From contig JAPPMG010000073.1 of the NCBI GenBank assembly GCA_028819215.1, forward strand, positions 1 to 64,000: 64,000 bases of DNA, written 5' to 3'. Numbering within the stretch: position 1 is the stretch's first letter; every line of letters begins with the position of its first letter. The position numbers and the translations under genes are program-made. Below, one piece after another: positions 1-64,000 of the stretch. The DNA comes from Bryobacterales bacterium (GTDB taxonomy: Bacteria > Acidobacteriota > Terriglobia > Bryobacterales > UBA6623). The notes under the pieces are model-generated. The model made no database searches, had not been told where the DNA came from, and saw only the letters and a program-made list of their open reading frames with translations.

Positions 1-228
1 CCAGTCAGAGCCCCTAAACCCGGCTATTTCCACTTAGCATGGCGAAGTAGGGTAAGGATCAGCGCGTGGCGGACGGCACAACGACGGGACCCTCAAGAAG
101 TCCAGCGCATGGACCCGCAGCCGGATACCTTTGCGGCGGCGTGTCCGTCATTGAAGAGTAGACATTGAAGGCGCTCCCGGCCAGTGCGGCTCTGGGCAGC
201 CGCCAGCGCTAGGAGAGATTTTGATTCT

Positions 229-2949
229 ATGGCTCGCATTGGATTGAAGCGCTTCGGAGGCGTGGCACTTGCTGCTGTGTTCATCACGGCATGGCCACTG
301 GCGAAAGCCGCCGGTCAAGACCAGGCGCAGACAGATCAGGAGGCGCCGGAGCCTCCAGCGGAGCCACAGGAAGACGCTACCGAACCTGCGCTGGACGGAC
401 AGTCGGCACCCGCTGAAGGGGGCGCCGCTGCCCAGCGCACCAACTTGAACCTACTCGGCCAGGAAGACACCCAGTCCGGCGAAGCGCGGCGCAACGAGAA
501 CGTCCAGTTCAATCTGGTCGACACCAATACCCTGCAGGAGCTCAACATCCGCCTAGGCGCGACTGCCACGATCGTCACGGACTTCCAGCCAAGCCGCGAC
601 TACTACGGCGCCGAATACGGTCGGCGTCCGCGACCGGGTCTGCACCTGCCGCCGGCGCGCGGGCAAGCCGTCCACGGCAACATCTTTTGGACCCACGGCA
701 ACAGCGCGTTTTCGGCCCGCTCGTTCTTCCAGGTCGGGGATGTCCAACCCGCGAACGAGAACCGCTACGGATTCCGCGTCGGGCTCCCGGCATGGAAGGG
801 GGCGCGGCTTACGATCAATGCATCGCAGCAAAAGATCCGGGGGCAGGTCAATGGCAACGTCCTAGTACCGCTGCCTAGCGAACGCACGCCCCTGCTCATC
901 GACCCGTCCAGCGGGGAACGCACTGACGATGCCACCCGCGAGATCGTCCAGCAGCTGCTAGAGGCCTACCCCACAGAGCTTCCGAACCGGACCGACATCG
1001 CACCCCGGGCACTCAACACGAACGCGCCCCAGCGAGTTGACACCGACTCGGCGAACCTGCGCCTTGACCAAGGCTTGGCCGACCACGGAAAGCTTGGCTT
1101 CAGCTACGTCTTCACATCGCAAAGCGTGGATGCGTTCCAGTTTGTGCGTGGTGCGAACCCCGATACCGAGATCAAGAACCACCGCCCCCGCGTGACGTGG
1201 ACAAAGGATTGGTCAGCACGGACTGTGACTGACCTTTCGGTTGGGTTTGATCGAATCGGTTCTCTGCTGATCCCCGAACCGAACAACTTCGGGCCGACAG
1301 TTGGTGTCGGCAGGGCGATCGACGGGCAGGGCCCTTCGCCGCTAATCCCAGTGGACCGGGCGCTGAACACGTTCCGGGGTGCCGGGCAGATCGCGCGGGA
1401 GTCTGGCAGACATAGCCTCAAGGCAGGGTTCCACCTCGGCCGCATTCAGCTCAATGGCGTGGAGCAGCAAGCGATTCGGGGCAACACCCAGTTCTCGGAC
1501 AATTTCGGCAACGACGCAATCACCAATTTCCGGCTGGGCAAGCCCACGCGCCTGCTCAAGACCGTGGGCAGCTTCCATCGCGGTTTCCGCCAGTGGGTCA
1601 GCCAGTTGTACGTGGCGGACACATGGAAGCCCGTGCCCGACCTGACCTTGAGCCTCGGCCTGCGCTACGAGCTGGTTACGCCGCCTCAAGAGGTAAACGA
1701 GTTTGAGACCCTGCCCTACGGCTGCGATTGCAACAACTTCGCGCCGCGTTTCGGCTTTGCCTATCGACTCGGCGACCGGATGGGCACTCTGCGCGGCGCC
1801 TATGGCATCTCCTACGGCGAAATCTATCCGGTCACATACAGTCAGTACCGCATCAATGCCCCCAACGTTGTGCGCCTCGTGGTGTTACGGCCAGAGCTGG
1901 TGGACATCATCAGCGGAGCGGCCTTTGCCAACGTGACCCCGGGATCCCGGTCGACTCTGTTCGACATCGCGGACAATCTGGTCGAACCCTACAGCCACCA
2001 GTACAGCCTGAGCTGGGAGGTCGGCCTGTCGCGGACCATGAACTTGCAACTGGGCTATGTCGGCAGCCGGACTCACAAAGTATTCCAAGCCTGGTTCCTC
2101 AATCGCGGGGAACGCCCGCCGGAGGTCCCGGTCACAGTGCGCACCACCAACGTCCGGCGGCCAGACTCCCGGTACAACGACGTGTTGCGCCTGCACAACG
2201 CCTCGCGGGCATATTTCGACGCGGCCCGCGCGGCCTTCGTGATGAGGAACCTGAAAGGATTCACGATCGACGCCGCGTACTGGTTCAGCAAGTCGATCGA
2301 CCTGGGCAGCGACTATACCAACACGATGAACGGCGGCGATGCCCGCCGGGCGGTCAGCCAGACCGCGAACAACATCCACTCAGACGTCAAGTCGCTGAGC
2401 TTCTTCGACCAGCCGCACGCCCTCCTGCTGCGAGCTGCCTACAAGTCCCCGGCCGGCCGGAACTGGGCCGGCCGCATCTTCGGGAACTGGGAAGTTTCGA
2501 CGGTGACACTGCTCAAGACGGGCACGCCGTTCACAGTCCAAACCGGATCGGACGGGCCGGGATTCGGGAACGTGGATGGTGCGATGGGCGATCGGCCGCA
2601 CCTACTCGACCAGTCGCTGCTGGGCCAAATCGTTGGCGACCCCGATACTTCGCGGCAGATCCTCTCCCGAGAGAAGTTTGCGTACCAAGCTGTCGGAGAC
2701 TTGGCCGGTGATCTGGGACTGCGCACTTTCCGCAAGGGCAAGATCGCTAACGTCAACGCCAGCCTCTCGCGCAGCTGGACGGTCAGCGGGGAGAATCGCC
2801 TCACTTTGAGAGCCGAGTCGGTCAACTTCTTCAACACACCCCAATTCGCCGACCCCACCACCAGCATGACGTCGCCCAGCTTCGGGCGCATCACCAACAC
2901 GCTCAACGACGGCCGCACCTTCCGGTTCACGCTGCAGCTCGATTTCTGA
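229..2949 (+). CDS. TonB-dependent-receptor-like outer membrane protein
   Basis: Predicted outer-membrane beta-barrel of 906 residues, distantly like the Oar-type TonB-dependent receptors of Acidobacteriota. The ATG at 229 is chosen over the upstream in-frame GTG at 184 because AGGAGAG lies at 211-217 and a clean signal peptide follows (residues 1-28). After the signal peptide comes a Pro/Glu/Ala-rich stretch (about 30-65). A plug-like segment and a long region of aromatic, alternating barrel strands follow, ending in the C-terminal Phe typical of barrel proteins. The usual N-terminal carboxypeptidase-regulatory domain is missing, unlike the receptor at 16713-19919. Substrate unknown. It stands alone, followed by a hairpin at 2987-3002. 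The family call rests on overall character rather than one decisive motif. Confidence 0.75.
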   Translation: MARIGLKRFGGVALAAVFITAWPLAKAAGQDQAQTDQEAPEPPAEPQEDATEPALDGQSAPAEGGAAAQRTNLNLLGQEDTQSGEARRNENVQFNLVDTNTLQELNIRLGATATIVTDFQPSRDYYGAEYGRRPRPGLHLPPARGQAVHGNIFWTHGNSAFSARSFFQVGDVQPANENRYGFRVGLPAWKGARLTINASQQKIRGQVNGNVLVPLPSERTPLLIDPSSGERTDDATREIVQQLLEAYPTELPNRTDIAPRALNTNAPQRVDTDSANLRLDQGLADHGKLGFSYVFTSQSVDAFQFVRGANPDTEIKNHRPRVTWTKDWSARTVTDLSVGFDRIGSLLIPEPNNFGPTVGVGRAIDGQGPSPLIPVDRALNTFRGAGQIARESGRHSLKAGFHLGRIQLNGVEQQAIRGNTQFSDNFGNDAITNFRLGKPTRLLKTVGSFHRGFRQWVSQLYVADTWKPVPDLTLSLGLRYELVTPPQEVNEFETLPYGCDCNNFAPRFGFAYRLGDRMGTLRGAYGISYGEIYPVTYSQYRINAPNVVRLVVLRPELVDIISGAAFANVTPGSRSTLFDIADNLVEPYSHQYSLSWEVGLSRTMNLQLGYVGSRTHKVFQAWFLNRGERPPEVPVTVRTTNVRRPDSRYNDVLRLHNASRAYFDAARAAFVMRNLKGFTIDAAYWFSKSIDLGSDYTNTMNGGDARRAVSQTANNIHSDVKSLSFFDQPHALLLRAAYKSPAGRNWAGRIFGNWEVSTVTLLKTGTPFTVQTGSDGPGFGNVDGAMGDRPHLLDQSLLGQIVGDPDTSRQILSREKFAYQAVGDLAGDLGLRTFRKGKIANVNASLSRSWTVSGENRLTLRAESVNFFNTPQFADPTTSMTSPSFGRITNTLNDGRTFRFTLQLDF

Positions 2950-2986
2950 CAATGGACTGACTGGGACCGCCGATCACAGCCCAGCA

Positions 2987-3002
2987 GGCCGCGAACGCGG
3001 CC
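2987..3002 (+). terminator. Hairpin downstream of the first receptor gene
   Basis: GGCCGC-GAAC-GCGGCC, a perfect 6-bp GC stem with a 4-base loop, lies 38 bases after the stop codon at 2949. There is no T tract. Factor-independent activity is therefore uncertain, but the position fits transcript end formation. Confidence 0.45.
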
Positions 3003-3106
3003 GTCAGCAGTGTCCGGCCGTTGGCGCGCCCGCGCCCAGCAACGCTCTCGCCCGGACATTGGTCCTTATCAGTGCTGGTTCTGCATGCGCTAGACTCACT
3101 CCAACC

Positions 3107-4876
3107 ATGCGTCTCCGCCTCTTGCTACTCCTTGTCGCGGGTGTTGCTTGCTTGCAGGCTCGCGTCGAGGAAAACGTCGTTTACGCCATGCGCGGCGGGC
3201 TGGCGATGCTGCTCGACGTTCACTACCCCGAACGCTCCAACGGATTCGGGATCGTCTTCATCCCCGGCAGCGGCTGGCACGCGCCGCTCGCGTACGATGC
3301 GTCGCCACTGAAGGCCTCAGGGTTCGCGAAACTCTACGTTCCGCCCCTGACCGAGGCGGGCTTCACCGTATTCGTGATCAATCACCGCGCTGCCCCGCGC
3401 TACTCCTACCCAGCACCGATCCAGGACGCCCAAAGAGCGGTGCGATTCGTGCGCCACAACGCGGACCGCTTCGGCATCGATCCCAATCGCATTGGCGGCG
3501 TGGGCGGTTCTTCCGGAGGACACCTCATCAGCATGCTCGGCGTGCTGGATGGGGGCGGCGAACCAGCCAGCCCTGATCCGGTCGAGCGCGCGAGCGCGAA
3601 GTTGCAAGCCGTATTCGCCAGGGCGGCGCCGTTCGATCTGACACGCGTTACGGGACGCTCTTCCAGCGGATCGGTCTCCTCGCTCCTAGGGATGCGCCTA
3701 GCGGCGCGTGACGCACCGTCTTCTAGGGAGCACCGCACCTATTGGGCGGCCTCGCCGGCAGCGCACGTGTCGCCCGACGATCCGCCGTTCTTGCTGATGC
3801 ACGGAACGGCCGATGATCGGGTACCGCACGGTCAGTCCGAGAAGTTTCTTGCACTGCTCGAGACGGTCGGGATCGAAGCCGAGCTGGTCCTGATCAAGGG
3901 CGGCGGGCACGGAGCGAGCTTTCCCGGCGCTACCAACCCTCCTAACTACCTGGGGGCGATGGTGAGCTTCTTTGAGAGGCACCTGTCGAGCGAAGCGAAA
4001 GCGGGCGCTTCGCCGCCAAAGCTATCGCAGCGAGACCCCCGCGTCGAGCGGAATGTCCCGTTCGGCATGGTCTCCGGCGGTGCGCTGCTCATGGACGTGT
4101 ACCGTCCTGACCAGCCGAACGGAATCGGGATCCTGCACATCACAGGGAGCGGCTGGCACTCCCCGCTCGCAGCCAGCGCGCCGCAACAGAAGGCCAGTCG
4201 CCAGGTGGAGGTCTTCGGCGCGCCACTCGTAAAGGCCGGCTACACGGTATTCGCGGTGAACCACCGCACCGCGCCTCTGAATAAGTATCCCGCCCAACTC
4301 GAGGATGTTGAGCGAGCTGTGCGATTCATACGCTTTCACGCCGCACGCTGGGGCATCGACCCAGAGCGCGTTGGCGGTGTCGGCGGATCGTCCGGCGGCC
4401 ATCTCACGCTGATGCTGGGAGTGTTCTCCACGGCCGGCGACCCGGAGGACCCCGACCCTGTCAACCGTGGGAGCGCGCGGCTACAGGCCATCGTGCCGTG
4501 GGCACCCCCGACGGATCTGGTGATGCTCAACGGCGAGTACGGCCAGGGCACGTTCGGCTCGCTGTTCGGGATGCGCCTCATGGCGCGAGATCCGCAGAAC
4601 TCGCCCCAATTCAAGGCATATCGGGATGCGTCGCCGATCCACCACGTATCGCCTGACGACCCGCCCACGCTGCTCATCCACGGCGACGCGGACAGAGTGG
4701 TGCCGCTTGGCCATTCCGAAATGATCGCCGCTCGCATGCGTACCGTCGGCATCGCCGTGGAGGCGCTGGTCATTCCCGGCGGGGGACACGGAGCATCGTT
4801 TCCCGGCAAGAGACCGGACGCGCCGGACTACGCGCAAGCCGCAGTGGACTGGTTCGACCGCCACCTGCGCGATTGA
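3107..4876 (+). CDS. Tandem-duplicated alpha/beta hydrolase (esterase/lipase type)
   Basis: Exported protein of 589 residues made of two alpha/beta hydrolase domains of the BD-FAE/esterase-lipase type. Start ATG at 3107 opens a hydrophobic signal segment (residues 1-19) and lies 10 bases after a TAGACT element at 3091-3096. Each half carries a GGSSGGH nucleophile elbow, with the catalytic Ser at about residue 136 and 429, an offset of 293. Each half also has an acidic-residue loop after HG (HGTADDRVP and HGDADRVVP) and a GGGHGASFPG histidine motif. Both active sites therefore look complete. The halves are clearly homologous, with shared GSGWH, NHR.AP and GIDP.R.GGVGGSSGGH blocks. Two-domain versions of this hydrolase are uncommon. 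The likely role is hydrolysis of ester substrates in the periplasm; the substrate is unknown. Confidence 0.85.
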   Translation: MRLRLLLLLVAGVACLQARVEENVVYAMRGGLAMLLDVHYPERSNGFGIVFIPGSGWHAPLAYDASPLKASGFAKLYVPPLTEAGFTVFVINHRAAPRYSYPAPIQDAQRAVRFVRHNADRFGIDPNRIGGVGGSSGGHLISMLGVLDGGGEPASPDPVERASAKLQAVFARAAPFDLTRVTGRSSSGSVSSLLGMRLAARDAPSSREHRTYWAASPAAHVSPDDPPFLLMHGTADDRVPHGQSEKFLALLETVGIEAELVLIKGGGHGASFPGATNPPNYLGAMVSFFERHLSSEAKAGASPPKLSQRDPRVERNVPFGMVSGGALLMDVYRPDQPNGIGILHITGSGWHSPLAASAPQQKASRQVEVFGAPLVKAGYTVFAVNHRTAPLNKYPAQLEDVERAVRFIRFHAARWGIDPERVGGVGGSSGGHLTLMLGVFSTAGDPEDPDPVNRGSARLQAIVPWAPPTDLVMLNGEYGQGTFGSLFGMRLMARDPQNSPQFKAYRDASPIHHVSPDDPPTLLIHGDADRVVPLGHSEMIAARMRTVGIAVEALVIPGGGHGASFPGKRPDAPDYAQAAVDWFDRHLRD

Positions 4877-4877
4877 A

Positions 4878-4893
4878 CCGGCCCACAGGCCGG
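4878..4893. terminator. Hairpin between convergent genes
   Basis: CCGGCC-CACA-GGCCGG is a perfect 6-bp stem with a 4-base loop. It sits directly after the hydrolase stop (4876) and before the end of the oppositely oriented serine hydrolase (4906), so it could serve both transcripts. No T tract is present. Confidence 0.5.
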
Positions 4894-4905
4894 CGCGAAG
4901 GCTGC

Positions 4906-6189
4906 TCAGTCGACTAGAGCTTGGTAGGTCAATGTCTGGAAATCCTGCCGTATGTTGAGGTGCGTGTAAGGACGGACCTGCGTCATCAGGATTCCGATCA
5001 GCTCGTCCTCCGGATCAACCCAGAACACTGTGCAGTAGGCACCGCCCCAACCATAGGTGCCCTCCGCGCTGGGCACGGCGCTGCGACCCAGATCGATAGA
5101 CACCGAATAGCCGAGGCCGAACCCGAAGCCCTCGCCGCGCAGCCAGATCGCGCGGTCGCCCGTGTGGTTCACGGTCATCAGCCGCACCGTGCGCGGACTC
5201 AGAATGCGCGTGCCGTCGAGCTCCCCGCCGTTGAGCATCATCTGGTGGAAGCGGAAGTAGTCGCTGGTCGTGGAAACGAGTCCGCCGGCACCACTGAAGT
5301 AGACGTGCGGCTCCCGCACCCAGCGACTCTGCTCGTCGGGCTTTTCCTGCAGCACGATCTTTCCGGCGTCGTCCGGCCGGTATAGGGCGGCGAAGCGCGG
5401 CAGCTTTTCGCCCGGCAGGTAGAAATGCGTGTCCCGCATGCCAAGCGGGCCGAAGATCTTCGTGCTGAGGTACTCGTCCAAGCTCATCCCCGAGAGCACT
5501 TCGACCAGTCTTCCAACCACATCTGTGGCAGGTCCGTACTCCCAGCGCTCTCCCGGCTCGAAGTTCAACGGCAGCTTGGCCAAAGCTGCGACGTAATCGC
5601 CCACTGTGCCATCGGGCTTGCGGCTCTGGCGCAGTTCGTTGTAGAGGCCGCGCGTGACGCCGCGATAGGTATTGGCGAGGCCGGCGGTATGCGTGAGCAG
5701 GTGCTGGATAGTGATCGCGTTCTCGGCTCCGACAGCCTTGAAGGGCCCGCGGGCGTAGTCGCCAGGCTCGACTGGCACGGCAACCTCCATGTCGGCGAAC
5801 TCTGGCAGATATTTCGCAACCGGGTCGCGCAGCAAGAAGCGCCCCTCCTCCCAAAGCATCATCAGGGCCACGGAGGCGATCGGCTTGGTCATCGAGGCGA
5901 TCCGAAAGATGACGTCGGTGGACATCGGCGCGCTGGCTTCAACGTCCCGATGGCCGAAGCTCTTGTGGTAGACGATCTGGCCGCGCCTGGCAATCAGAGC
6001 GACCACGCCGGGCACCTCGTTGCGGTCGACGTAGCCTTGCAGGCTCCGGTCGATGCGGACCAGCCGGTCGGGAGCGAATCCGGCCATCGCGGGGTCGGAA
6101 ATCGTGGCGGAATCGGCTGCGAGTCCGGGAACGAACAAGGCGGCGGCAACCAGCCCGACAGCGAATGCGTGGCGCGAGTGATGTCTCAT
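4906..6189 (-). CDS. Serine hydrolase of the class C beta-lactamase / family VIII esterase type
   Basis: Secreted protein of 427 residues with a signal peptide (1-25). The acylating S-x-x-K motif is S99-M-T-K102, and the second motif has Tyr218 in WEYGPATD, the form seen in family VIII esterases rather than true beta-lactamases (Y-x-N). The HLLTHTAGL block at about 163-171 is also typical. The start at 6189 is supported by an AAGGAG ribosome site 7-8 bases upstream; a longer in-frame reading to 6570 has no support. Esterase or peptidase-like activity on small esters or amides is more likely than antibiotic resistance. It is convergent with the tandem hydrolase and divergent from the sulfatase. 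Confidence 0.88.
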   Translation of the reverse strand: MRHHSRHAFAVGLVAAALFVPGLAADSATISDPAMAGFAPDRLVRIDRSLQGYVDRNEVPGVVALIARRGQIVYHKSFGHRDVEASAPMSTDVIFRIASMTKPIASVALMMLWEEGRFLLRDPVAKYLPEFADMEVAVPVEPGDYARGPFKAVGAENAITIQHLLTHTAGLANTYRGVTRGLYNELRQSRKPDGTVGDYVAALAKLPLNFEPGERWEYGPATDVVGRLVEVLSGMSLDEYLSTKIFGPLGMRDTHFYLPGEKLPRFAALYRPDDAGKIVLQEKPDEQSRWVREPHVYFSGAGGLVSTTSDYFRFHQMMLNGGELDGTRILSPRTVRLMTVNHTGDRAIWLRGEGFGFGLGYSVSIDLGRSAVPSAEGTYGWGGAYCTVFWVDPEDELIGILMTQVRPYTHLNIRQDFQTLTYQALVD

Positions 6190-6422
6190 GGATGACTCCT
6201 TAGTGCCGCGCCCTCCCGTCGCGACGGACGACCGGCAGGAGCGGACCCTATAGGTTGTACCAAGACCGCTGTCGACCTGTCCCCGCCATCGCGCGACTGC
6301 TACTATGCGACCGCGCATGGCCGCGTCGCGATTCGGCGCGCGCTCAATGCCGCAGATCCATGCACGAGCAACAGGCTGTCCAAAGCCCCCATCCCGGTCC
6401 CGACTCATCGCGGAAGAACCAC

Positions 6423-7703
6423 TTGAACGTTTCCCGGCGCAGCCTGCTGGCAGGCCTGCCGGCTGTCGCTCTGCGGGCGCAGCAGCGGCAGCCGAACTTC
6501 CTAGTGATCGTCGCCGACGACCATGGCTGGAACGATCTCGGCTGTTACGGACACCCGGTGGTGCGCACACCCCACTTGGATCGCATGGCAGCGGACGGCG
6601 CGCGCTTCACGCACTGCTACACCACTGCGCCGTTGTGCAGCCCCGGACGCGGGGCAGTAATGACCGGGCTGTACCCGCACGTGTCCGGAGTCACGCGCTT
6701 GGTGCAGGGCGAGGATGCGTCCCGCCTGTCCATGCGCCCGGACTTGTGGACGTTCGCGAAGGGGCTGGAGGAACTGGGCTACGTAAATGCTGCAGCGCGC
6801 AAGTGGCACCTGTCGACGGCCGGTGCGCTGCCGCACGGCTTCCATCACGAGTTTCCGTCCAGAGAGACCTACTTGGAGCAAGCAGAAGCCTTCTTGGAGC
6901 AGCGCCACGATCGTCCGTTCTGCCTGTACTTCTGCCCGACCCACACCCATCGTCCCTTTCGCAGTCATAGCGGGTTCGAGTATTCGCCCGACGATGTCGC
7001 CCACTGCCTGCCACCGTACCTGAAGGACACACCCCAGGTGCGCGAACACTACTCGTGGTACCTCTCGGAAATCAGCAAGATGGACGATGAGATCGGACGG
7101 CTGGTTGCAGCTCTGGAGCGGAGCGGGGAGTTGGATCAGACTGTGGTGGCATTTCTGACCGATCACGGTCCGTCGCTGCACAGGGCCAAGTTCTCGCTGT
7201 ATGACTGGGGCACCCATTCGAGCCTGGTCATGCGCGGCCCTGGTGTCTCCGGCAGCGGCCGAGTCGACACGGGGCTGGCATCCACCATCGATGTTGGCCC
7301 GACGCTACTTGGTCTCGCGGGCGGTGCAGCTCCAAGATCATGCCAAGGGATCGAGCTCGGCCCGCGCCTCGCGGGGCGGGACGCGAAGCCGCGCAGCCTG
7401 GTGTTCTCTGAGCACCATGAGAACAACCACCTCACGGCGGTGCGCGGAGAACGTTTCAAACTGATCCGCAATCACACCAAGGACGAGCCCCTCGTGTCGC
7501 CGCGAAATATCCGCAATTGGCAAGGCATGGACGTGGACACGCTCCGGCAGCCCTACCCGCTGCCGCGGCCGGACCGCGAGTTGTTCGATCTGGCCGCCGA
7601 CCCGCTGGAAAGCCGCAACCTCGCGGACGACCCTGCCTACCGCGATCAGCTCGTGAAATTGGAGGGCGAACTAGACACGTGGTCTGCCCTTCCCCGGCAG
7701 TGA
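6423..7703 (+). CDS. Tat-exported sulfatase (type I, formylglycine)
   Basis: Alkaline-phosphatase-superfamily sulfatase, 426 residues from the proposed TTG start at 6423. The TTG is preferred because GGAAG lies 6 bases upstream (6412-6416) and the protein then opens with a Tat-like SRRSLLAG signal. An in-frame ATG at 6360 would add 21 residues. The metal-binding ADDHG lies at 31-35. The formylglycine motif C72-S-P-G-R76 carries the Cys converted by a maturase (not seen in this window). The enzyme removes sulfate esters, probably from polysaccharide or aromatic sulfates. It is divergent from the serine hydrolase at 4906-6189. The second sulfatase, at 60674, is a lipoprotein and not a close copy. 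Confidence 0.85.
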   Translation: MNVSRRSLLAGLPAVALRAQQRQPNFLVIVADDHGWNDLGCYGHPVVRTPHLDRMAADGARFTHCYTTAPLCSPGRGAVMTGLYPHVSGVTRLVQGEDASRLSMRPDLWTFAKGLEELGYVNAAARKWHLSTAGALPHGFHHEFPSRETYLEQAEAFLEQRHDRPFCLYFCPTHTHRPFRSHSGFEYSPDDVAHCLPPYLKDTPQVREHYSWYLSEISKMDDEIGRLVAALERSGELDQTVVAFLTDHGPSLHRAKFSLYDWGTHSSLVMRGPGVSGSGRVDTGLASTIDVGPTLLGLAGGAAPRSCQGIELGPRLAGRDAKPRSLVFSEHHENNHLTAVRGERFKLIRNHTKDEPLVSPRNIRNWQGMDVDTLRQPYPLPRPDRELFDLAADPLESRNLADDPAYRDQLVKLEGELDTWSALPRQ

Positions 7704-7751
7704 CCCGAGGTGCGGGCAGCGTTGGTGCGGCACGCCGAGCTAGCCCGGACG

Positions 7752-8576
7752 TTACGAACCGTTGGCCGTCTCGTCGAGGTAGGTTGCGATGTCTGCAATC
7801 TCGTCGGACGTGTACACCGCATCAAGGTCGTCAGGCATCGACGAACGCGCCCGAGTCTGCTGTCGCTTGACGTCTGCCTTGGCGAAGGACCGCAGGGGTG
7901 GCGGCACCGATGCCGAATCGAAAACTCGGATGCGAGTCTCGGTCTCCTCGGCCAGAACGCCTGCTAGCGTCTCGCCGCTGCGCAGCTCAACCTGAACCTG
8001 CTCGAAGCCGAAGGCAATGCGCCCGTGCGGCTCTCGCACGTCTTGTTCCAACTCCTGCGGGGTCTTCCCCTTCGCCGCGATCTTCAGGTTGGGCCCGACC
8101 GGCGTGCCCAAGCCATCGAGCTGGTGACAAACGCTGCAGCGGCGTTCGCGGGTCAGGTCAAAGAACAATTCCTTGCCACGCATGGCTCCTGCCGAGAGTT
8201 CCGCCGGCTGCGGGGAGTCCAATGCCGCCCCAAGCTCAACGATGGCTGCCGCGCCTGTCGGCGGTTCGCTGGACAGGCTCATGACATACGCGGTGACCGC
8301 CCAGACCGCATCCTCGGCGAGCACGTCCTTCCAGCCCGGCATGCTTGTGCCAGGCAGGCCGTCCGCCGTGATGCGAAACAGCTCATTGGGATCCCACACG
8401 CGGTCACGCAGCGCTGGCCCGCGCGCCGATCGGCCCTCCGAGCCATGGCAGTAGCCCACGGCGCAACTCTTGGCGAACTGTGCAGAGCCCTGTTCGATGA
8501 GGTTCTCGGAACTCAAGTCGACCGTATCCGCCCCTTGCGACCCAGCGACCAACAACAGTGCGACAGCTAGCCTCAT
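7752..8576 (-). CDS. Diheme c-type cytochrome with PVC-type heme-binding C-terminus
   Basis: Periplasmic protein of 274 residues with a short signal peptide (1-15). The first heme site is atypical: C38-A-V-G-Y-C43-H44, i.e. C-x4-C-H, followed by a candidate axial Met79 in TSMPGW. The second site is canonical C147-S-V-C-H151 followed by VGPNL. The C-terminal part, with the GRIAFGFEQVQVEL... segment and a final DEIADIATYLDE helix, matches the putative heme-binding domain described from Pirellula and Verrucomicrobium (TIGR02603-like). It is probably an electron carrier for an extracytoplasmic dehydrogenase; no partner is adjacent. Start 8576 is chosen for the signal peptide. Confidence 0.8.
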   Translation of the reverse strand: MRLAVALLLVAGSQGADTVDLSSENLIEQGSAQFAKSCAVGYCHGSEGRSARGPALRDRVWDPNELFRITADGLPGTSMPGWKDVLAEDAVWAVTAYVMSLSSEPPTGAAAIVELGAALDSPQPAELSAGAMRGKELFFDLTRERRCSVCHQLDGLGTPVGPNLKIAAKGKTPQELEQDVREPHGRIAFGFEQVQVELRSGETLAGVLAEETETRIRVFDSASVPPPLRSFAKADVKRQQTRARSSMPDDLDAVYTSDEIADIATYLDETANGS

Positions 8577-8783
8577 CAGCGCCCCCTCCGGTCGAGACCT
8601 CCAGTTCGTACCTGCACGTGATTCATAACAGGCAGCTCGCTGCCAGCGCGCAGGCCATGTCTCGCGAGATGTATCCCATTCTTGCAGGTGCATTGCCGGG
8701 CTACCGAAAACCCGCTCTGAGCAGGTGGCCGTCGGGTGCGGACAAGCCGACGCCACTCGATGGTGAATCGAGGGAGCGCCGAC

Positions 8784-9017
8784 TCACCGAATTCGACTCC
8801 GCCGAGCAAGGCGGAGCGCTGAGGAGACGAGCGCACCGCCAAGGAATCCCGCGACCGCCAGTACCGGAGGCCAGACATCGAAGAGCGACCCCATCGGAAG
8901 CCCCCCGGGTAACACGTCGTTCAGCAGTTCTACGAACGCTCCGGCGAGCGCCCCTAAAGCTGCCCAAATCAACGCCGTCCGGACTGTGCCGCGAATGTGT
9001 CTGTGCCACTTCTTCAT
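8784..9017 (-). CDS. Small membrane protein, probably truncated by frameshift
   Basis: 77 residues with two predicted hydrophobic segments (about 12-35 and 45-68). An excellent AAGGAGG ribosome site precedes the ATG at 9017, so translation is likely. As I recall it, a small membrane family of Acidobacteriota and Gemmatimonadota continues after LRLA with an Arg-rich stretch, L-S-LPRF and a glycine-rich second half. Here the reading frame ends, but ESALPRF appears in another minus frame immediately downstream (about 8745-8790), and a Gly/Leu-rich tail appears in the third frame to about 8700. The intact part is probably the N-terminal half of a decayed gene. Function unknown. Confidence 0.6.
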   Translation of the reverse strand: MKKWHRHIRGTVRTALIWAALGALAGAFVELLNDVLPGGLPMGSLFDVWPPVLAVAGFLGGALVSSALRLARRSRIR

Positions 9018-9148
9018 GGCTGCCTCCTTACGATTCCAGGTAGCAGGTTCTCGCTCATGTGGTCGCCGGAGCCCGCTCGCGATCGCAGTTTGGCAGCTTG
9101 ACCGGAAACTCGACCACGAACGCCGAATACTCTTCGAGAGTCAGAGCC

Positions 9149-10534
9149 TCACACGAAGCCAAACAGCAGGGGGAACGCAACGACCACAACGGCCGCCCAC
9201 ACCGCGTACACGGGTAAATAGCCTGTCTGCCAGCGCTCTAGAGCGGCGAACGGGCCGCGGCCGGTAAGGAACCGAGCATACAGCCACGCCGACCACGCTA
9301 AGTTCACCAGCAGAACCAAGTTTTCGCCTAGGGCCGCCACCCGGTTCGGGCTCAAGCCGAACTCCGAAATCCGCCCAGCTATAGCGGAAAGCGCGACGGC
9401 ATCGACCACCAGGGCGCAGACAACAAGCAGAAGCTGCAGCGCGTCAAATGCGCCGGGCGGTGCCTGCACGTCACGCGCCGAGATCGCATAGAGCAGCAGG
9501 CCGAGTACGACCGCCAAGAGTAGGTCGAAGCCGATCAGCACCTCTCGTTCCATCTCGATGCCGCTCCCGGTCCACGCCATCGTCACCAGCAAGGCGAGTA
9601 GAGCTAGGGTGAACAGCGGCGTGAACAGGCGCGTCAGTACGGGCGCCATGTTCTCAACGACGCTCTGCTTTGCTTCTACGAGCCACGCCCCGACGATGAC
9701 AGCCCCCATGGCTCCGCACGGGAGCATCCACTGCTGCGCGAACCACTCCACGTCCGCACCGATAGCGGCGAAAGAGACTGCAGTGAAACCCGTGAGGACC
9801 CCGCCGCCCAAAGCCATGAGCACGTAGTAGATGAACAGCTCTCCGGAGAAGCGTACGAAGTCCATGCGACGGCTTCCATCGAACCAGCGCCCCCCTGAGT
9901 AGGCGATGCCTACGGCGAGCCACAGCGCAATCGGCAAATGCAGCGCCGCCAGCGTTTGCGTGTGGCCTCCCGCCGTGAAGGGGAGAGCGTTGATGGCGAG
10001 CGCGGCCGCGGCAAACGCCAATGCCAGTCGGAGGCACCCAAGCCGGTCCAGACGGCGTTTCCACGCGAAGTAGCCGGCTAGGAACGGGAGCACGAACAGG
10101 CTGACGTTGGGAAAGTAGAACGTACCGGAGTCGAAAAACCCGTCTCCCGACCCAATCTTCGGATAGCCGAACAGCTCAGGCAGCTTAATCGCCGCGGCTG
10201 CAGCCATCGCTAGGCCTATCACGACGGTGGCCTCGTGCGCCCGACTGCCGCTTGGTTCGCCGTCCGCGTTCTTGGCCATCACGAGCTGCTTCCACAGCCG
10301 CTCGGAATGCTCGCGCGCAAACTCGCGCGAGACAGCGTCGAGGTCTCCCAGTCGCTTAACGGCAACCAGGAACGCCTCGTCGGCGGCGAGGCCGGCGGCG
10401 CGCAGGTCCGCGACCAGATCGCGCAGGTGGCCTTCGAGTTCCTCCAGATCCGAATCACTGATCGCCGGGCGGCGTCGCAGCCAACTCCGCCACTGGGTGA
10501 TTTGCGCTTCGAGCGCGTCGTCGTGCGTCAACAT
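9149..10534 (-). CDS. Polytopic membrane protein with N-terminal permease-prefix domain
   Basis: 461 residues. Residues 1-85 are a soluble helical prefix (WRSWLRRRPAIS..DLEELEGHLRDLV..L...GL...EAFLVA.KRLGD) of the kind found before ABC-type permeases that are paired with PadR regulators. The rest is hydrophobic with roughly ten to twelve membrane segments and no recognisable catalytic motif. The start at 10534 (ATGTTGAC) overlaps the end of the PadR gene by 7 bases, so the two are translationally coupled and probably form one operon with PadR first. Likely role: a membrane response protein under PadR control, perhaps in transport or envelope stress. The MacB/FtsX domain usually seen after this prefix is not apparent. 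Confidence 0.75.
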   Translation of the reverse strand: MLTHDDALEAQITQWRSWLRRRPAISDSDLEELEGHLRDLVADLRAAGLAADEAFLVAVKRLGDLDAVSREFAREHSERLWKQLVMAKNADGEPSGSRAHEATVVIGLAMAAAAAIKLPELFGYPKIGSGDGFFDSGTFYFPNVSLFVLPFLAGYFAWKRRLDRLGCLRLALAFAAAALAINALPFTAGGHTQTLAALHLPIALWLAVGIAYSGGRWFDGSRRMDFVRFSGELFIYYVLMALGGGVLTGFTAVSFAAIGADVEWFAQQWMLPCGAMGAVIVGAWLVEAKQSVVENMAPVLTRLFTPLFTLALLALLVTMAWTGSGIEMEREVLIGFDLLLAVVLGLLLYAISARDVQAPPGAFDALQLLLVVCALVVDAVALSAIAGRISEFGLSPNRVAALGENLVLLVNLAWSAWLYARFLTGRGPFAALERWQTGYLPVYAVWAAVVVVAFPLLFGFV

Positions 10535-10914
10535 GTCGCCTCAACTCCCCGTTGCGACAAGGGCCGCCATCCGGCGGGAACCAACGAAGATTCCATCCAG
10601 ATCTCGCGGAGCGTGGCGTCTACCACCTGCCACTGCCGCCGCTGGGTCTTCAGGTGCGCCTGGCCCGCCCTCGTGATGCGGTAGTACCGCCGTCGCCGCC
10701 CGCTCTCCGACTTTGCCCAGCGGGCTTCAACGTAGCCGAGCCGCTCGAGACGATGGAGCACCGGATAGAGCATTCCGTCCGTCCAATGAAGATGCCCGCC
10801 CGACAGCTCGCCGACTCGCTTGATGATCGCGTAGCCGTAGCTGTCGCCGTCCGCCAGAATTGCCAATACGAGTGGTGCGGCCGAAGCCGCCACTAGGTCC
10901 TTGCTGATGTTCAT
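10528..10914 (-). CDS. PadR-family transcriptional regulator
   Basis: Winged-helix repressor of 128 residues. The PadR hallmark block is present: LAILADGDSYGYAI, then LHWTDGMLYPVLHRLE, then the wing (ARWAKSESGRRRRYYRIT), and a C-terminal helix for dimerisation. It is the first gene of a two-gene operon with the permease-prefix membrane protein (7-base overlap), the arrangement in which PadR usually represses its own operon. An AT-rich promoter region with repeated CAATGCA words lies just upstream (10950-10988). The inducing ligand cannot be read from the sequence. Confidence 0.92.
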   Translation of the reverse strand: MNISKDLVAASAAPLVLAILADGDSYGYAIIKRVGELSGGHLHWTDGMLYPVLHRLERLGYVEARWAKSESGRRRRYYRITRAGQAHLKTQRRQWQVVDATLREIWMESSLVPAGWRPLSQRGVEATC

Positions 10915-10949
10915 TCCTGTGCCCCGCTCCGACCACGAAGCGACCCTGC

Positions 10950-10988
10950 TTTATACATAGCATATCAATGCATTGAAGCACAATGCAA
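10950..10988 (-). promoter_or_regulatory. Candidate promoter/operator of the PadR operon
   Basis: AT-rich island in GC-rich surroundings. Read on the minus strand it offers TTCAAT (10977-10972), 16 bases, then TATAAA (10955-10950), about 35 bases before the PadR start. Two CAATGCA words (plus-strand 10966-10972 and 10981-10987) are 15 bp apart and overlap the promoter, which would suit autorepression by PadR. The assignment is inferred from position and composition. Confidence 0.35.
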
Positions 10989-11291
10989 CAGGACCGGCCG
11001 AAAAAATGCGCGATTGGTCTGCTTGACCGCAACCCACGGGGCAGAGGTGCTGTAGAGCCTGCCTCGGGAAAAGCGTGCTCACCTTGCGGCACGCGGCGCC
11101 GCGAGCGAGGGCGAAGCTCCTATATCTCGTCGACTCCGCCCCGCGAGATGATGGGGGCCAACCGGAGTGCATCACAGGCACACTGGGACTACCTATTCGC
11201 GTTCTCGGTCAAGACCAGCCGGCCCTATCGATTCCCAAGCGAAACGAACGAAGCCGGGCCGGCCGCGTACCGGCGGGAAGCGCGCCCGAAC
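10989..11291. other. Intergenic stretch, nothing recognised
   Basis: About 300 bases between the PadR promoter region and the end of the outer-membrane barrel gene. Open frames here are short and lack family resemblance. No RNA gene or mobile element was recognised. Confidence 0.5.
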
Positions 11292-12185
11292 TTAGAACCA
11301 GTACTTCAAGCTCAGGCTCACGCCCCAAAAGCTGCTGTCCTCGGTCGCGATCTGATACAGGATCGTTTCGCCGCGGCCGACGCTCGATTCGTGGCTGCGA
11401 AGCTGATTCCAAGGCGTCGGCTCGCTCACAAACTCGCCGAAATCGGTCCAGCGGAACTTCATGCCCAGCGTAACCGTCTCACGGAGCCGGTAATCCACGC
11501 CGGCCAGCAGTTGGTACCCCAGCGTGACATCAGTCAGCCGGGCATCGCCGATCGTCGTCGTGCCAGCGACCTTGGCGCGGAGCGCCGGGTCCGAAAAGGT
11601 CGCGATCCGCTGCGGATCGTCGTTACGCTTCCAGATGGTGCCGTAGTCAAGCGTTGCCCGTTCCAAGCCAATGCCGGCGCCTACGTACGGGGTCCAAAAC
11701 GACGAAGACCCGAAATCGTAGTACATGTTTGCAAAGACGTCGTGCGACCGCAGGTCGTCCACGATGCCGACCGCCAACTCGATTTCCTGCTCGCGCTTGT
11801 CCAGCGTTACGTCATCGAAAATGCCCAAGTCTGACTGAGCGTTGTAGGCCGTGATCCGGTGGAAGTACTCTCCTTCGAGTCTGACCGCCCCCCAGTCGTA
11901 GCCGAGCGCAACCCCCGCACTGACGCCGGCCGCTCCATCGAACTCGTTGCTCCATGACGTGCGCGGTGGAGCCGTGTCACACTCGCTACCGGTCTCCAAG
12001 CCGAGCGGATTGATGATGAGGTCACACTTGGTGCTCCAGTCGTTGTCCGACCCGTCCACAGCCAGTTGCGGGGCCATCGTTGCTCCCATGTCCATCTGCA
12101 CGTACATCCCGGTCTGAGCAGCTGCTTCACTGGCACATACTGTCAAGATCGCCGCAGCCGCCAAGGAGAACACTCGTCTCCCCAT
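11292..12185 (-). CDS. Outer-membrane beta-barrel protein (porin-like, OmpA/Msp4-type barrel)
   Basis: 297 residues from the ATG at 12185, which opens a signal peptide (MGRRVFSLAAAAIL..., cleavage near residue 25). The mature part consists of alternating aromatic beta strands separated by polar loops: GVSAGVALGYDWGAVRLEGEY, then WTPYVGAGIGLERA, then YQLLAGVDYRL. It ends in LKYWF, the C-terminal aromatic signature recognised by the BAM complex. This pattern fits the eight-stranded outer-membrane protein/surface-antigen group. Two Cys in an N-terminal loop could form a disulfide. Structural or adhesion function is likely. It is divergent from the NCS2 permease across an AT-rich region at 12350-12400. 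Confidence 0.8.
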   Translation of the reverse strand: MGRRVFSLAAAAILTVCASEAAAQTGMYVQMDMGATMAPQLAVDGSDNDWSTKCDLIINPLGLETGSECDTAPPRTSWSNEFDGAAGVSAGVALGYDWGAVRLEGEYFHRITAYNAQSDLGIFDDVTLDKREQEIELAVGIVDDLRSHDVFANMYYDFGSSSFWTPYVGAGIGLERATLDYGTIWKRNDDPQRIATFSDPALRAKVAGTTTIGDARLTDVTLGYQLLAGVDYRLRETVTLGMKFRWTDFGEFVSEPTPWNQLRSHESSVGRGETILYQIATEDSSFWGVSLSLKYWF

Positions 12186-12349
12186 CTCCGCATTCGCGGA
12201 TAGCCCGTCGATCCGGCCGGCAGCGGATTCCCCTTCTTCGGCTCCCCGCTGCCAAGCTTGAAGCAGGACGCAGCTTCGGTGCATGGGAGCGAAGCAACCA
12301 ACCTGCTGGCGGTTGCGCGCTATTCGGCGGACACGATCATGACCCATCT

Positions 12350-12400
12350 ATGTCACTCACTAATCGAACGTTAACGATTGTAAAGAATATTGTATACGAT
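12350..12400. promoter_or_regulatory. AT-rich divergent promoter region with inverted repeat
   Basis: About 50 bases that are markedly AT-rich between two divergent genes. AATCG-AACGTTAA-CGATT (12362-12379) is an inverted repeat and candidate operator. On the plus strand TTAACG (12371-12376), 16 bases, then TATACG (12393-12398) gives a plausible sigma-70 promoter for the permease. On the minus strand TACAAT words could serve the barrel gene. Inference from composition and spacing only. Confidence 0.4.
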
Positions 12401-12483
12401 GGGTCGGGTTGATGTGCACCCGAAGCTGCAACTTCTGATAGCTTGGTGTTTGGCCTTAGCGTCTGCCAAGTCTCAGCCCGCGC

Positions 12484-12585
12484 CTTGGCGCCAAGCCGAG
12501 GGAATCAGGGCTAGTGAAGCCACTTCAGAGCGCGACGTAACGCGTGCCACGTGCGGGATCGTTCCCGAGATCGCCAGCTCTGGCG
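12484..12585 (+). ncRNA. Candidate structured leader of the NCS2 permease
   Basis: Four short perfect hairpins follow one another in the roughly 240-base leader between the putative promoter and the GTG at 12643: CTTGGCGCCAAG (12484-12495), TGAAG-CCA-CTTCA (12515-12527), CGGGA-TCGT-TCCCG (12554-12567) and CGCCA-GCTC-TGGCG (12572-12585). The second overlaps an alternative stem AGTG-AAGC-CACT (12513-12524), so two folds compete. A nucleobase-sensing or attenuator role would fit the downstream gene, but no known riboswitch consensus was recognised, and GC-rich DNA yields chance hairpins. Confidence 0.3.
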
Positions 12586-12642
12586 CAAAGGATACGCGGT
12601 TTGCTTCTCAGTCGGGGCGGCGCCAGCGGCGAGGATGACATC

Positions 12643-14400
12643 GTGCCGGTAGGGTCCCCGACCAACGACGTTCAGGACGTCCGTTACGAACCGGACGAAA
12701 GGCCGCCACTCCCCGTCTCTGTCGGGCTCGGGCTGCAGTACGTCGCGATCACTGCGGCCAGCATCGTCTTGACACCGGCGCTGCTGGTTGGGACCGTCGG
12801 CGGTAGCGACGACTATCTCACCTGGGTCGTGTTCTCGGCCCTCGTTGTGAGTGGAGTGACCACGGTGATTCAGGTCGTTCGTGTCGGGCGCCTAGGCTCG
12901 GGATACATCCTACTAATGGGCAGCAGCAGCGCTTTTCTCGCCGTCTGCGTTCCTGCGCTCGAGCGCGGCGGCGGCGGACTCCTAGCGAGCCTGATCATCA
13001 TCTCGTCGCTGTGCCAGTTCGTTCTGGCAGCCAAACTCTCCCTGTTCCGGAAGATCTTCACGCCGACCGTGGCGGGCACGGTGCTGGTGCTAATTCCGGT
13101 GACGCTGGCCCCCATCATCGTGCGCAGGCTGACCGACGTGCCGGCGGAGGCTGCGTCGGCCGCCGCGCCGCTCACGGCCGGGCTGACTCTGGCAGTGATT
13201 GTCGCCATCTCCATGCGTGCTACCGGAGCCTTCCGGCTCTGGGCCGCGGCGGCAGGGTTGGTCGTGGGCAGCCTAGTGGGCGGACTGTCCTTCGGAATCT
13301 ACGACACCAAGCGCGTCTTGGAAGCGGCGTGGGTAGGGCTGCCGACGCTTGCGTGGCCCGGAATCGACCTCAGCTTCGGCCCCGACTTCTGGGCCCTGCT
13401 ACCGGCATTCGTCATCGTGACGCTCGTCGGTGCACTGGACACGATCGGGGACGGGATCGCAATCCAGCGGATCTCCTGGCGAAAGCCGCGCGCCATCGAC
13501 TTCCAATCCATTCAGGGCGCGCTTGCCGCCGACGGGCTGGGCAACCTCTTGTCCGGGTTGCTAGGCACAGTGCCGAACACGACTTACGCGAGCAGTATCG
13601 CGGTCGCCGACCTCACTCGGGTGGCGGCGCGTGTCGTCGGCATCTGCGCTGGGGTCATGTACGTAGGGCTCGCGTTTCTCCCGAAGCTCGTCGCCATCAT
13701 CGTCGCGATTCCTGGTCCGGTAGTTGCAGCGTACTTCATCGTATTGATGGCGTTTCTCTTCATCCTCGGCGTCCGCATCCTTATTCACGACGGCCTCGAC
13801 CATCGCAAGGGCTTCGCGGTGGGCCTCGGATTCTGGCTGGGGCTCGCCTTTCAGATGGACTGGATATTCCCTGAGTACTTCCAGGGCGCGTGGAGCGAGC
13901 TACTTGGCAACGGCATGACGGTGGGCGGCCTGACGGTGATCATCCTGACGCAGTTCGTGGAACTGACCGGGCCTCGCCCGCGGCGCCTGAAGACCCAGCT
14001 GACGTTCGAGAACTTCACGGAGGTAGACGACTTCCTGTCCGACTTCGCCGCACGCGGGAAGCGTACCCCGGAGATGACAGACCGGATACGGGGCGTCGGA
14101 GAGGAGATGCTGGTCACCCTGTCCCGGCCACAGGCAGACGACGGGCCCAAGGCAGAGCGGTTTCTGTTGGTGGTTGCACGCAACGACGGGGACGCGGTCA
14201 ATCTCGAGTTCGCGGCGGCAACCGACGACACCAACCTAGAGGATCGACTGGCTCTGCTCGGCGAACGCGTCGGCGGCCCTCCGGTCGAGGAGGAGATCTC
14301 CCTGCGCCTGCTGCGACACTACGCTTCGTCAGTGCGCCACCAGCAGTTCCACGACACGGACGTGATCACGGTGCGTGTGGGTCCGGCCACGTCTCTGTGA
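12643..14400 (+). CDS. NCS2-family nucleobase permease with C-terminal ATPase-like domain
   Basis: 585 residues. Residues about 20-440 form the NCS2 (uracil/xanthine permease) transporter: QYVAITAASIVLTPALL in the first membrane helix, about twelve to fourteen helices, and conserved polar motifs around GALDTIGDGIA and GLGNLLSGLLGTVPNTTYASS. Residues about 447-585 are a soluble extension (LTFENFTEVDDFL..., RIRGVGEEMLVTLSRP..., then ISLRLLRHYAS...HDTDVITVRV). It resembles an anti-sigma-type histidine-kinase-like ATPase fold, though the ATP-binding motifs are weak. The GTG at 12643 is preferred because GAGGA lies 7 bases upstream; an in-frame ATG at 12544 would add 33 residues without family support. 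Likely imports purines or uracil, possibly with cytoplasmic regulation. Confidence 0.85.
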   Translation: MPVGSPTNDVQDVRYEPDERPPLPVSVGLGLQYVAITAASIVLTPALLVGTVGGSDDYLTWVVFSALVVSGVTTVIQVVRVGRLGSGYILLMGSSSAFLAVCVPALERGGGGLLASLIIISSLCQFVLAAKLSLFRKIFTPTVAGTVLVLIPVTLAPIIVRRLTDVPAEAASAAAPLTAGLTLAVIVAISMRATGAFRLWAAAAGLVVGSLVGGLSFGIYDTKRVLEAAWVGLPTLAWPGIDLSFGPDFWALLPAFVIVTLVGALDTIGDGIAIQRISWRKPRAIDFQSIQGALAADGLGNLLSGLLGTVPNTTYASSIAVADLTRVAARVVGICAGVMYVGLAFLPKLVAIIVAIPGPVVAAYFIVLMAFLFILGVRILIHDGLDHRKGFAVGLGFWLGLAFQMDWIFPEYFQGAWSELLGNGMTVGGLTVIILTQFVELTGPRPRRLKTQLTFENFTEVDDFLSDFAARGKRTPEMTDRIRGVGEEMLVTLSRPQADDGPKAERFLLVVARNDGDAVNLEFAAATDDTNLEDRLALLGERVGGPPVEEEISLRLLRHYASSVRHQQFHDTDVITVRVGPATSL

Positions 14401-14459
14401 GCACCGTTCCAACGTCCGGAGCGGAGGTGACCGACGGGAGCAACCTCCAGGGTGGTGTG

Positions 14460-14960
14460 ATGCTAATCGCACTGGGCGGTTTGCCGGGCGTGGGTAAGTC
14501 GACCATCGCGACATCCCTGGCCCGGAAGATCGGGGCGGTGCATCTGCGCATCGACACGATCGAGCAGGCGATGCGGAACGCGGGCCTCAAGGTGTCGGGA
14601 CCAGAGGGATATCTTGCAGCTCGCGATCTCGCCGAGGACAATCTGCGCATCGGCCACAGCGTCATCGTCGACTCGGTCAATCCGATAGCGATTACTCGCA
14701 GCTACTGGCACGCGACCGCGGCGCGTCTAGCGATAAATCTCGTGGAGATCGAGGTTATCTGCAGCGACAAGCGCCAGCATCGCCAGCGGGTCGAGTCACG
14801 CGTCAGCGATGTCCCCGGCCTTGTACTTCCGACTTGGCAGCAGGTTCTGGACCGAAGCTATGAGCCATGGACGACCGCACATCTCGTGGACACGTCCGGG
14901 CGCACATTGGAGGACACCCTGTCGCAGGTCGAAACCATCGTCTGCTCGCGCCAGCCCTGA
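14460..14960 (+). CDS. P-loop nucleotide kinase-like protein (AAA_33 type)
   Basis: 166 residues. The Walker A motif GLPGVGKST is at residues 7-15, then a DTIEQAM segment, then a VIVDSVNP Walker-B-like strand at about 62-69, and a lid-like Arg-rich region (SDKRQHRQRVESR). The fold matches small kinases related to chloramphenicol or polynucleotide kinase (AAA_33), which phosphorylate small molecules or nucleic-acid ends. The substrate cannot be told. It starts 60 bases after the NCS2 permease in the same direction, so co-transcription is likely and a link with nucleobase salvage is possible. Confidence 0.75.
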   Translation: MLIALGGLPGVGKSTIATSLARKIGAVHLRIDTIEQAMRNAGLKVSGPEGYLAARDLAEDNLRIGHSVIVDSVNPIAITRSYWHATAARLAINLVEIEVICSDKRQHRQRVESRVSDVPGLVLPTWQQVLDRSYEPWTTAHLVDTSGRTLEDTLSQVETIVCSRQP

Positions 14961-15027
14961 CCCTCGCGGTTGACTGGATGCCGTTGGCGACCATCGCCGA
15001 GCAAGACAGGCGCGGCAGCGCCGACGA

Positions 15028-15134
15028 TGCTGGCGGTCCAGCGGGAACAGCTGGCAGCCCAGTGCCCGGAGGTGCTCGCGGGCGTGGTAGATGTCGATGA
15101 TCTCGATGGCGTCAGGGAAGCAGATGTGGCTCAA
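15028..15134 (-). pseudogene. Transposase remnant (ISKra4-type DDE domain fragment)
   Basis: On the minus strand a stretch of about 35 codons reads FPDAIEIIDIYHAREHL then RALG.QLFP. This is close to the FP.AI.IVD.YHAREHLW.L block of the catalytic domain of ISKra4-family transposases. Neither the upstream GDGA/W part nor the downstream catalytic Glu region is present in the same frame, and no terminal inverted repeats were seen. It is therefore a scrap of a lost insertion sequence. It occupies the otherwise empty 285-base stretch between the kinase and the TPR lipoprotein. Confidence 0.5.
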
Positions 15135-15245
15135 ACTGCAGCGATCCCCCTCCGCTCGCTGCTATTCTGGGCGCCGGTGCCACCGCGTCCGGCTGCACTC
15201 TCGGCCTGTCGCGGTCAGACGGAACTGCACACTCGCAAGGCGCCC

Positions 15246-16694
15246 ATGAGGACTGGGATCGGGAGACTGAGGTTCGCGAGCTGGCTCCGGACACTGGCGG
15301 CAGTGGCATCGGTACTTGCGTCCTGCCAAGGAACTCCGGACACACCCGAAGGCCTCTCCCCCCTGCCCTCGTTTCGCCTGGAGGCGATGTCTCCTGGAGC
15401 GCGGGCGACGCTGGAACCTGCACAGGATCGTGCGATCAGGAACCCGCGCGATAGCGAGGCAAACGGCGCATTGGCGATGGCCTTGCACGCCTACGAACTC
15501 CGCGAGGGGGCCGCTGCAGCATACCGCCGCGCCGCCACGCTGGCCCCGAACGAAGGGCGGTGGCAGCATTACCTCGGGCTCGTCCTTGCGGAGTTGGGAC
15601 AGCACTCACAAGCAGTGGATCACTTCCGCAGGGCGGCTGCGATCAAGCCGGACTCTGTGGCGGCGCGCATTTGGCTAGGCGAGTCGCTCCTCAGCGACAG
15701 CCGTCCGGCCGAAAGTCAGAGCGCCTTTGAGCAGGCCATCGAACTGGACCCGACCAGCGCCGCGGCGCACTACGGCCTAGGACGGGCGCGGGATTCTACC
15801 GGAGACTCGGACGCAGCTCTGCGATCCTATCTGCGGGCAGTTGACCTGACACCGGAAGCCGGCGCAGTCCGGTACAGACTGGCAATGCTGTACCAATCTC
15901 TGGATCGGGCGAGCGATGCCGAAAAGCAACTGGAACTCGCGGGCGGGAGCCGCCAGCAACCACCGATCAACGATCCCCTCGTGGCGGCGCTCCGCAACCT
16001 GCGGAGAGACAGGCAGCAGTACTTGCAGGAAGGGCTCCGATTGGAAAGCGAAGGCCTGTTGGCGGACGCAGTACGGGCTTATGGGCGGGCAGCGGAGGCG
16101 GACTCCCGCTACGCCCAGCCGCACATCAACCTAGTCGCCGTGTACGGGAAACTCGAGCGTCTCAAAGACGCCTCCCGCCACTACGACCGCGCCATGGAGC
16201 TGTCACCCGACTCCGAGGAACTGCATGTCAACTGGGGCACTCTGATGGCTCAGCACGACAGGCTCGAGGAGGCAGCCGCGAGTTTCCGTCGGGCGTTGGA
16301 GATCAACCCTCACGCCGGGGGAGCGCATGCCGACCTGGCGTGGGTCCTCGAACAGTCAGGGAAACACACGGAGGCGCTTGAGCACTACCGCCTCGCGGTG
16401 CAATACGATCCGGCCAATCGTCCGGCGAATTTCGAACTTGCGAGGGACCTGATTCGCAGAGACCGCGTCGAGGAGGCAATCCAACACTTGCTGCGGACGC
16501 TGGAGCCAGTGGACGAGCGGACGCCAACGTACCTGTACGGCCTCGCCGACGCGCATCTGCGTATCGACGAGCCGCGCAAGTCCGTCGAGTATCTTCGGCG
16601 CGCGCTCGAACTCGCGAACGAGATGGGCCAGTCGGAACTGGCTCGCAACCTCGAGGAGGATCTCCGGGCTGTGGAAGCGGCCGGTCGCCGCTGA
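15246..16694 (+). CDS. TPR-repeat lipoprotein
   Basis: 482 residues from the ATG at 15246. The N-terminus is a lipoprotein signal ending in LASC (Cys about residue 25). The rest is a run of tetratricopeptide repeats from about residue 60 to the end, each with the A..Y..A..L.P......LG pattern (for example HYLGLVLAELGQHSQAVDHF, HVNWGTLMAQHDRLEEAAASF). It probably anchors in a membrane and scaffolds protein assemblies; no enzyme motif is present. TATTCT at about 15164 could be a -10 element. It is convergent with the large TonB receptor, and a strong hairpin spans its stop codon. Confidence 0.85.
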   Translation: MRTGIGRLRFASWLRTLAAVASVLASCQGTPDTPEGLSPLPSFRLEAMSPGARATLEPAQDRAIRNPRDSEANGALAMALHAYELREGAAAAYRRAATLAPNEGRWQHYLGLVLAELGQHSQAVDHFRRAAAIKPDSVAARIWLGESLLSDSRPAESQSAFEQAIELDPTSAAAHYGLGRARDSTGDSDAALRSYLRAVDLTPEAGAVRYRLAMLYQSLDRASDAEKQLELAGGSRQQPPINDPLVAALRNLRRDRQQYLQEGLRLESEGLLADAVRAYGRAAEADSRYAQPHINLVAVYGKLERLKDASRHYDRAMELSPDSEELHVNWGTLMAQHDRLEEAAASFRRALEINPHAGGAHADLAWVLEQSGKHTEALEHYRLAVQYDPANRPANFELARDLIRRDRVEEAIQHLLRTLEPVDERTPTYLYGLADAHLRIDEPRKSVEYLRRALELANEMGQSELARNLEEDLRAVEAAGRR

Positions 16695-16709
16695 CAGCGA
16701 CCCGGCCGC
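16677..16709. terminator. Strong hairpin between convergent TPR and receptor genes
   Basis: GCGGCCGGTCGC (16677-16688) pairs with GCGACCCGGCCGC (16697-16709) with a single bulge and an 8-base loop. The structure includes the TPR stop codon and ends 3 bases before the end of the receptor gene at 16713, so it may terminate both transcripts. Confidence 0.6.
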
Positions 16710-16712
16710 CGG

Positions 16713-19700
16713 TTAGAAGATAAGCTTCATCCCGAATTGGATCTGGCGGGCCGGGCAGCACTCCATCGTGGACGAGATCCGGCCGCCGGCCGGCCGGTTG
16801 ATCGTGCCATTCGGGAAGTTGAAGTGGGGTTCGTTGAACAGGTTGAAGAACTCGGTCCGGAAGTCGAGCGAGACCCGTTCGGTCAGATCGAAGGTCCGGG
16901 AGATCATCGCGTCAAGGTTGACCAGGCCCGGACCCTCGATGATCCAGGCCGCCGAGTCTCCGAACGTGAATCGGGCGGGTACTTCGAACGCCCCGACGTC
17001 GAACCACCGCTCAGGCGTCCTCTCGCTACGAGGGAGGTTGCCGTCCCTGATCCTGTTCGGACGCTGGCCCCCTGTCGTGTTGGCCGGGTTGCCAGCGACT
17101 CCAGGGGTCAGCGGCAGGCCGCGCTGCGCCTCAAAGATCGGAGAGATCTGCCATCCACCGATGATCTTGGCGAGAGCACCTTGCGTGGCGAACTTGCGGC
17201 CGTCTCCGAACGGCAGATCCCACACGCCCGCGAAGAAGAAGCGCTGCGGCATGTGCTGGCGCGAGATGGTTTTCTCCGGGGCCAAGTGCCAGTAGCTGGT
17301 CCTCTGCCCCAGCTGCTTGGTCAAGGTCTTGCTCCAAGTGAATCCACTCAGAACAGAGAATCCTCCGCTGAAGCGCCGCTCGAACTTTGCCTCAAGTCCT
17401 TGATAGTTCGCCCCGCCGACCGCAGGGTTCGTATTGATGTTTGCAAATTGAGGGAACCAGCGCCGAGGGTTGTTCGGTCCGGGGCCCGGCTCCGGCTGGT
17501 TCAGATTCGCGCCGCTCTCGGTACGCACGGTGTTGGAGCCCACGTAGGCGAAGGAGACTAGCGAGTTGCCGGGCAGGGACTGCTGGATGTTGAAGTTCCA
17601 TTGATGCGTCGTGCCGTTCGGGAAGGCAAACGGCCAGACTCCCACGAGAGAACGACCGGCGATCACATCCGGATTCAGCGCGTCGGACGGAACTCCGTCC
17701 TGGATGACGACCCGCGAAGTCGAGCTCGCAGCTTGGGTGGGGATGTCGTTCTGCAGATAGAAGGGAGGATTGGCTGTGGGATCAGCCAGCACGGGCAACC
17801 TGAAGGTCGCGACGTAAAACACGCCGTAGCCCGCCCTGATGACGGTCTTCGGAGTCACCTGGTAGGCCAGCCCCACCCTTGGGCCCCAGTCATTGAGGTC
17901 GCGCTTGCGGAACGACCTGCCCTCCACGCCGCTCCCGGTCGGGATCAATGTCCCGAAAAGCGAATCATCCGGGTCGATGATGAAGTTCATCGCACGATCG
18001 TTCTGTTCCACGTACGGAGACTGGTACTCGTACCTCAGTCCGATGTTCAAGCTCAGCTTCGGCGTCACCTTCCAGTTGTCCTGAATGTAGGTCTCGTAGG
18101 CGTAGGCGTGGCGTCTAACGTTCAGGGGGGTGCTGAACCGCATGTTGCTTGTCAGGCCGAGCAGACTGTCAGCGAGGCCGTCTCCCCCGCCTCGTACTCC
18201 CGCGACCGCGCGTGTGAACTGGTTGTTGAAGAAGAACCGCCCCCGCGCAAAGTTAGTGATGCCCGACCAGCGCACGAAATTGCGGACGTTGACGCCCATC
18301 TTGAGGGAGTGGCTGCCCTTGGTCATCGAGAAGCTCTCGACAATCTGACGCACATCCTGCTTCCTGGGGTCAGGAGCGAAGTTGCGGTCGCCGATGGTTC
18401 GATAGCCGGAGGGGCGGAAGTCGGGCAGGCCGTTGATGTCTTCGCGGTCGAACAGTCCTTTGAAGCCAAACTCTTTCCAGAGCTGCGTCTGCGTCGGAGT
18501 GTCGATGCCGCCGACCAGCCGATTGTAGGCGACTCGGAGCTCGTTGACCATGCTGCCGCCCAGCGCTGCGGTCCAGTTCACGACCCCCGTCCTGGCCCGG
18601 GAAAAGCGGGTGGCGGTGTTGCCTCCGCTTGCCGGAAGCGGGAGATTCCCTGGCTCGAGGCGGTCGAAGTTCAGGTAGCTGAAACGAACAAAGATCGTGT
18701 GGTTCGTAGCGGCACGCCAGTCAAAGCGAGAGTCGATTTTGTCGTCGTCCCGATTACGCGACGGGTTAAAGAGGTAGTTCTGCCGGCCGCCCCGATTCGG
18801 CTCCGGATACAACCCGACAATCCTTGCCGATACGGGGTCGATGCGGTTTGCAGGCAGGACGTCATTCTCGAACCGGGTCCGCGTCCCGTCGTCCGCCTGC
18901 GAAGCTGGATCGTAGATTTCAGCCATTCCCGAGAAGTCGCCACGAACCTGCTCGGGCGTTGGGATGATGCTGAGCCGTGTTAGCTTCTCCCGGATCCTCG
19001 TGCCCTCGTAGCTGCCGAAATAGAACATCCGGTCCTTGACGACGGGGCCGCCGAAGGTTGCTCCGTATTGGTTCTGCCGGAACGGGGGTTGCGGGCGCCC
19101 GCTGTTGAAGAAGTTGTTGGCATCGAGTACATCGTTCCGGAGAAACTCGAACGCCGTCCCGTGGATGTCGTTCGTCCCAGATTTCGTCGTTACTTGGACG
19201 ATGGCACCACCTCCGCGGCCGAACTCCGCGCCGTAGTTGTGAGTCTCCATCTTGAATTCCTGGATGGCGTCGATCGAGGGCTTCACGGCCTGGTTGGATG
19301 CCACCACTACGCCGCTGAAGTAGTTGTTGTTGTCCGCACCGTCGAGGGTGAAGACGTTCTGGTCGAACCCCGCGCCGTTGACGCTGAAGGCGTCCTCGAC
19401 GAAGTTCTGCCGACGGCTAGGGAGGACTCCGGCCGTCAGAACGGCGAGTTCCTGGTAGTTCCTGCCGTTTAGCGGCATCTGGGTGATCGTGGTGTTCTCG
19501 ATCGCCTGCCCCAAGCTGGACGTCTCCGATTCCAGCAGCGGCAGTTCTGCGGTGACCTCGACGGTCTCGGTAACGGAGCCAACCTGGAGTTCCACGTCCA
19601 CACGAGCGCGCGTACCGGCACTGAGAGTGACGTTCGGCCGGAACAGGGTCTGGAACCCCTCGCTCGTCGCCGTCAGGTCATACGTCCCGATGGGCAAGGC

Positions 19701-19919
19701 GGTGATGACGTAGTTGCCTGTCGAGTTGCTCTCAGCGTTGTACTCGAGGCCATTAGCTTGGTTGATCGCTTGGACGGACGCTCCGGGGACGGCCGCCCCC
19801 GAGCTGTCAGTCACGATACCGGTGATGGTGGCGGTGTCGGTCTGCGCGGACGTGATCGCCACGACAAGGAAGAGCCCGACCACGAAAGTCGAGACAGTGC
19901 GAACGCACGATAGTGCCAT
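16713..19919 (-). CDS. Oar-like TonB-dependent receptor with carboxypeptidase-regulatory domain
   Basis: 1068 residues. A signal peptide (1-25, ending SAQ) is followed by a carboxypeptidase-regulatory-like Ig fold (about 27-112: ITGIVTDSSGAAVPGA.V...G..Y.ALPIGTYDLTA...GF). Then come a TonB plug (about 120-240, with MPLNGRNYQELAVLTAGV) and a large barrel to the end (LDFRTEFFNLFNEPHFNFPNG.I). This architecture is the most expanded receptor family of Acidobacteriota and imports large or complex organic substrates. The start at 19919 has an AGGGGGG ribosome site 7 bases upstream. Two copies of ACCCCTCAG spaced 22 bp lie upstream and may be a regulatory site. Substrate unknown. Confidence 0.95.
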   Translation of the reverse strand: MALSCVRTVSTFVVGLFLVVAITSAQTDTATITGIVTDSSGAAVPGASVQAINQANGLEYNAESNSTGNYVITALPIGTYDLTATSEGFQTLFRPNVTLSAGTRARVDVELQVGSVTETVEVTAELPLLESETSSLGQAIENTTITQMPLNGRNYQELAVLTAGVLPSRRQNFVEDAFSVNGAGFDQNVFTLDGADNNNYFSGVVVASNQAVKPSIDAIQEFKMETHNYGAEFGRGGGAIVQVTTKSGTNDIHGTAFEFLRNDVLDANNFFNSGRPQPPFRQNQYGATFGGPVVKDRMFYFGSYEGTRIREKLTRLSIIPTPEQVRGDFSGMAEIYDPASQADDGTRTRFENDVLPANRIDPVSARIVGLYPEPNRGGRQNYLFNPSRNRDDDKIDSRFDWRAATNHTIFVRFSYLNFDRLEPGNLPLPASGGNTATRFSRARTGVVNWTAALGGSMVNELRVAYNRLVGGIDTPTQTQLWKEFGFKGLFDREDINGLPDFRPSGYRTIGDRNFAPDPRKQDVRQIVESFSMTKGSHSLKMGVNVRNFVRWSGITNFARGRFFFNNQFTRAVAGVRGGGDGLADSLLGLTSNMRFSTPLNVRRHAYAYETYIQDNWKVTPKLSLNIGLRYEYQSPYVEQNDRAMNFIIDPDDSLFGTLIPTGSGVEGRSFRKRDLNDWGPRVGLAYQVTPKTVIRAGYGVFYVATFRLPVLADPTANPPFYLQNDIPTQAASSTSRVVIQDGVPSDALNPDVIAGRSLVGVWPFAFPNGTTHQWNFNIQQSLPGNSLVSFAYVGSNTVRTESGANLNQPEPGPGPNNPRRWFPQFANINTNPAVGGANYQGLEAKFERRFSGGFSVLSGFTWSKTLTKQLGQRTSYWHLAPEKTISRQHMPQRFFFAGVWDLPFGDGRKFATQGALAKIIGGWQISPIFEAQRGLPLTPGVAGNPANTTGGQRPNRIRDGNLPRSERTPERWFDVGAFEVPARFTFGDSAAWIIEGPGLVNLDAMISRTFDLTERVSLDFRTEFFNLFNEPHFNFPNGTINRPAGGRISSTMECCPARQIQFGMKLIF

Positions 19920-19965
19920 GCGATTTACCCCCCTTTTCTGACATCCATCCCGGTCGCTTGCGGGC

Positions 19966-19996
19966 ACCCCTCAGCTGGCACCCGCCGACCCCTCAG
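19966..19996. repeat. 22-bp-spaced direct repeat upstream of the receptor gene
   Basis: ACCCCTCAG occurs at 19966-19974 and 19988-19996 (plus strand). The similarity extends partly downstream (c/t-TG-g/c-CA/AA-cCC/CCG). The 22-bp period is about two helical turns, so the same protein could bind both copies on one DNA face. The site lies about 50-80 bases upstream of the receptor start and could be an activator or repressor site. Confidence 0.35.
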
Positions 19997-20206
19997 TTGC
20001 AACCGGGCCGCTCGGGTCGCCTTATCCTAGTACGCTCCGAGCGCAAGGTGGGCCGGATCTCTGCCGTCAATTCGCGAAAAGATGGGCAGATTTGGGCCGA
20101 GACATGCGTTTGAGAGTATTCGCGGGCGTCTCGGTTCGGAGCCGGCAGGAAACGAATGTGCGGACGGAACGCCCGCACGGAAGGGATTCGCCAACCGCCC
20201 CGGAGC

Positions 20207-20674
20207 TCAGTACGTGCCATCTGCCGCTAGGTTCGTCCAAGCGTCGAGAACATCGAGCGCGCCGTCGCACGGGACGTGCACCATCGGCAACTCGCGCTCC
20301 CCGATTGGCTTCGCCAATTCCTCGTAGATAAACTCGTCGCGGAACGCGATGCGGGCAGCGTCGTGCCGGTTGACCGAATAGTAGATCCGGCCGATGCGCG
20401 ACCAGTAGATCGCGCCCAGGCACATCGGGCACGGCTCGCAACTGGAATAGATCTCGCAGCCCGTCAGGTCGTACGTCGCCAACTTGCGGCAAGCGTTCCT
20501 GATCGCGACGATCTCGGCGTGGGCTGTGGGGTCGTTCGAGCGGAGCACCTCGTTCCAGCCTTCGCCAACAATCGCGTCGTCGCGGACGACCACGGCCCCG
20601 AAGGGCCCGCCGTGGCCCAGCTTCATGCCTCTACTGGACAGCGCCACCGCCCGCTTCATGTGCGCTTCGTTCAT
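20207..20674 (-). CDS. guaD: Guanine deaminase
   Basis: 155 residues, of the cytidine-deaminase fold, closely matching Bacillus subtilis GuaD in length and motifs. Zinc is held by His52 (in NDPTAHAEIVAIR, with Glu54 as proton shuttle) and by Cys82 and Cys85 of SSCEPCPMCLGAIYW. The C-terminal ...DAWTNLAADGTY tail corresponds to the substrate-closing tail of the family. It converts guanine to xanthine and ammonia in the cytoplasm for purine salvage or nitrogen release. Start ATG at 20674. It stands alone between the receptor and the PQQ dehydrogenase on the same strand. Functional partners could include the NCS2 permease at 12643. Confidence 0.93.
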   Translation of the reverse strand: MNEAHMKRAVALSSRGMKLGHGGPFGAVVVRDDAIVGEGWNEVLRSNDPTAHAEIVAIRNACRKLATYDLTGCEIYSSCEPCPMCLGAIYWSRIGRIYYSVNRHDAARIAFRDEFIYEELAKPIGERELPMVHVPCDGALDVLDAWTNLAADGTY

Positions 20675-20834
20675 CGTTCCACCGTGCTGGCCCGCCGCTC
20701 GTATGCCACATCTGGCTTGACGGCACGCATTGTATCTCGCACTACCGGGCGACCGTCCCGCCATCGAAGTGGCGATTATTCAGTCACATACAAGCTGCAC
20801 CGGGCGGCTTTCGACGCTCCCCGCTCGCCATGCG

Positions 20835-22580
20835 CTATTCAGGCAGGGCGAAGACGAAGATGCTCGAGCCAGAAGGGAAGTGCTCGGCCTCCGGCCAGAG
20901 CTGCGTGGTAAGCCCGGCCAGCGCCGAGCCCCACCCGCTAGGAGTAGCGATGTATTGCCTTCCACCGACCGAGTAGGTGATCGCTGAGCCGCGATGGCCG
21001 GAGCCCGTACGAAAGCTCCACAGTTCGCTACCATCGCTGGCGTCGAGCGCGAAAAACCTGCCCGTGGCGTCGCCGCTGAATACCAGCCCCCCGGCGGTGG
21101 CTAACTGCGAAGCCAGTAGGGGGTACTTGTGCCGATACCGCCACTTGCGCTCTCCCGTGACCGGATCGTAGGCCGACAGGTGGGCATGCGCTTCACCGCT
21201 CTTCGGGTGGGCCATCTCAAACTCTCCACCAAAAAACGCGAGACCCTCCTGGGGATCCTCTTGCCTCACTGTCAGCGTCTGGCACCATTCCAGGCCGGTC
21301 GAATAAAACCAGCCTGTCTGGGGTGAGTAAGCGCCATGATTCCAACTCCGCCCGCCACCAATCGCGGGGCAGACGAAGCTGGTCTCGCCGACGGGCGGCT
21401 CGTTTCGCCCGATCAAGCGCCCCTGCTCGTCAATGCCTTCGATCCAGTTCGAACTCTCTACCAGCGGCCACGCTCCGAGAAACTCCCCGCTCTGGCGATC
21501 CAGAAGCCAGACATAGCCCGACTTCGAGGGATTGAGCATGGTCTTGCGCATCACGCCGTCCACTTCCAGGTCCAGCAGGACCATCTCGTAAGCCGTGTCG
21601 TAGTCCCACACGTCGTGCGGGATCTGCTGGTAGTGCCATTGGATTTTGCCGGTGTCCGGATCGAGCGCAACAACGGAATCCGTGTAGAGGTTGTCGCCTT
21701 CTCGGTCGCCGCCATAGAAGTCGGCAGCCGGGTTTCCCACCGCCCAATACAACAGATCCGATTCGGGATCGTAGGTGCCGGTCACCCAAGTCGAGCCACC
21801 ACCGTAGACCCAGGAGTCGCCCGCCCAAGTGTCGTGGCCGGGCTCCCCGGGCCCGGGAATTGTCCAGAACCGCCAACGGTGCCGCCCTGTGCGGGCGTCA
21901 AATGCGTTGATGTATCCGCGATGAGCCGAGTCGCCTCCGGTAACACCCGTGACGACCAAGTCCTTGACCACTAGGGGTGCAGCAGTGATGTTGCAGCCGC
22001 ACTGCTTGGAGTTCTCAACCTCGACGCGCCAGACTTCCTCCCCGGTCTCTCGGTCCAATGCGACCACATGGTTGTCCAACGTGCCCATGAAGACCAGCCC
22101 ATAGGCCACCGCCACGCCCCGGTTCCAAGTCCCGTAGATGCCTGGAATCTGATCGGGCTTGGGATAGTCGTAGCGCCAGATCTGCTCGCCGGTGGCAGCA
22201 TCGAGCGCAAAGACTCGATTCCAAGCGGTCGAGACGTACATGGTTCCGTCAACGACCAGCGGTGCAGCCTGCAATCCGCCGTCGGTCACGCCGCTCTCAA
22301 ATGCCCACACAGGCCGGAGCTGTTCGATGTTCGAGCGATTGATCTGATCCAACGGACTGTAGCGCCAGCTATCGTACGTGCCGTAATACGTCAACCAGTT
22401 CTCCGGCTCGTTGACTGCACCGTTCAGCCTCGCGGAATCGACATCCGCACCCATAGCCAACCCTGCGCCAAGCAGCAATACTGCCGCGTATCGGGTGACT
22501 CTCGGCTGGATCTTGGGGCGACGGCCGAACCGCACGGCCCAGCTGCGATCTTCCGCACCGTGCCCGGAGCGTGTCGTCAT
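20835..22580 (-). CDS. PQQ-dependent alcohol-type dehydrogenase with lanthanide-type DYD motif
   Basis: Periplasmic quinoprotein of 581 residues; a hydrophobic signal segment at about 28-46 follows an Arg-rich n-region. The eight-bladed propeller is evident from repeated A.D..TG...W motifs. The catalytic segment is PHDV-W325-D326-Y327-D328; D326 is the catalytic base. An Asp two residues after it (D328) is the feature that separates lanthanide enzymes (XoxF, ExaF/PedH) from the calcium MxaF type, which has Ala there. KQCGC carries a C-x-C pair where many relatives have a vicinal Cys disulfide. There is no fused cytochrome. The ATG at 22580 overlaps the stop of the cyclase gene (TGATG), so the two are coupled. 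Substrate alcohol unknown. Confidence 0.88.
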   Translation of the reverse strand: MTTRSGHGAEDRSWAVRFGRRPKIQPRVTRYAAVLLLGAGLAMGADVDSARLNGAVNEPENWLTYYGTYDSWRYSPLDQINRSNIEQLRPVWAFESGVTDGGLQAAPLVVDGTMYVSTAWNRVFALDAATGEQIWRYDYPKPDQIPGIYGTWNRGVAVAYGLVFMGTLDNHVVALDRETGEEVWRVEVENSKQCGCNITAAPLVVKDLVVTGVTGGDSAHRGYINAFDARTGRHRWRFWTIPGPGEPGHDTWAGDSWVYGGGSTWVTGTYDPESDLLYWAVGNPAADFYGGDREGDNLYTDSVVALDPDTGKIQWHYQQIPHDVWDYDTAYEMVLLDLEVDGVMRKTMLNPSKSGYVWLLDRQSGEFLGAWPLVESSNWIEGIDEQGRLIGRNEPPVGETSFVCPAIGGGRSWNHGAYSPQTGWFYSTGLEWCQTLTVRQEDPQEGLAFFGGEFEMAHPKSGEAHAHLSAYDPVTGERKWRYRHKYPLLASQLATAGGLVFSGDATGRFFALDASDGSELWSFRTGSGHRGSAITYSVGGRQYIATPSGWGSALAGLTTQLWPEAEHFPSGSSIFVFALPE

Positions 22581-23545
22581 CACTCGGACTCCCCTTCAGG
22601 CAACAGCGCGATCGCTCTGGTGGGCGCGCCCGACTGGTCGGCGACCTTCAAGGGCAAGGCGATATAGAACGCACCCCGCGCCGGCAGCTCACCAAGGTTG
22701 ATCAGTAGCTCTTCCCAGCTCATGCCCTGTTGCAGCCCGGCTAGGTGCGTGGGTTGGCCATCTTCGACGGGCCCCATCGAAGCGCCGTCAGTGCCAAGGT
22801 GCCATACGCCACGGTCGAAGAGATACATGACCGCCTCGGGAGTCGGCGCGGGCCATCCCGGAGCGGTCTTCAACACCACAGGATCCATGGTCATGCGGGC
22901 GCCTTCCGGAAAGGGCTTGTAGTACGCATCCGAGTACCCGCTGTGGAACAACACCACCTCGCCGGGTTCGATCGAGCCATGCTCGGACTCCCAATCTTGG
23001 ATGCGCTCCACCGTGATCGCTGCCGAGAATCCCGGCTCGGCCGCGTCGCGCAGATCTGTCACATCGATGACCACCGCCGGCCCCATCTGCCTGCTCAACG
23101 GGTACTTGTCGCCAGTGACGGCACCCATTGGGCCGGCATGTGGCAGGCCCGAATCCGGTGGCGGCACGAAATGCGCCGGGAAGTCTGTCTGCGTGCCAGT
23201 GTGCTCGTCCAAGACAAAGCGCTGGGAATAGTACGGCCCATTGCTGCCCGACGCTGGCGAGCCGTACGCGTTGGTGGGCTGCTCGAACCAGTTGTTCGTC
23301 CAGCGCGCGAAGGGCGGGTTGGAGCCCCAGTGCGCGGGCAATGTCTCCGCTAGCAACACAGTGAGGTCGACTACGCGCCGTGCCTGCCCGGTCAACTCGC
23401 CGGCAGCCCCGGCTTCGATCACGGCCCCATCGAAGCCGGAACCCACGCCAGCGGCAGGATCAGACCTACGCTCCTCCCCAGAGGTGCAGTGCAGGGTTAG
23501 CGAGAGCAGCGCAGAAGTTGCGCAAGCAGCAAGGGAAGGTCGCAT
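22580..23545 (-). CDS. Exported cyclase-family hydrolase (kynurenine-formamidase-like)
   Basis: 321 residues with a signal segment ending near Cys20 (a weak lipobox, LTLHC). It belongs to the cyclase/KynB-like metal hydrolases: VVDLTVLL at the start of the fold, then the metal motif H115-TGTQT-D121-FPA-H125. This is the family pattern H-x-G-T-H-x-D-x-P-x-H with Gln in place of the second His. FHSGY and WHLGTDGASMGPVE are further conserved blocks. It hydrolyses an amide or lactone. A strong AGGAG precedes the ATG at 23545. Its stop overlaps the start of the PQQ dehydrogenase, so the two probably act on one compound, for example opening the lactone made by an alcohol oxidation. Confidence 0.82.
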   Translation of the reverse strand: MRPSLAACATSALLSLTLHCTSGEERRSDPAAGVGSGFDGAVIEAGAAGELTGQARRVVDLTVLLAETLPAHWGSNPPFARWTNNWFEQPTNAYGSPASGSNGPYYSQRFVLDEHTGTQTDFPAHFVPPPDSGLPHAGPMGAVTGDKYPLSRQMGPAVVIDVTDLRDAAEPGFSAAITVERIQDWESEHGSIEPGEVVLFHSGYSDAYYKPFPEGARMTMDPVVLKTAPGWPAPTPEAVMYLFDRGVWHLGTDGASMGPVEDGQPTHLAGLQQGMSWEELLINLGELPARGAFYIALPLKVADQSGAPTRAIALLPEGESE

Positions 23546-23945
23546 GATGGACTCCTACTCTTGAGTGCCCAGCTTGAGCGATTGCTCCGATCGCAGGACC
23601 CGTAAGCCTCGGAGAACCTCGAGTTGTGGGCAGTCAATTACTTAGAAACGATATCGCACTACACGAGCCACGCTTGACCGAGGCGTACGGGACTAGTCAC
23701 TACGGGGCAACTGCCAGCACATCAATAAGGGCCCTGATCGCCGCATTGGACTCTCTCTCCATCCAGACCCGGCTTCCACTCGCGCTCGAGGGCACCAAGG
23801 CGATCGGGCCGGGCCAAGCATGGTCCCGTGCAATTCCTGCGTCACGTGACCCGGTGCTAACTCGGGCTCCCAACGTGCCGACTCGGTCGCATACGATGAG
23901 AAGGATCACGGCCGACCCGCGACCGCAAGTCTCGCGGCAGAATCC
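23546..23945. other. Divergent intergenic region, nothing recognised
   Basis: 400 bases between the cyclase gene (minus) and the cytochrome-module gene (plus). A slightly AT-rich stretch at about 23628-23665 (containing GTCAATTACTTAGAAACGAT) is the likeliest place for promoters. No gene, RNA or repeat was recognised. Confidence 0.5.
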
Positions 23946-26900
23946 ATGACACCAACAGGACCACAGGCAAGGTTGGGCATCGCCCTTGCCGGCACGATCG
24001 TTGTTGCCTGGAATTTGGGCTTGCTTCCTTCCAATGCGGCCGACGGTGCGCCGCCGTCGCTCGAAGCGTCGTTCGAGCAGACTGCCGCGCCATTCCTGAA
24101 ACAAAACTGCATCGCCTGCCATAACGAAAACACCGCCATGTCGGGCGTCCGTCTGGATCAGCTCGACGCCGCGCTCGAAGACCGGCATCTTCGGCTGTGG
24201 GAGGTCGTCAAGAAAAGGGTGGTCGACGAATCCATGCCTCCGCAGGGCGCCCCCCAGCCCACGGCGGCCGAGCGTCAGCGCATGGATGCCTGGATCGAGC
24301 ATGCTCTGGACATAGCGCGTTCAAGGCCCGTGCCAAAGAACGGTGTCGTGCGCCGACTCACGGTGACGCAGTACCGAAACACCCTGCGCGATCTGCTGCG
24401 GTTGCAAGACGACATCACCGACACGCTCCCGCCGGATGCGATCTCCAAGGACGGCTTTGTGAACAACACCGCCACCCTAGAGCTTTCCCCTCTGTTGATG
24501 GAGGCCTATCTGGAAATCGCTGACGAAGCACTGACACGCGCCATCGTTGATCCGGACGCGAAGCCATCGGTCCAGAACTTCCGGGTGGACCTAGGCGCCG
24601 GGATCAATCCCGAGCCGCTGGCGGACGAGCTGATCCTTGGCGCCAACAGCCTGCTGCTGGCCACGCCCGACTACGTGGTCAGCGAACCCACCCCGCGCAA
24701 GCCGTTCGCGTTCGAGCACAAGCGCATGCGTACGAGCTATCGCTTCAACGAAGGCTACCGGGGCAACGCAACGGTTCGCGGCTGGCGCGAATTCGACAGC
24801 ATCTACCACTCCGTGTTCGCTTGCATGCGCGGCAGCCGCGGCTACCCCAAGGGCCAGCCGTACAGCACCGTTCCTGAGGGCCTGCTGCTCCGTCCGGCGA
24901 TCCCCAACGATGAGCTGTTCCGCCTGGATGGCACCTACGGGCCGAAGGCGAACTTCAAGATTTCGCTGCGCGAACTACCTGACCACGGGCAGTTTCGTGT
25001 GACCGTAACCGCAGCGAAGTACGACGATGGCCTGCTGCTGGACCAAGACGACGAGGCCCAGGCTCGGGATCGCGGTGCGGGCGCGGTCAGTCTCGACCCG
25101 GGAAAGCACAGCGGCGTGGAGCTCGAGCGCGGGGGCATCTACCAAGTTGATGTATACGAGACGCCCAGAAGCGAGCCTCCCCCGCTGACAGACCTCTCCC
25201 GGCTGGCGGAGGGCCTCGCCGGAGCATGGACGCTGGACGGCGACGAATCGATCGAGCTAGGGGACAACGGGAGCTTCGTGGACTCCCCGTTCGGACGAGC
25301 GCTCTCGCTCGATGGAGAGGCCTATCAGCGCGGGGCGGTGGTCCGTCAGCATGAAGACCTCAACGTCGGCGCGGCCGACTTCACGGTGACGGCCTGGATT
25401 CGGCCCAAGCAGAGACACCGGGCAGGCATCGTCGCGCGCGGAGCCAGGCAGTACACGCACGGCTGGTTTTTCGAAATGTCGGACAACAGAGGGTCGCTGC
25501 GGCTGGAGACAACCGGTCCGAACAACGAAACCAATGGCGTGGTCACGTCCCCGCCCGGCGTGGTACGGGCCAAGGCTTGGCAGCATGTCGCTGCTGTCGT
25601 GCGGCGCGGCGCAGCCGAAACCAAGCTGTACGTGAATGGCTACGCCGTCGCACGGGGAATGATCGAGGCCGCAGATCTGGACAACCCCGAAATCGACCTC
25701 CATCTCGGCCAAGTCCCCCAACAGGGCCCGTTCCGCGGCCAGATCGACGAGGTGCGGTTGTATCGCAGGGCACTGTCCGAAGCGGAATTGCAAGCTTTGG
25801 TGCAACCCGGCAAGCGCTTCGTCAAGCCTCCCCCAGACCGCCCGCAGGAGGTGACGCTGACGCTGGGAAACCGGCAATTCTCGGGAACCTTGGCGCAGCC
25901 GGCATTCCTAGCGGTGCGGCTCGAGGCGGGCACGCTGCCGGTCGCCGCCCGCGGAACGGGAGTTAAGGACCTGAACCGGATTGTCCTGACGCCGCTTGAC
26001 GCCGACCACGCTGTCGCCAGAAGGTTCCAAGCGTTTGAGGGGCGCGTTCCGAGGCTCGGCGTCTACCTAGGGCTCCGCCGCGACTGTGGCAGCACGCTTG
26101 CTCCGGTTGGCCCGCCGCGGACCGTGCCGGGAACTGACCTGCAGCGCTACGTGTTCGAGGGCGCGATCCGAGACTTTCCCAGCCCTGACGTGGAGAAAGA
26201 CAACATCAATTACCTTGCCGGCATCCGCGAGATTGGCGTTCGCAGCGAGTACACCGATGGGCGTGATATGCCGCGCCTGCTAGTCCGCTCGGTGGAGTTC
26301 GAAGGCCCGTTCTACGAGCAATGGCCGCCGGAGTCGCACCGCAGCATCTTTGTGGACTTCGACCGCAAGGCCGACTCAGCAGCCTACGCTCGCCGCATAA
26401 TCTCCGCTTTCGCGAGTCGAGCCTACCGCCGCCCTGTCTCCCAGGCGGAGGTATCGGCGCTCCTGGCTGTGTACCAGTCCTCGCTGGAAGACTCGGGCAA
26501 GTTCCGCGAAAGCATCAAGGACGCGCTCCAAGTCACCCTGACGTCGCCGCAGTTCCTGTTCTTGGTCGAGCGCAGCGACACGCCAGAACCCGAGGAACTG
26601 GAAAGTCACGAACTCGCTTCGAAACTGTCGTACTTCCTGTGGAACGCCCCTCCCGACCGCGAACTCCTGAACCTAGCCGGCAACGGCGAGCTGCGCTCGC
26701 AGATCAGGAACCAGGTCGCGCGCATGGTCAATGACGAGCGCTTTTCGAAGTTCGTGGAGGAGTTTGCGTCGCAGTGGTTGAGCCTCGACAAGTTTGACGT
26801 GCTGGAACCCGACCGAGAGCGCTTCCCGAAACTCACGCGCGCCACGCGCGAGCAGCTTCGGCGCGAGCCGATCGAACTGCTCGGGCACCTGTTCCGCAAC

Positions 26901-27584
26901 AACCTTCCCGCCAAGCACCTGATCGTCTCTGACTACATCGTCGCGAACGAGGTCGTCGCCAGCTACTACGACCTAGGCGACCGCAGCGAGAGCGGCCTGG
27001 AGTTCGTGCCGATCATGCACGGCCGGCCCGAACTGGGAGGCTTGCTGGGTCAGGCCGCGATCATGGCCGGTCTCTCTGACGGGCGCGAGTCGAATCCGGT
27101 CAAGCGGGGGGCTTGGCTGGCCCGCAAGATCATCGCCGAGCCGCCCGACGATCCCCCGCCCAACGTGCCGGATCTCACCGAGAGCACCGAGGGCCTGCCC
27201 CTCCGCCAGCGGCTCGAGCAGCACCGCAGCCAGCCCGGCTGCATCCAGTGCCACCTCAAAATCGACCCGTGGGGCGTCGCGTTGGAGGAATTCGATGCCG
27301 GCGGGCGGCTCAAGCTGGAACCGGTGGACGCCCGCTCGATGTTGCCGGACAGCACCGAGGTATCTGGAATTGGCGACCTGAAACGATATCTGAGCGAGGA
27401 CCGCATCGACCAGGTCGCATTCAGCGTTCTCAAGCACCTGGTGACGTATGCCAATGGGCGCGATCTTGCCTACAATGAAGTAAGCTATCTCAAGCAAGAC
27501 GGGTTGAAGCTCAAGCAAGCCGGCTACAGGATGCAGGACATGCTCCGCTACGTAGTCACGAGCGAGCTCTTCCTGGAAAAGTAG
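23946..27584 (+). CDS. Planctomycete-type cytochrome protein, DUF1587/DUF1592/DUF1588/DUF1585 with LamG-like insert
   Basis: 1212 residues with a signal segment (about 8-32). Domain order is: c-type heme site C55-I-A-C-H59 (PSCyt-like), DUF1587 at about 128-200 ([14 protein letters not shown]), a concanavalin/LamG-like domain at about 418-620 ([10 protein letters not shown]..., [15 protein letters not shown]), DUF1595/1592 at about 810-1000, and DUF1588 to about 1110. DUF1588 contains a second CIQCH at about 1099. DUF1585 completes the C-terminus ([11 protein letters not shown]). This family is abundant in Planctomycetes and Acidobacteriota and is presumed to act in the periplasm on polysaccharides or other polymers with an electron-transfer step; its reaction is not established. 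The DUF1552 partner follows after 28 bases, so they form an operon. Confidence 0.9.
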
Positions 27585-27612
27585 AGCGGCTGCGCAGAGA
27601 GGCTGGAGGACT

Positions 27613-28947
27613 ATGTCCCGCAAGATCGATCGACGAGCGTTCCTGTACGGAATCGGGGGCATCTCGCTGGCCCTGCCCGTCTTGGATGCCATGGGAGCCG
27701 AAGTGGCCGAGCAGATCCCGCGCCGCTTCTGCGCCCTGTATACGGCCAACGGCATGGCCCTGCCACGAACCGAAAACGGCATCGACGAATGGAGCTGGTT
27801 CCCGACTGCGGAGCGTGATGGCGAGTTTGTCTTCGGCCGCTCGACCGAGCCGCTGAGCGATTTTCGGCAGAAGCTGAGCTTCATGGGCGGCCTGTACCAT
27901 CCCAGCGGTCCCAAGGCTGACCCGCATACCTGCTCGGACATGTGGCTGACCGGCGCCCCGCTGCACAACCCCAAGCCGGGAACGTACAACACCGTCGCCC
28001 TCGACCAGGTAGTGGCGCAGCACACCAAGCAGCACTGCCGCCAGCCCTCGCTGGTGCTTTCCATCGACGCCGGCACGGGCTTTCTCTCGCGTACGGGGAC
28101 GATTTCCTACAACCTCGAGGGCCGGCCGATCCCGGCCGAGAACAACCCTCGCCGCGTCTTCAACCGCTTGTTCCGCGGTGACCGCGAATCCATGGAATCG
28201 GAGCGGGCACGCCTCCAGCGGCGCATCAAACTCGTCGATGCGGTCGCAGACAGCGCCCGATCGCTCGACCACCAGCTCGGGCAGTCCGACCGCCAGAAGA
28301 TGGATCAGTACCTGACCTCGCTGAACGAACTCGAGTCACGCATGATCGCGTCCGAGCGATGGATCGACATCCCTCTGAAGCGGCAGGACTACTCGCACTT
28401 GAACCTTGACGCTACTTCTGAGGGAGAGCCGGCCGATTTCTACCAGACGATGTTCGATCTGATCGCGCTGGCATTCGATGCAGACATCACCCGGTCGGTA
28501 GCGTTCATGCTCAATCGCGAGGACGGCATGGGGATCAGCGACTCGTTCCCCCTCAAACTCGGCCTATCGGCCACCCATCACAAGCTGTCGCACGCCACGG
28601 ACAAGGACGGCCAGTGGCACTTCGCGAAGTACGACCTGTTCCTCAGCCAGCAGCTCGCACATTTCTTCGACCGGATGGACAGCTATCGCGACCGCAACGG
28701 CTCAGTGCTGGACAACACAATCGTGCTGTACGGCAGCGGTGCGAGCACGACGCACACGTCACGCAACTTGCCGACGCTGCTGGTGGGCGGTGCCAACATG
28801 GGACTGAAGCACGGAACCTACTGGCGGGAAGGCGAGACGCGCATGTCGAACATGTACCTCAGCCTCCTGCACTCGATGGGGATCGGCGTGGAATCGTTCG
28901 CGGACAGCACCTCCACGCTGAGCGATTCGATCTTCAGCCGCGCCTAG
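27613..28947 (+). CDS. DUF1552 Tat-exported protein
   Basis: 444 residues. A Tat signal with R7-R8 ([13 protein letters not shown]) precedes a DUF1552 domain: [15 protein letters not shown] near the start, then [27 protein letters not shown], and a C-terminal [12 protein letters not shown]...[15 protein letters not shown] sequence ends 2 bases before the ATG. DUF1552 proteins almost always accompany the DUF1587/1592 cytochrome protein, as here (28-base gap). The fold resembles DUF1501, an alkaline-phosphatase/sulfatase-like superfamily member, but the activity is unknown. It is probably exported folded, with or without a metal cofactor. Confidence 0.92.
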
Positions 28948-28978
28948 GCTCCGACTCAGTTCCGGCGAGTCGAATCCT

Positions 28979-28992
28979 GCCGCTCTGGCGGC
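28979..28992. terminator. Short hairpin between convergent genes
   Basis: GCCGC-TCTG-GCGGC, a perfect 5-bp stem with a 4-base loop, lies 31 bases after the DUF1552 stop and before the end of the GMC oxidoreductase gene at 29062. It is a weak candidate terminator. Confidence 0.3.
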
Positions 28993-29061
28993 TGCAGGAT
29001 CGCACCCTGCAACTGGCCTGTCAGCCCGTCACCGTGCCCAGCCCGGTAGCGAGGGTCGGCG

Positions 29062-30762
29062 CTATGCCAACTCGCCCTTGCGAACGGCTTCCAGCAGGTA
29101 GTCGCAGGCACGGGCTGTATTCGCCATCATGGTCAGGGTCGGATTGACCGATCCCAAGCTCGGGAAGGCCGCGCCATCGGTCACGAAGAGGTTCCTGATG
29201 TCGTGTGCCTGACAGTATTCATTGAGCACTGATGTGCGTGGGTCCCGCCCCATTCGGGCCGTGCCAACCTCGTGGATCCCGTCTCCGGGTGTCTTGGGCC
29301 GGCCGGACGTCTTGATGTCGATGGCCCCGGCGGCTTCGAGCATGGCAGCGCCTTGCTCGAGGCTGTCGCGGAACAGTGCGCGCTCGTTGTCGCTCCACTC
29401 CATGTGGATTCTCAAGACTGGGATGCCCCACGCGTCGACCACGCGGGGATCGAGTTCGACGAAATTGTTGTGGCTGGCCAGTCCCTCGCTGAAGGCATGC
29501 AGGCTTGCTTGCCAGTAGGCGTCTTCATGCACCGACCGCTTGAATGCCTCGCCAAATCCCTCAGCAGCCATTGCAAAGCGCGGCCCCGCTCCTCCCTGGT
29601 AGCTGAAGCCCCGGATCACGCCGTTGGTGTGCGTCTTCGTCACGTTGCAGAACCGCGGGACGAAGATCCCGTTGGGGCGCCGTGGCGGGCCGTGCCACGG
29701 CTTGGCTCGGCCTAACTGTGGCAGGCGCCCAGTGATCGTGGCACCGTACATGTGGTCCATGAGGTAGCGCCCCAGCGTGCCGCTGGAATTGGCCAGCCCG
29801 CCGGGCGCAGAGTTGAGGAGAATGCGGGTGGATTCGAGAGTGGACGCGCAAAGCAGCACCACCCTAGCGCGCACGTCGCGTACGCGCCGACGGGCCCGAT
29901 CGACATACGACACTCCCGAGCAGAGGCCCGTGGCGCGGTCCATCATGACGTGTGACACCACGGCGTCGGTGAGAAGGCTCAGCCTCCCGGTCCGCTTGGC
30001 GGCCGCCAAGGTGCTAAAGGGGCTGGAGAAATAGGAATACGTCTCGCAGCCGCGGTTGCACGGACCGCAGTAGTGGCAAGCCGCCCGCCCATTGTGTCGG
30101 GCTGTGAGGACCGCGGAGCGCCCGATTGTGACGGGACGCCCGAAACGCCTCTCGACAGCCTGCTTGAAGACGCGCTCACCACACGTGAAGTCCATCGGCG
30201 GCAGCAGCTCTTGGTCGGGGAAGTGCGCAAGCCCCTCGTTGCGGCCGCTGACGCCGATGAAGCGCTCGACCTTCGAATAGTACGGGGCGAGATCCTTGTA
30301 CGAGAAGGGCCAATCGGCACCGACGCCGTCGCGGCTGGCCGCCTTGAAATCCAGATCGCTGAGCCGGTAGCTCTGGCGGCCCCACGTCAGAGTCCTTCCC
30401 CCAAGAGCCCGCACGCGCACCCAGACAAAGGGCTTGTCCGCAGGGGTTGTGAACGGATTCTCGATGTCGTTGGCGAACCACTTGAAATTGACTTCCGAGC
30501 AAGCCCCTTGCTGCGCATGCATGGGCCGCAGGCGCGCAACCTCGGGCGAAGTGATGCCGTTCGGACGGGTGTCGCGATACTTCATCGCGTACGGCGGGAC
30601 GTGCTCGGCAAACTGGTCGGGCGTGGTTTCTGGACCAGCCTCCAGGAGCGCGACTGACAGACCGGCCTCGGTCAACTCCTTGGCCGCCCAGCCCCCTGTC
30701 GCGCCCGAGCCGACAATCAGTGCGTCAAAGATCTCTCGGCCGCCGTCCGCAAGCTGTGGCAT
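29062..30762 (-). CDS. GMC-family oxidoreductase (FAD)
   Basis: 566 residues. The N-terminal dinucleotide site is GSGATG at 18-23, followed by LLEAGP. A Cys-rich insert CHYCGPCNRGC with nearby YSYFSS appears at about 230-245; such inserts occur in the gluconate-dehydrogenase-like branch of the GMC family. The C-terminal substrate part has HEVGTARMG and VTDGAAFPSLGSVNPTLTMMA, the catalytic-histidine and Asn region. It oxidises an alcohol or sugar, passing electrons to a carrier. The ATG at 30762 starts 11 residues before the FAD fold; a longer frame to 30822 lacks support. No signal peptide is obvious, so it may be exported with a Tat partner or act inside. No small gluconate-dehydrogenase subunit 3 gene is adjacent. 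Confidence 0.88.
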   Translation of the reverse strand: MPQLADGGREIFDALIVGSGATGGWAAKELTEAGLSVALLEAGPETTPDQFAEHVPPYAMKYRDTRPNGITSPEVARLRPMHAQQGACSEVNFKWFANDIENPFTTPADKPFVWVRVRALGGRTLTWGRQSYRLSDLDFKAASRDGVGADWPFSYKDLAPYYSKVERFIGVSGRNEGLAHFPDQELLPPMDFTCGERVFKQAVERRFGRPVTIGRSAVLTARHNGRAACHYCGPCNRGCETYSYFSSPFSTLAAAKRTGRLSLLTDAVVSHVMMDRATGLCSGVSYVDRARRRVRDVRARVVLLCASTLESTRILLNSAPGGLANSSGTLGRYLMDHMYGATITGRLPQLGRAKPWHGPPRRPNGIFVPRFCNVTKTHTNGVIRGFSYQGGAGPRFAMAAEGFGEAFKRSVHEDAYWQASLHAFSEGLASHNNFVELDPRVVDAWGIPVLRIHMEWSDNERALFRDSLEQGAAMLEAAGAIDIKTSGRPKTPGDGIHEVGTARMGRDPRTSVLNEYCQAHDIRNLFVTDGAAFPSLGSVNPTLTMMANTARACDYLLEAVRKGELA

Positions 30763-31085
30763 GCAGAATTCCCGCGTGCAGAAAGCAGCGTCGTGCTGGC
30801 GCTTCGGAAAAACCGAGGCCACTGGCGCAGCCGGTGAGGCTCAGCAATCCTGCAATCGCGGAATCACAATCTTACTGCGCTTTGCCAAGGTCGGTTCAAG
30901 TCCAAGATCGTGCGGGTTTCATTCTCGGCCTGCCTCAGTGCAGATCTCCGGGTACTGGCCTAGACCGGCCAGGGCGAGTCGGGCGGATCCGGCAATCGAA
31001 GGAACGGCGGAAGGATCCATGCGAAACCTCGTGCTTCCCGCCATTGGTTCGACAGAGGCCCCAAGGTCGGTTACTCTGGAGCCGT
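30763..31085. other. Divergent intergenic region, nothing recognised
   Basis: About 320 bases between the GMC oxidoreductase and the small secreted protein. It must hold both promoters; TACTCT at about 31074 is a weak -10 candidate for the plus-strand gene. No RNA or repeat was recognised. Confidence 0.45.
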
Positions 31086-31568
31086 ATGGCCCGCATCGCG
31101 ACCCTCTTGATCCTTGGTGCACTGGCGCTGGCGGGCCAAGCTGACCGTAACAGGCTGGGATTGCCCAATCCGCCCAAGCCCGACATCCCGTACTTGATCC
31201 ATGGCAGCGACATCCGCGAGCTAGAGCAGGTCGATGCGACGGAGGAGATTGCGAAGAACCAGCTCCGCTATTGGATCGCCGGCCCAGCGGCCGCGGTTCG
31301 CACGCCGCTTGCGGCGCCGGAATTCTTGTTCGATTCGCAGCAGATCGATCCCCGCGACCTGAGCCTGTTTGGATTCGAGGTCAAGAACGGCCGCCGCGAA
31401 CTGCTCTACAGCAAGAAGAAAAAGGTCGTGGCCGAGCCTTACTTTCTGAACCTAGAGGGCGTTGCGGGCCGCGTGATTCGGATTCGGATCAACGCCAGCC
31501 TGGCCCCGGGCGAGTACGGCATCACGCCGGATGGCCAGAATATCGTCTTCACTTTCTCGGTTTTCTGA
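31086..31568 (+). CDS. Small secreted protein of unknown function
   Basis: 160 residues with a signal peptide (1-17, MARIATLLILGALALAG). The mature part has PPKPDIPYLIHGSD near its start and a charged central segment with a run of four Lys (SKKKKVVAEPY). It ends in a beta-rich NLEG...RIRINASLAPGEYGI segment. The first part resembles short Acidobacteriota proteins of unknown function that begin with a PYL.H motif. No catalytic residues are evident. The only open frame of good length with a signal peptide here, it is flanked by the divergent GMC gene and the convergent TIM-barrel gene 35 bases downstream. Confidence 0.7.
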   Translation: MARIATLLILGALALAGQADRNRLGLPNPPKPDIPYLIHGSDIRELEQVDATEEIAKNQLRYWIAGPAAAVRTPLAAPEFLFDSQQIDPRDLSLFGFEVKNGRRELLYSKKKKVVAEPYFLNLEGVAGRVIRIRINASLAPGEYGITPDGQNIVFTFSVF

Positions 31569-31603
31569 GTCAGGGGCCCTCTTCCTCGGGGCAGCACCAA
31601 CCG

Positions 31604-32464
31604 CTAGCCTTGGAGCTGCTCGATCTCGTCCTTCAAGTAGGCAATCGACTCCGTCACGATCCTTTCCGCGCCGGGCGAGAAGTCGAACACCTCCATGGAC
31701 ACCCAACCTTCGAAGTTGCGGTCGGCGGCCACCTGCAGCACCGGCTTGAAGTCGTAGCCGCCCCCCCTGCGCGGATAGCTGCCGTCCAACTCGTTGACGT
31801 GGATGTGGCGGATCTTGGGCCAGTGCGTTGACACGAGCTCGTGATGGGGCTGGTCTTCCTCGATCGCATTGTGCGAATCGAACATGGTCTGGACCATGGC
31901 GCTACCGATCTCGTCCACGATTTCCGCCGCGCGATCCAGCGAAATGATGACATCGCACTGGTCGGTCGGCAGCGCCTCGACACACAGCGTCACCCCAGAT
32001 GCCTCAAGATCCGGGACGATCGTGCGCACGCCCTCGATGAAATTGGCCTCGGCCTGCTCCCGCGTCAGCCCGCCGGTGGTCCTTCGCTGCATCGGCGAGC
32101 CAAACACCATGACGCCGCCCGTCGCACCCTCCGGGCGCAGTTCGGCGCACAGCTCGACCAGCCCGCGCACGTATTCCCAGCTGCTTCGCCGCACGGTCTC
32201 GTCCGGCGTCGTGACGTGCAGCCCCTCCGGACCGACCGTCAGCCAGTGCAAGCCGACGAATCCGAGACCCTCGGACACGATGATGTCACGAATCTCGCGC
32301 CGCCGGGCGGCCGGCAGCTTCGTTGCGTCCTGCATCAGCGTGAACGGGGCAATCTCAATTCCCGTCCACCCTGCATTGCGCATCGAGCGGCACGAGTCGG
32401 CGAAGTCGGTCTGGCCATAGAGTTCGTTGCAGACCGAGAGTTTGAACTTCCTTGCGGTTTCCAC
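31604..32464 (-). CDS. Sugar-phosphate isomerase/epimerase-like TIM barrel
   Basis: 286 residues of the xylose-isomerase-like TIM-barrel family (AP endonuclease 2 fold). Metal ligands are visible in order: Glu in TLCVEALP, Asp-His in MFDSHN, His in IRHIHVNELD, and Glu in VSMEVFDF. It begins METARKFKLSVCNELYG from a GTG at 32464; no better ATG is available. Cytoplasmic, because no signal is present. It probably isomerises or epimerises a sugar or keto-acid; relatives include hydroxypyruvate isomerase and inosose dehydratase. A Tat-exported member of the same superfamily is at 37022. Confidence 0.83.
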   Translation of the reverse strand: METARKFKLSVCNELYGQTDFADSCRSMRNAGWTGIEIAPFTLMQDATKLPAARRREIRDIIVSEGLGFVGLHWLTVGPEGLHVTTPDETVRRSSWEYVRGLVELCAELRPEGATGGVMVFGSPMQRRTTGGLTREQAEANFIEGVRTIVPDLEASGVTLCVEALPTDQCDVIISLDRAAEIVDEIGSAMVQTMFDSHNAIEEDQPHHELVSTHWPKIRHIHVNELDGSYPRRGGGYDFKPVLQVAADRNFEGWVSMEVFDFSPGAERIVTESIAYLKDEIEQLQG

Positions 32465-32820
32465 CTGTCCACTCTACAGCAGCGCCGCTGCTGAGATCTC
32501 TGCGACTCCGCGGCCTCAGTCTCGCTAGGCACCCCGACAGATTTCTCGGCCTCGTCTCCCGGCCTAAGAGCATTGGACCGCTGGTAACCCTGCCGGGGAG
32601 TGGCGTTCGGCAGCGTGAGCAGGAAGCGCCGCCAGCGCTGTCCTCTCAAGCCCATCAGCGATTGCCCACGGTGACCCGGCCCTCACGAGGCTGACCCCAC
32701 GCGCAGATATCCTTGCGCTGCTGCCCTTGCGCCTAGTCCAGTGCTTGAGTGCTGCTCGGTCGGGCCGCGCTTGGAATGGGTCCGCAACCGACACCAACTG
32801 ACCGCAACGGGCCAGCCGGG
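32465..32820. other. Intergenic stretch, nothing recognised
   Basis: 356 bases upstream of the TIM-barrel gene and downstream of the solute-binding gene, both on the minus strand. Short frames here have no family resemblance. No repeat or RNA gene was seen; it should contain the promoter of the TIM-barrel gene. Confidence 0.45.
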
Positions 32821-34908
32821 CTACTCGCGACGCGTCCATGCCTCGATATTCCACAGATCCGATTCCCAACCGTTCACCTGGAAACCCTCAATGTCATTCC
32901 CATGGGCCGCCACGGATCCGCGGTGGATCAGCGGAATGGTCGAGTAGCTCTGCACGAGCAAGTCGTTGAGAGCAATCGTGATCTGTTGCCGTTTCTGCGG
33001 GTCGAACGTGTTTGTCAGCTCGCGATAGAGCCGATCGAACTCATCGGAGCTAAAGCGCTCCGCATTGCTGCCGAGGAATGAGTTGGCCGCTCGCGCGATC
33101 TGGGCTGCGGTCCACGATGCGAAGTAGCCTTCCGCATCCGCGCTACTGCCCCCCGTCGTGTACATCTGGACGTCCGCATAGAACCTTCCGGCTGTGTCCG
33201 GACTGGTGGTGTCACCGCTGAAGAAAACGGTCGGGTCGATCTGCTTCAGCTCGGTCTCCACGCCGATATCCCCCCACCATGCCTTTATGTGCTCTTGAGT
33301 GGCTTGGCGGACGGAGTTCGTCGAGGTCTGGAACAGGACTTTGAGCGGGACGCCGTCGCGTTCCCTCACCCCGTCGCCATCTGAGTCCACGATCCCGGCA
33401 TCGTCGAGGATCGACTTCGCCAATTCGATGTTCTGTACAAGGCATTCGTCGTTGTTGCTCGACGCCTGGCCGGACACTGGCCAGACGTTGCACGTAGGGC
33501 GGCCCGCAAGGTCGCCGTAGCCGATCCGCACGAGCATGCTGCGGTCAATTGCCAGCGAAAGGGCCCGGCCAACGATCGGATCGGTTAGGAAGGGGTGGGG
33601 GTTGGCGCCATCAGCGTATTCGGACCGCAGGTTGCCCAAGCTAACATCTGCATTGGTTTGGTTGAGCAGCAGCCGCTCGACGTTCGAGGCGAACCCCGAC
33701 ACGACCACGCCGCTCCCCCCGGACGCGATCGCGGCTAGCGTGTCGGGATCGACTTGGAGGTTCGAGGCATAGTCGGCCTCGTCCAGTTCGAGAACAGACC
33801 TAGCCGCTTGAATCGCTTCGCCTCCCCCCTGCAAGACGATTTCCCTGAAATACGGCTGGCCGGCGCCGGCGCCGCGATACCGCGGATTGAACTCGTAGCG
33901 CACGGAGGCCCCCTCGCGGAAGTCTGCCGCGATGTACGGACCGGTGCCAACCGGAACTCGATTCGCGTCGGCGCAGGCTGCACCTGCATCCAAGCAGTCG
34001 GCAAACTGAGACGCTTGGAGGATCGGGCTCCCCATGGACACGAACGGCGAAAAGGGGAACGCGACCGGGCCGTCAAACCTGACGGTTACGGTTCGCTCGT
34101 CAACCGCCTCGACGGACACAACGCGATCAAAGCGCGAGGTGCGCGCACAGTGCACGCCGCTCGCAGTGCAGAACTGCCAGGTAGAGACCGCGTCGTGCGC
34201 CGTGAGTGGGCTGCCGTCCGACCAAACCGCATCCTCGCGGAGAGTCCACGTAACGCTCGTGCGATCCTGCGGGATCCCGCCGTTGGCGATCGAGGGAATA
34301 CGTGCCGCAAGGGCGGGAACCAATACTCCGTCCGGATCATGCTCGGCCAGCGGCTCGACCACCAGCGAGGCGGCCTCGGCATCCTTCGTCCCCCTAGAGA
34401 GGTAGGGGTTGAGGGTGGTTGGCGCCTGCCAGTGGGCCAGAGTCGCCGTGTCGCCTTGCCCCGCGGTCTGCATGCTGCCGCCGGGCCCGCCGGTTCCTCC
34501 AGACGGCGGCATTGCGACCATGAATTCGTACACCAGATCGTCCGCGGGATAGCCATCGAGCTGTAGCGCTACCCTGCCTGCGTCCGATCCGTAGGCCTCT
34601 CGGTATCGTGCCTTGACGAGACCGAGATCGAAGGCGTACGACTCCGTCGGAAACGCTTCGCATGTATCGCCGTTCGCGTCGTGTCGGAGGACGGCAGGCA
34701 GCCGCACCGGTGACGACTCGAGGAACGAAGCGGCGATGACGAGGGTGAACACGTGCGTCTTGCAGCCGCCACTGTACGACGCCGAGATCGTCAGTGTGTC
34801 ACCAGTAATCGTCGCGCTGTTCAAGACGAAGTCGTCGTCTCCCAACGTGGCGTCGGCACCTGCCACGACCACTCGGCCTGCCTGCGGGGGGGGGCGACAC
34901 GGACCCAT
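32821..34908 (-). CDS. Peptide/nickel-type solute-binding domain (3' part of a frame-split gene)
   Basis: 695 codons from the first in-frame ATG at 34908, but that start is doubtful because the gene appears to be the continuation of 34799-36832. The open frame begins with a beta-rich domain (VVVAGADATLGDDDFVLNSATITGD..., about 10-130). SBP_bac_5, the oligopeptide/nickel ABC-transporter binding domain, follows: LNPYLSRGTKD, EPLAEHDPDG, WTLREDAVWSDGSPLTAHD, GTGPYI, FDRLYRELTNTFDP. It would capture peptides or similar ligands outside the cytoplasmic membrane. There is no signal peptide of its own, so export depends on the upstream Cache part. A run of nine G (34886-34894) marks the frame switch. 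No ABC permease genes are nearby. Confidence 0.8.
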   Translation of the reverse strand: MGPCRPPPQAGRVVVAGADATLGDDDFVLNSATITGDTLTISASYSGGCKTHVFTLVIAASFLESSPVRLPAVLRHDANGDTCEAFPTESYAFDLGLVKARYREAYGSDAGRVALQLDGYPADDLVYEFMVAMPPSGGTGGPGGSMQTAGQGDTATLAHWQAPTTLNPYLSRGTKDAEAASLVVEPLAEHDPDGVLVPALAARIPSIANGGIPQDRTSVTWTLREDAVWSDGSPLTAHDAVSTWQFCTASGVHCARTSRFDRVVSVEAVDERTVTVRFDGPVAFPFSPFVSMGSPILQASQFADCLDAGAACADANRVPVGTGPYIAADFREGASVRYEFNPRYRGAGAGQPYFREIVLQGGGEAIQAARSVLELDEADYASNLQVDPDTLAAIASGGSGVVVSGFASNVERLLLNQTNADVSLGNLRSEYADGANPHPFLTDPIVGRALSLAIDRSMLVRIGYGDLAGRPTCNVWPVSGQASSNNDECLVQNIELAKSILDDAGIVDSDGDGVRERDGVPLKVLFQTSTNSVRQATQEHIKAWWGDIGVETELKQIDPTVFFSGDTTSPDTAGRFYADVQMYTTGGSSADAEGYFASWTAAQIARAANSFLGSNAERFSSDEFDRLYRELTNTFDPQKRQQITIALNDLLVQSYSTIPLIHRGSVAAHGNDIEGFQVNGWESDLWNIEAWTRRE

Positions 34909-36832
34909 CCCCAGGCACGGTAGACACAGCGCCGTCCAGATAATAGCCGGAGCCGATCAGGATCGGCAGCCCCTGTGCCATGACCCGCTTGACGAAGGTC
35001 ACCTTGCGCTCGGGCATGTTCGTGGAGGGGTTTCGGGCCGTGTAGTGCAGCAAGGCTTCGCCGAACGCGTCGCCCACGCTCACCCCATCCTGGCCGCCGG
35101 CAGGGCTAAGCTCGGATGCGCGCATGCCGGAGCGGCTGCCGCCGCGATCGCCCGAAAACAGAGTGTTGCCGTGCATGTCGACGCCGAACACGTAGATCGA
35201 ATCGCTCTTCCAGCGCGGATCGAACGCCAGCGTGGCCCCGGCAAAGTACCCTTGGGATTCGACTTCGAACGCCGCGCAACGAACGAAGTCCCGCAGTCTG
35301 TTCTCGCTCGGATCAGCCTCCAGCGCCGCGGCGTAAACTTCCCCGTCCCCGCTAGGGCACGTGCCAGGCAGGTCGTGCAGGTAGATGCCGGCCCCGACCG
35401 CGGCGCGCCGCCCGTTCCAGTCCACCTCTACGACGTAAGAGCTCTTCGGCTCTGATCTTCCCGCGTTGAAGTTGGTGAAGGCGTAGTGCAGCCATCCCTC
35501 ATCCACGTCTCGCAACACGCGGTGCAGCTCGTAGTAGTAGTCAGTCCCGAAATTATCCACGAGCTCCCGCGAGGCTCCTTCCCGAAAGGGCTCTGGAGGG
35601 AACACCGCAGTGCCCGAGATGAAGCGCTCCGGGGTCGGCGCAAGGAAGTTGACAAAGACGTAGTAGAGGTCGTCGTCGTGACGCCACCGCTCGTCGTTGT
35701 GAAAGGCCCGGTATGCCTCCTCCTCGCCGTGCAGCTCAATGTACTCCGCCGCGCACCGTACGAACGCTTGAAGGTCCCGCCGCGTGCGGATCCCGCGAGC
35801 CGACACGCGATTCTCGTCGCAGGTGGGTTCCGAGACCATCAGTTCGGAGCCCAGCGCGTAGCCCGCGCCCAATATGAGTGGCACGCCGTGCGAGACGACG
35901 CGCTTGAGAATTCCGACCTTGGGCTGGATGGTGCCGGTCTTCGGATTGCGGCCCAGGTAATAGATCAGGGCCTCGCCAAACGCATCTCCTACAGCGGCCA
36001 TGTCGCGCCCGCCGAATTGCTCCATGGGATCGCTCGTGCCGCCGAACTCGTGCAGCGACCTGCCGTTGATCCGCAGGCCGTGACCGGTCAAGACTTGGTT
36101 GCCCTCCAAGTCCATCACGAATACGTAGCTGGAGCCGTCGCGCCACCGCGAGCTGGTTTCGAGCTCTTCACGGGCGAAGTAGCCCTTCTCCTCCAACAGC
36201 ATTGCGGCGCAGCGCGCGAACGCCTCAAGCTTTGCCTCGCTGGGAGCGGCCGCTAGGTCGGCCGCATTCACTTCTTCGGAGCTGCAGGTGCCGGGCAGGT
36301 CGGGTGCGTAGATGCCGGCCCCAACCACGGCGCGCTGGCCGTCCCAGTCGACCTCGACCAAGTACGAACTCTTGGGCTGCTGCGTGCCGGTGGACGGATT
36401 CCCGCTCCAGTAGTACATCCAGCCGGAATCGACAAGCCCCAGCATGCGAAAGGACTCAGCATAGTAATCGGTCCCGAACGCGTCGATATAGGTGCCCCAG
36501 ACGTCACCTTCCCTAGACGGATCGCGCGGATAGACGTAGACGAGCGCCTCGTCCGCAGACGGCGCTACCCGCTCGACAAACAGGTAGATAGGGCCGTGCC
36601 TCCAGCGCTCGTCTTCGTGGAACGCCCGCCGGGCCTCGGCGGTTCCGTGTTCAGTCAAGTATTCCGCTGCGCAGCGAACGAATGCCTGAACGTCACTCGT
36701 CGTGTGCACAGCGCTCGCGCTGATCTGATGCTCGGCGCAAGTGCCCGAGTCACTTACGTCACTTGCGCGCACGGGCGCTGTCGCAACCCACGCAAGAACG
36801 GCTAGCAGGAGGAACCGGGTTGATCGCTTCAC
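34799..36832 (-). CDS. Four-Cache-repeat sensor region (5' part of a frame-split gene)
   Basis: 677 codons from a GTG at 36832, with a signal peptide (1-23, ending VRA). Four Cache-like sensor domains follow in an ABAB order. Unit 1 (about 31-336) and unit 2 (about 337-640) are homologous over their full length: both contain FVRCAAEY..., then R.AFH.DERWRH, PKSSYxVEVDW, AVGAGIY..DLPGTC, and then RCAA..E..GYFA.., YVF..D..GN and VGDAFGEAL. After residue about 648 (VPGDGSVSPPP) the frame runs into low-complexity Arg-rich residues for about 25 codons and stops. Removing one C from the C9 tract would join it to the solute-binding frame. Cache modules bind small ligands; fusion to a binding protein suggests a periplasmic sensor-receptor. 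Confidence 0.8.
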   Translation of the reverse strand: MKRSTRFLLLAVLAWVATAPVRASDVSDSGTCAEHQISASAVHTTSDVQAFVRCAAEYLTEHGTAEARRAFHEDERWRHGPIYLFVERVAPSADEALVYVYPRDPSREGDVWGTYIDAFGTDYYAESFRMLGLVDSGWMYYWSGNPSTGTQQPKSSYLVEVDWDGQRAVVGAGIYAPDLPGTCSSEEVNAADLAAAPSEAKLEAFARCAAMLLEEKGYFAREELETSSRWRDGSSYVFVMDLEGNQVLTGHGLRINGRSLHEFGGTSDPMEQFGGRDMAAVGDAFGEALIYYLGRNPKTGTIQPKVGILKRVVSHGVPLILGAGYALGSELMVSEPTCDENRVSARGIRTRRDLQAFVRCAAEYIELHGEEEAYRAFHNDERWRHDDDLYYVFVNFLAPTPERFISGTAVFPPEPFREGASRELVDNFGTDYYYELHRVLRDVDEGWLHYAFTNFNAGRSEPKSSYVVEVDWNGRRAAVGAGIYLHDLPGTCPSGDGEVYAAALEADPSENRLRDFVRCAAFEVESQGYFAGATLAFDPRWKSDSIYVFGVDMHGNTLFSGDRGGSRSGMRASELSPAGGQDGVSVGDAFGEALLHYTARNPSTNMPERKVTFVKRVMAQGLPILIGSGYYLDGAVSTVPGDGSVSPPPAGRPSGRGRCRRHVGRRRLRLEQRDDYW
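34886..34894. repeat. Homopolymer tract (G9) at the frame switch
   Basis: Nine consecutive G on the plus strand (C9 in the coding strand). Eight C (or eleven) would place the Cache frame in register with the solute-binding frame, giving GSVSPPPQAGRVVV across the join. Tracts of this kind are typical phase-variation sites but also typical sequencing-error sites. Confidence 0.9.
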
Positions 36833-37021
36833 CCTACGAGGTTAGGAAACGCTGGTTTCGAGAGTCAATCGCCCGTGCTGCGTCGAGCATCGGGCTTCCG
36901 CGAGACGCAAGTGACTCCCCCGAAAATACTTGGCCGCGCGCGACCTCCGACGCGACCGATGATCCGCCGCGCCAAGGCTGTCAGAGGCCACTATGCAACA
37001 ATGGCTACTCGAGGATACTGA

Positions 37022-37906
37022 ATGCAATCCGATTTCACACGCAGAAGGTTCACGGGCGTTGCGCTCGGCGCCGGAGCCGGCCTAGCCGGAGCTCCGGTCT
37101 TCACCGCCCACGAGAGAATCAGCTCCAAGTTCTCCGGTGTGACCATCGGCGCACAGAGTTACAGCTTTCGGGATCGACCCCTAGACGAAGCGATCGCAGC
37201 GATGAAGCAAATCGGCATCGGCTCTTGCGAATTGTGGAGCGGCCACACGGAGCCGTTGCGCGAACTCCGCAGGGATCGCGAAAGGCTGCGCGCCTACCGG
37301 CTCGAGACGCCGCTGAGCCACTACGAGGAGATCGGCGAGAGCTTCCACGCGGCCGGGATCGAACTGAACGCGTTCAACTACAGCTTCCGCGACGACTTCA
37401 CTGACGAAGAGATCTCCAGGGGTTTCCAGATGGCCAAGGCCATGGGCGCCGGGGCACTCACCGCATCCGGCACGGTCAGCGTCGCCGGCCGCGTCAACGG
37501 CCACGCCGAGCGGTACCGCATGAAAGTGGGCATGCACAACCATTCCCGCATCAGGGAAAACGAGTACGCCACACCGGACGACTTCGCGGCCGCGTCCAAG
37601 GGCAACAGCCACATCGGTGTCAACCTGGACATCGGCCACTTCATCGCCGCCGGCTTCGACCCGATCGACTACATCAAGCGGCACCACGCGCAGATCATCG
37701 CCCTGCACATCAAGGACCGCAAGCGGGACCAAGGCGAGAACGTGCCGTTCGGAGAGGGCGACACCCCGATCCGCGAGGTTCTCGCCCTGCTGCGAGACAA
37801 CAGCTACGACATCCCTGCCAATATCGAGTACGAGTACAAGGGCAGCGACACCGTAGAGGAAGTCCAGAAGTGCTTCAATTACTGCAAGCGGGCCTTGGCT
37901 TCGTAA
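37022..37906 (+). CDS. Tat-exported sugar-isomerase-like TIM barrel protein
   Basis: 294 residues. The Tat signal has a triple Arg at 7-9 (TRRRFTG) followed by a hydrophobic stretch to about 29. The rest is a xylose-isomerase-type TIM barrel: VTIGAQSYSFRD at the first strand, then MKVGMHNHSR, then GVNLDIGHFIAAG (Asp and His ligands), then IIALHIKDR, and a final NIEYEY. Periplasmic members of this family are common in Acidobacteriota and Planctomycetes and are thought to process sugars or cyclitols released outside the cell. It is divergent from the Cache gene and sits 86 bases upstream of ispD. Confidence 0.87.
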   Translation: MQSDFTRRRFTGVALGAGAGLAGAPVFTAHERISSKFSGVTIGAQSYSFRDRPLDEAIAAMKQIGIGSCELWSGHTEPLRELRRDRERLRAYRLETPLSHYEEIGESFHAAGIELNAFNYSFRDDFTDEEISRGFQMAKAMGAGALTASGTVSVAGRVNGHAERYRMKVGMHNHSRIRENEYATPDDFAAASKGNSHIGVNLDIGHFIAAGFDPIDYIKRHHAQIIALHIKDRKRDQGENVPFGEGDTPIREVLALLRDNSYDIPANIEYEYKGSDTVEEVQKCFNYCKRALAS

Positions 37907-37992
37907 TCCGATCGGCCACTTCCAGCGGAACGGCGGCCGGGCCGTCATCGCGGAGCACCCACGCTCGCACACACGCAAGGTAGTTCCAAGCC

Positions 37993-38724
37993 ATGGACGT
38001 CGCGGCTATCCTTCCGGCTGCCGGGCACGGCACCCGCATGGGCAAGGACCTGTCGAAGCACTACGGCAGCGACCGCAAGCAGTTCATGAAGTTGGGCGGC
38101 GTCCCGATTCTCGCGCTGACGATCCGCAAGTTCCTAGCCGTACCTCGGATCAAGGAAATCTTAGTCGCGGTCCCGGAAGGCAGCGAGGCGGACGTGCAAG
38201 CGATGCTTGCAGACACCGTCAAGTCGTCCCGCGTGCGCGTGCTGGCAGGCGGGCGCAACCGCCAAGAATCGGTGCGGCACTGCCTCGACGAGGTGTCGGA
38301 CGGCATCCAGTTCGTGGCGGTCCATGACGGCGTCCGCCCGTTCGTCCCGGTGAGCCTGATCGAGCAGGCGCTGGACGAAGCCGCGCAGCGCGGCGCGGTG
38401 ATTCTCGGCATGCCCGCCGAAGAAACAGTCAAGCAAATCAGCCTCAAGGTCGTGCGCGCCACCTTGCCCCGCGAGCGCATCATGCTGGTGCAGACGCCCC
38501 AGGTCTTCGCTGTCGACCTGCTCAAGCGTGCCTTCCTCCAAGCGGCCCAGGACGGTTTCACCGCCACGGACGAGGCCAGCTTGGTGGAGCACATCAACGA
38601 AGATGTGTACGTGCTGCGCGGAAGCGAGCGCAACATCAAGATCACACGCCCGCACCATCTGTCGATCGCGCAGCTCTACTTCGACGAAGAGAACCGTGAA
38701 TCCGCCCCCATTCCCCGGTGTTGA
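37993..38724 (+). CDS. ispD: 2-C-methyl-D-erythritol 4-phosphate cytidylyltransferase
   Basis: 243 residues, third step of the non-mevalonate (MEP) isoprenoid pathway: joins methylerythritol phosphate to CTP giving CDP-ME. The nucleotide-binding motif is LPAAGHGTRMG at 7-17, followed by KQFMKLGGVPIL, VAVPEG, LAGGRNRQESVRHCL (conserved R/S loop) and VAVHDGVRPF. The C-terminal ATDEASLVEH block is typical. The next gene, ispF, starts inside its 3' end (29-base overlap), the usual ispD-ispF pairing. There is a Lys-rich variant GKDLSKHYGSDRKQ just after the first motif. Confidence 0.95.
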   Translation: MDVAAILPAAGHGTRMGKDLSKHYGSDRKQFMKLGGVPILALTIRKFLAVPRIKEILVAVPEGSEADVQAMLADTVKSSRVRVLAGGRNRQESVRHCLDEVSDGIQFVAVHDGVRPFVPVSLIEQALDEAAQRGAVILGMPAEETVKQISLKVVRATLPRERIMLVQTPQVFAVDLLKRAFLQAAQDGFTATDEASLVEHINEDVYVLRGSERNIKITRPHHLSIAQLYFDEENRESAPIPRC

Positions 38725-39226
38725 GCCGACCGAGACTCGCGTCGGAATCGGATACGACTGCCACAGGCTGGCCGCAGGCCGCAGGCTGGTTCTGGGCGGG
38801 ATCCCGATCGAGGCCGAAAAGGGTCTGCTGGGCCACTCAGACGGCGACATACTGCTGCACGCGATCACCGATGCGATGCTGGGCGCAGCCACACAAGGCG
38901 ACATCGGGGAGCTCTTCCCCCCCTCGGATCCACAATGGGAGGGAGCGGACAGCAGCGTATTCTTGCGCCATGCGGCAGAACTCTTGACCGGATATGGGTG
39001 GAGGGTCGTCAACGTAGACGCCGTAGTCATCATCGAGAGACCGAGGCTGCTGCCGCACCGTGACCGCATCCGCCAGAACATCGCTTCCCTGCTGGGAATC
39101 GAAGCGTCCGCGGTCGGCCTCAAAGCCAAGACTGGCGAGGGTGTCGGGCCGGTCGGCAGCGGCGAGTTGGCCGAGGCACACGCTGTTGTGTTGATCGCGC
39201 GCCAAGAGACCCCTCGGCTCATGTGA
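38696..39226 (+). CDS. ispF: 2-C-methyl-D-erythritol 2,4-cyclodiphosphate synthase
   Basis: 176 residues from the GTG at 38696, which lies within ispD. It catalyses the fifth step of the MEP pathway, closing CDP-ME phosphate to the cyclic diphosphate. Zinc ligands are in GYDCHRL (Asp and His) and in GLLGHSDGDILLHAITDAMLG (His). The NVDAVVIIERPRLLPH and KAKTGEGVGPVGSGE..AHAVVLI segments complete the trimer active site. Translation is probably coupled to ispD. The N-terminal NPPPFPGVEPTETR extension of about 14 residues before the first conserved strand is slightly long but common. Confidence 0.95.
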   Translation: MNPPPFPGVEPTETRVGIGYDCHRLAAGRRLVLGGIPIEAEKGLLGHSDGDILLHAITDAMLGAATQGDIGELFPPSDPQWEGADSSVFLRHAAELLTGYGWRVVNVDAVVIIERPRLLPHRDRIRQNIASLLGIEASAVGLKAKTGEGVGPVGSGELAEAHAVVLIARQETPRLM

Positions 39227-39389
39227 GCCCTGGTCCGATCCGAAGACTTTGACGCTTCCCCAATCATCGCGCGCCTTGCGTGGGAACATTGGCCCGTAGT
39301 CCTTCTGATCCCCGGAAGAGGGCGCGAATAGCCGTTTGGCTGGAGCCTGCCAGCCTGAGAAATTCGAGCCGGGGCCGTGCCAAGCGCCG

Positions 39390-39395
39390 TATAAT
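39390..39395 (+). promoter_or_regulatory. -10 element of the DUF1549 gene
   Basis: TATAAT, a perfect -10 consensus, ends 5 bases before the GTG start at 39401. A transcript beginning 6-7 bases downstream would start at or very near that GTG and be leaderless. No convincing -35 was found. Confidence 0.45.
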
Positions 39396-39400
39396 CTCAG

Positions 39401-42400
39401 GTGATCGTGCGAGTTCCGGCCCCACTGCTGCACATTTTGCTCGCTGGCGTCGCCCTAAGCCCGCTGGCGGGGGCGACCGTGCAGTTCAACCGCGACATTC
39501 GCCCGATCCTGTCCGAGAATTGCTTTGCCTGCCATGGCCCTGACGCGGCCAAGCGCATGACATCGCTCCGCCTGGACAACGAACTGGGGGCGGCTACAGA
39601 GCTGAGCGGAGGGCGCAAGGCGATCGTGCCCGGCGATCCGGGCAGCAGCGAGTTGTTCCTGCGCGTGTCGGCTTCGGACCGGACTAGGCGCATGCCCCCG
39701 GCTGCCATGGGGCATGACCCGCTTACGGACCGCGAGATCGGCCTCCTGCGCCAGTGGATCGCCGAGGGTGCCCAGTGGCAGGGGCACTGGGCGTTTCTGC
39801 CGCCGCAACGGCCCGCCGTGCCTGCTGTAGAGCACCCCGGCTGGCCTGCCAATCCGGTGGACAGCTTCGTCCTGCGCCGCATGCGCGCCGAGGGCTTGGA
39901 GCCATCGGCACCGGCATCGAAGGAAGCTCTGATCCGCAGAGCGAGCCTAGACCTGACGGGCATGCCCCCGGAACTCGAAGACATTGACGCCTTCATGGCA
40001 GATAATTCTCCAGACGCCTACGAGACCGTTGTGGACCGGCTCCTAGGGTCGCCCCGCTACGCCGAACGGATGGCGATCCGCTGGCTCGACGCTGCGCGCT
40101 ACGCCGACACGAACGGTTACCAGACTGACGCCGAGCGCGACATGTGGCGGTGGCGCGACTGGGTTATCGAAGCGTTCGATTCCAACAAGCCATTCGACGA
40201 ATTCACCATCGAGCAGATCGCAGGCGACATGCTTCCCAACGCCCGCTTGGACCAAATCGTTGCCACTGGCTTCAATCGCAACCACCGGGGCAACGGCGAG
40301 GGCGGCATCGTCGACGCTGAGTACGCGGTGGAGTACGTAGTGGACCGCGTCGACACTACCTCGACCGTGTGGCTTGGACTGACGCTTGGCTGCGCTCGCT
40401 GCCACGACCACAAGTACGACCCGTTCACCCAGCGGGAGTACTACGAGCTGTTCGCCTATTTCAACAACGTGCCAGAGAAGGGGAAGGCGTTCAAGTACGG
40501 CAATTCCCCGCCCTTCGTCAAGGCCCCGACCAGCGAGCAGCAGGCCACCTTGGCCCGGATGGACGGAGATCTATCCGCCCTGCGCGCGGACCGAGACCGT
40601 CTCGAGGAGCGCCACGCGAGCGAACGACCGGAGTGGGAGCGCGACGTCGCGAGCAAGCCCACCGAGTGGATCGACGGGCGCGACCTCACTCTTGCTTTCC
40701 CCGAAGGCCATGACCTGCCGAAGCCGACCGAGCAGGCGTTTGAATCCGGCAGCTTCGCCGAACTGGGCGACAAGGCCAATTTCGGCTTTCGCGACCGCTT
40801 TAGCGTCACTGCTTGGATCCGACCGGAAGACCCGAACGGGACGATCGTTTCGAGGACCAAGCACGTACTGCCGGAAGATGATACGCAATCCAATCCTGGC
40901 TGGGGCTTCTACCTCAAGGACGGAAATCTGCAGGTCAATCTGGTCAACCGCTGGCTGGACGACTGCCTGCGTCTGGAAACGAAGCAGCCAGTCACGATCG
41001 GCAAGTGGCAGCAAGTGGGCTTCACCTATGACGGCACACGCCTGGCCTCGGGAGTCCGCATCTTCATCGATGGAGAGTCCGTCGATCTCAAGGTCATCCG
41101 CGATGAAATGAACCAAGAGATCCGCTCGAAGGAGCCCTTGCGCGTGGGCCGCGGCCTGGGGCTGGACTACCGGGGCAAACTGCGCCGCCTGCTGGTCTAC
41201 GGTCGCGCCTTGACCAGCGAAGAGATGCGCATGGCGTCTGAAGAGCGGAGCCTCGACGAGATCGCCGCTATCCCCGCGGCCGACCGCGCCCCGAACCAAT
41301 CCCTGAAGCTCGAGCACGCCTATCGCGAGGCGCTGGGCCCGGCCGATCTGACGGCACTGTCGGCACGGATCCGGCAATCGGAGCACGAGCGCGCTCACTA
41401 CTTCGACGCGGTGCCCACGGTGATGGTGATGCAAGAGGCGTCGCCCCGGCGCAAGACCTTCCGCCTGGACCGAGGGGCGTACGACGCACCGGCCGAGCAA
41501 GTGCAGCCGGGTCTGCCCGCGGCCCTGTCAAGCGTGGATCCGGGCGACAGGCTGGGCTTCGCCCGCTGGCTGGCCTCCCGCGACAATCCCCTGACAGCAC
41601 GCGTCACCGTCAACCGCGTCTGGCAGATGCTGTGGGGCGCTGGCATCGTAAAGACGGTCGAAGACTTCGGATCGCAAGGTGAATGGCCCACCCACCCCGA
41701 ATTGTTGGACTGGCTTGCGGTGGACTTCATGGAATCCGGCTGGGACATGAAGGCCCTAGTCAAGACGATCGTGATGAGCGCGGCCTACCGCCAGTCGTCC
41801 CGGCTGCGGCCAGGCGAGGACCGGTCGGATCCGGACAACCAGCTGCTGGCCCGCGGTCCTCGCCTACGCTTGCCCGCCGAGTCTGTACGAGACCTTAGCC
41901 TGGCCGTCTCCGGCCTCTTGGTCGAAGCGACGGGCGGCCCGTCGGTGCGTCCCTACCAGCCCGCGGGGCTGTGGACCGAGTTGGCCGGCGGCACCGACTA
42001 CGCCGTGGGGAGTGGAGCAGACCTGTACCGAAGGAGCTTGTACACCTTCTGGAAGCGAGCCGTGCCGCCGCCATCGATGATGCTCTTTGATTCCGCCGGG
42101 CGCGAAGCTTGCACGGTGCGCAGCGTGCGTACCAATACCCCCTTGCAGGCTCTGAACCGCATGAATGACGCCGCCTACATGGAGGCATCGAAGGCGCTCG
42201 CCGGCAGGGCGCTGCGCGAAGCAGGCGCCGGGCGTGACCAGCGCTTGGGCTACATGTTCCGCCTGGCGACCTCGCGGCGCCCCAACGAGCTGGAGACGCA
42301 GGTCCTGTCGTCAGGATTCAACCACCACCTGGATCGCTTCCGCAGCGATCCGAACGCGGCGACTGCATTGCTGGGCGACCGACCCAGGCACCCCGCCGAA

Positions 42401-42481
42401 GTCTCGCAACCCGAAGCCGCGGCATACACGATGATGGCCAGCTTGGTGCTGAACTTGGACGAGACGATCACGCGAGAGTAG
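39401..42481 (+). CDS. Planctomycete-type cytochrome protein, DUF1549/DUF1553 with LamG-like insert
   Basis: 1026 residues with a signal segment (1-26). A heme site C41-F-A-C-H45 lies in the PSCyt1 domain (QFNRDIRPILSENCFACHGPD). DUF1549 follows (about 145-350, NPVDSFVLRRM..EGL..., MAIRWLDAARYADTNGYQ), then a LamG/concanavalin-like domain (about 440-600: RFSVTAWIRPED, GKWQQVGFTYDG, RIFIDGESV). DUF1553 completes the protein (about 700-960: FARWLASRDNPLTARVTVNRVWQMLWG). The start is a GTG at 39401, five bases after a TATAAT. This family pairs with DUF1501; that partner follows after a cupin gene. Activity unproven; a role in polymer degradation with electron transfer is usually proposed. Confidence 0.92.
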   Translation: MIVRVPAPLLHILLAGVALSPLAGATVQFNRDIRPILSENCFACHGPDAAKRMTSLRLDNELGAATELSGGRKAIVPGDPGSSELFLRVSASDRTRRMPPAAMGHDPLTDREIGLLRQWIAEGAQWQGHWAFLPPQRPAVPAVEHPGWPANPVDSFVLRRMRAEGLEPSAPASKEALIRRASLDLTGMPPELEDIDAFMADNSPDAYETVVDRLLGSPRYAERMAIRWLDAARYADTNGYQTDAERDMWRWRDWVIEAFDSNKPFDEFTIEQIAGDMLPNARLDQIVATGFNRNHRGNGEGGIVDAEYAVEYVVDRVDTTSTVWLGLTLGCARCHDHKYDPFTQREYYELFAYFNNVPEKGKAFKYGNSPPFVKAPTSEQQATLARMDGDLSALRADRDRLEERHASERPEWERDVASKPTEWIDGRDLTLAFPEGHDLPKPTEQAFESGSFAELGDKANFGFRDRFSVTAWIRPEDPNGTIVSRTKHVLPEDDTQSNPGWGFYLKDGNLQVNLVNRWLDDCLRLETKQPVTIGKWQQVGFTYDGTRLASGVRIFIDGESVDLKVIRDEMNQEIRSKEPLRVGRGLGLDYRGKLRRLLVYGRALTSEEMRMASEERSLDEIAAIPAADRAPNQSLKLEHAYREALGPADLTALSARIRQSEHERAHYFDAVPTVMVMQEASPRRKTFRLDRGAYDAPAEQVQPGLPAALSSVDPGDRLGFARWLASRDNPLTARVTVNRVWQMLWGAGIVKTVEDFGSQGEWPTHPELLDWLAVDFMESGWDMKALVKTIVMSAAYRQSSRLRPGEDRSDPDNQLLARGPRLRLPAESVRDLSLAVSGLLVEATGGPSVRPYQPAGLWTELAGGTDYAVGSGADLYRRSLYTFWKRAVPPPSMMLFDSAGREACTVRSVRTNTPLQALNRMNDAAYMEASKALAGRALREAGAGRDQRLGYMFRLATSRRPNELETQVLSSGFNHHLDRFRSDPNAATALLGDRPRHPAEVSQPEAAAYTMMASLVLNLDETITRE

Positions 42482-42648
42482 AGCGCGCTCGAAGAGATCC
42501 CGAACGCCCGGTGTCGTAGCCTGGCACGGCACCACCGAAAGAAGCTTGTTCGAGCAAGAGGCTCGGCACGGACGGTCGTTCTCAGCGGCCGCCGGGTACT
42601 GTGAACGCCGCGCGGAGCGAAGGCCGCATCGGATTGAGCACCCGAAGA

Positions 42649-43041
42649 ATGACCATGCAGACCAAGTACATTCCCGAAAACTACGACGCGCTGGCCCCAG
42701 ACGGCTCGGAGATCCGCGTCCTTGCGGCCACGGCGAGCGGGAGCATGGCGCACTGCTCGTTGCCTCCCGGGCGAACCTCGGTGGCGGTGGCGCACAGAAC
42801 GGTGGAGGAGGTCTGGTACTTCCTTGCCGGCAGGGGCGAGGTTTGGCGCAAGCTCGGCGAGAGAGGGGAAGTCGTGGAGGTTTCGCCCGGCGCTTCTCTC
42901 GCAATCCCCCTCGGCACTCACTTCCAGTTCAGGAACACCGGGGATACACCGCTGGAGTTCGTCTTGGCGACGATTCCTCCTTGGCCGGGTGACGACGAAG
43001 CCTACCGTGTCCCTGGCCGCTGGCCAACGGGAGACGATTGA
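42649..43041 (+). CDS. Cupin-domain protein
   Basis: 130 residues, a single cupin barrel. Motif 1 appears as VAVAHRTVEEVWYFLAGRGEVW and motif 2 as VSPGASLAIPLGTHFQFRNTG. His in HRTVEEV and His in GTHFQF are the probable metal ligands. No signal peptide. It sits between the DUF1549/1553 gene and the DUF1501 gene on the same strand, an unusual insertion in that pair. It could be an isomerase, dioxygenase or small-molecule sensor. The start is an ATG at 42649; ATG 42655 is an alternative. Confidence 0.8.
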   Translation: MTMQTKYIPENYDALAPDGSEIRVLAATASGSMAHCSLPPGRTSVAVAHRTVEEVWYFLAGRGEVWRKLGERGEVVEVSPGASLAIPLGTHFQFRNTGDTPLEFVLATIPPWPGDDEAYRVPGRWPTGDD

Positions 43042-43349
43042 TTCCCTTAGCCGACCTGCTTGGCTAGACACTCAGGCGCCGTGTTACGTGATCCGCTTGG
43101 TCGAGCGAGACTCTGGGTGGATCGTCCGACCTCGCTGTCGAGCCCTCCGCCAGAGATATGCCCGGCGCAGAAGCGCCCTGGTCAAGACGCTTGGTCGAAG
43201 CGATGTTGGCTTCCCCGGATCAGCGGGGAGAGCCAAGGGCCGCAGCGGCACGAAACCAGATCTCGGAGCGGTCCCTGATGCCCTAGCGCGGCCGGACACG
43301 TGAACTCTGCCGCCACTGGCAGGCGTATAATGGACGCGGATTCGAGACC
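43042..43349. other. Intergenic stretch upstream of the DUF1501 gene
   Basis: 308 bases between the cupin and DUF1501 genes, holding a TATAAT at 43326-43331 and otherwise nothing recognisable. The gap and the -10 element argue that the DUF1501 gene has its own promoter. Confidence 0.45.
43326..43331 (+). promoter_or_regulatory. -10 element of the DUF1501 gene
   Basis: TATAAT in the context GGCGTATAATGG, ending 18 bases before the ATG at 43350. The same GCGTATAAT or CCGTATAAT context occurs before the DUF1549 gene at 39390, which suggests a shared promoter type for the two halves of this module. No clear -35. Confidence 0.45.
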
Positions 43350-44780
43350 ATGCCACAACCCTTTGCGGCATCCGCTCTCTGCACGCGACGCCACTTCTTC
43401 GGCAAGAGTGCATACGGATTGGGCATAGCCGCCCTCGGCAGCCTTCTGGGAGAGGAGCTGCCAGCCTCCGGACTGCCGGGGCTGCCCCACTTTGCACCCA
43501 AGGCAAAGCGGGTGGTCTACCTTTTCCAATCCGGCGCGCCGTCGCAGTTGGACATGTTCGACTATAAGCCGGGACTCGAAGCGCTCAGCGGCCAGGACCT
43601 GCCCTCATCGGTGCGCCAGGGACAGCGTCTGACTGCCATGACCGCCACGCAGTCGTCATTTCCGATAGCGCCATCGATCTTCGAGTTCCGCCAGCGCGGA
43701 CAAACCGGCGCTTGGATGAGCGATCTGCTGCCTCACACGGCCGAGATCGCCGATCGCCTGTGCGTGGTCAAGTCCATGCATACCGAGGCGATCAACCACG
43801 ATCCGGCCGTCACATTCTTCCAGACCGGAGCGCAACTGGCAGGCCGGCCTTCCATCGGCGCGTGGATCTCCTACGGGCTCGGCAGCGCGAACCGCGACCT
43901 TCCCGGCTTCGTCGTGATGGTCTCGTCAGGCTCGGGCCGCAACGGACAGCCGCTCTACGACCGGCTCTGGGGAAGCGGCTTCCTTCCGACCCGCTACCAA
44001 GGGGTCAAGTTCCGCTCGAACAGCGACCCCGTCCTCTATCTGTCTGACCCAGAGGGCATTGACCGCGACGGCCGACGGCGGTTCTTGGATGATCTGGGCC
44101 GGCTCAACCAGATCAAGTACGACGACTTCGGCGATCCCGAGATACTTACGCGCATCTCGCAGTACGAGATGGCATTTCGCATGCAGGCATCGGTGCCAGA
44201 GCTGACGGATATCTCGTCCGAGCCCGAATCCACCTTCGAACTCTATGGTCCCGATTCGCGCACTCCCGGCACCTATGCGGCGAACTGCCTGCTGGCGCGC
44301 CGGCTGCTGGAACGAGACGTGCGCTACGTGCAGCTGTTCCACCGCGGCTGGGACCAGCACACCGACCTGCCAGGCCAGATCCGGAGGCAGTGCAAGGACA
44401 CGGACCAGGCCTCGGCCGCGTTGGTCAAGGACCTAGACCGGCGCGGCTTGCTCAAGGACACGCTGGTCGTCTGGGGCGGCGAATTCGGCCGCACAGTGTA
44501 CAGCCAAGGCAAGCTCACGGCCGACAACTACGGGCGCGACCACCACCCGCGCTGCTTTACTATCTGGCTCGCCGGGGCGGGCATTCGACCGGGAGTGATT
44601 GGCGAAACCGACGACTTCAGCTACAACATCACCGAGGATCCCGTACACGTGCATGACCTCCACGCGACCGTCCTGCACCTGCTAGGGATCGACCATGAGA
44701 AGCTTACGTTCAAGTACCAAGGGCGCAATTTCCGCTTGACCGACGTTCACGGCAGGCTCGTCAAGAAGGCGATGGCATAG
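43350..44780 (+). CDS. DUF1501 Tat-exported protein
   Basis: 476 residues. A Tat signal with R13-R14 ([15 protein letters not shown]) leads into a DUF1501 domain: [74 protein letters not shown], and [11 protein letters not shown]..., [20 protein letters not shown]1501 belongs to the alkaline-phosphatase/sulfatase-like superfamily but lacks the formylglycine Cys motif. It forms the standard partnership with DUF1549/DUF1553 proteins. Expression probably starts at the TATAAT at 43326-43331. Confidence 0.93.
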
Positions 44781-44824
44781 CCGCGAGACCGCCCGACAGT
44801 CCCGTCCCTCCTTTGAAGCCCCCG

Positions 44825-45061
44825 ATGCAACGCATCCTTGCCCTTTTGGCAGTAGTCCTCTTCGCGGCCCTGCACCAAGATTTCTGGCTGTGGGACGACA
44901 CCACGCTGGTCTTCGGGTTCCTGCCGTCCGGCCTGGCCTATCACGCGGCGTACTCAGTGGCCACTGCCGGAGTGTGGCTGTTCGTCGTGCGCTACGCCTG
45001 GCCGGCAGGGCTGGATGAGGCAGGGGATTCGCGCGAAGGCACCGGGGAACGCGCCCAGTGA
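44825..45061 (+). CDS. DUF3311-family small membrane protein
   Basis: 78 residues with two hydrophobic helices (about 1-16 and 35-58). The pattern of an N-terminal helix, a WLWDD..LVFGFLPSG loop, and a second helix ending in WLFVVRYAWP matches DUF3311, the small partner often encoded just before sodium:solute symporters. Its stop codon overlaps the symporter start (GTGA), a classic coupling. It is probably an accessory subunit or stabiliser of the symporter. Start ATG at 44825. Confidence 0.78.
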   Translation: MQRILALLAVVLFAALHQDFWLWDDTTLVFGFLPSGLAYHAAYSVATAGVWLFVVRYAWPAGLDEAGDSREGTGERAQ

Positions 45062-46590
45062 CGCAATTCGGCATCATCTGCGCCTATCTCTGCGTCCTGA
45101 TCGGCCTTGGCTTTCTGAGCAACCGCTCGTTCCGCGGGACGGCCCAAGACTTCTTCCTCGCGAGCCGCACCATCGGGCCGACACTGCTGCTGCTCTCCGT
45201 CTTCGGCACGGCCATGACAGCTTTTTCGCTGGTGGGCAGCACCGGCGAAGCCTACCGTAGCGGCATCGGAGTGTACGGGCTGATGGCGTCTTCGTCCGGC
45301 ATCGTCCATACGGCCGTGTTCTACTTTGCGGGCCTGCGGCTGTGGTCCTTCGGCGCACGCTACGGCTATACGACCCAGATCCAGTTCTTTCGCGACAGGT
45401 TTGAGAGTCGGACGCTCGGGCTGCTCCTGTTTCCTGTCTTGGTCGGCTTGGTCATCCCGTACGTTCTGATCGGACTCCTCGGCGCCGGAAGTCTGGTGCA
45501 AGCGCTCACGCAGGGCGCGTTTCCTCGGCTGTTCGAATCGACCGGGGGGGCCGTGCCGCCATGGCTGACCGGGCTGGGGGTCGCGGCTGTGGTGCTGTTG
45601 TACGTGTTCGTTGGAGGGTTGCGCGGGGCTGCCTGGGCCAACGCGCTTCAAGCGGGCGTGTTTATCGTCACCGGGATCGCAACGTTCCTGGTGATCGCTC
45701 CCAAGCTCGGCGGGGTCGCGGCCGCAACGGAGGCAGTGCTGGCGGTCCATCCCGACAAACTCACCCGGACGGGGAACTTCGGCCAGTTGCACTTCTTCAG
45801 CTACTGCTTCATCCCGCTATCGATCGGGATGTTCCCCCACGTCTACCAGCACTGGCTGACCGCAAAGTCGGCAAGGTCGTTCAAGCCGCTGCTGGTGCTG
45901 CACCCTGTCTGCACGATGCTGGTTTGGCTGCCGTGCGTCCTTATCGGCGTCTGGGCCACTGCGGCGGTGCTACCCGATGGCACCTCGGTCATCGCTCCGG
46001 ACTCGCCCGTCAACAGCGAGCTGGGCGCCATGGTGGGCGCGCTCACCACTCCGGTGCTGGGCGGCCTGCTCGGCGCCGGCATCCTGGCGGCCGTGATGTC
46101 CTCGCTCGACTCACAGTTCCTTGCGATCGGCTCGATGGTCACGAACGATATCGCGGTCGACCTGCTCGGCAAGGGACGCCTCGACGACCGCGCCAAGGTC
46201 CGGCTGGGCCGGCTGGTCGTGATCGGCATCGCCGCGGCAGCCTACTTGTGCTCGCTGGCCGAGCCCCGCAGCGTCTTCACGCTCGGCGTGTGGTGCTTCA
46301 GCGGCTACTCGGCTCTGTTCCCGGTCGCGGTCGCAGCGATCTACTGGCGCCGGGCCACAGCCGCCGGAGCGATAGCGGCCGTGCTCGCGACGGTCGCGGT
46401 CGGCTGGGCGTTCTTCCGCGCCGGCGGCTACGGCAGCGATCCCGGGTACCTCTTCATGGGCATGCTTCCGGTTGTGCCGATGGTGGCGGCCTCGACGGTT
46501 GCGCTGGTAGGAGTCTCGCTTGCGACGGCCCCGCCGTCGGAGAGCACGCTGGCCAAGTTCTTCCGTTCGTCCGGGCCGCGCCAGGCCTGA
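45058..46590 (+). CDS. Sodium:solute symporter (SSS family)
   Basis: 510 residues, about thirteen hydrophobic helices. The first helix region FLASRTIGPTLLLLSVFGTAMTAFSLVGSTGEAYRSGIGVYGLMAS corresponds to the conserved sodium and substrate-binding start of the family. Later SSS hallmarks include GAGILAAVMSSLDSQFLAIGSMVTNDI. It imports an organic solute with sodium. It overlaps the DUF3311 gene by 4 bases, so they form a coupled pair. Following the DUF1549/1501 module in the same direction, it could take up a product released there. The substrate cannot be predicted. A G7 run near 45544 lies in frame. Confidence 0.9.
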   Translation: MTQFGIICAYLCVLIGLGFLSNRSFRGTAQDFFLASRTIGPTLLLLSVFGTAMTAFSLVGSTGEAYRSGIGVYGLMASSSGIVHTAVFYFAGLRLWSFGARYGYTTQIQFFRDRFESRTLGLLLFPVLVGLVIPYVLIGLLGAGSLVQALTQGAFPRLFESTGGAVPPWLTGLGVAAVVLLYVFVGGLRGAAWANALQAGVFIVTGIATFLVIAPKLGGVAAATEAVLAVHPDKLTRTGNFGQLHFFSYCFIPLSIGMFPHVYQHWLTAKSARSFKPLLVLHPVCTMLVWLPCVLIGVWATAAVLPDGTSVIAPDSPVNSELGAMVGALTTPVLGGLLGAGILAAVMSSLDSQFLAIGSMVTNDIAVDLLGKGRLDDRAKVRLGRLVVIGIAAAAYLCSLAEPRSVFTLGVWCFSGYSALFPVAVAAIYWRRATAAGAIAAVLATVAVGWAFFRAGGYGSDPGYLFMGMLPVVPMVAASTVALVGVSLATAPPSESTLAKFFRSSGPRQA

Positions 46591-46714
46591 GGCACCTCGC
46601 ACCGGCGCGCGACGGGCTTGCCCGGGCCGGAAGAGGCCTTGCCAGCCAAGCGGGCTAGACTGGACTGCAAGTGCCGACAAGATCCGATGCCCGCGCTGCT
46701 AGGCACTGACAGCC

Positions 46715-47983
46715 GTGAAGATTACGTACATTACTGCCGGAGCGGCAGGCACGATCTGCGGTAACTGTTTGCGGGACAACGCCCTCGCCGGGGCCCTGAA
46801 GAGGGTCGGCCACGAGGTCGTCCTATTGCCGGCCTACACGCCGCTGCTGACCGACGAAGAAGATGTCAGCGACCGGCGCGTCGTGTTGAGCGGGGTCAAC
46901 CTCTACCTGCAGAGCAAGTTCAGGCTCGCCCGCTCGATCGGCCTGCTGGACCCCCTCCTCGACCACCCCCGCCTGCTGCGGTGGGCATCGAGTTTCGCTG
47001 TGCAGACGAACCCGGCACAGCTGGGAGAAATGACGCGGGACACGTTTCTCGGAGATCGCGGGCCATACCAACGGGAAATCCGCAAGCTGGTAGGGGTGCT
47101 GCGGGACTTGCAGCCCGACATCGTCCACTTGACCAACTCCATGCTGGCTTCGGTGGCGGCTCCGATCAAGCGCCATCTAGGCGTGCCGGTCGTCTGCTCC
47201 CTGCAAGGGGAGGCCGACTTCCTGGCTGGCTTGCCGGAGCCGAGGCGGAGCGAGTGCTACGACCTGCTGCGCGGGCACGCGGCCCAAGTGGACGGCTGGA
47301 TCGCGCCCTGCCGCGACCAGATCGATACCATGCGCGCTGCTCTCGGCGTGGAAGCCGAGCAGTTCGAGACGATCCTGCCGGGCATCTCAACAGACGGGTA
47401 CAGCCGGGCCAGGGTCCGCTCGGGAGATCGCTTCGTCGTCGGCTTTCTCGCCCGGATCTCAGAAGAGAAGGGGTTGAGCGTGCTGGCCCGCGCCGTCGAC
47501 CTCCTGCGCAAGCGACATCCCGAACGGACAATCGAGCTGCGCGTGGCGGGCTGGCGAGCCGACACCAAGCAAGCCTACATCGATGGATTGCGCAAGCGGT
47601 ACAGCTTCGACGACCTAGGGTACTTGGAGCGCGATGAGAAGATCGCGTTCCTAGAAGGGCTGGACGCGTTTTCCGTCCCGGCCACGTACCGGGCATCGAA
47701 GGGCCTCTACGTCTTGGAAGCGCTTGCTGCCGGGGTTCCCGTTGTGCAACCACGCATCGGCGTGTTTCCAGAATTGCTCGACATGACAGGTGGCGGGCTG
47801 TCCTGCACGCCTGGTGACAGCGAGGATCTGGCCGCCAAGCTTGAAACGCTGATGACGGACGCCGCGTCCGCGAGCCAATTGGGGCATAAGGGCCGCGGCA
47901 AGCTGCACACCCACGGCACGGCCGAGCGCATGGCAGACCAGACTCTGGCGGTATACGAACAGCTGCTGGCCGACAGCGCCTAG
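46715..47983 (+). CDS. Glycosyltransferase family 4 protein
   Basis: 422 residues, GT-B fold. The N-terminal half begins with TAGAAGTICGNCLRDNALAGALKR, a CGNC.RD signature of a GT4 branch seen in PVC-type and Acidobacteriota genomes. The C-terminal half has the donor-binding block (VGFLARISEEKGL, then DAFSVPATYRASKGLYVLEALAAGVPVVQPRIG, with the EAL acidic residue). No membrane segments. It transfers a sugar from an activated donor to an unknown acceptor, in cell-wall polysaccharide or glycolipid synthesis. The GTG start at 46715 is preferred by the N-terminal family motif. GCTAGACT lies 53 bases upstream. Confidence 0.9.
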   Translation: MKITYITAGAAGTICGNCLRDNALAGALKRVGHEVVLLPAYTPLLTDEEDVSDRRVVLSGVNLYLQSKFRLARSIGLLDPLLDHPRLLRWASSFAVQTNPAQLGEMTRDTFLGDRGPYQREIRKLVGVLRDLQPDIVHLTNSMLASVAAPIKRHLGVPVVCSLQGEADFLAGLPEPRRSECYDLLRGHAAQVDGWIAPCRDQIDTMRAALGVEAEQFETILPGISTDGYSRARVRSGDRFVVGFLARISEEKGLSVLARAVDLLRKRHPERTIELRVAGWRADTKQAYIDGLRKRYSFDDLGYLERDEKIAFLEGLDAFSVPATYRASKGLYVLEALAAGVPVVQPRIGVFPELLDMTGGGLSCTPGDSEDLAAKLETLMTDAASASQLGHKGRGKLHTHGTAERMADQTLAVYEQLLADSA

Positions 47984-48687
47984 AACAGCGCCGTCAGATC
48001 GGCAAAACGCTCCACGGTCCGGAAGCGCTCGTGGGATTCCGGCAAGGCCTGGATCTCCAGTGACCAAGTGCTCGGATTCGGCACCAGCACCGCTCCCAAT
48101 CCAGCCTCGAGGGCCGGATTGATATCGGACTTGGGGCTGTTGCCGATCATCCATGTGGTCGCTGGGTCGGCGTCGATCTGCTCGACCAGGGCCCGATAGC
48201 ACTCGACGTCCTTCTCGGGCACGGTGGCAACGGGCTTGAAGAAGCCCGAGAGACCCGAGCGTTCCAGCTTGGAACGCTGCTCTTCAGGGTCTCCCTTGGT
48301 CAGCAAGGCCAACCGGTGCCGTCGGCGAAGCTCTGCGAGTGTCGTGGCTACGCCGGGCAGCAGTTCGATCTCGCCGTTGGTGATCCTTCCTGTCATTCCG
48401 ACGATTCGGCGGCGCTGCTCGTCGGTGACCCGCCTGGCCCGCAGCGTTTCGAAGCACTCCACCAAGTTGCGGGCGAAGTTCTTCGTGCCATAGCCGCGGA
48501 GTTTGATGTTGCGACTCTCGATCTCATCGAGCCGCTGACGCACTGCGACCGGGGAGAGGCGCGGATGGTCCAAGTACCCAATGAACTCCGAGATCGCGTG
48601 CTCGAAGTAGATGTTGTTCTCCCACAGAGTGTCGTCGGCGTCACAAATGAGCCAGGGAACGCTTGCCACCGAACCAGTATCCAACAT
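47980..48687 (-). CDS. HAD-superfamily hydrolase
   Basis: 235 residues. HAD motif I is CDADDTLWENN with nucleophile Asp16 and Asp18; motif II is LLTKGDP at about 140 and motif III/IV is TTWMIGNSPKSDINPALEAGLGAVLV. The cap lies between motif I and II, as in phosphatases of the phosphoglycolate-phosphatase type. It is probably a small-molecule phosphatase; the substrate is not determined. Its stop codon overlaps that of the convergent glycosyltransferase through the palindrome CTAG (47980-47983). Start ATG at 48687. Confidence 0.85.
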   Translation of the reverse strand: MLDTGSVASVPWLICDADDTLWENNIYFEHAISEFIGYLDHPRLSPVAVRQRLDEIESRNIKLRGYGTKNFARNLVECFETLRARRVTDEQRRRIVGMTGRITNGEIELLPGVATTLAELRRRHRLALLTKGDPEEQRSKLERSGLSGFFKPVATVPEKDVECYRALVEQIDADPATTWMIGNSPKSDINPALEAGLGAVLVPNPSTWSLEIQALPESHERFRTVERFADLTALF

Positions 48688-48927
48688 GCATCGGATCGGT
48701 CGGCACAGATGGCCCGGAGCGCCCAGAATCGCGAGGGCAGCGACTTCGCAGGCGGGGCGGGACCTTGCGTGATTGCGCGCGGCGCGGTGCCCAGCCTCCT
48801 CAGCCGAGGGCAAGACGGATTGGGTCGGCAGCGCCCTAGCTTGGCGGCAGTTCTGGATGGGCGGGACGCGGCGTCCGGCACCCCGGGTTCGCCAGCCGCC
48901 GCATCAAGGCTGCGATCCGGGTCCGGC

Positions 48928-49467
48928 CTAATAGAACAGGTATTTGCGCCAGTTCTCTTGGTGGTTGCCCATCTGCCGCATGAGACTGCGGCTGGTGTGC
49001 AAGTTGAACGGCTTCGGCTGCCGCTGCAGCTTCATCTGAGCCTCGACCGGCAAGCGGTCTCCCTTGCGGTTGTTGCAGCGCAAGCAGCAAGCGACCAAGT
49101 TCTCCCACGTGTTGTTGCCGCCGCGCGACCGCGGGACCACGTGATCCAGGGTGAGGTCGCCAGTGCCGAACTGCTTGTTGCAGTACTGGCAAGTGTGCTG
49201 GTCGCGGATCAGAATGTTCTTGCGCGAGATCGCCCGCATCTGCCGCGGAATGCGGCGGTACTCCAGCAGCCGGATCACGGAGGGAACCTCAAGGCTCTGG
49301 GACGGAGAATGCACGCGGCCCTCGCCAGCTTCCTCCGTCGACGCCATCCCCTTGACGAGCAAGATCAGGGCGCGCCGCACCGCGCAGACATGAATCGGCT
49401 CGTAGCTGGCGTTCAATACCAGCACCGGGCGTCGGAGTGGATTGACTCTGGGGTGCTCGTGGATCAC
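48928..49467 (-). CDS. HNH endonuclease-like protein
   Basis: 179 residues from the GTG at 49467, which has a good GGGAGG ribosome site 6 bases upstream. The HNH core is C-QY-C-NKQFGTGDLTLDHVVPRSRGGNNTWENLVACCLRCNNRKGDR: the CxxC pairs hold zinc and the DHV...N...N residues form the beta-beta-alpha-metal active site. An N-terminal RPVLVLNASYEPIHVC segment is typical of this stand-alone bacterial HNH group. Its function is unknown; these are widespread chromosomal proteins rather than clear restriction enzymes. No methylase is adjacent. Confidence 0.87.
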   Translation of the reverse strand: MIHEHPRVNPLRRPVLVLNASYEPIHVCAVRRALILLVKGMASTEEAGEGRVHSPSQSLEVPSVIRLLEYRRIPRQMRAISRKNILIRDQHTCQYCNKQFGTGDLTLDHVVPRSRGGNNTWENLVACCLRCNNRKGDRLPVEAQMKLQRQPKPFNLHTSRSLMRQMGNHQENWRKYLFY

Positions 49468-49628
49468 TCCGCACCTCCCGGCCGGCCCGTTCGCGCTAGC
49501 AACCGGTGCAGACCGCCGCCGGGCATGCCTGCGAGTCCGGGCACAACGGGGCACCGGACGGCGCGCACGCCGAATCCACGCCGCATGTACGGCCAGATTG
49601 ATCGATTAGCCCTTGGACTGGGGAAAGC

Positions 49629-49997
49629 TCACCTCTCGCCAGATGACCCGATTTCGCTCTCAACCTCTTGTTGGCAATCTCGGCAATAGCGGGTCCAAGG
49701 CACGGCTTCGAGCCGCTTGAGGTTGACCGCCCGCCCGCATTCTTCACAAATACCAAATTCTCCGTCCTCAAGTCGGATCAGGGCGTCTTTGACCAATATC
49801 AGCTGCTCGCGCAAGCTGCTTCCCTGAGCGCTGAGAAAGTCCCGGTTGGAAGCCGCTGCCGCTTCCTCTCCTTCGTCGCCGCCGACCGTCTCGCCGATGG
49901 CACGGCTCGCGTCCGCGGTCTTGGCCAGCGTCTGGGTGAGCTGGTCGCGCTTCAACTCGAGAACTTTGCGCAGTCCTGCAAGTCGCTTGGGGTGCAT
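49629..49997 (-). CDS. DksA/TraR-type zinc-finger transcription regulator
   Basis: 122 residues. A long alpha-helical coiled N-terminal part ([21 protein letters not shown]..., [22 protein letters not shown]) is followed by a C4 zinc finger: CEECGRAVN...WTRYCRDC. This matches DksA/TraR proteins, which bind the secondary channel of RNA polymerase, often with ppGpp. Length is shorter than E. coli DksA (151). A near-perfect sigma-70 promoter lies upstream (50062-50090), implying a leader of about 58 bases. The ATG at 49997 is chosen; a longer in-frame reading would cross that promoter. Confidence 0.87.
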
Positions 49998-50061
49998 GAT
50001 CGCTGGGACTTGGTCACAGAGGCCGAACAGTCGGCCGCTAGCGAGCGCTGTCGATTCCGTA

Positions 50062-50090
50062 ATTCTATTGGCGCCCCGATACGCTGTCAA
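50062..50090 (-). promoter_or_regulatory. Sigma-70 promoter of the DksA-type gene
   Basis: On the minus strand TTGACA (50090-50085), 17 bases, then TAGAAT (50067-50062). This is the best match to the sigma-70 consensus that I found in the window. The expected start point is near 50055, giving a leader of about 58 bases before 49997. Confidence 0.7.
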
Positions 50091-50150
50091 GACGGCCGGC
50101 GCGCCTGTCCAGGACGCCTTGGCGCGGGCGGGGCCCACCCCCGCCTGGGC

Positions 50151-50156
50151 TAGACT
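50151..50156 (+). promoter_or_regulatory. Candidate -10 element of leuC
   Basis: TAGACT in the context GCTAGACT, ending 7 bases before the GTG at 50164. The same 8-mer precedes other genes at 3089, 46654 and 56865. Without a -35 it is a weak call; if used, the mRNA would be leaderless. Confidence 0.35.
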
Positions 50157-50163
50157 AGAGCTT

Positions 50164-51552
50164 GTGACAAAGCCACGCACTCTATACGAGAAGGTCTGGG
50201 ATTCACACGTTGTCGCCCACGAGGCCGGAGCGCCGGCCGTGCTCTACATCGACCTGCATCTCGTGCACGAGGTGACCTCGCCGCAGGCCTTTCAGGGCCT
50301 GCGCGATCGAGGAATCAAGGTCCGCCGCCCCGATCGCACCCAGGCGACGATGGATCACAGTATCCCGACGCAGAACCAAGCCCTTCCGATCATGGATCCG
50401 ATCGCTGCCAAGCAGGTGCAGCAACTGCGCGTCAACTGTCGCGAATTCGACGTCCCGCTAGCCGACCTCGGGGACGAATCGCAGGGGATTGTCCATGTGA
50501 TCGGCCCGGAACTGGGCCTGACGCGACCGGGAATCACCGTCGTCTGCGGGGACAGCCATACTTCCACGCACGGCGCGTTCGGCGCCCTCGCGTTCGGCAT
50601 CGGCACCACGGAAGTCGAGCACGTGCTCGCCACGCAGTGCTTGCTGCAGCACCGCTCCAAGACTTGCGAAGTACGCTTCGCCGGCCGCGCCGCGGACGGT
50701 GTCGTCGCCAAGGATCTGATTCTGGCGCTGATCGCGGAGATCGGCATCGGCGGGGGTACCGGCTACGTGCTGGAATACTCCGGCGAGGCGATCCGCTCGC
50801 TCTCGATGGAGGGCCGCATGACTGTGTGCAACATGTCGATCGAGGGCGGTGCCCGGGCCGGCATGGTCGCCCCGGACGAGACGACGTACGAGTTTCTCGC
50901 TGACAAGCCGACGGTCCCCAAGGGTGCCGAATGGGACGCCGCAGTGGCGCGCTGGCGGAAGCTTCCCTCCGACGAGGGCGCCGTCTACGACCGCACCGTC
51001 GAGATCGACGCCGCCGCGCTCGAGCCGATGATCACGTGGGGCACCAATCCCGGGATGGGAGTACGCGTGAGCCAGCCGGTGCCAGAGCCGAACGGCAACC
51101 CGAGCGTGCGCAAGGCGCTCGACTATATGCGTCTGGAGCCGGGCAAGCCACTGATCGGGCAGCCGGTCGATGTCGTGTTCATCGGCAGCTGCACCAACTC
51201 CCGCATCAGCGATCTGCGCCAAGCCGCCAGCCTGCTGCACGGGCGCAAGGTCAACCCGAAGGTCCGAATGATGGTCGTGCCCGGCTCGGAAAGGATCAGG
51301 GCTCAAGCCGAAGCCGAGGGCCTCGCGGATGTCTTCCGCGCCGCCGGGGCGGACTGGCGTCAGGCCGGCTGCAGCATGTGCATCGCCATGAACGGCGACC
51401 AGCTCGACAGCGGCCAGTACTGCGTCTCCACCAGCAACCGCAATTTCGAGGGACGGCAGGGCAAGGGTGGGCGGACCTTCCTAGCCAGCCCGCTGACCGC
51501 CGCCGCGGCGGCGGTCGAAGGCTCGGTCGCCGACCCGCGGCGCTACCTGTAG
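50164..51552 (+). CDS. leuC: 3-isopropylmalate dehydratase, large subunit
   Basis: 462 residues from the GTG at 50164, which yields the standard [17 protein letters not shown]-terminus. Aconitase-type [4Fe-4S] enzyme of leucine biosynthesis, isomerising 2- to 3-isopropylmalate. Cluster ligands lie in [11 protein letters not shown] and GCSMCIAMN. Other conserved blocks are [31 protein letters not shown] and [20 protein letters not shown]. leuD follows after 18 bases. leuA and leuB are not in this window. Confidence 0.96.
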
Positions 51553-51570
51553 CACGCCAGGAGAGAACCC

Positions 51571-52179
51571 ATGCAACCCGTCACCTGCTTCAGCGGCAAG
51601 GTCGTGCCGCTGCCCGTCTCGGACATCGACACCGATCAGATCATCCCGGCGCGCTTCCTCAAGACGATCGAGAAGCTCGGGCTTGGTGAGAACCTGTTCA
51701 ACGACTGGCGCTACCTGCCCGATGGCGGACCCAATCCCGAGTTCGTGCTCAACCAGCCGCGAGCGGCCGGCGGCACGATCCTGCTAGCGGGTGACAACTT
51801 CGGGTGCGGCAGTTCCCGCGAGCATGCGCCCTGGGCTCTGCTGGGCTTCGGCTTTCGCGCGGTCATCAGCACGTCCTTCGCGGACATCTTCCGCAACAAC
51901 TGCCTCAAGAACGGCCTGCTGCCGGTGACCGTCGACGCAGCCACGCTGGCCGAGCTCTTCGACGCCGCCAGCTCCGACGAGGGGCTAGAGGTCACCGTCG
52001 ACCTGGCCAACCAGACACTGACCTTGCCGAGCGGCAGGGGCGTCTCGTTCCCGATCGACAATTTCTCGAAACAGTGCCTGCTCGAAGGGGGCGACCAGCT
52101 GAGCTACATCCAGCAGCGCATGGCGGCGATCACCGCCTACGAATCGAACTCTGCGGACGCGCTGAACACGCTGGCCTGA
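51571..52179 (+). CDS. leuD: 3-isopropylmalate dehydratase, small subunit
   Basis: 202 residues, the swivel domain partner of LeuC. The catalytic loop is DNFGCGSSREHAPWALLGFGFRAVIS; FADIFRNNCLKNGLLPV is also diagnostic. An AGGAGAG ribosome site lies 18 bases after leuC ends, so the two form an operon. The stop codon lies inside a strong hairpin shared with the convergent lgt gene. Confidence 0.96.
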   Translation: MQPVTCFSGKVVPLPVSDIDTDQIIPARFLKTIEKLGLGENLFNDWRYLPDGGPNPEFVLNQPRAAGGTILLAGDNFGCGSSREHAPWALLGFGFRAVISTSFADIFRNNCLKNGLLPVTVDAATLAELFDAASSDEGLEVTVDLANQTLTLPSGRGVSFPIDNFSKQCLLEGGDQLSYIQQRMAAITAYESNSADALNTLA

Positions 52180-52196
52180 GGCGGCGGCTTCAGGCC
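52173..52196. terminator. Bidirectional hairpin at the leuD/lgt junction
   Basis: GGCCTGAGGC (52173-52182) pairs with GCTTCAGGCC (52187-52196), 10 bp with one G-T pair and a GGCG loop. It includes the leuD stop (52177-52179) and the lgt stop (52190-52192) in its two arms, so one element may end both transcripts. Confidence 0.7.
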
Positions 52197-52969
52197 CTGC
52201 GTCGCGCCACGATCACTAGCCAGATCCCCACGGCGAAGAGCCCAAGCGCCACCAGCTGCGTAGTGCTCAGCGTTCCTCCTACCAACGCAGGTCGGGCGCC
52301 GTCGGCGCGGAATGGCTCGATGACGAAGCGAAACGAGGAGTACAGGGCTAGGTAGGCACCGAGGATCGCTCCGGGCGAGTGCGGCTGCAAGAAGCGCCAC
52401 AACAGAAACGCGCCGATCAGCGCGGTGCCGAATGCCTCGTAGAGCTGGGTGGGATGCAGCGAAACGTTCAGCGGCACGCCCGTGAAATCGTGGGCGATTG
52501 GGTTGCTAAACGTTACCGCCCACGCCACATGTGTCTCCCGGCCCCAGCAGCAGCCGGCAGCGAAGCATCCCATCCGGCCGACGGCGTGCCCGAAGGCTAG
52601 GCCCGGCACCATCAGATCCGCCGTGGCGAGCCAAGGCATGCCGTGCCTGCGCGTGTACCAGTACGCCACGGCGAGGGCCGTTATCAGGCCTCCGTAGAAC
52701 ACGCCGCCCGAGCGCAGGGCGGACAGCGAGAACAGCCTGCCCCAGTCGGCGGCGTAGTAGCTCCAGCTGTTTGCGATCAGGAAGAGCTTGGCGCCAACGA
52801 TCGCTGAAAGCAGCAGAACGATCCCGAGACTCGTGATGCGCTCCGGGTCGATCGCCGTGCGCTTCGCCAGCCGCGCGGACAGCGAAATGCCGGCTAGAAA
52901 GCCGGCAGCGATGAGCAGGCCATACGTCGGCAGCGAGAACGAGCCGATCTCGAGCAGTCTGGGAAACAT
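52190..52969 (-). CDS. lgt: Prolipoprotein diacylglyceryl transferase
   Basis: 259 residues, about seven membrane helices. It transfers diacylglycerol to the lipobox Cys of prelipoproteins. The Lgt signature is HAVGRMGCFAAGCCWGRETHVAWAVTF, with the catalytic Arg region; SLHPTQLYEAFGTALIG and RFVIEPFRADGARP are further blocks. Consistent with this, the window encodes lipobox proteins (the TPR protein and the sulfatase at 60674). lspA is 2 bases away on the same strand, so maturation steps one and two are co-expressed. Confidence 0.95.
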   Translation of the reverse strand: MFPRLLEIGSFSLPTYGLLIAAGFLAGISLSARLAKRTAIDPERITSLGIVLLLSAIVGAKLFLIANSWSYYAADWGRLFSLSALRSGGVFYGGLITALAVAYWYTRRHGMPWLATADLMVPGLAFGHAVGRMGCFAAGCCWGRETHVAWAVTFSNPIAHDFTGVPLNVSLHPTQLYEAFGTALIGAFLLWRFLQPHSPGAILGAYLALYSSFRFVIEPFRADGARPALVGGTLSTTQLVALGLFAVGIWLVIVARRRA

Positions 52970-52971
52970 GG

Positions 52972-53529
52972 TCAGCTGGGGGTCTGGCCTTGGCGGGCGG
53001 ACGCGCGGCCCGGCCGGCGAAAGGAGTCCAGCAGCAGCAGCCCGACTCCGACCGTGATCGCCGAATCGGCCACGTTAAAGGCCGGCCAGTGGTAGGCCCC
53101 GACGAAGAAGTCGAGGAAGTCGGTCACATAGCCTTCCAACCAGCGCTCGTACAGGTTTCCGGCCGCCCCGGCCAAGATCAGCGGCAAGGCGCAGCGGTTC
53201 AGGGCCGAAGCCTGGCCCGTTTGCCGGAACAAAGCCAAGACGACAACGACCCCTGCAAGCGCGAGGGCCGGCAGAGCCCAGTCGCGGAACCACGACGGTG
53301 CATCTGCGAACAGGCCGAACGCGATGCCGACGTTGCGCACATGCACAAGGTTGAAGAAGCCCTCCAGCACCGCAACGGACTCCCCGTGCGCCAATGCATC
53401 CGATACGACGGCCTTGGTATACAGATCCAAGCCCAAGATCGAGCAACCAAGGGCAGAGAGCGCCAAGTTGGAACGGGTCAGTGCGGCGCAGCAAGCGCCG
53501 CGCCGCCCCGCGGCAGTAGACTCGTCCAT
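52972..53529 (-). CDS. lspA: Lipoprotein signal peptidase (LspA)
   Basis: 185 residues, four membrane helices. An aspartyl protease, it cleaves the signal peptide of diacylglyceryl-modified prelipoproteins. The active-site region reads AGAAGNLYERWLEGYVTDFLDFF, then FNVADSAITVG. The two catalytic Asp (in YVTDF and FNVAD) are present. The Asp usually found after GNLx (GN..DR) is Glu here, a conservative change outside the catalytic pair. It precedes lgt with only 2 bases between them. Confidence 0.94.
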   Translation of the reverse strand: MDESTAAGRRGACCAALTRSNLALSALGCSILGLDLYTKAVVSDALAHGESVAVLEGFFNLVHVRNVGIAFGLFADAPSWFRDWALPALALAGVVVVLALFRQTGQASALNRCALPLILAGAAGNLYERWLEGYVTDFLDFFVGAYHWPAFNVADSAITVGVGLLLLDSFRRPGRASARQGQTPS

Positions 53530-53695
53530 TGGGCCTACACTCGCCCCTCCACGAGTTCAGTCTACAAGAATCGCCCGGTGCCGCAGCGGTCCCGTGAGGG
53601 CGTGCGGCAGGCTAACCACCAGCCCTTGGCGACCGCCCGATCACGGCCTCGGGCGCGGCTGGCACCGTGCTAAGATGAGCGCAGGATCTGGCGCT

Positions 53696-54028
53696 GTGTC
53701 TGCATTGGCCCAGAAGTCGTGCGTGCCCTGCACCGGCGGCGTGCCGCCGGTTGAAGGTGAGGAACTTGCTCGGCTCAGCGCCGAGGTAGCGGGTTGGAGC
53801 GTGGTTGACGGGCACCACCTGGAGCGCGAGTTCGGCTTTCCCAACTTCCAGCAGGCTTTGGACTTTACCAACGCCATCGGCGAAGTGGCGGAGAGCGAGG
53901 GACACCACCCGGACATTTTTCTCGCCTGGGGGAAAGTCGGGGTCAAGATCTGGACCCATAAGATCGACGGGCTGACCGAGTCCGATTTCGTGCTGGCGGC
54001 GAAGATCGACGGCTTGCGAAACCCGTAG
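53696..54028 (+). CDS. 4a-hydroxytetrahydrobiopterin dehydratase (pterin-4a-carbinolamine dehydratase)
   Basis: 110 residues from a GTG at 53696, which gives the family N-terminus SALAQKSCVPCTGGVPP. An ATG at 53675 in the same frame overlaps TAAGAT (53671-53676), a likely -10 element, so it is a less likely start. The core motif is ESEGHHPDIFLAWGKVGVKIWTHKIDGLTESDF, with the His pair and THxxxGLTxxD block of the PCD family. It dehydrates pterin carbinolamine, supporting aromatic amino-acid hydroxylases or acting in molybdopterin chemistry. No hydroxylase is in the window. It sits just before the S41 protease gene. Confidence 0.9.
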   Translation: MSALAQKSCVPCTGGVPPVEGEELARLSAEVAGWSVVDGHHLEREFGFPNFQQALDFTNAIGEVAESEGHHPDIFLAWGKVGVKIWTHKIDGLTESDFVLAAKIDGLRNP

Positions 54029-54065
54029 GGGCGCTCCGGTCGGCGGTACCGCCAACAGTGGTTTC

Positions 54066-55661
54066 ATGACGCAGAGGACGGGCACAGTGAGAGCCGTCCG
54101 CTCGGTGCTGCTGATGACGGTGGTCATCTCAGTCTGCGCCATCCTAGGCGGGCTGTATGGCTTGCGCATCGGCACCAATGGCAATTTCATCCAGATGGCG
54201 CCGATCAACGGCCAGTTGCACTTGGCGCGGCAAGCGACGCGCCTGATCGAGCAGCGCTTCGCCGGGGAAGTGCAGTGGGACAACGCGATCTACCGAGGCG
54301 CGATCCCGGGAATGCTTGCCACCCTCGACCCGCATTCCACGTTCCTCGACACCGAGAACTTCCTTGCCATGCGCGAGCAGGAGCGCGGAAGCTATGCCGG
54401 CGTCGGCGTACAAATCGTCAATTTCGGCAACAAGACAATCATCGACTTCCCGTTCCCCGAAACGCCGGCCTTCGAGGCCGGCATCCGGCCGGGCGACGCG
54501 ATCGAGATGGTCGACGGCAACCCGGTCAGCCGACTGCCGGTCGAGGAAGTGGCGGGCCGGCTCAAAGGGCCGGCCGGGACGCCTGTCGGCCTCAGCCTTT
54601 CGCGGGAGGGCTTGGACCGGTGGATCAAGGTCGAGCTCGTGCGGCACGTGATCCCGCGGCCAACAATTCCCACCCGGCTACTGTTCGAAGACGGCACCGC
54701 CTACCTCCACTTGACCAGTTTCGCGGAGAGGACTCCCGACGAACTGGAAGAGGCCTTGGATCAAATGGAGAGCCAAGGCATGACCGGGCTGGTCCTAGAC
54801 CTGCGGGGCAATAAGGGCGGCTTGCTGTCGGCCGGCGTCAGGGTCGCCAGCCATTTCTTGGAGCCCGGGGAGAGCGTAGTGTCCCATCGCGGCCGAGCGT
54901 CGCCGGAGCGCCACTACCGCGCGAAGTCGGAGAACCCCGATCTCGACTATCCGATCGTAGTGCTCGTGAACTGCGGGTCCGCCTCCGCGTCCGAGATCGT
55001 CGCGGGCGCGCTGCAGGACCACGACCGCGCCCTGATAGCAGGCAGCAGCACCTTCGGCAAGGGCCTGGTCCAATCGGTGTTCGCGCTGCCGGAATCCACC
55101 GGGATGGTGTTGACCACGGCGCGCTACTACTCACCGAGCGGCCGTCTGATCCAGCGTCCATATGCCAGCATTGCCCCGAACGAGTACTTCACCGAGCCGT
55201 GCAGCGAACAATACAGGCCGCAACAAGGCACGGTCCGGCTGACTGACAGCGGGCGCAAGGTGTACGAGTTCGGCGGCATCGCGCCAGACGTGGAAATCGA
55301 GGGTCTGCGCAGGTCGGCTGTCCAACGGCTGGCGGCCCGCCATCGCGCGGTCGAGCGCTTCGTGGCGCGAGTCCGCGCCCGCGGCTACGCGATGCTCAAA
55401 GGCGAGACGCCCTCACCGGAGATGTTGGACGACCTGCTGGCGTTCATGGGCCAGCTGGGAATTCCGACGGGCGCGCGGATATCAGCGCAGGACCGGCAGT
55501 TCCTGATGCGGTCGCTCGCGACGCACCTTCATGTGTCCTACTTCGACTACGACGAAGGGCAGCGGATCCGCGCCAGCTACGACCCGGTCATCCTGCGCGC
55601 GAGATCGCTGCTCGCGCAAGCGGCCAAACTGATGGATAAGAGCCAGATCCCGGTTTCCTAG
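54066..55661 (+). CDS. S41-family C-terminal processing peptidase
   Basis: 531 residues with an N-terminal signal anchor (about 12-35). A helical N-region (AIYRGAIPGMLATLDPHSTFLD) precedes a PDZ domain (GVGVQIVNF..., GDAIEMVDGNPVSRLPVEEV, about 120-200). The S41 catalytic domain follows: LVLDLRGNKGGLLSAGVRVASHF, then NCGSASASEIVAGAL with the catalytic Ser, then STFGKGLVQSV with the catalytic Lys. It trims or degrades periplasmic proteins after the C-terminus. Its stop overlaps the stop of the convergent MBL gene (CTAG, 55658-55661). Confidence 0.93.
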   Translation: MTQRTGTVRAVRSVLLMTVVISVCAILGGLYGLRIGTNGNFIQMAPINGQLHLARQATRLIEQRFAGEVQWDNAIYRGAIPGMLATLDPHSTFLDTENFLAMREQERGSYAGVGVQIVNFGNKTIIDFPFPETPAFEAGIRPGDAIEMVDGNPVSRLPVEEVAGRLKGPAGTPVGLSLSREGLDRWIKVELVRHVIPRPTIPTRLLFEDGTAYLHLTSFAERTPDELEEALDQMESQGMTGLVLDLRGNKGGLLSAGVRVASHFLEPGESVVSHRGRASPERHYRAKSENPDLDYPIVVLVNCGSASASEIVAGALQDHDRALIAGSSTFGKGLVQSVFALPESTGMVLTTARYYSPSGRLIQRPYASIAPNEYFTEPCSEQYRPQQGTVRLTDSGRKVYEFGGIAPDVEIEGLRRSAVQRLAARHRAVERFVARVRARGYAMLKGETPSPEMLDDLLAFMGQLGIPTGARISAQDRQFLMRSLATHLHVSYFDYDEGQRIRASYDPVILRARSLLAQAAKLMDKSQIPVS

Positions 55662-56677
55662 CGCGGCTCGTAGCTCTTGCTGAATCCAGTCCGCGAGTTG
55701 GTCACGGAAAACCGGCCATCAGGCTGCACCGAGGCCTTGATCCAGTGGGCGGAGCAGCCATCGGTCTCGCCCATGTTGGCGATGAACTCTTCGCCGGGGT
55801 TGTGCTCCGCCCCGCTCTCCACCGCCCGGTGCACCTGCCACAGATCGACCAAGGACTTGGTGGACGTCAATGCGCTGAAGGTCGCCGGGCTGCCGCCCTT
55901 GCGCGGCCCGTTGTTCATCACCGCCACGAGCGGCTGGATGGCTTGGATATGCGCAGGGGCACCGGACATGTGCATCCCGTGGTGCGTGACCTGATACAGG
56001 TCGACCACGCCGAAGAGATTGACCGGGCAGGCGGTCTCGATTTCGTAGTTCCAAGTCAGGTCGCCCAGATCCAGGAATTCGAAGTCTCCGACGCGAATCA
56101 TGAACCCGACGCTCTTGCCATTCTCGCCCTTGTCAACCCGCTTCGCCGCGGCACCGCGGCAAGCGGGGTTGGGAGACGCCGCTGCCAGAGGCTCCTCGAG
56201 GAAGCGACTGCGAGCTGCGACGAAGACGAAGTCCGTGCTGGCCAAGGGCAGCCTCTGGCCGGGCTCGGCTCGGATGCGCCCGTCTCCGGCGGTGTCGACA
56301 TAGCTTTGCCACAGTTCGTCCGCGCGCTCGTTCCAGCCGACCTCAACGCTGTCACCGTGATCGACGAAGTTGTGGATCGGCACGCGATCGGCCAGAGCGG
56401 CTACCCCGCCCGTGTGATCGCGGTGGAAGTGCGACGCGATGAAATAGTCCAACTCGAGCTTGCCCACCTCTTCGCCCAAGACCTTCACGATGCGCTCGGC
56501 ATCGCGGCCCTCGAAGCCCGGCCAGCCAGCGTCCATCAGGATGGTCTCGGCCTCCGGTGTCACGACTAGTGTCGCGGCCCCGCCCTCGACATCGATCCAA
56601 TAGATGTCTAACGTCGCGCCCATCGCTTTCGGGCCGACCGGCGTGACTAGCAGAATCGCGAGAAGCAGAGATTTCAT
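55658..56677 (-). CDS. Exported metallo-beta-lactamase-fold hydrolase (ComEC/Rec2-like)
   Basis: 339 residues with a signal peptide (1-20). The first strands are DIYWIDVEGGAATLVV, followed by ILMDAGW. The metal motif is ASHFHRDHTGG (H-x-H-x-D-H), and FLDLGDLTWNYE and TVTHHG-like QVTHHGMHMSG supply further ligands. The fold is the ComEC-type MBL group, seen in secreted Acidobacteriota and Planctomycete proteins with unknown substrates. Whether it is a nuclease or phosphodiesterase cannot be told. ATG at 56677. Confidence 0.85.
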   Translation of the reverse strand: MKSLLLAILLVTPVGPKAMGATLDIYWIDVEGGAATLVVTPEAETILMDAGWPGFEGRDAERIVKVLGEEVGKLELDYFIASHFHRDHTGGVAALADRVPIHNFVDHGDSVEVGWNERADELWQSYVDTAGDGRIRAEPGQRLPLASTDFVFVAARSRFLEEPLAAASPNPACRGAAAKRVDKGENGKSVGFMIRVGDFEFLDLGDLTWNYEIETACPVNLFGVVDLYQVTHHGMHMSGAPAHIQAIQPLVAVMNNGPRKGGSPATFSALTSTKSLVDLWQVHRAVESGAEHNPGEEFIANMGETDGCSAHWIKASVQPDGRFSVTNSRTGFSKSYEPR

Positions 56678-56897
56678 GACCCCAACATCATAAGGCCCCA
56701 AAGGCCCTAACTCGGTCTGTCCGGCGTCTGCCGCAGCGCCGCGATAGTGGCCTGGAACCCTGCCGAGCGTGGCTCGATGAACACAAGCTGCTAGGATTGA
56801 AAGACCGGGCCCGCCACTCGCGCAGGGCTCTCAGCGCTTCGGACGATTGTCGCCGCCACACTGCGCTAGACTGGAAACGGGAGGTTCATGCACAAGC

Positions 56898-57224
56898 ATG
56901 CCTAGGGTAACTCTCGCGCTCTTTAGCGCAGCGCTATTCGTTGTCGGCGGGGCTGTGGCCGACGACAATTCCGGCGACGCCGCCAAAGGCAAGGAAGCAT
57001 TCCAGCAGCGCTGTCTGGTCTGTCACTTTGAGGACAGCGCTGATAAGAAGATCGGACCCGGCTTGGCCGGCATCAAGGAAGGCACGCTGCCGAGCGGCAA
57101 GGAAGCCACCTTTGAGAACGTCCTCGAGAACCTGAACAAGGGCGGCAACGGCATGCCCGCGTTCGAGCAGATGCTCAGCGACGAGGAGAAGAGCGATATC
57201 GCAGCCTACGTCCTGAGCTTGTAG
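56898..57224 (+). CDS. Small secreted cytochrome c
   Basis: 108 residues. A signal peptide (1-22) is followed by one heme site CLVCH (about 46-50). A candidate axial Met appears in NGMPAFEQML, and the C-terminal helix ends SDIAAYVLSL, typical of class I cytochrome c. It carries electrons in the periplasm and could serve the PQQ, GMC or PSCyt enzymes, though none is adjacent. The ATG at 56898 follows GGGAGG (56879-56884) with a 13-base gap. A five-codon frame (ATG 56888) overlaps the leader. Confidence 0.88.
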   Translation: MPRVTLALFSAALFVVGGAVADDNSGDAAKGKEAFQQRCLVCHFEDSADKKIGPGLAGIKEGTLPSGKEATFENVLENLNKGGNGMPAFEQMLSDEEKSDIAAYVLSL

Positions 57225-57322
57225 TGCGCCGCCCGACGCATGGGCGTGCAACCGCGAAGTCGTGCCGCCGGCTGCCCAAGTCCCGTTGAAGGGGCCACGG
57301 GCTGCCCGCAACAGGAGCAAAT

Positions 57323-57562
57323 ATGGACATCGAGAAGAAGGTCACCGAAATCATCTGCGAGCAACTCAGCGTCGAGGAGTCGCAGGTAACTCCCGAAGCG
57401 AAATTCCAAGAGACCCTCAACGCCGACTCGCTCGATATCGTCGAGCTGATCATGGCGTTTGAGGAGGGCTTCGATATCGAAATCCCCGACGACCAAGCCG
57501 AGGGCATCCGCACCGTCGGCGACGCGATCAAGTACATCGAAGCGGCTACGTCGGACGAATAG
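57323..57562 (+). CDS. acpP: Acyl carrier protein
   Basis: 79 residues, acidic, matching AcpP. The phosphopantetheine site is Ser36 in [22 protein letters not shown]. It carries acyl chains through fatty-acid synthesis. fabF begins 12 bases after its stop, the usual acpP-fabF pairing. An AGGAG ribosome site lies just upstream of the ATG at 57323. Confidence 0.97.
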
Positions 57563-57573
57563 CAGGGGCACTG

Positions 57574-58815
57574 TTGGCAAGACGAGTCGTCGTTACAGGT
57601 GTTGGCCTGGTCTCCCCCGTGGGAGTGGGCACGGAGGCTTGCTGGTCCGCGATCTTGCGCGGATGCAACGGGATCGGGCTCATCACCCACTTCGACGCCA
57701 GCGCCTACGCCTGCCAGATCGCGGGCGAGGTGAAGGGCTTCGACCCGCGGGACTTCGTGACGGCCAAGGACCTGCGCAAGATGGCGCGTTTCATCTTCTT
57801 CGCGATCGCAGCCAGCGACTTCGCGATGGGGATGGCGGGCTTGCAGATCACGCCTGCCCTGTCGCCGCGCGTGGGCGTGTACGTGGGCAGCGGCATCGGC
57901 GGCTTCGACATCATCGAGCGCGAGCACGCCAAGCTGCTCAGCGCCGGGCCCCGTCGCGTCACGCCCTTCTTCATCCCGGCCACGGTGGTCAACCTGGCCT
58001 CCGGCAACGTCTCGATTCGCTGGAACGCCAAGGGTCCGAATTCCGCGACCGCGACCGCCTGCACCAGCGGCGCCCACGCGGTCGGCGACTCGTTTCGCCT
58101 GATCCAGAACGGATACGCCGACGCGATGATCTGCGGCGGCGCGGAAGCGGCGATCACGCCGATGAGCATCGCCGGCTTCGCCGCCATGAAGGCTCTCTCC
58201 ACTCGCAATGACCGGCCCGAAGCAGCCAGTCGGCCATGGGATGCGGACCGCGACGGCTTCGTGGTCGGCGAAGGGGCTGGCCTGCTGGTGCTGGAGGAAT
58301 TCGAGTCGGCGCAGCGCCGAGGAGCGCCGATCATCGCTGAGATGGTCGGTTACGGCATGAGCGGCGACGCATACCACATCACTTCTCCGGCCGAGGACGG
58401 GGAGGGGGCCGAGCGCGTCATGCGCAATGCCCTCGAAGATGCCGGCATTTCCGCCTCCGACGTATCCTATATCAACTCTCACGGCACTTCGACGCCGGTC
58501 GGCGACGTGATCGAGTCTCGAGCGATCGAGCGGCTCTTCGGCAAGGACGCCGGCAGGGTCGCGGTCAGTTCGACCAAGTCCATGACCGGACACCTCCTCG
58601 GCGGCGCCGGCGGCTTGGAAGCTGGCTTCTCGGTGCTGGCCGTGCGGGACCAGATCGCGCCGCCAACGATCAATCTCGAACACCCGGGCGAGGGCTGCAA
58701 CCTGGACTACGTTCAGGGCAAGGCCCGCCCGATGGAGATCGAATACGCCCTGAGCAACTCGTTCGGTTTCGGCGGCACCAACGGTGCTCTGGTCTTCCGG
58801 CGCTACAGCGGCTGA
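57574..58815 (+). CDS. fabF: Beta-ketoacyl-ACP synthase II
   Basis: 413 residues from a TTG at 57574, giving the standard ARRVVVTGVGLVSPVG opening; GGGG-type ribosome site upstream. It condenses malonyl-ACP with acyl-ACP in fatty-acid elongation. The catalytic triad falls exactly at the E. coli FabF numbers: Cys163 (ATACTSGAH), His303 (NSHGTSTPVGD) and His340 (MTGHLLGGAGG). Co-transcribed with acpP. Confidence 0.97.
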   Translation: MARRVVVTGVGLVSPVGVGTEACWSAILRGCNGIGLITHFDASAYACQIAGEVKGFDPRDFVTAKDLRKMARFIFFAIAASDFAMGMAGLQITPALSPRVGVYVGSGIGGFDIIEREHAKLLSAGPRRVTPFFIPATVVNLASGNVSIRWNAKGPNSATATACTSGAHAVGDSFRLIQNGYADAMICGGAEAAITPMSIAGFAAMKALSTRNDRPEAASRPWDADRDGFVVGEGAGLLVLEEFESAQRRGAPIIAEMVGYGMSGDAYHITSPAEDGEGAERVMRNALEDAGISASDVSYINSHGTSTPVGDVIESRAIERLFGKDAGRVAVSSTKSMTGHLLGGAGGLEAGFSVLAVRDQIAPPTINLEHPGEGCNLDYVQGKARPMEIEYALSNSFGFGGTNGALVFRRYSG

Positions 58816-58878
58816 TCGGGCCCTGATTGCTAGAATTGCTGGTTGGGCGGCCTTGAGGCCGCACTCCCCCTCTGCACC

Positions 58879-59649
58879 ATGGATATCTTTGTCTGCGTCA
58901 AGCAGGTCATGGCGCGGGACTCCGTGATCCGCCTTGGCGAAGGCGCGACATGGGTGCGCGACGATGGCCTGACCTTCGAGATGAACGAGCCGGACACCTA
59001 CGCGCTCGAGGAGGCGTTGCGACTCAAGGAAAAGCACGGGGGAGAGGTCGTGGCCGTGACTGCCGGCCCGGCGCGGTCTGCCTCCACACTCCGCGAAGCG
59101 CTCGCCAAGGGAGCCGACCGAGGCATCCACATCGAAGACGATCGCTTTGTCGAAGCCGACACACACGCGACCGCGTCCGCGCTTGCCGCAGCCATCGGTC
59201 GGGAGCAGCACGACCTCATCCTGACCGGCCTGCAGTCCGACGATTCGGGTTTCGGCCAGACTGGGGTGATCCTGGCCGAAAAGCTGGGCCTGCCGCATGC
59301 GACGATCATCATGGAGATCGACGCTTCGGGCTCGCAGCTGCGCTGCAAGCGCGAGTTGGAGGCTGGCTGGTTTCAGAGGGTCACGTTGCCCCAGCCGGCG
59401 CTGCTGACGATCCAAAGCGGCATCAACAAAGTGCGCTACGCCACCCTGATGGGAATCAAGCGAGCCCGCAAGAAGCCGCTACAACGCTATACGACAGACG
59501 AACTGGGCATCGAGATCACCGCGCAGCAGAGCGTTCGACGCCTCTACCAGCCGCAGCAAGCGAAGCAGACCGTGTTCTTGGAGGGCGGCAGCCGCGAGGT
59601 CGCCGACGAACTCCTCAACAAGCTCCGGTTCGAGGCGCGAGTGATATGA
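58879..59649 (+). CDS. etfB: Electron transfer flavoprotein, beta subunit
   Basis: 256 residues. MDIFVCVKQVMARDSVIRLGEG start, EMNEPDTYALEEALRLKE, LILTGLQSDDSGFGQTGVILAEKLGLPHATIIMEI and QPALLTIQSGINKVRYATL are diagnostic ETF-beta segments; it binds AMP. Together with EtfA it passes electrons from acyl-CoA and other dehydrogenases to the quinone pool. It overlaps etfA by 4 bases (ATGA). TAGAAT at 58831-58836 could be the -10 of the pair. No ETF-quinone oxidoreductase in the window. Confidence 0.96.
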   Translation: MDIFVCVKQVMARDSVIRLGEGATWVRDDGLTFEMNEPDTYALEEALRLKEKHGGEVVAVTAGPARSASTLREALAKGADRGIHIEDDRFVEADTHATASALAAAIGREQHDLILTGLQSDDSGFGQTGVILAEKLGLPHATIIMEIDASGSQLRCKRELEAGWFQRVTLPQPALLTIQSGINKVRYATLMGIKRARKKPLQRYTTDELGIEITAQQSVRRLYQPQQAKQTVFLEGGSREVADELLNKLRFEARVI

Positions 59650-60626
59650 GCATCCTACTGATCATCGAACAGCAGGGCGGCAAGTGGCACCGCATGTCGT
59701 TCGAAGCCTTGGCGGCAGCCCAAGAAGCCGCGACGGGCATCGATTGTCCATTGGTTGCCGCGGTCGTCGGATCCGGCGTCGGACCACTCGCCAACGAAAT
59801 TGCCAGCAAGCGAGTCTCCGAGGTCGCCGCGATTGACAGTCCCGAGCTGGCACACTACAGCCCTGATGGCTTCGCGTCGGCACTGCGCCAAGCGGTCGAA
59901 CAGGTCAAGCCCCGCCTGGTTCTCTTCCCGCATACCTACCAAGTGCGAGACCTAGTCCCCAAGCTCGCCGCGTCGCTCGGAGGGTGCTTCGTCAGCGACA
60001 TCGTCGACATGCGATTCGACAGCGGCGAGCCAATCTTCGTTAGGCAGCTGTTCCAAGGCAAGCTACACGCCGACGTGTCCGCGTCCGGCAGGCCGCCGCA
60101 CTTCGTGTCCGTGCAGTCGGGCGCGTACCGGGCCGACGCGGTGGTCGAAGGTGTGACGCCGGCCCCGATTCGCAACCTCCCGGTGTCGCTGGACGCTGGC
60201 GCCATACGGACCAAGGCGGAACCTCCGTACCAAGACGCCAAGGACGCAGTCGATCTCGGTTCGGCGAAAATCATCGTCTCGGTCGGTCGCGGCATCCAAG
60301 ACCCGGACAACATTCCGCAGGCTGAGGCTCTGGCCAAAGCACTGGGGGGAGAGTTGGCCGCATCCCGCCCAATCTGCGACAACGGCTGGCTGCCGCTAGA
60401 GCGCCAGATCGGCAGTTCAGGGCAGACCGTCGCACCGAACCTCTACCTTGCCCTGGGCATTTCCGGGGCGATCCAGCACGTTGTCGGCATGAAGGGCGCC
60501 AAGACGATCGTCGCAATCAACAAAGACGCCGGCGCGCCAATTTTCGAGATCGCCGACTACGGGATCGTGGCCGACCTGTTCGACGTGGTACCGAAGCTGG
60601 TCGAAGCGCTCGAAGACTCGAAATAG
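59646..60626 (+). CDS. etfA: Electron transfer flavoprotein, alpha subunit
   Basis: 326 residues, FAD-binding partner of Etf[27 protein letters not shown] opens the first domain; the C-terminal FAD region has [51 protein letters not shown] and [16 protein letters not shown]. The start is coupled to etfB by ATGA. Confidence 0.96.
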
Positions 60627-60673
60627 CCGGGGCGTTGCCGCAGTGCGGCGGCGAGTGAGAAGATACGGTCGGC

Positions 60674-62167
60674 ATGCGAGAGCTCCCCCAAGTCCTGACA
60701 GCGACCGCGCTGGCGGCCGCAACGCTAGCGTGCGGCAGTGCTACCACGCCCGCCAGCCGCGAGCCGGGCGATCGACCGAATTTCGTGCTCGTCTTCATCG
60801 ACGACATGGGCTACGGGGATATCGGAGCCTTCGGCTCGCGCGAGAATCGCACGCCCCACATCGACGCCATGGCGGCGGAAGGCATGAGGCTCACAAGCTT
60901 CTACGCCCATCCGGTCTGCACTCCTTCGAGGGCCGCGCTGCTGACCGGGAGCTACCCGATCCGCAACGGGCTGCAGACCGGCTACTGGCACCCGGTGCTC
61001 ATGCCGGCCGACCCGCAGGGCATCCATCCGGACGAGGTCACGGTCGCGGAAGTCCTCAAGCAGCGAGGCTACGCCACCGGGATCATCGGCAAGTGGCACC
61101 TCGGCGACCAGCCCGAGTTCCTTCCCAACAATCACGGCTTCGACTACTACTTCGGCCTGCCGTATTCCAACGACATGAGCCCGTTCATGCCGCTCAATCC
61201 TCGCAACCATCCCCCGCTCCCGCTGCTGCGCGATGGCGAGGTGATCCGCGAGGTGCCCGAGGACCAGTCATTCCTGACCGGCGCGTACACGGCCGAGGCA
61301 CTCTCCTTCATCGACCGCCACCATGCCCAGCCGTTCTTCCTGTACCTGCCCCATTCCATGGTTCACGTGCCGCTGTGGGCAGGCGAGCGATTCAAGGACA
61401 CGTCCGAGAACGGCATCCTCGGCGACTGCATCGAGGAGCTCGACTGGAGCGTGGGGCAGATCCGTGACAAGCTCGAAGAGCACGGAATCGCCGAGAACAC
61501 GCTTGTGTTCTTCACCTCGGACAACGGGCCCGCGAGAGGGAGCGCAGGCCCGCTGCGCGGACGCAAGGGCAGCACCTACGAGGGGGGCCTGCGCGTGCCG
61601 ACCGTGGCGAACTGGCCCGGCACGATCCCGCCCGGCACTGCGTACGCCTATACCGCTACTACCATGGACATCCTGCCGACGTTCGCCGCCCTAGCGGGTG
61701 GCGAGTATCCGGCCGAGCGGATCGACGGCCACGACATTTCCGGCGTGCTCCAGGGCGACACGACGCGAGACTCGCCCTACGAGGCCTTCTACTTCTACCG
61801 GGGTTACGAATTGCGCGCCGTCCGCAGCGGAGCGTGGAAGCTGCACACAGACGGGACGCTCTATAACCTCGAAACCGACATCGCAGAAAGCCGCGACGAG
61901 GCCCCGGCCCACCCCGAGGTGAAAGCACGTCTGCAGTCGCTCTTGGACCACGCGCGCGAGACTCTGGGCGACGGTCCGGTGTGGCCGGGCGATCCCGGCA
62001 TCGCACTGCCGCCGACTGCCAGGCCGATTGGAACGATCTCGAGATCGCCGGAACTGCTGATTCCCCGACACGGGGCTAGCGGCAGCGCCGCTCACGAACC
62101 GCCGATCCGCAGCAAGACCACAGACGTCACGCCCCCGCCAGGCTTCCAGCGCCCGGCAAACTGGTAG
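60674..62167 (+). CDS. Lipoprotein sulfatase (type I, formylglycine)
   Basis: 497 residues. A lipobox (LAC, Cys20) anchors it in a membrane. The sulfatase fold begins NFVLVFIDDMGYGDIG with metal Asp at 43-44, and the maturation motif is C82-T-P-S-R86 in HPVCTPSRAALLTG. Further blocks are GKWHLGD and FFTSDNGPARGSAGPLRGRKGSTYEGGLRVP. It resembles arylsulfatase A-type enzymes more than the sulfatase at 6423. It hydrolyses sulfate esters in the periplasm or on the cell surface. The C-terminal 60 residues are Pro-rich and not conserved. Confidence 0.92.
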   Translation: MRELPQVLTATALAAATLACGSATTPASREPGDRPNFVLVFIDDMGYGDIGAFGSRENRTPHIDAMAAEGMRLTSFYAHPVCTPSRAALLTGSYPIRNGLQTGYWHPVLMPADPQGIHPDEVTVAEVLKQRGYATGIIGKWHLGDQPEFLPNNHGFDYYFGLPYSNDMSPFMPLNPRNHPPLPLLRDGEVIREVPEDQSFLTGAYTAEALSFIDRHHAQPFFLYLPHSMVHVPLWAGERFKDTSENGILGDCIEELDWSVGQIRDKLEEHGIAENTLVFFTSDNGPARGSAGPLRGRKGSTYEGGLRVPTVANWPGTIPPGTAYAYTATTMDILPTFAALAGGEYPAERIDGHDISGVLQGDTTRDSPYEAFYFYRGYELRAVRSGAWKLHTDGTLYNLETDIAESRDEAPAHPEVKARLQSLLDHARETLGDGPVWPGDPGIALPPTARPIGTISRSPELLIPRHGASGSAAHEPPIRSKTTDVTPPPGFQRPANW

Positions 62168-62194
62168 CGCTCGGCCCGCTTCGCCGACCCTGGC

Positions 62195-64000
62195 TCACTC
62201 CTGAGCGGCCTCGGCGCCGCCCTTGACAGCTCCGAGCACGCGGCGCAGCAAGCCGCGCTTGGGTGGGGCATTCGCTTCCAACTCGGCCCGCAGCGCAGCC
62301 CGCCGACGGGCGTCCCGATGCCGGGAAGTGTCCGCGGTGTCGGGTTCCGTGCCCGCGACATAGACCTCTTCCTTGCAGTTTTGGCAGTAGTGGTCGGCCA
62401 GCACTCGCTGCACGGCGCTGACGGGCACGCGAACGACGCCCTCCGGCTCTGCGAACGGTCCCGGATTCGCATAGGTGGCCAGTTGCCGGACCTTCTGCAT
62501 GAACATCGCCCAGATGGGCAACGCCGAATGCGCCCCTTCCAGTCCGAGGTCGGTGTTGTCGTCGAATCCGACCCACACCACGCAAATCAGGTCGTTGGTA
62601 AAGCCAGCGAACCACCCGTCATCGTCGGTGCCGGTCTTGCCCGCCGCGTTGGTGATGCCGTACGTCACCCGTGCCCGAATGCCCGAGCCGTACCGGATCA
62701 CATCCTGCATGATGTGCGTCACCATGTACGCCACGCGGGTGTCCATCACCGCCTGTTGCTCGACCTCGCTCTGGTACAGCGTCGCGCCTGCATCGTCGCG
62801 CACGTAGCGCACGAAGCGCGGCTCGACGCGCACGCCGCCATTGGCAAATGATGAGTACGCTGCGGCGACTTCGACCGGCGTGACCTCGTACGTGCCGAGG
62901 AACATGGAAGGGACCGGCAGGATATCGCTTCCCATCCCGGCGCGGCTGGCAAGATCGAGCACCCGCTCGTAGCCGGCCATCTGCCCCACCTTCACCGTCG
63001 CGACGTTGATCGAGCGCATCAGCGCGTAGCGCAAGCTGATCAGGCCGTAGTAGTGGTCGAGGTGGTTCGACGGCTCGTACGGAGGCTGCAATTCGCTGAA
63101 TTCGAATGAAGTGGGCTCGTCGAGCACCAGAGTGCTAGGCGTCAGCACGCCGGGCGGCGCCGGATACTGCGTGCGGGCGTACTCGGGCAGCGCGTGGCTA
63201 TAGCCGCGGTCGATGGTCAGCTGGCGTTCGCGATCCAATACGGTGTCCAGTGCGGCCGCGAACACAAACGGCTTGAAGACAGATCCCGGCTGACGCCTTG
63301 CCAGAGCGCGGTTGAGCTGGCTGCCCCCGTAGTCCCGGCCGCCGACGACCGCCTTGATTTCGCCCGTGCGGGGATCCATCGCGACCAGCGCGACCTGCGC
63401 CCGCGGGGGCTCCTGATCGCGGTAGCGCCTCTGTCGGGCGATGCGTTCGTCCACGAGCTTCATGCCCTCACGGACGGATTCGACGGCGAATTCCTGCAAC
63501 CGCTTGTCCAGCGTGGTGTACACCCAGTAGTTCTTCGTGACGAGGTCGTCTGTCTCGAAATGGCCCTTGAGGCTCTTGTTGACCAAGTCGATGTAGTACG
63601 GCGCGTCGCGCGATTCCATGTGCCCGCGCGACAGCTCGATCTCCGCGGCCGAGGCCTCTTCGAAAGTCGCGTCGTCGATGAAGCCCTCGCGCAGCATTGC
63701 CGAGAGCACCTGGTTGCGCCTGAACTTGGCCCGCTCAGGGTAGCGGTACGGGTTGAGGTAGCTAGGCCCTTGAGGCAAGCCGGCCATCAGGGCTGCCTCA
63801 GGCAGGGTCACATCTCGCACGTCCTTGTCGAAGAAGCCCCGCGCAGCCTCCCCGAAGCCGTGCACGTTGAAGCTGCCCTGCCGTCCCATGAAGACCTGGT
63901 TCGAGTAGTTTTCGAAGATCTGCTCCTTGGTCAGCCGGCCCTCGAGTTGGATGGCGATCATGGCCTCGGCAAGCTTGCGCTTCACCGTCGTTTCCCGCGT
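62195..64000 (-). CDS. Penicillin-binding protein 1A-type glycosyltransferase/transpeptidase (5' end outside window)
   Basis: 601 residues visible; the N-terminus lies beyond the right edge. The window begins inside the GT51 peptidoglycan glycosyltransferase domain (TVKRKLAEAMIAIQLE...FENYSNQVFMG...AARGFF). The transpeptidase domain carries S-x-x-K in QPGSVFKPF, S-x-N in MRSINVATVKVG, and KTG in NAAGKTGTDDDGWFAGF. The C-terminal tail has a YCQNC pair and an acidic-basic stretch. It polymerises and cross-links peptidoglycan. A TGA at 62195 gives the end. Confidence 0.95.
   Translation of the reverse strand, partial: TRETTVKRKLAEAMIAIQLEGRLTKEQIFENYSNQVFMGRQGSFNVHGFGEAARGFFDKDVRDVTLPEAALMAGLPQGPSYLNPYRYPERAKFRRNQVLSAMLREGFIDDATFEEASAAEIELSRGHMESRDAPYYIDLVNKSLKGHFETDDLVTKNYWVYTTLDKRLQEFAVESVREGMKLVDERIARQRRYRDQEPPRAQVALVAMDPRTGEIKAVVGGRDYGGSQLNRALARRQPGSVFKPFVFAAALDTVLDRERQLTIDRGYSHALPEYARTQYPAPPGVLTPSTLVLDEPTSFEFSELQPPYEPSNHLDHYYGLISLRYALMRSINVATVKVGQMAGYERVLDLASRAGMGSDILPVPSMFLGTYEVTPVEVAAAYSSFANGGVRVEPRFVRYVRDDAGATLYQSEVEQQAVMDTRVAYMVTHIMQDVIRYGSGIRARVTYGITNAAGKTGTDDDGWFAGFTNDLICVVWVGFDDNTDLGLEGAHSALPIWAMFMQKVRQLATYANPGPFAEPEGVVRVPVSAVQRVLADHYCQNCKEEVYVAGTEPDTADTSRHRDARRRAALRAELEANAPPKRGLLRRVLGAVKGGAEAAQE

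Follow-up and report, generated by a model that had tools for sequence, protein, structure and literature searches.

A D-x-D quinoprotein dehydrogenase with an altered metal site, encoded next to a cyclase-family hydrolase in a Bryobacterales genome without detectable PQQ synthesis genes

In the window (the whole stretch of 64,000 nucleotides analysed), we found a gene for a PQQ-dependent dehydrogenase, hereafter P0001, that follows a cyclase-family hydrolase gene on the same strand and lies opposite a divergent pair of genes for a DUF1592 and a DUF1552 protein. The features are listed below with residue positions of P0001; the roles of its metal-site columns are assumed from work on XoxF.

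20835..22580, minus strand: P0001, PQQ-dependent dehydrogenase of the methanol/ethanol family, 581 aa (TIGR03075, PF01011, AF2 model)
21522..21524, minus strand: K353, where XoxF and PedH have Arg (alignment)
21597..21608, minus strand: W325-D326-Y327-D328, with the catalytic base D326 and the +2 Asp D328 (alignment to structures)
21732..21734, minus strand: N283, the conserved metal-site Asn (alignment)
21930..21938, minus strand: G215-G216-D217, with Asp in the metal-ligand Glu column of XoxF, PedH, and the Ca-type enzymes shown (alignment)
22580..23545, minus strand: cyclase-family (PF04199) hydrolase with the motif HTGTQTDFPAH (94.8 bits against PF04199, cut-off 23.1)
23946..27584, plus strand: divergent protein with PSCyt1, DUF1587, LamG-like, DUF1595, DUF1592, DUF1588, and DUF1585 domains and the motifs CIACH and CIQCH (domain search, motif reading)
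27613..28947, plus strand: DUF1552 protein, encoded beside the DUF1592 gene (domain search)

The P0001 frame runs on the minus strand from an ATG at 22580 to a stop ending at 20835, and an alternative GTG start is located 3 bases upstream of the ATG, at 22583. The initial annotation gave this gene without a strand, and its residue numbering (W325-D328) agrees with ours. In a profile search, P0001 scored 537.4 bits against TIGR03075, above the curated cut-off of 480.05, and 421.9 bits against TIGR04528, under the curated cut-off of 650. The protein also matches Pfam PF01011 and has a quinoprotein propeller. Its hydrophobic N-terminus reads by eye as a signal peptide, and P0001 is probably secreted to the periplasm. 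No CxxCH haem motif was found in the P0001 sequence, such that an external electron acceptor would be needed. A search of the whole window against Rfam returned no match at the gathering score.

The AF2 model of P0001, built from 43 sequences, has a pLDDT of 87.4 and a pTM of 0.88. The top structural fit is PedH (6zcw; Z 54.1, 533 residues, 1.7 Å), which also heads the Foldseek ranking and is the top solved relative by sequence (phmmer 369 bits; 36–38% identity). The Ca-type ExaA (1flg) comes second (Z 52.2), and XoxF fits with Z 51.1 (6dam) and Z 50.6 (6oc5). Judged from this model, lanthanide and calcium enzymes are not separated by fold.

In the alignment check named in the initial annotation, WDYD of P0001 aligns on HDEWDYDGINE of XoxF (6dam) and HDGWDFDGVNE of PedH (6zcv). 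D328 thus stands in the lanthanide-Asp position, as had been claimed. Searches with PedH and XoxF segments placed a D in the same column of XoxF 6oc5, an S in ExaA 1flg, and an A in the methanol dehydrogenases 2ad6, 1g72, and 4tqo; the quinohaemoproteins 1kb0 and 1yiq have T. We take 2ad6, 1g72, 4tqo, and ExaA 1flg to be Ca enzymes. All four agree with the D-x-A/S/T rule reported for Ca-type PQQ dehydrogenases (PMC11996626). Furthermore, D326, D328, and N283 are invariant in all 43 rows of alignment A1, which has 30 invariant columns in all, so the presence of D328 is not due to chance.

The distribution of this residue was examined in a larger sample. A relative was encoded at 113 candidate loci in genome contigs, of which the best 80 were kept and 79 retrieved, and the paralogues from the window's own genome were added. 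The resulting alignment has 105 rows: 4 references and 101 others, the latter including P0001, its 7 orthologues (80–94% identity), and L022, which is not reliably aligned. Among the non-reference rows (best 80 of the 113 loci plus own paralogues), 100/101 have D at +2, across phyla; the exception is an own paralogue with T (L012). Within the own genome, this residue is present in 20 of the 21 quinoprotein genes (L022 left out). In E. coli Gcd, the columns of WDYD hold WDMD. Because the +2 Asp is family-wide, the motif by itself cannot show lanthanide use by P0001, and on the sequences compared it marks a broad family rather than this protein in particular. The initial annotation had read the +2 Asp as the mark of a rare-earth enzyme, a diagnosis left unsupported by a residue that is the family default and occurs in Gcd as well. 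In short, P0001 adds to the already known D-x-D quinoproteins a further member whose site is altered. The alignment of its D-x-D on those of XoxF and PedH suggests a lanthanide-capable site, and lanthanide use is possible and unproven.

In metagenome work, the D-x-D motif is being taken to point directly to lanthanide enzymes (PMC11996626). If it is merely a family default, metagenomic counts of lanthanide enzymes would be too high. The extension of lanthanide use proposed for this locus would not be novel for the phylum, as D-x-D enzymes of marine Acidobacteria (PMC11996626) and XoxF3 of soil Acidobacteria (PMC10875860) are already in print. The marine enzymes resemble those of the own genome in the motif, the many copies per genome, and the phylum; 3 marine Acidobacteria and 15 Pseudomonadales genomes are reported as unusually rich in D-x-D quinoproteins, with up to 70 in one genome of unstated group (PMC11996626). 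The main text of that study has 0 occurrences of "Bryobacter," and the group of P0001 is not named there.

For phylogenetic placement, a quick tree was inferred from 83 rows, with near-copies and fragments omitted and SH-aLRT support only. P0001 and its orthologues form their own branch within a 59-row group (support 94) that contains no reference, and they are thus separated from XoxF, PedH, and quinohaemoprotein ADH; the tree has several long branches and some open forks, and the single XoxF reference itself has a long branch arising from such a fork. The label "short-chain alcohol-type" given to P0001 in the initial annotation finds no support in this placement.

The rest of the metal site differs from that of the characterised enzymes. 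The metal-ligand column holds Asp in P0001 and its 7 orthologues but Glu in XoxF, PedH, the methanol dehydrogenases shown, ExaA, and quinohaemoprotein ADH; P0001 (D217) thus lacks the Glu ligand that is a trait of the lanthanide PQQ dehydrogenases XoxF and PedH. The vicinal Cys-Cys before the NRG motif, found in PedH, 6dam, and 1kb0, is missing, with IYGTWNRG instead of CC..NRG. In addition, the Arg of PedH and XoxF is replaced by Lys (K353), which is also found in quinohaemoprotein ADH 1kb0 and Gcd. R154, W265, and T199 presumably line the PQQ; the first two are kept as in XoxF and PedH, and T199 is as in XoxF, with S in PedH. Accordingly, PedH (the lanthanide alcohol dehydrogenase of Pseudomonas putida KT2440; 6zcv and 6zcw) is like P0001 in fold, D-x-D, and Asn but unlike it in the ligand, the Cys-Cys, and the Arg. 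The XoxF lanthanide methanol dehydrogenase (6dam, 6oc5) shares the same three traits with P0001 but differs in the Glu ligand and Arg of both structures, the Cys-Cys seen in 6dam, and its separate branch in the quick tree.

The combination of D217, N283, D326, D328, and K353 without Cys-Cys was found in 9/101 rows, namely P0001, the 7 orthologues, and a Chloroflexi bin (L104). Asp at 217 alone is commoner (26/101 rows), and four other own paralogues with N283 also have it. With the 7 orthologues dropped, the raw 2x2 table of Asp ligand against Cys-Cys loss (14, 2, 14, 44) gave a Fisher p of 6e-6. On the tree, an independent-pairs test gave a median p of 1, so the correlation is unproven and may reflect shared descent. 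In a Binatota bin (L051), two tandem quinoprotein genes (L051:4375-5970 and L051:6001-7671) each share 48% identity with P0001, and the second combines an Asp in the metal-ligand column with a retained Cys-Cys. The Binatota order Bin18 has been linked with sponges (PMC8262859).

These site residues bear on which metal P0001 would use, and two sub-cases may be considered. One is the view of the initial annotation, that P0001 is a strict lanthanide enzyme like PedH, XoxF, and ExaF, inactive without La-Sm and with an essential +2 Asp. The invariant D328 in the lanthanide-Asp column and the model nearest to PedH are consistent with this view, as is the reported strict lanthanide requirement of PedH, which carries an Asp in place of the Ser of PedE (PMC5487730). 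Against it are the family-wide presence of the +2 Asp, its occurrence in E. coli Gcd, an enzyme able to bind Ca, Mg, Zn, or Sr (PMC11996626), the Asp ligand, the Lys, and the missing Cys-Cys of P0001, and a genome that gave no match to TIGR03871; we regard strict dependence as possible and rather doubtful. The other sub-case, for which we hold a similarly tentative opinion, is that P0001 uses Ca or Mg or is promiscuous for metals in the manner of Gcd, with an ancestral +2 Asp that carries no lanthanide meaning. E. coli Gcd has a membrane anchor. It has WDMD and Lys in the P0001 columns and no vicinal Cys-Cys, and the +2 Asp of 100/101 sequences across phyla is also in favor of such metal use. 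The characterised membrane Gcd is described as a D-x-D enzyme that binds Ca, Mg, Zn, or Sr and for which facultative lanthanide use is only predicted (PMC11996626). However, Gcd is on a distant branch, beyond a starred split, its residue in the N283 column of the alignment is V, and the nearer MDH/ADH Ca-type enzymes shown have A, S, or T at +2.

For the neighbouring genes, the cyclase gene is located upstream of P0001 and its stop overlaps the dehydrogenase start (TGATG, within GTGATGA). The coupling to a cyclase gene proposed in the initial annotation is therefore supported by an overlap with a PF04199 gene. The sequence HTGTQTDFPAH agrees with H-x-G-T-[HQ]-x-D-x-P-x-H, which we take to be the motif rule of the cyclase family, and is also present at 6/7 orthologous loci. 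The TGATG overlap was found in 5/7 of these loci (L044, L045, L046, L048, and L050); L047 has the cyclase gene without overlap, giving 6/7 loci with a cyclase in all, and no cyclase match was found beside the orthologue in L049. The DUF1592 and DUF1552 genes are upstream of the orthologue in 7/7 loci, with DUF1552 partial at the locus edge in several. A GMC oxidoreductase gene (29062-30822, minus strand) adjoins the DUF1552 gene, and it is also present in L049 (77% identity over the part covered). The statement that this is not a xoxG/xoxJ neighbourhood may hold. TIGR03871, which we take to be the MoxJ/XoxJ family, had no match in the own genome (G000) at E 0.001, in a search in which 5 of the 14 control genomes had a match and none of these was over the cut-off.

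The divergent DUF1592 protein, with two CxxCH motifs that were read in the window copy only, is perhaps the electron partner of P0001, a candidacy suggested by its position. DUF1592 and DUF1552 were not found in 20 stretches (14.7–16 kb) around other own quinoprotein genes, an observation that speaks against such a partnership as a general rule. A cyclase match (tblastn E 1e-6, hits over 60 aa) was present in one of these 20 stretches (L129; 27% over 224 aa), not adjoining its dehydrogenase. Among the other retrieved loci (best 80 of 113, with flanks that vary in length), only L110 has both DUF1592 and DUF1552 near the dehydrogenase (E 1e-8).

The supply of the cofactor is another point to consider. 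The own genome (G000) is 5.86 Mb and 98.98% complete, and no match to PqqC was found in it or in the 10 other genomes of the genus (0/11), a sample in which G278 is 87% complete with 5% contamination and G280 is 91% complete with 7%. PqqC is over the cut-off in 3/81 genomes of the order and in 13/247 genomes of the phylum sample. PqqE and PqqB are over the cut-off in 0/4 genus genomes tested, including the single-contig genome G250, and in 3/3 PqqC-bearing genomes used as positive controls; weak matches under the cut-off were found in all seven. For PqqU, the 11 genus genomes gave at most 50 bits, within residues 12–217 of a 688-residue query covering most of the E. coli protein, in a search without a positive control that a diverged PqqU may have escaped. 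These patterns leave the source of the cofactor unexplained. In contrast to this absence, P0001 relatives are present in 11/11 genus genomes, with 24–32 matching stretches per genome. These totals include weak stretches and genes that were counted twice, and the quinoprotein genes of the own genome number about 20. In 10/11 genus genomes, including the own, a relative has at least 76% identity over most of the P0001 length, and G278 has one that is 78% identical over residues 19–299. The occurrence of about 20 such enzymes without detectable PQQ genes is an odder fact than the +2 Asp.

Scavenging of PQQ from the surroundings is the simplest reading of the missing synthesis genes. Many PQQ-using bacteria do not make PQQ, and within Acidobacteria PqqU is reported only from the class Vicinamibacteria, with other members possibly making PQQ or relying on diffusion (PMC12124388). 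If the enzymes are active, the genus would have to obtain PQQ from neighbouring organisms and would need a route to take it up. The orthologues come from Bryobacterales or Terriglobia, and Poribacteria bins carrying similar series names (RHO3, jk18x1bz, and others) are also found among the relatives. Since Poribacteria are sponge symbionts, these like-named bins make a sponge origin likely, and the genus is probably sponge-associated.

The missing synthesis genes also raise the alternative that P0001 is an "empty" quinoprotein that keeps the propeller and uses another cofactor or none. We presume that the name acido-empty-quinoprotein group A (TIGR04528) was chosen because the host genomes lack PQQ synthesis. 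The similarity of P0001 to this group is clear (422 bits), no clear PqqU was found, and 5 of the 10 paralogues tested (L005, L007, L008, L009, and L011) score higher on TIGR04528 than on TIGR03075. Yet P0001 is below the TIGR04528 cut-off and above that of TIGR03075, 0/10 paralogues reach 650, and the catalytic Asp, the Asn, and the putative PQQ-lining columns are kept. Together with the many PQQ users that are not PQQ makers (PMC12124388), these observations make an empty P0001 improbable.

Taken together, we consider P0001 to be, with fair probability, a periplasmic TIGR03075 dehydrogenase that works on scavenged PQQ, has a lanthanide-capable site, is coupled to the cyclase-family hydrolase, and perhaps passes electrons to the diheme protein. 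The enzyme would bind PQQ, most likely of extracellular origin, together with one metal coordinated by D217, N283, D326, and D328. D326 would deprotonate an alcohol, lactol, or sugar hydroxyl, the metal would polarise PQQ, and the hydride would pass to PQQ. Electrons would then move to a separate c-type cytochrome, for which the divergent diheme DUF1592 protein is perhaps suited. The probable task of the coupled hydrolase is to open a cyclic product such as a lactone, or else to process the substrate of the dehydrogenase itself. D328 would make the site able to hold a lanthanide, and the metal may be La/Ce, Ca, or either. Counted against this explanation are the missing PQQ genes, D217, K353, and the lost Cys-Cys compared with XoxF and PedH, the L049 locus without a cyclase, and the lack of DUF1592/DUF1552 in the stretches around the other own quinoprotein genes. 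A more far-reaching version, which we consider unlikely, is that the genus runs about 20 quinoproteins on PQQ it cannot make, taken up by a route other than PqqU, and that the conserved Asp-Asn-Asp-Asp plus Lys site without a vicinal disulphide gives P0001 a lanthanide selectivity unlike that of XoxF or PedH, with electrons passing to the DUF1592 diheme protein in a probably sponge-associated genus. With 20/21 quinoprotein genes carrying D-x-D, a changed ligand, and PQQ synthesis that went undetected, this lineage is well suited for testing the D-x-D rule.

Elsewhere in the window, two genes encode large outer-membrane barrel proteins (PF25183; 16713-19967, minus strand, and 184-2949, plus strand). 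The former has a carboxypeptidase-regulatory domain and is also found, with 97% identity, near the orthologues in L046 and L050. At 39401-42481 on the plus strand lies a gene for another planctomycete-type cytochrome protein (PSCyt1-DUF1549-DUF1553), which is followed by a DUF1501 gene (43350-44780, plus strand), an arrangement that parallels the DUF1592-DUF1552 pair.
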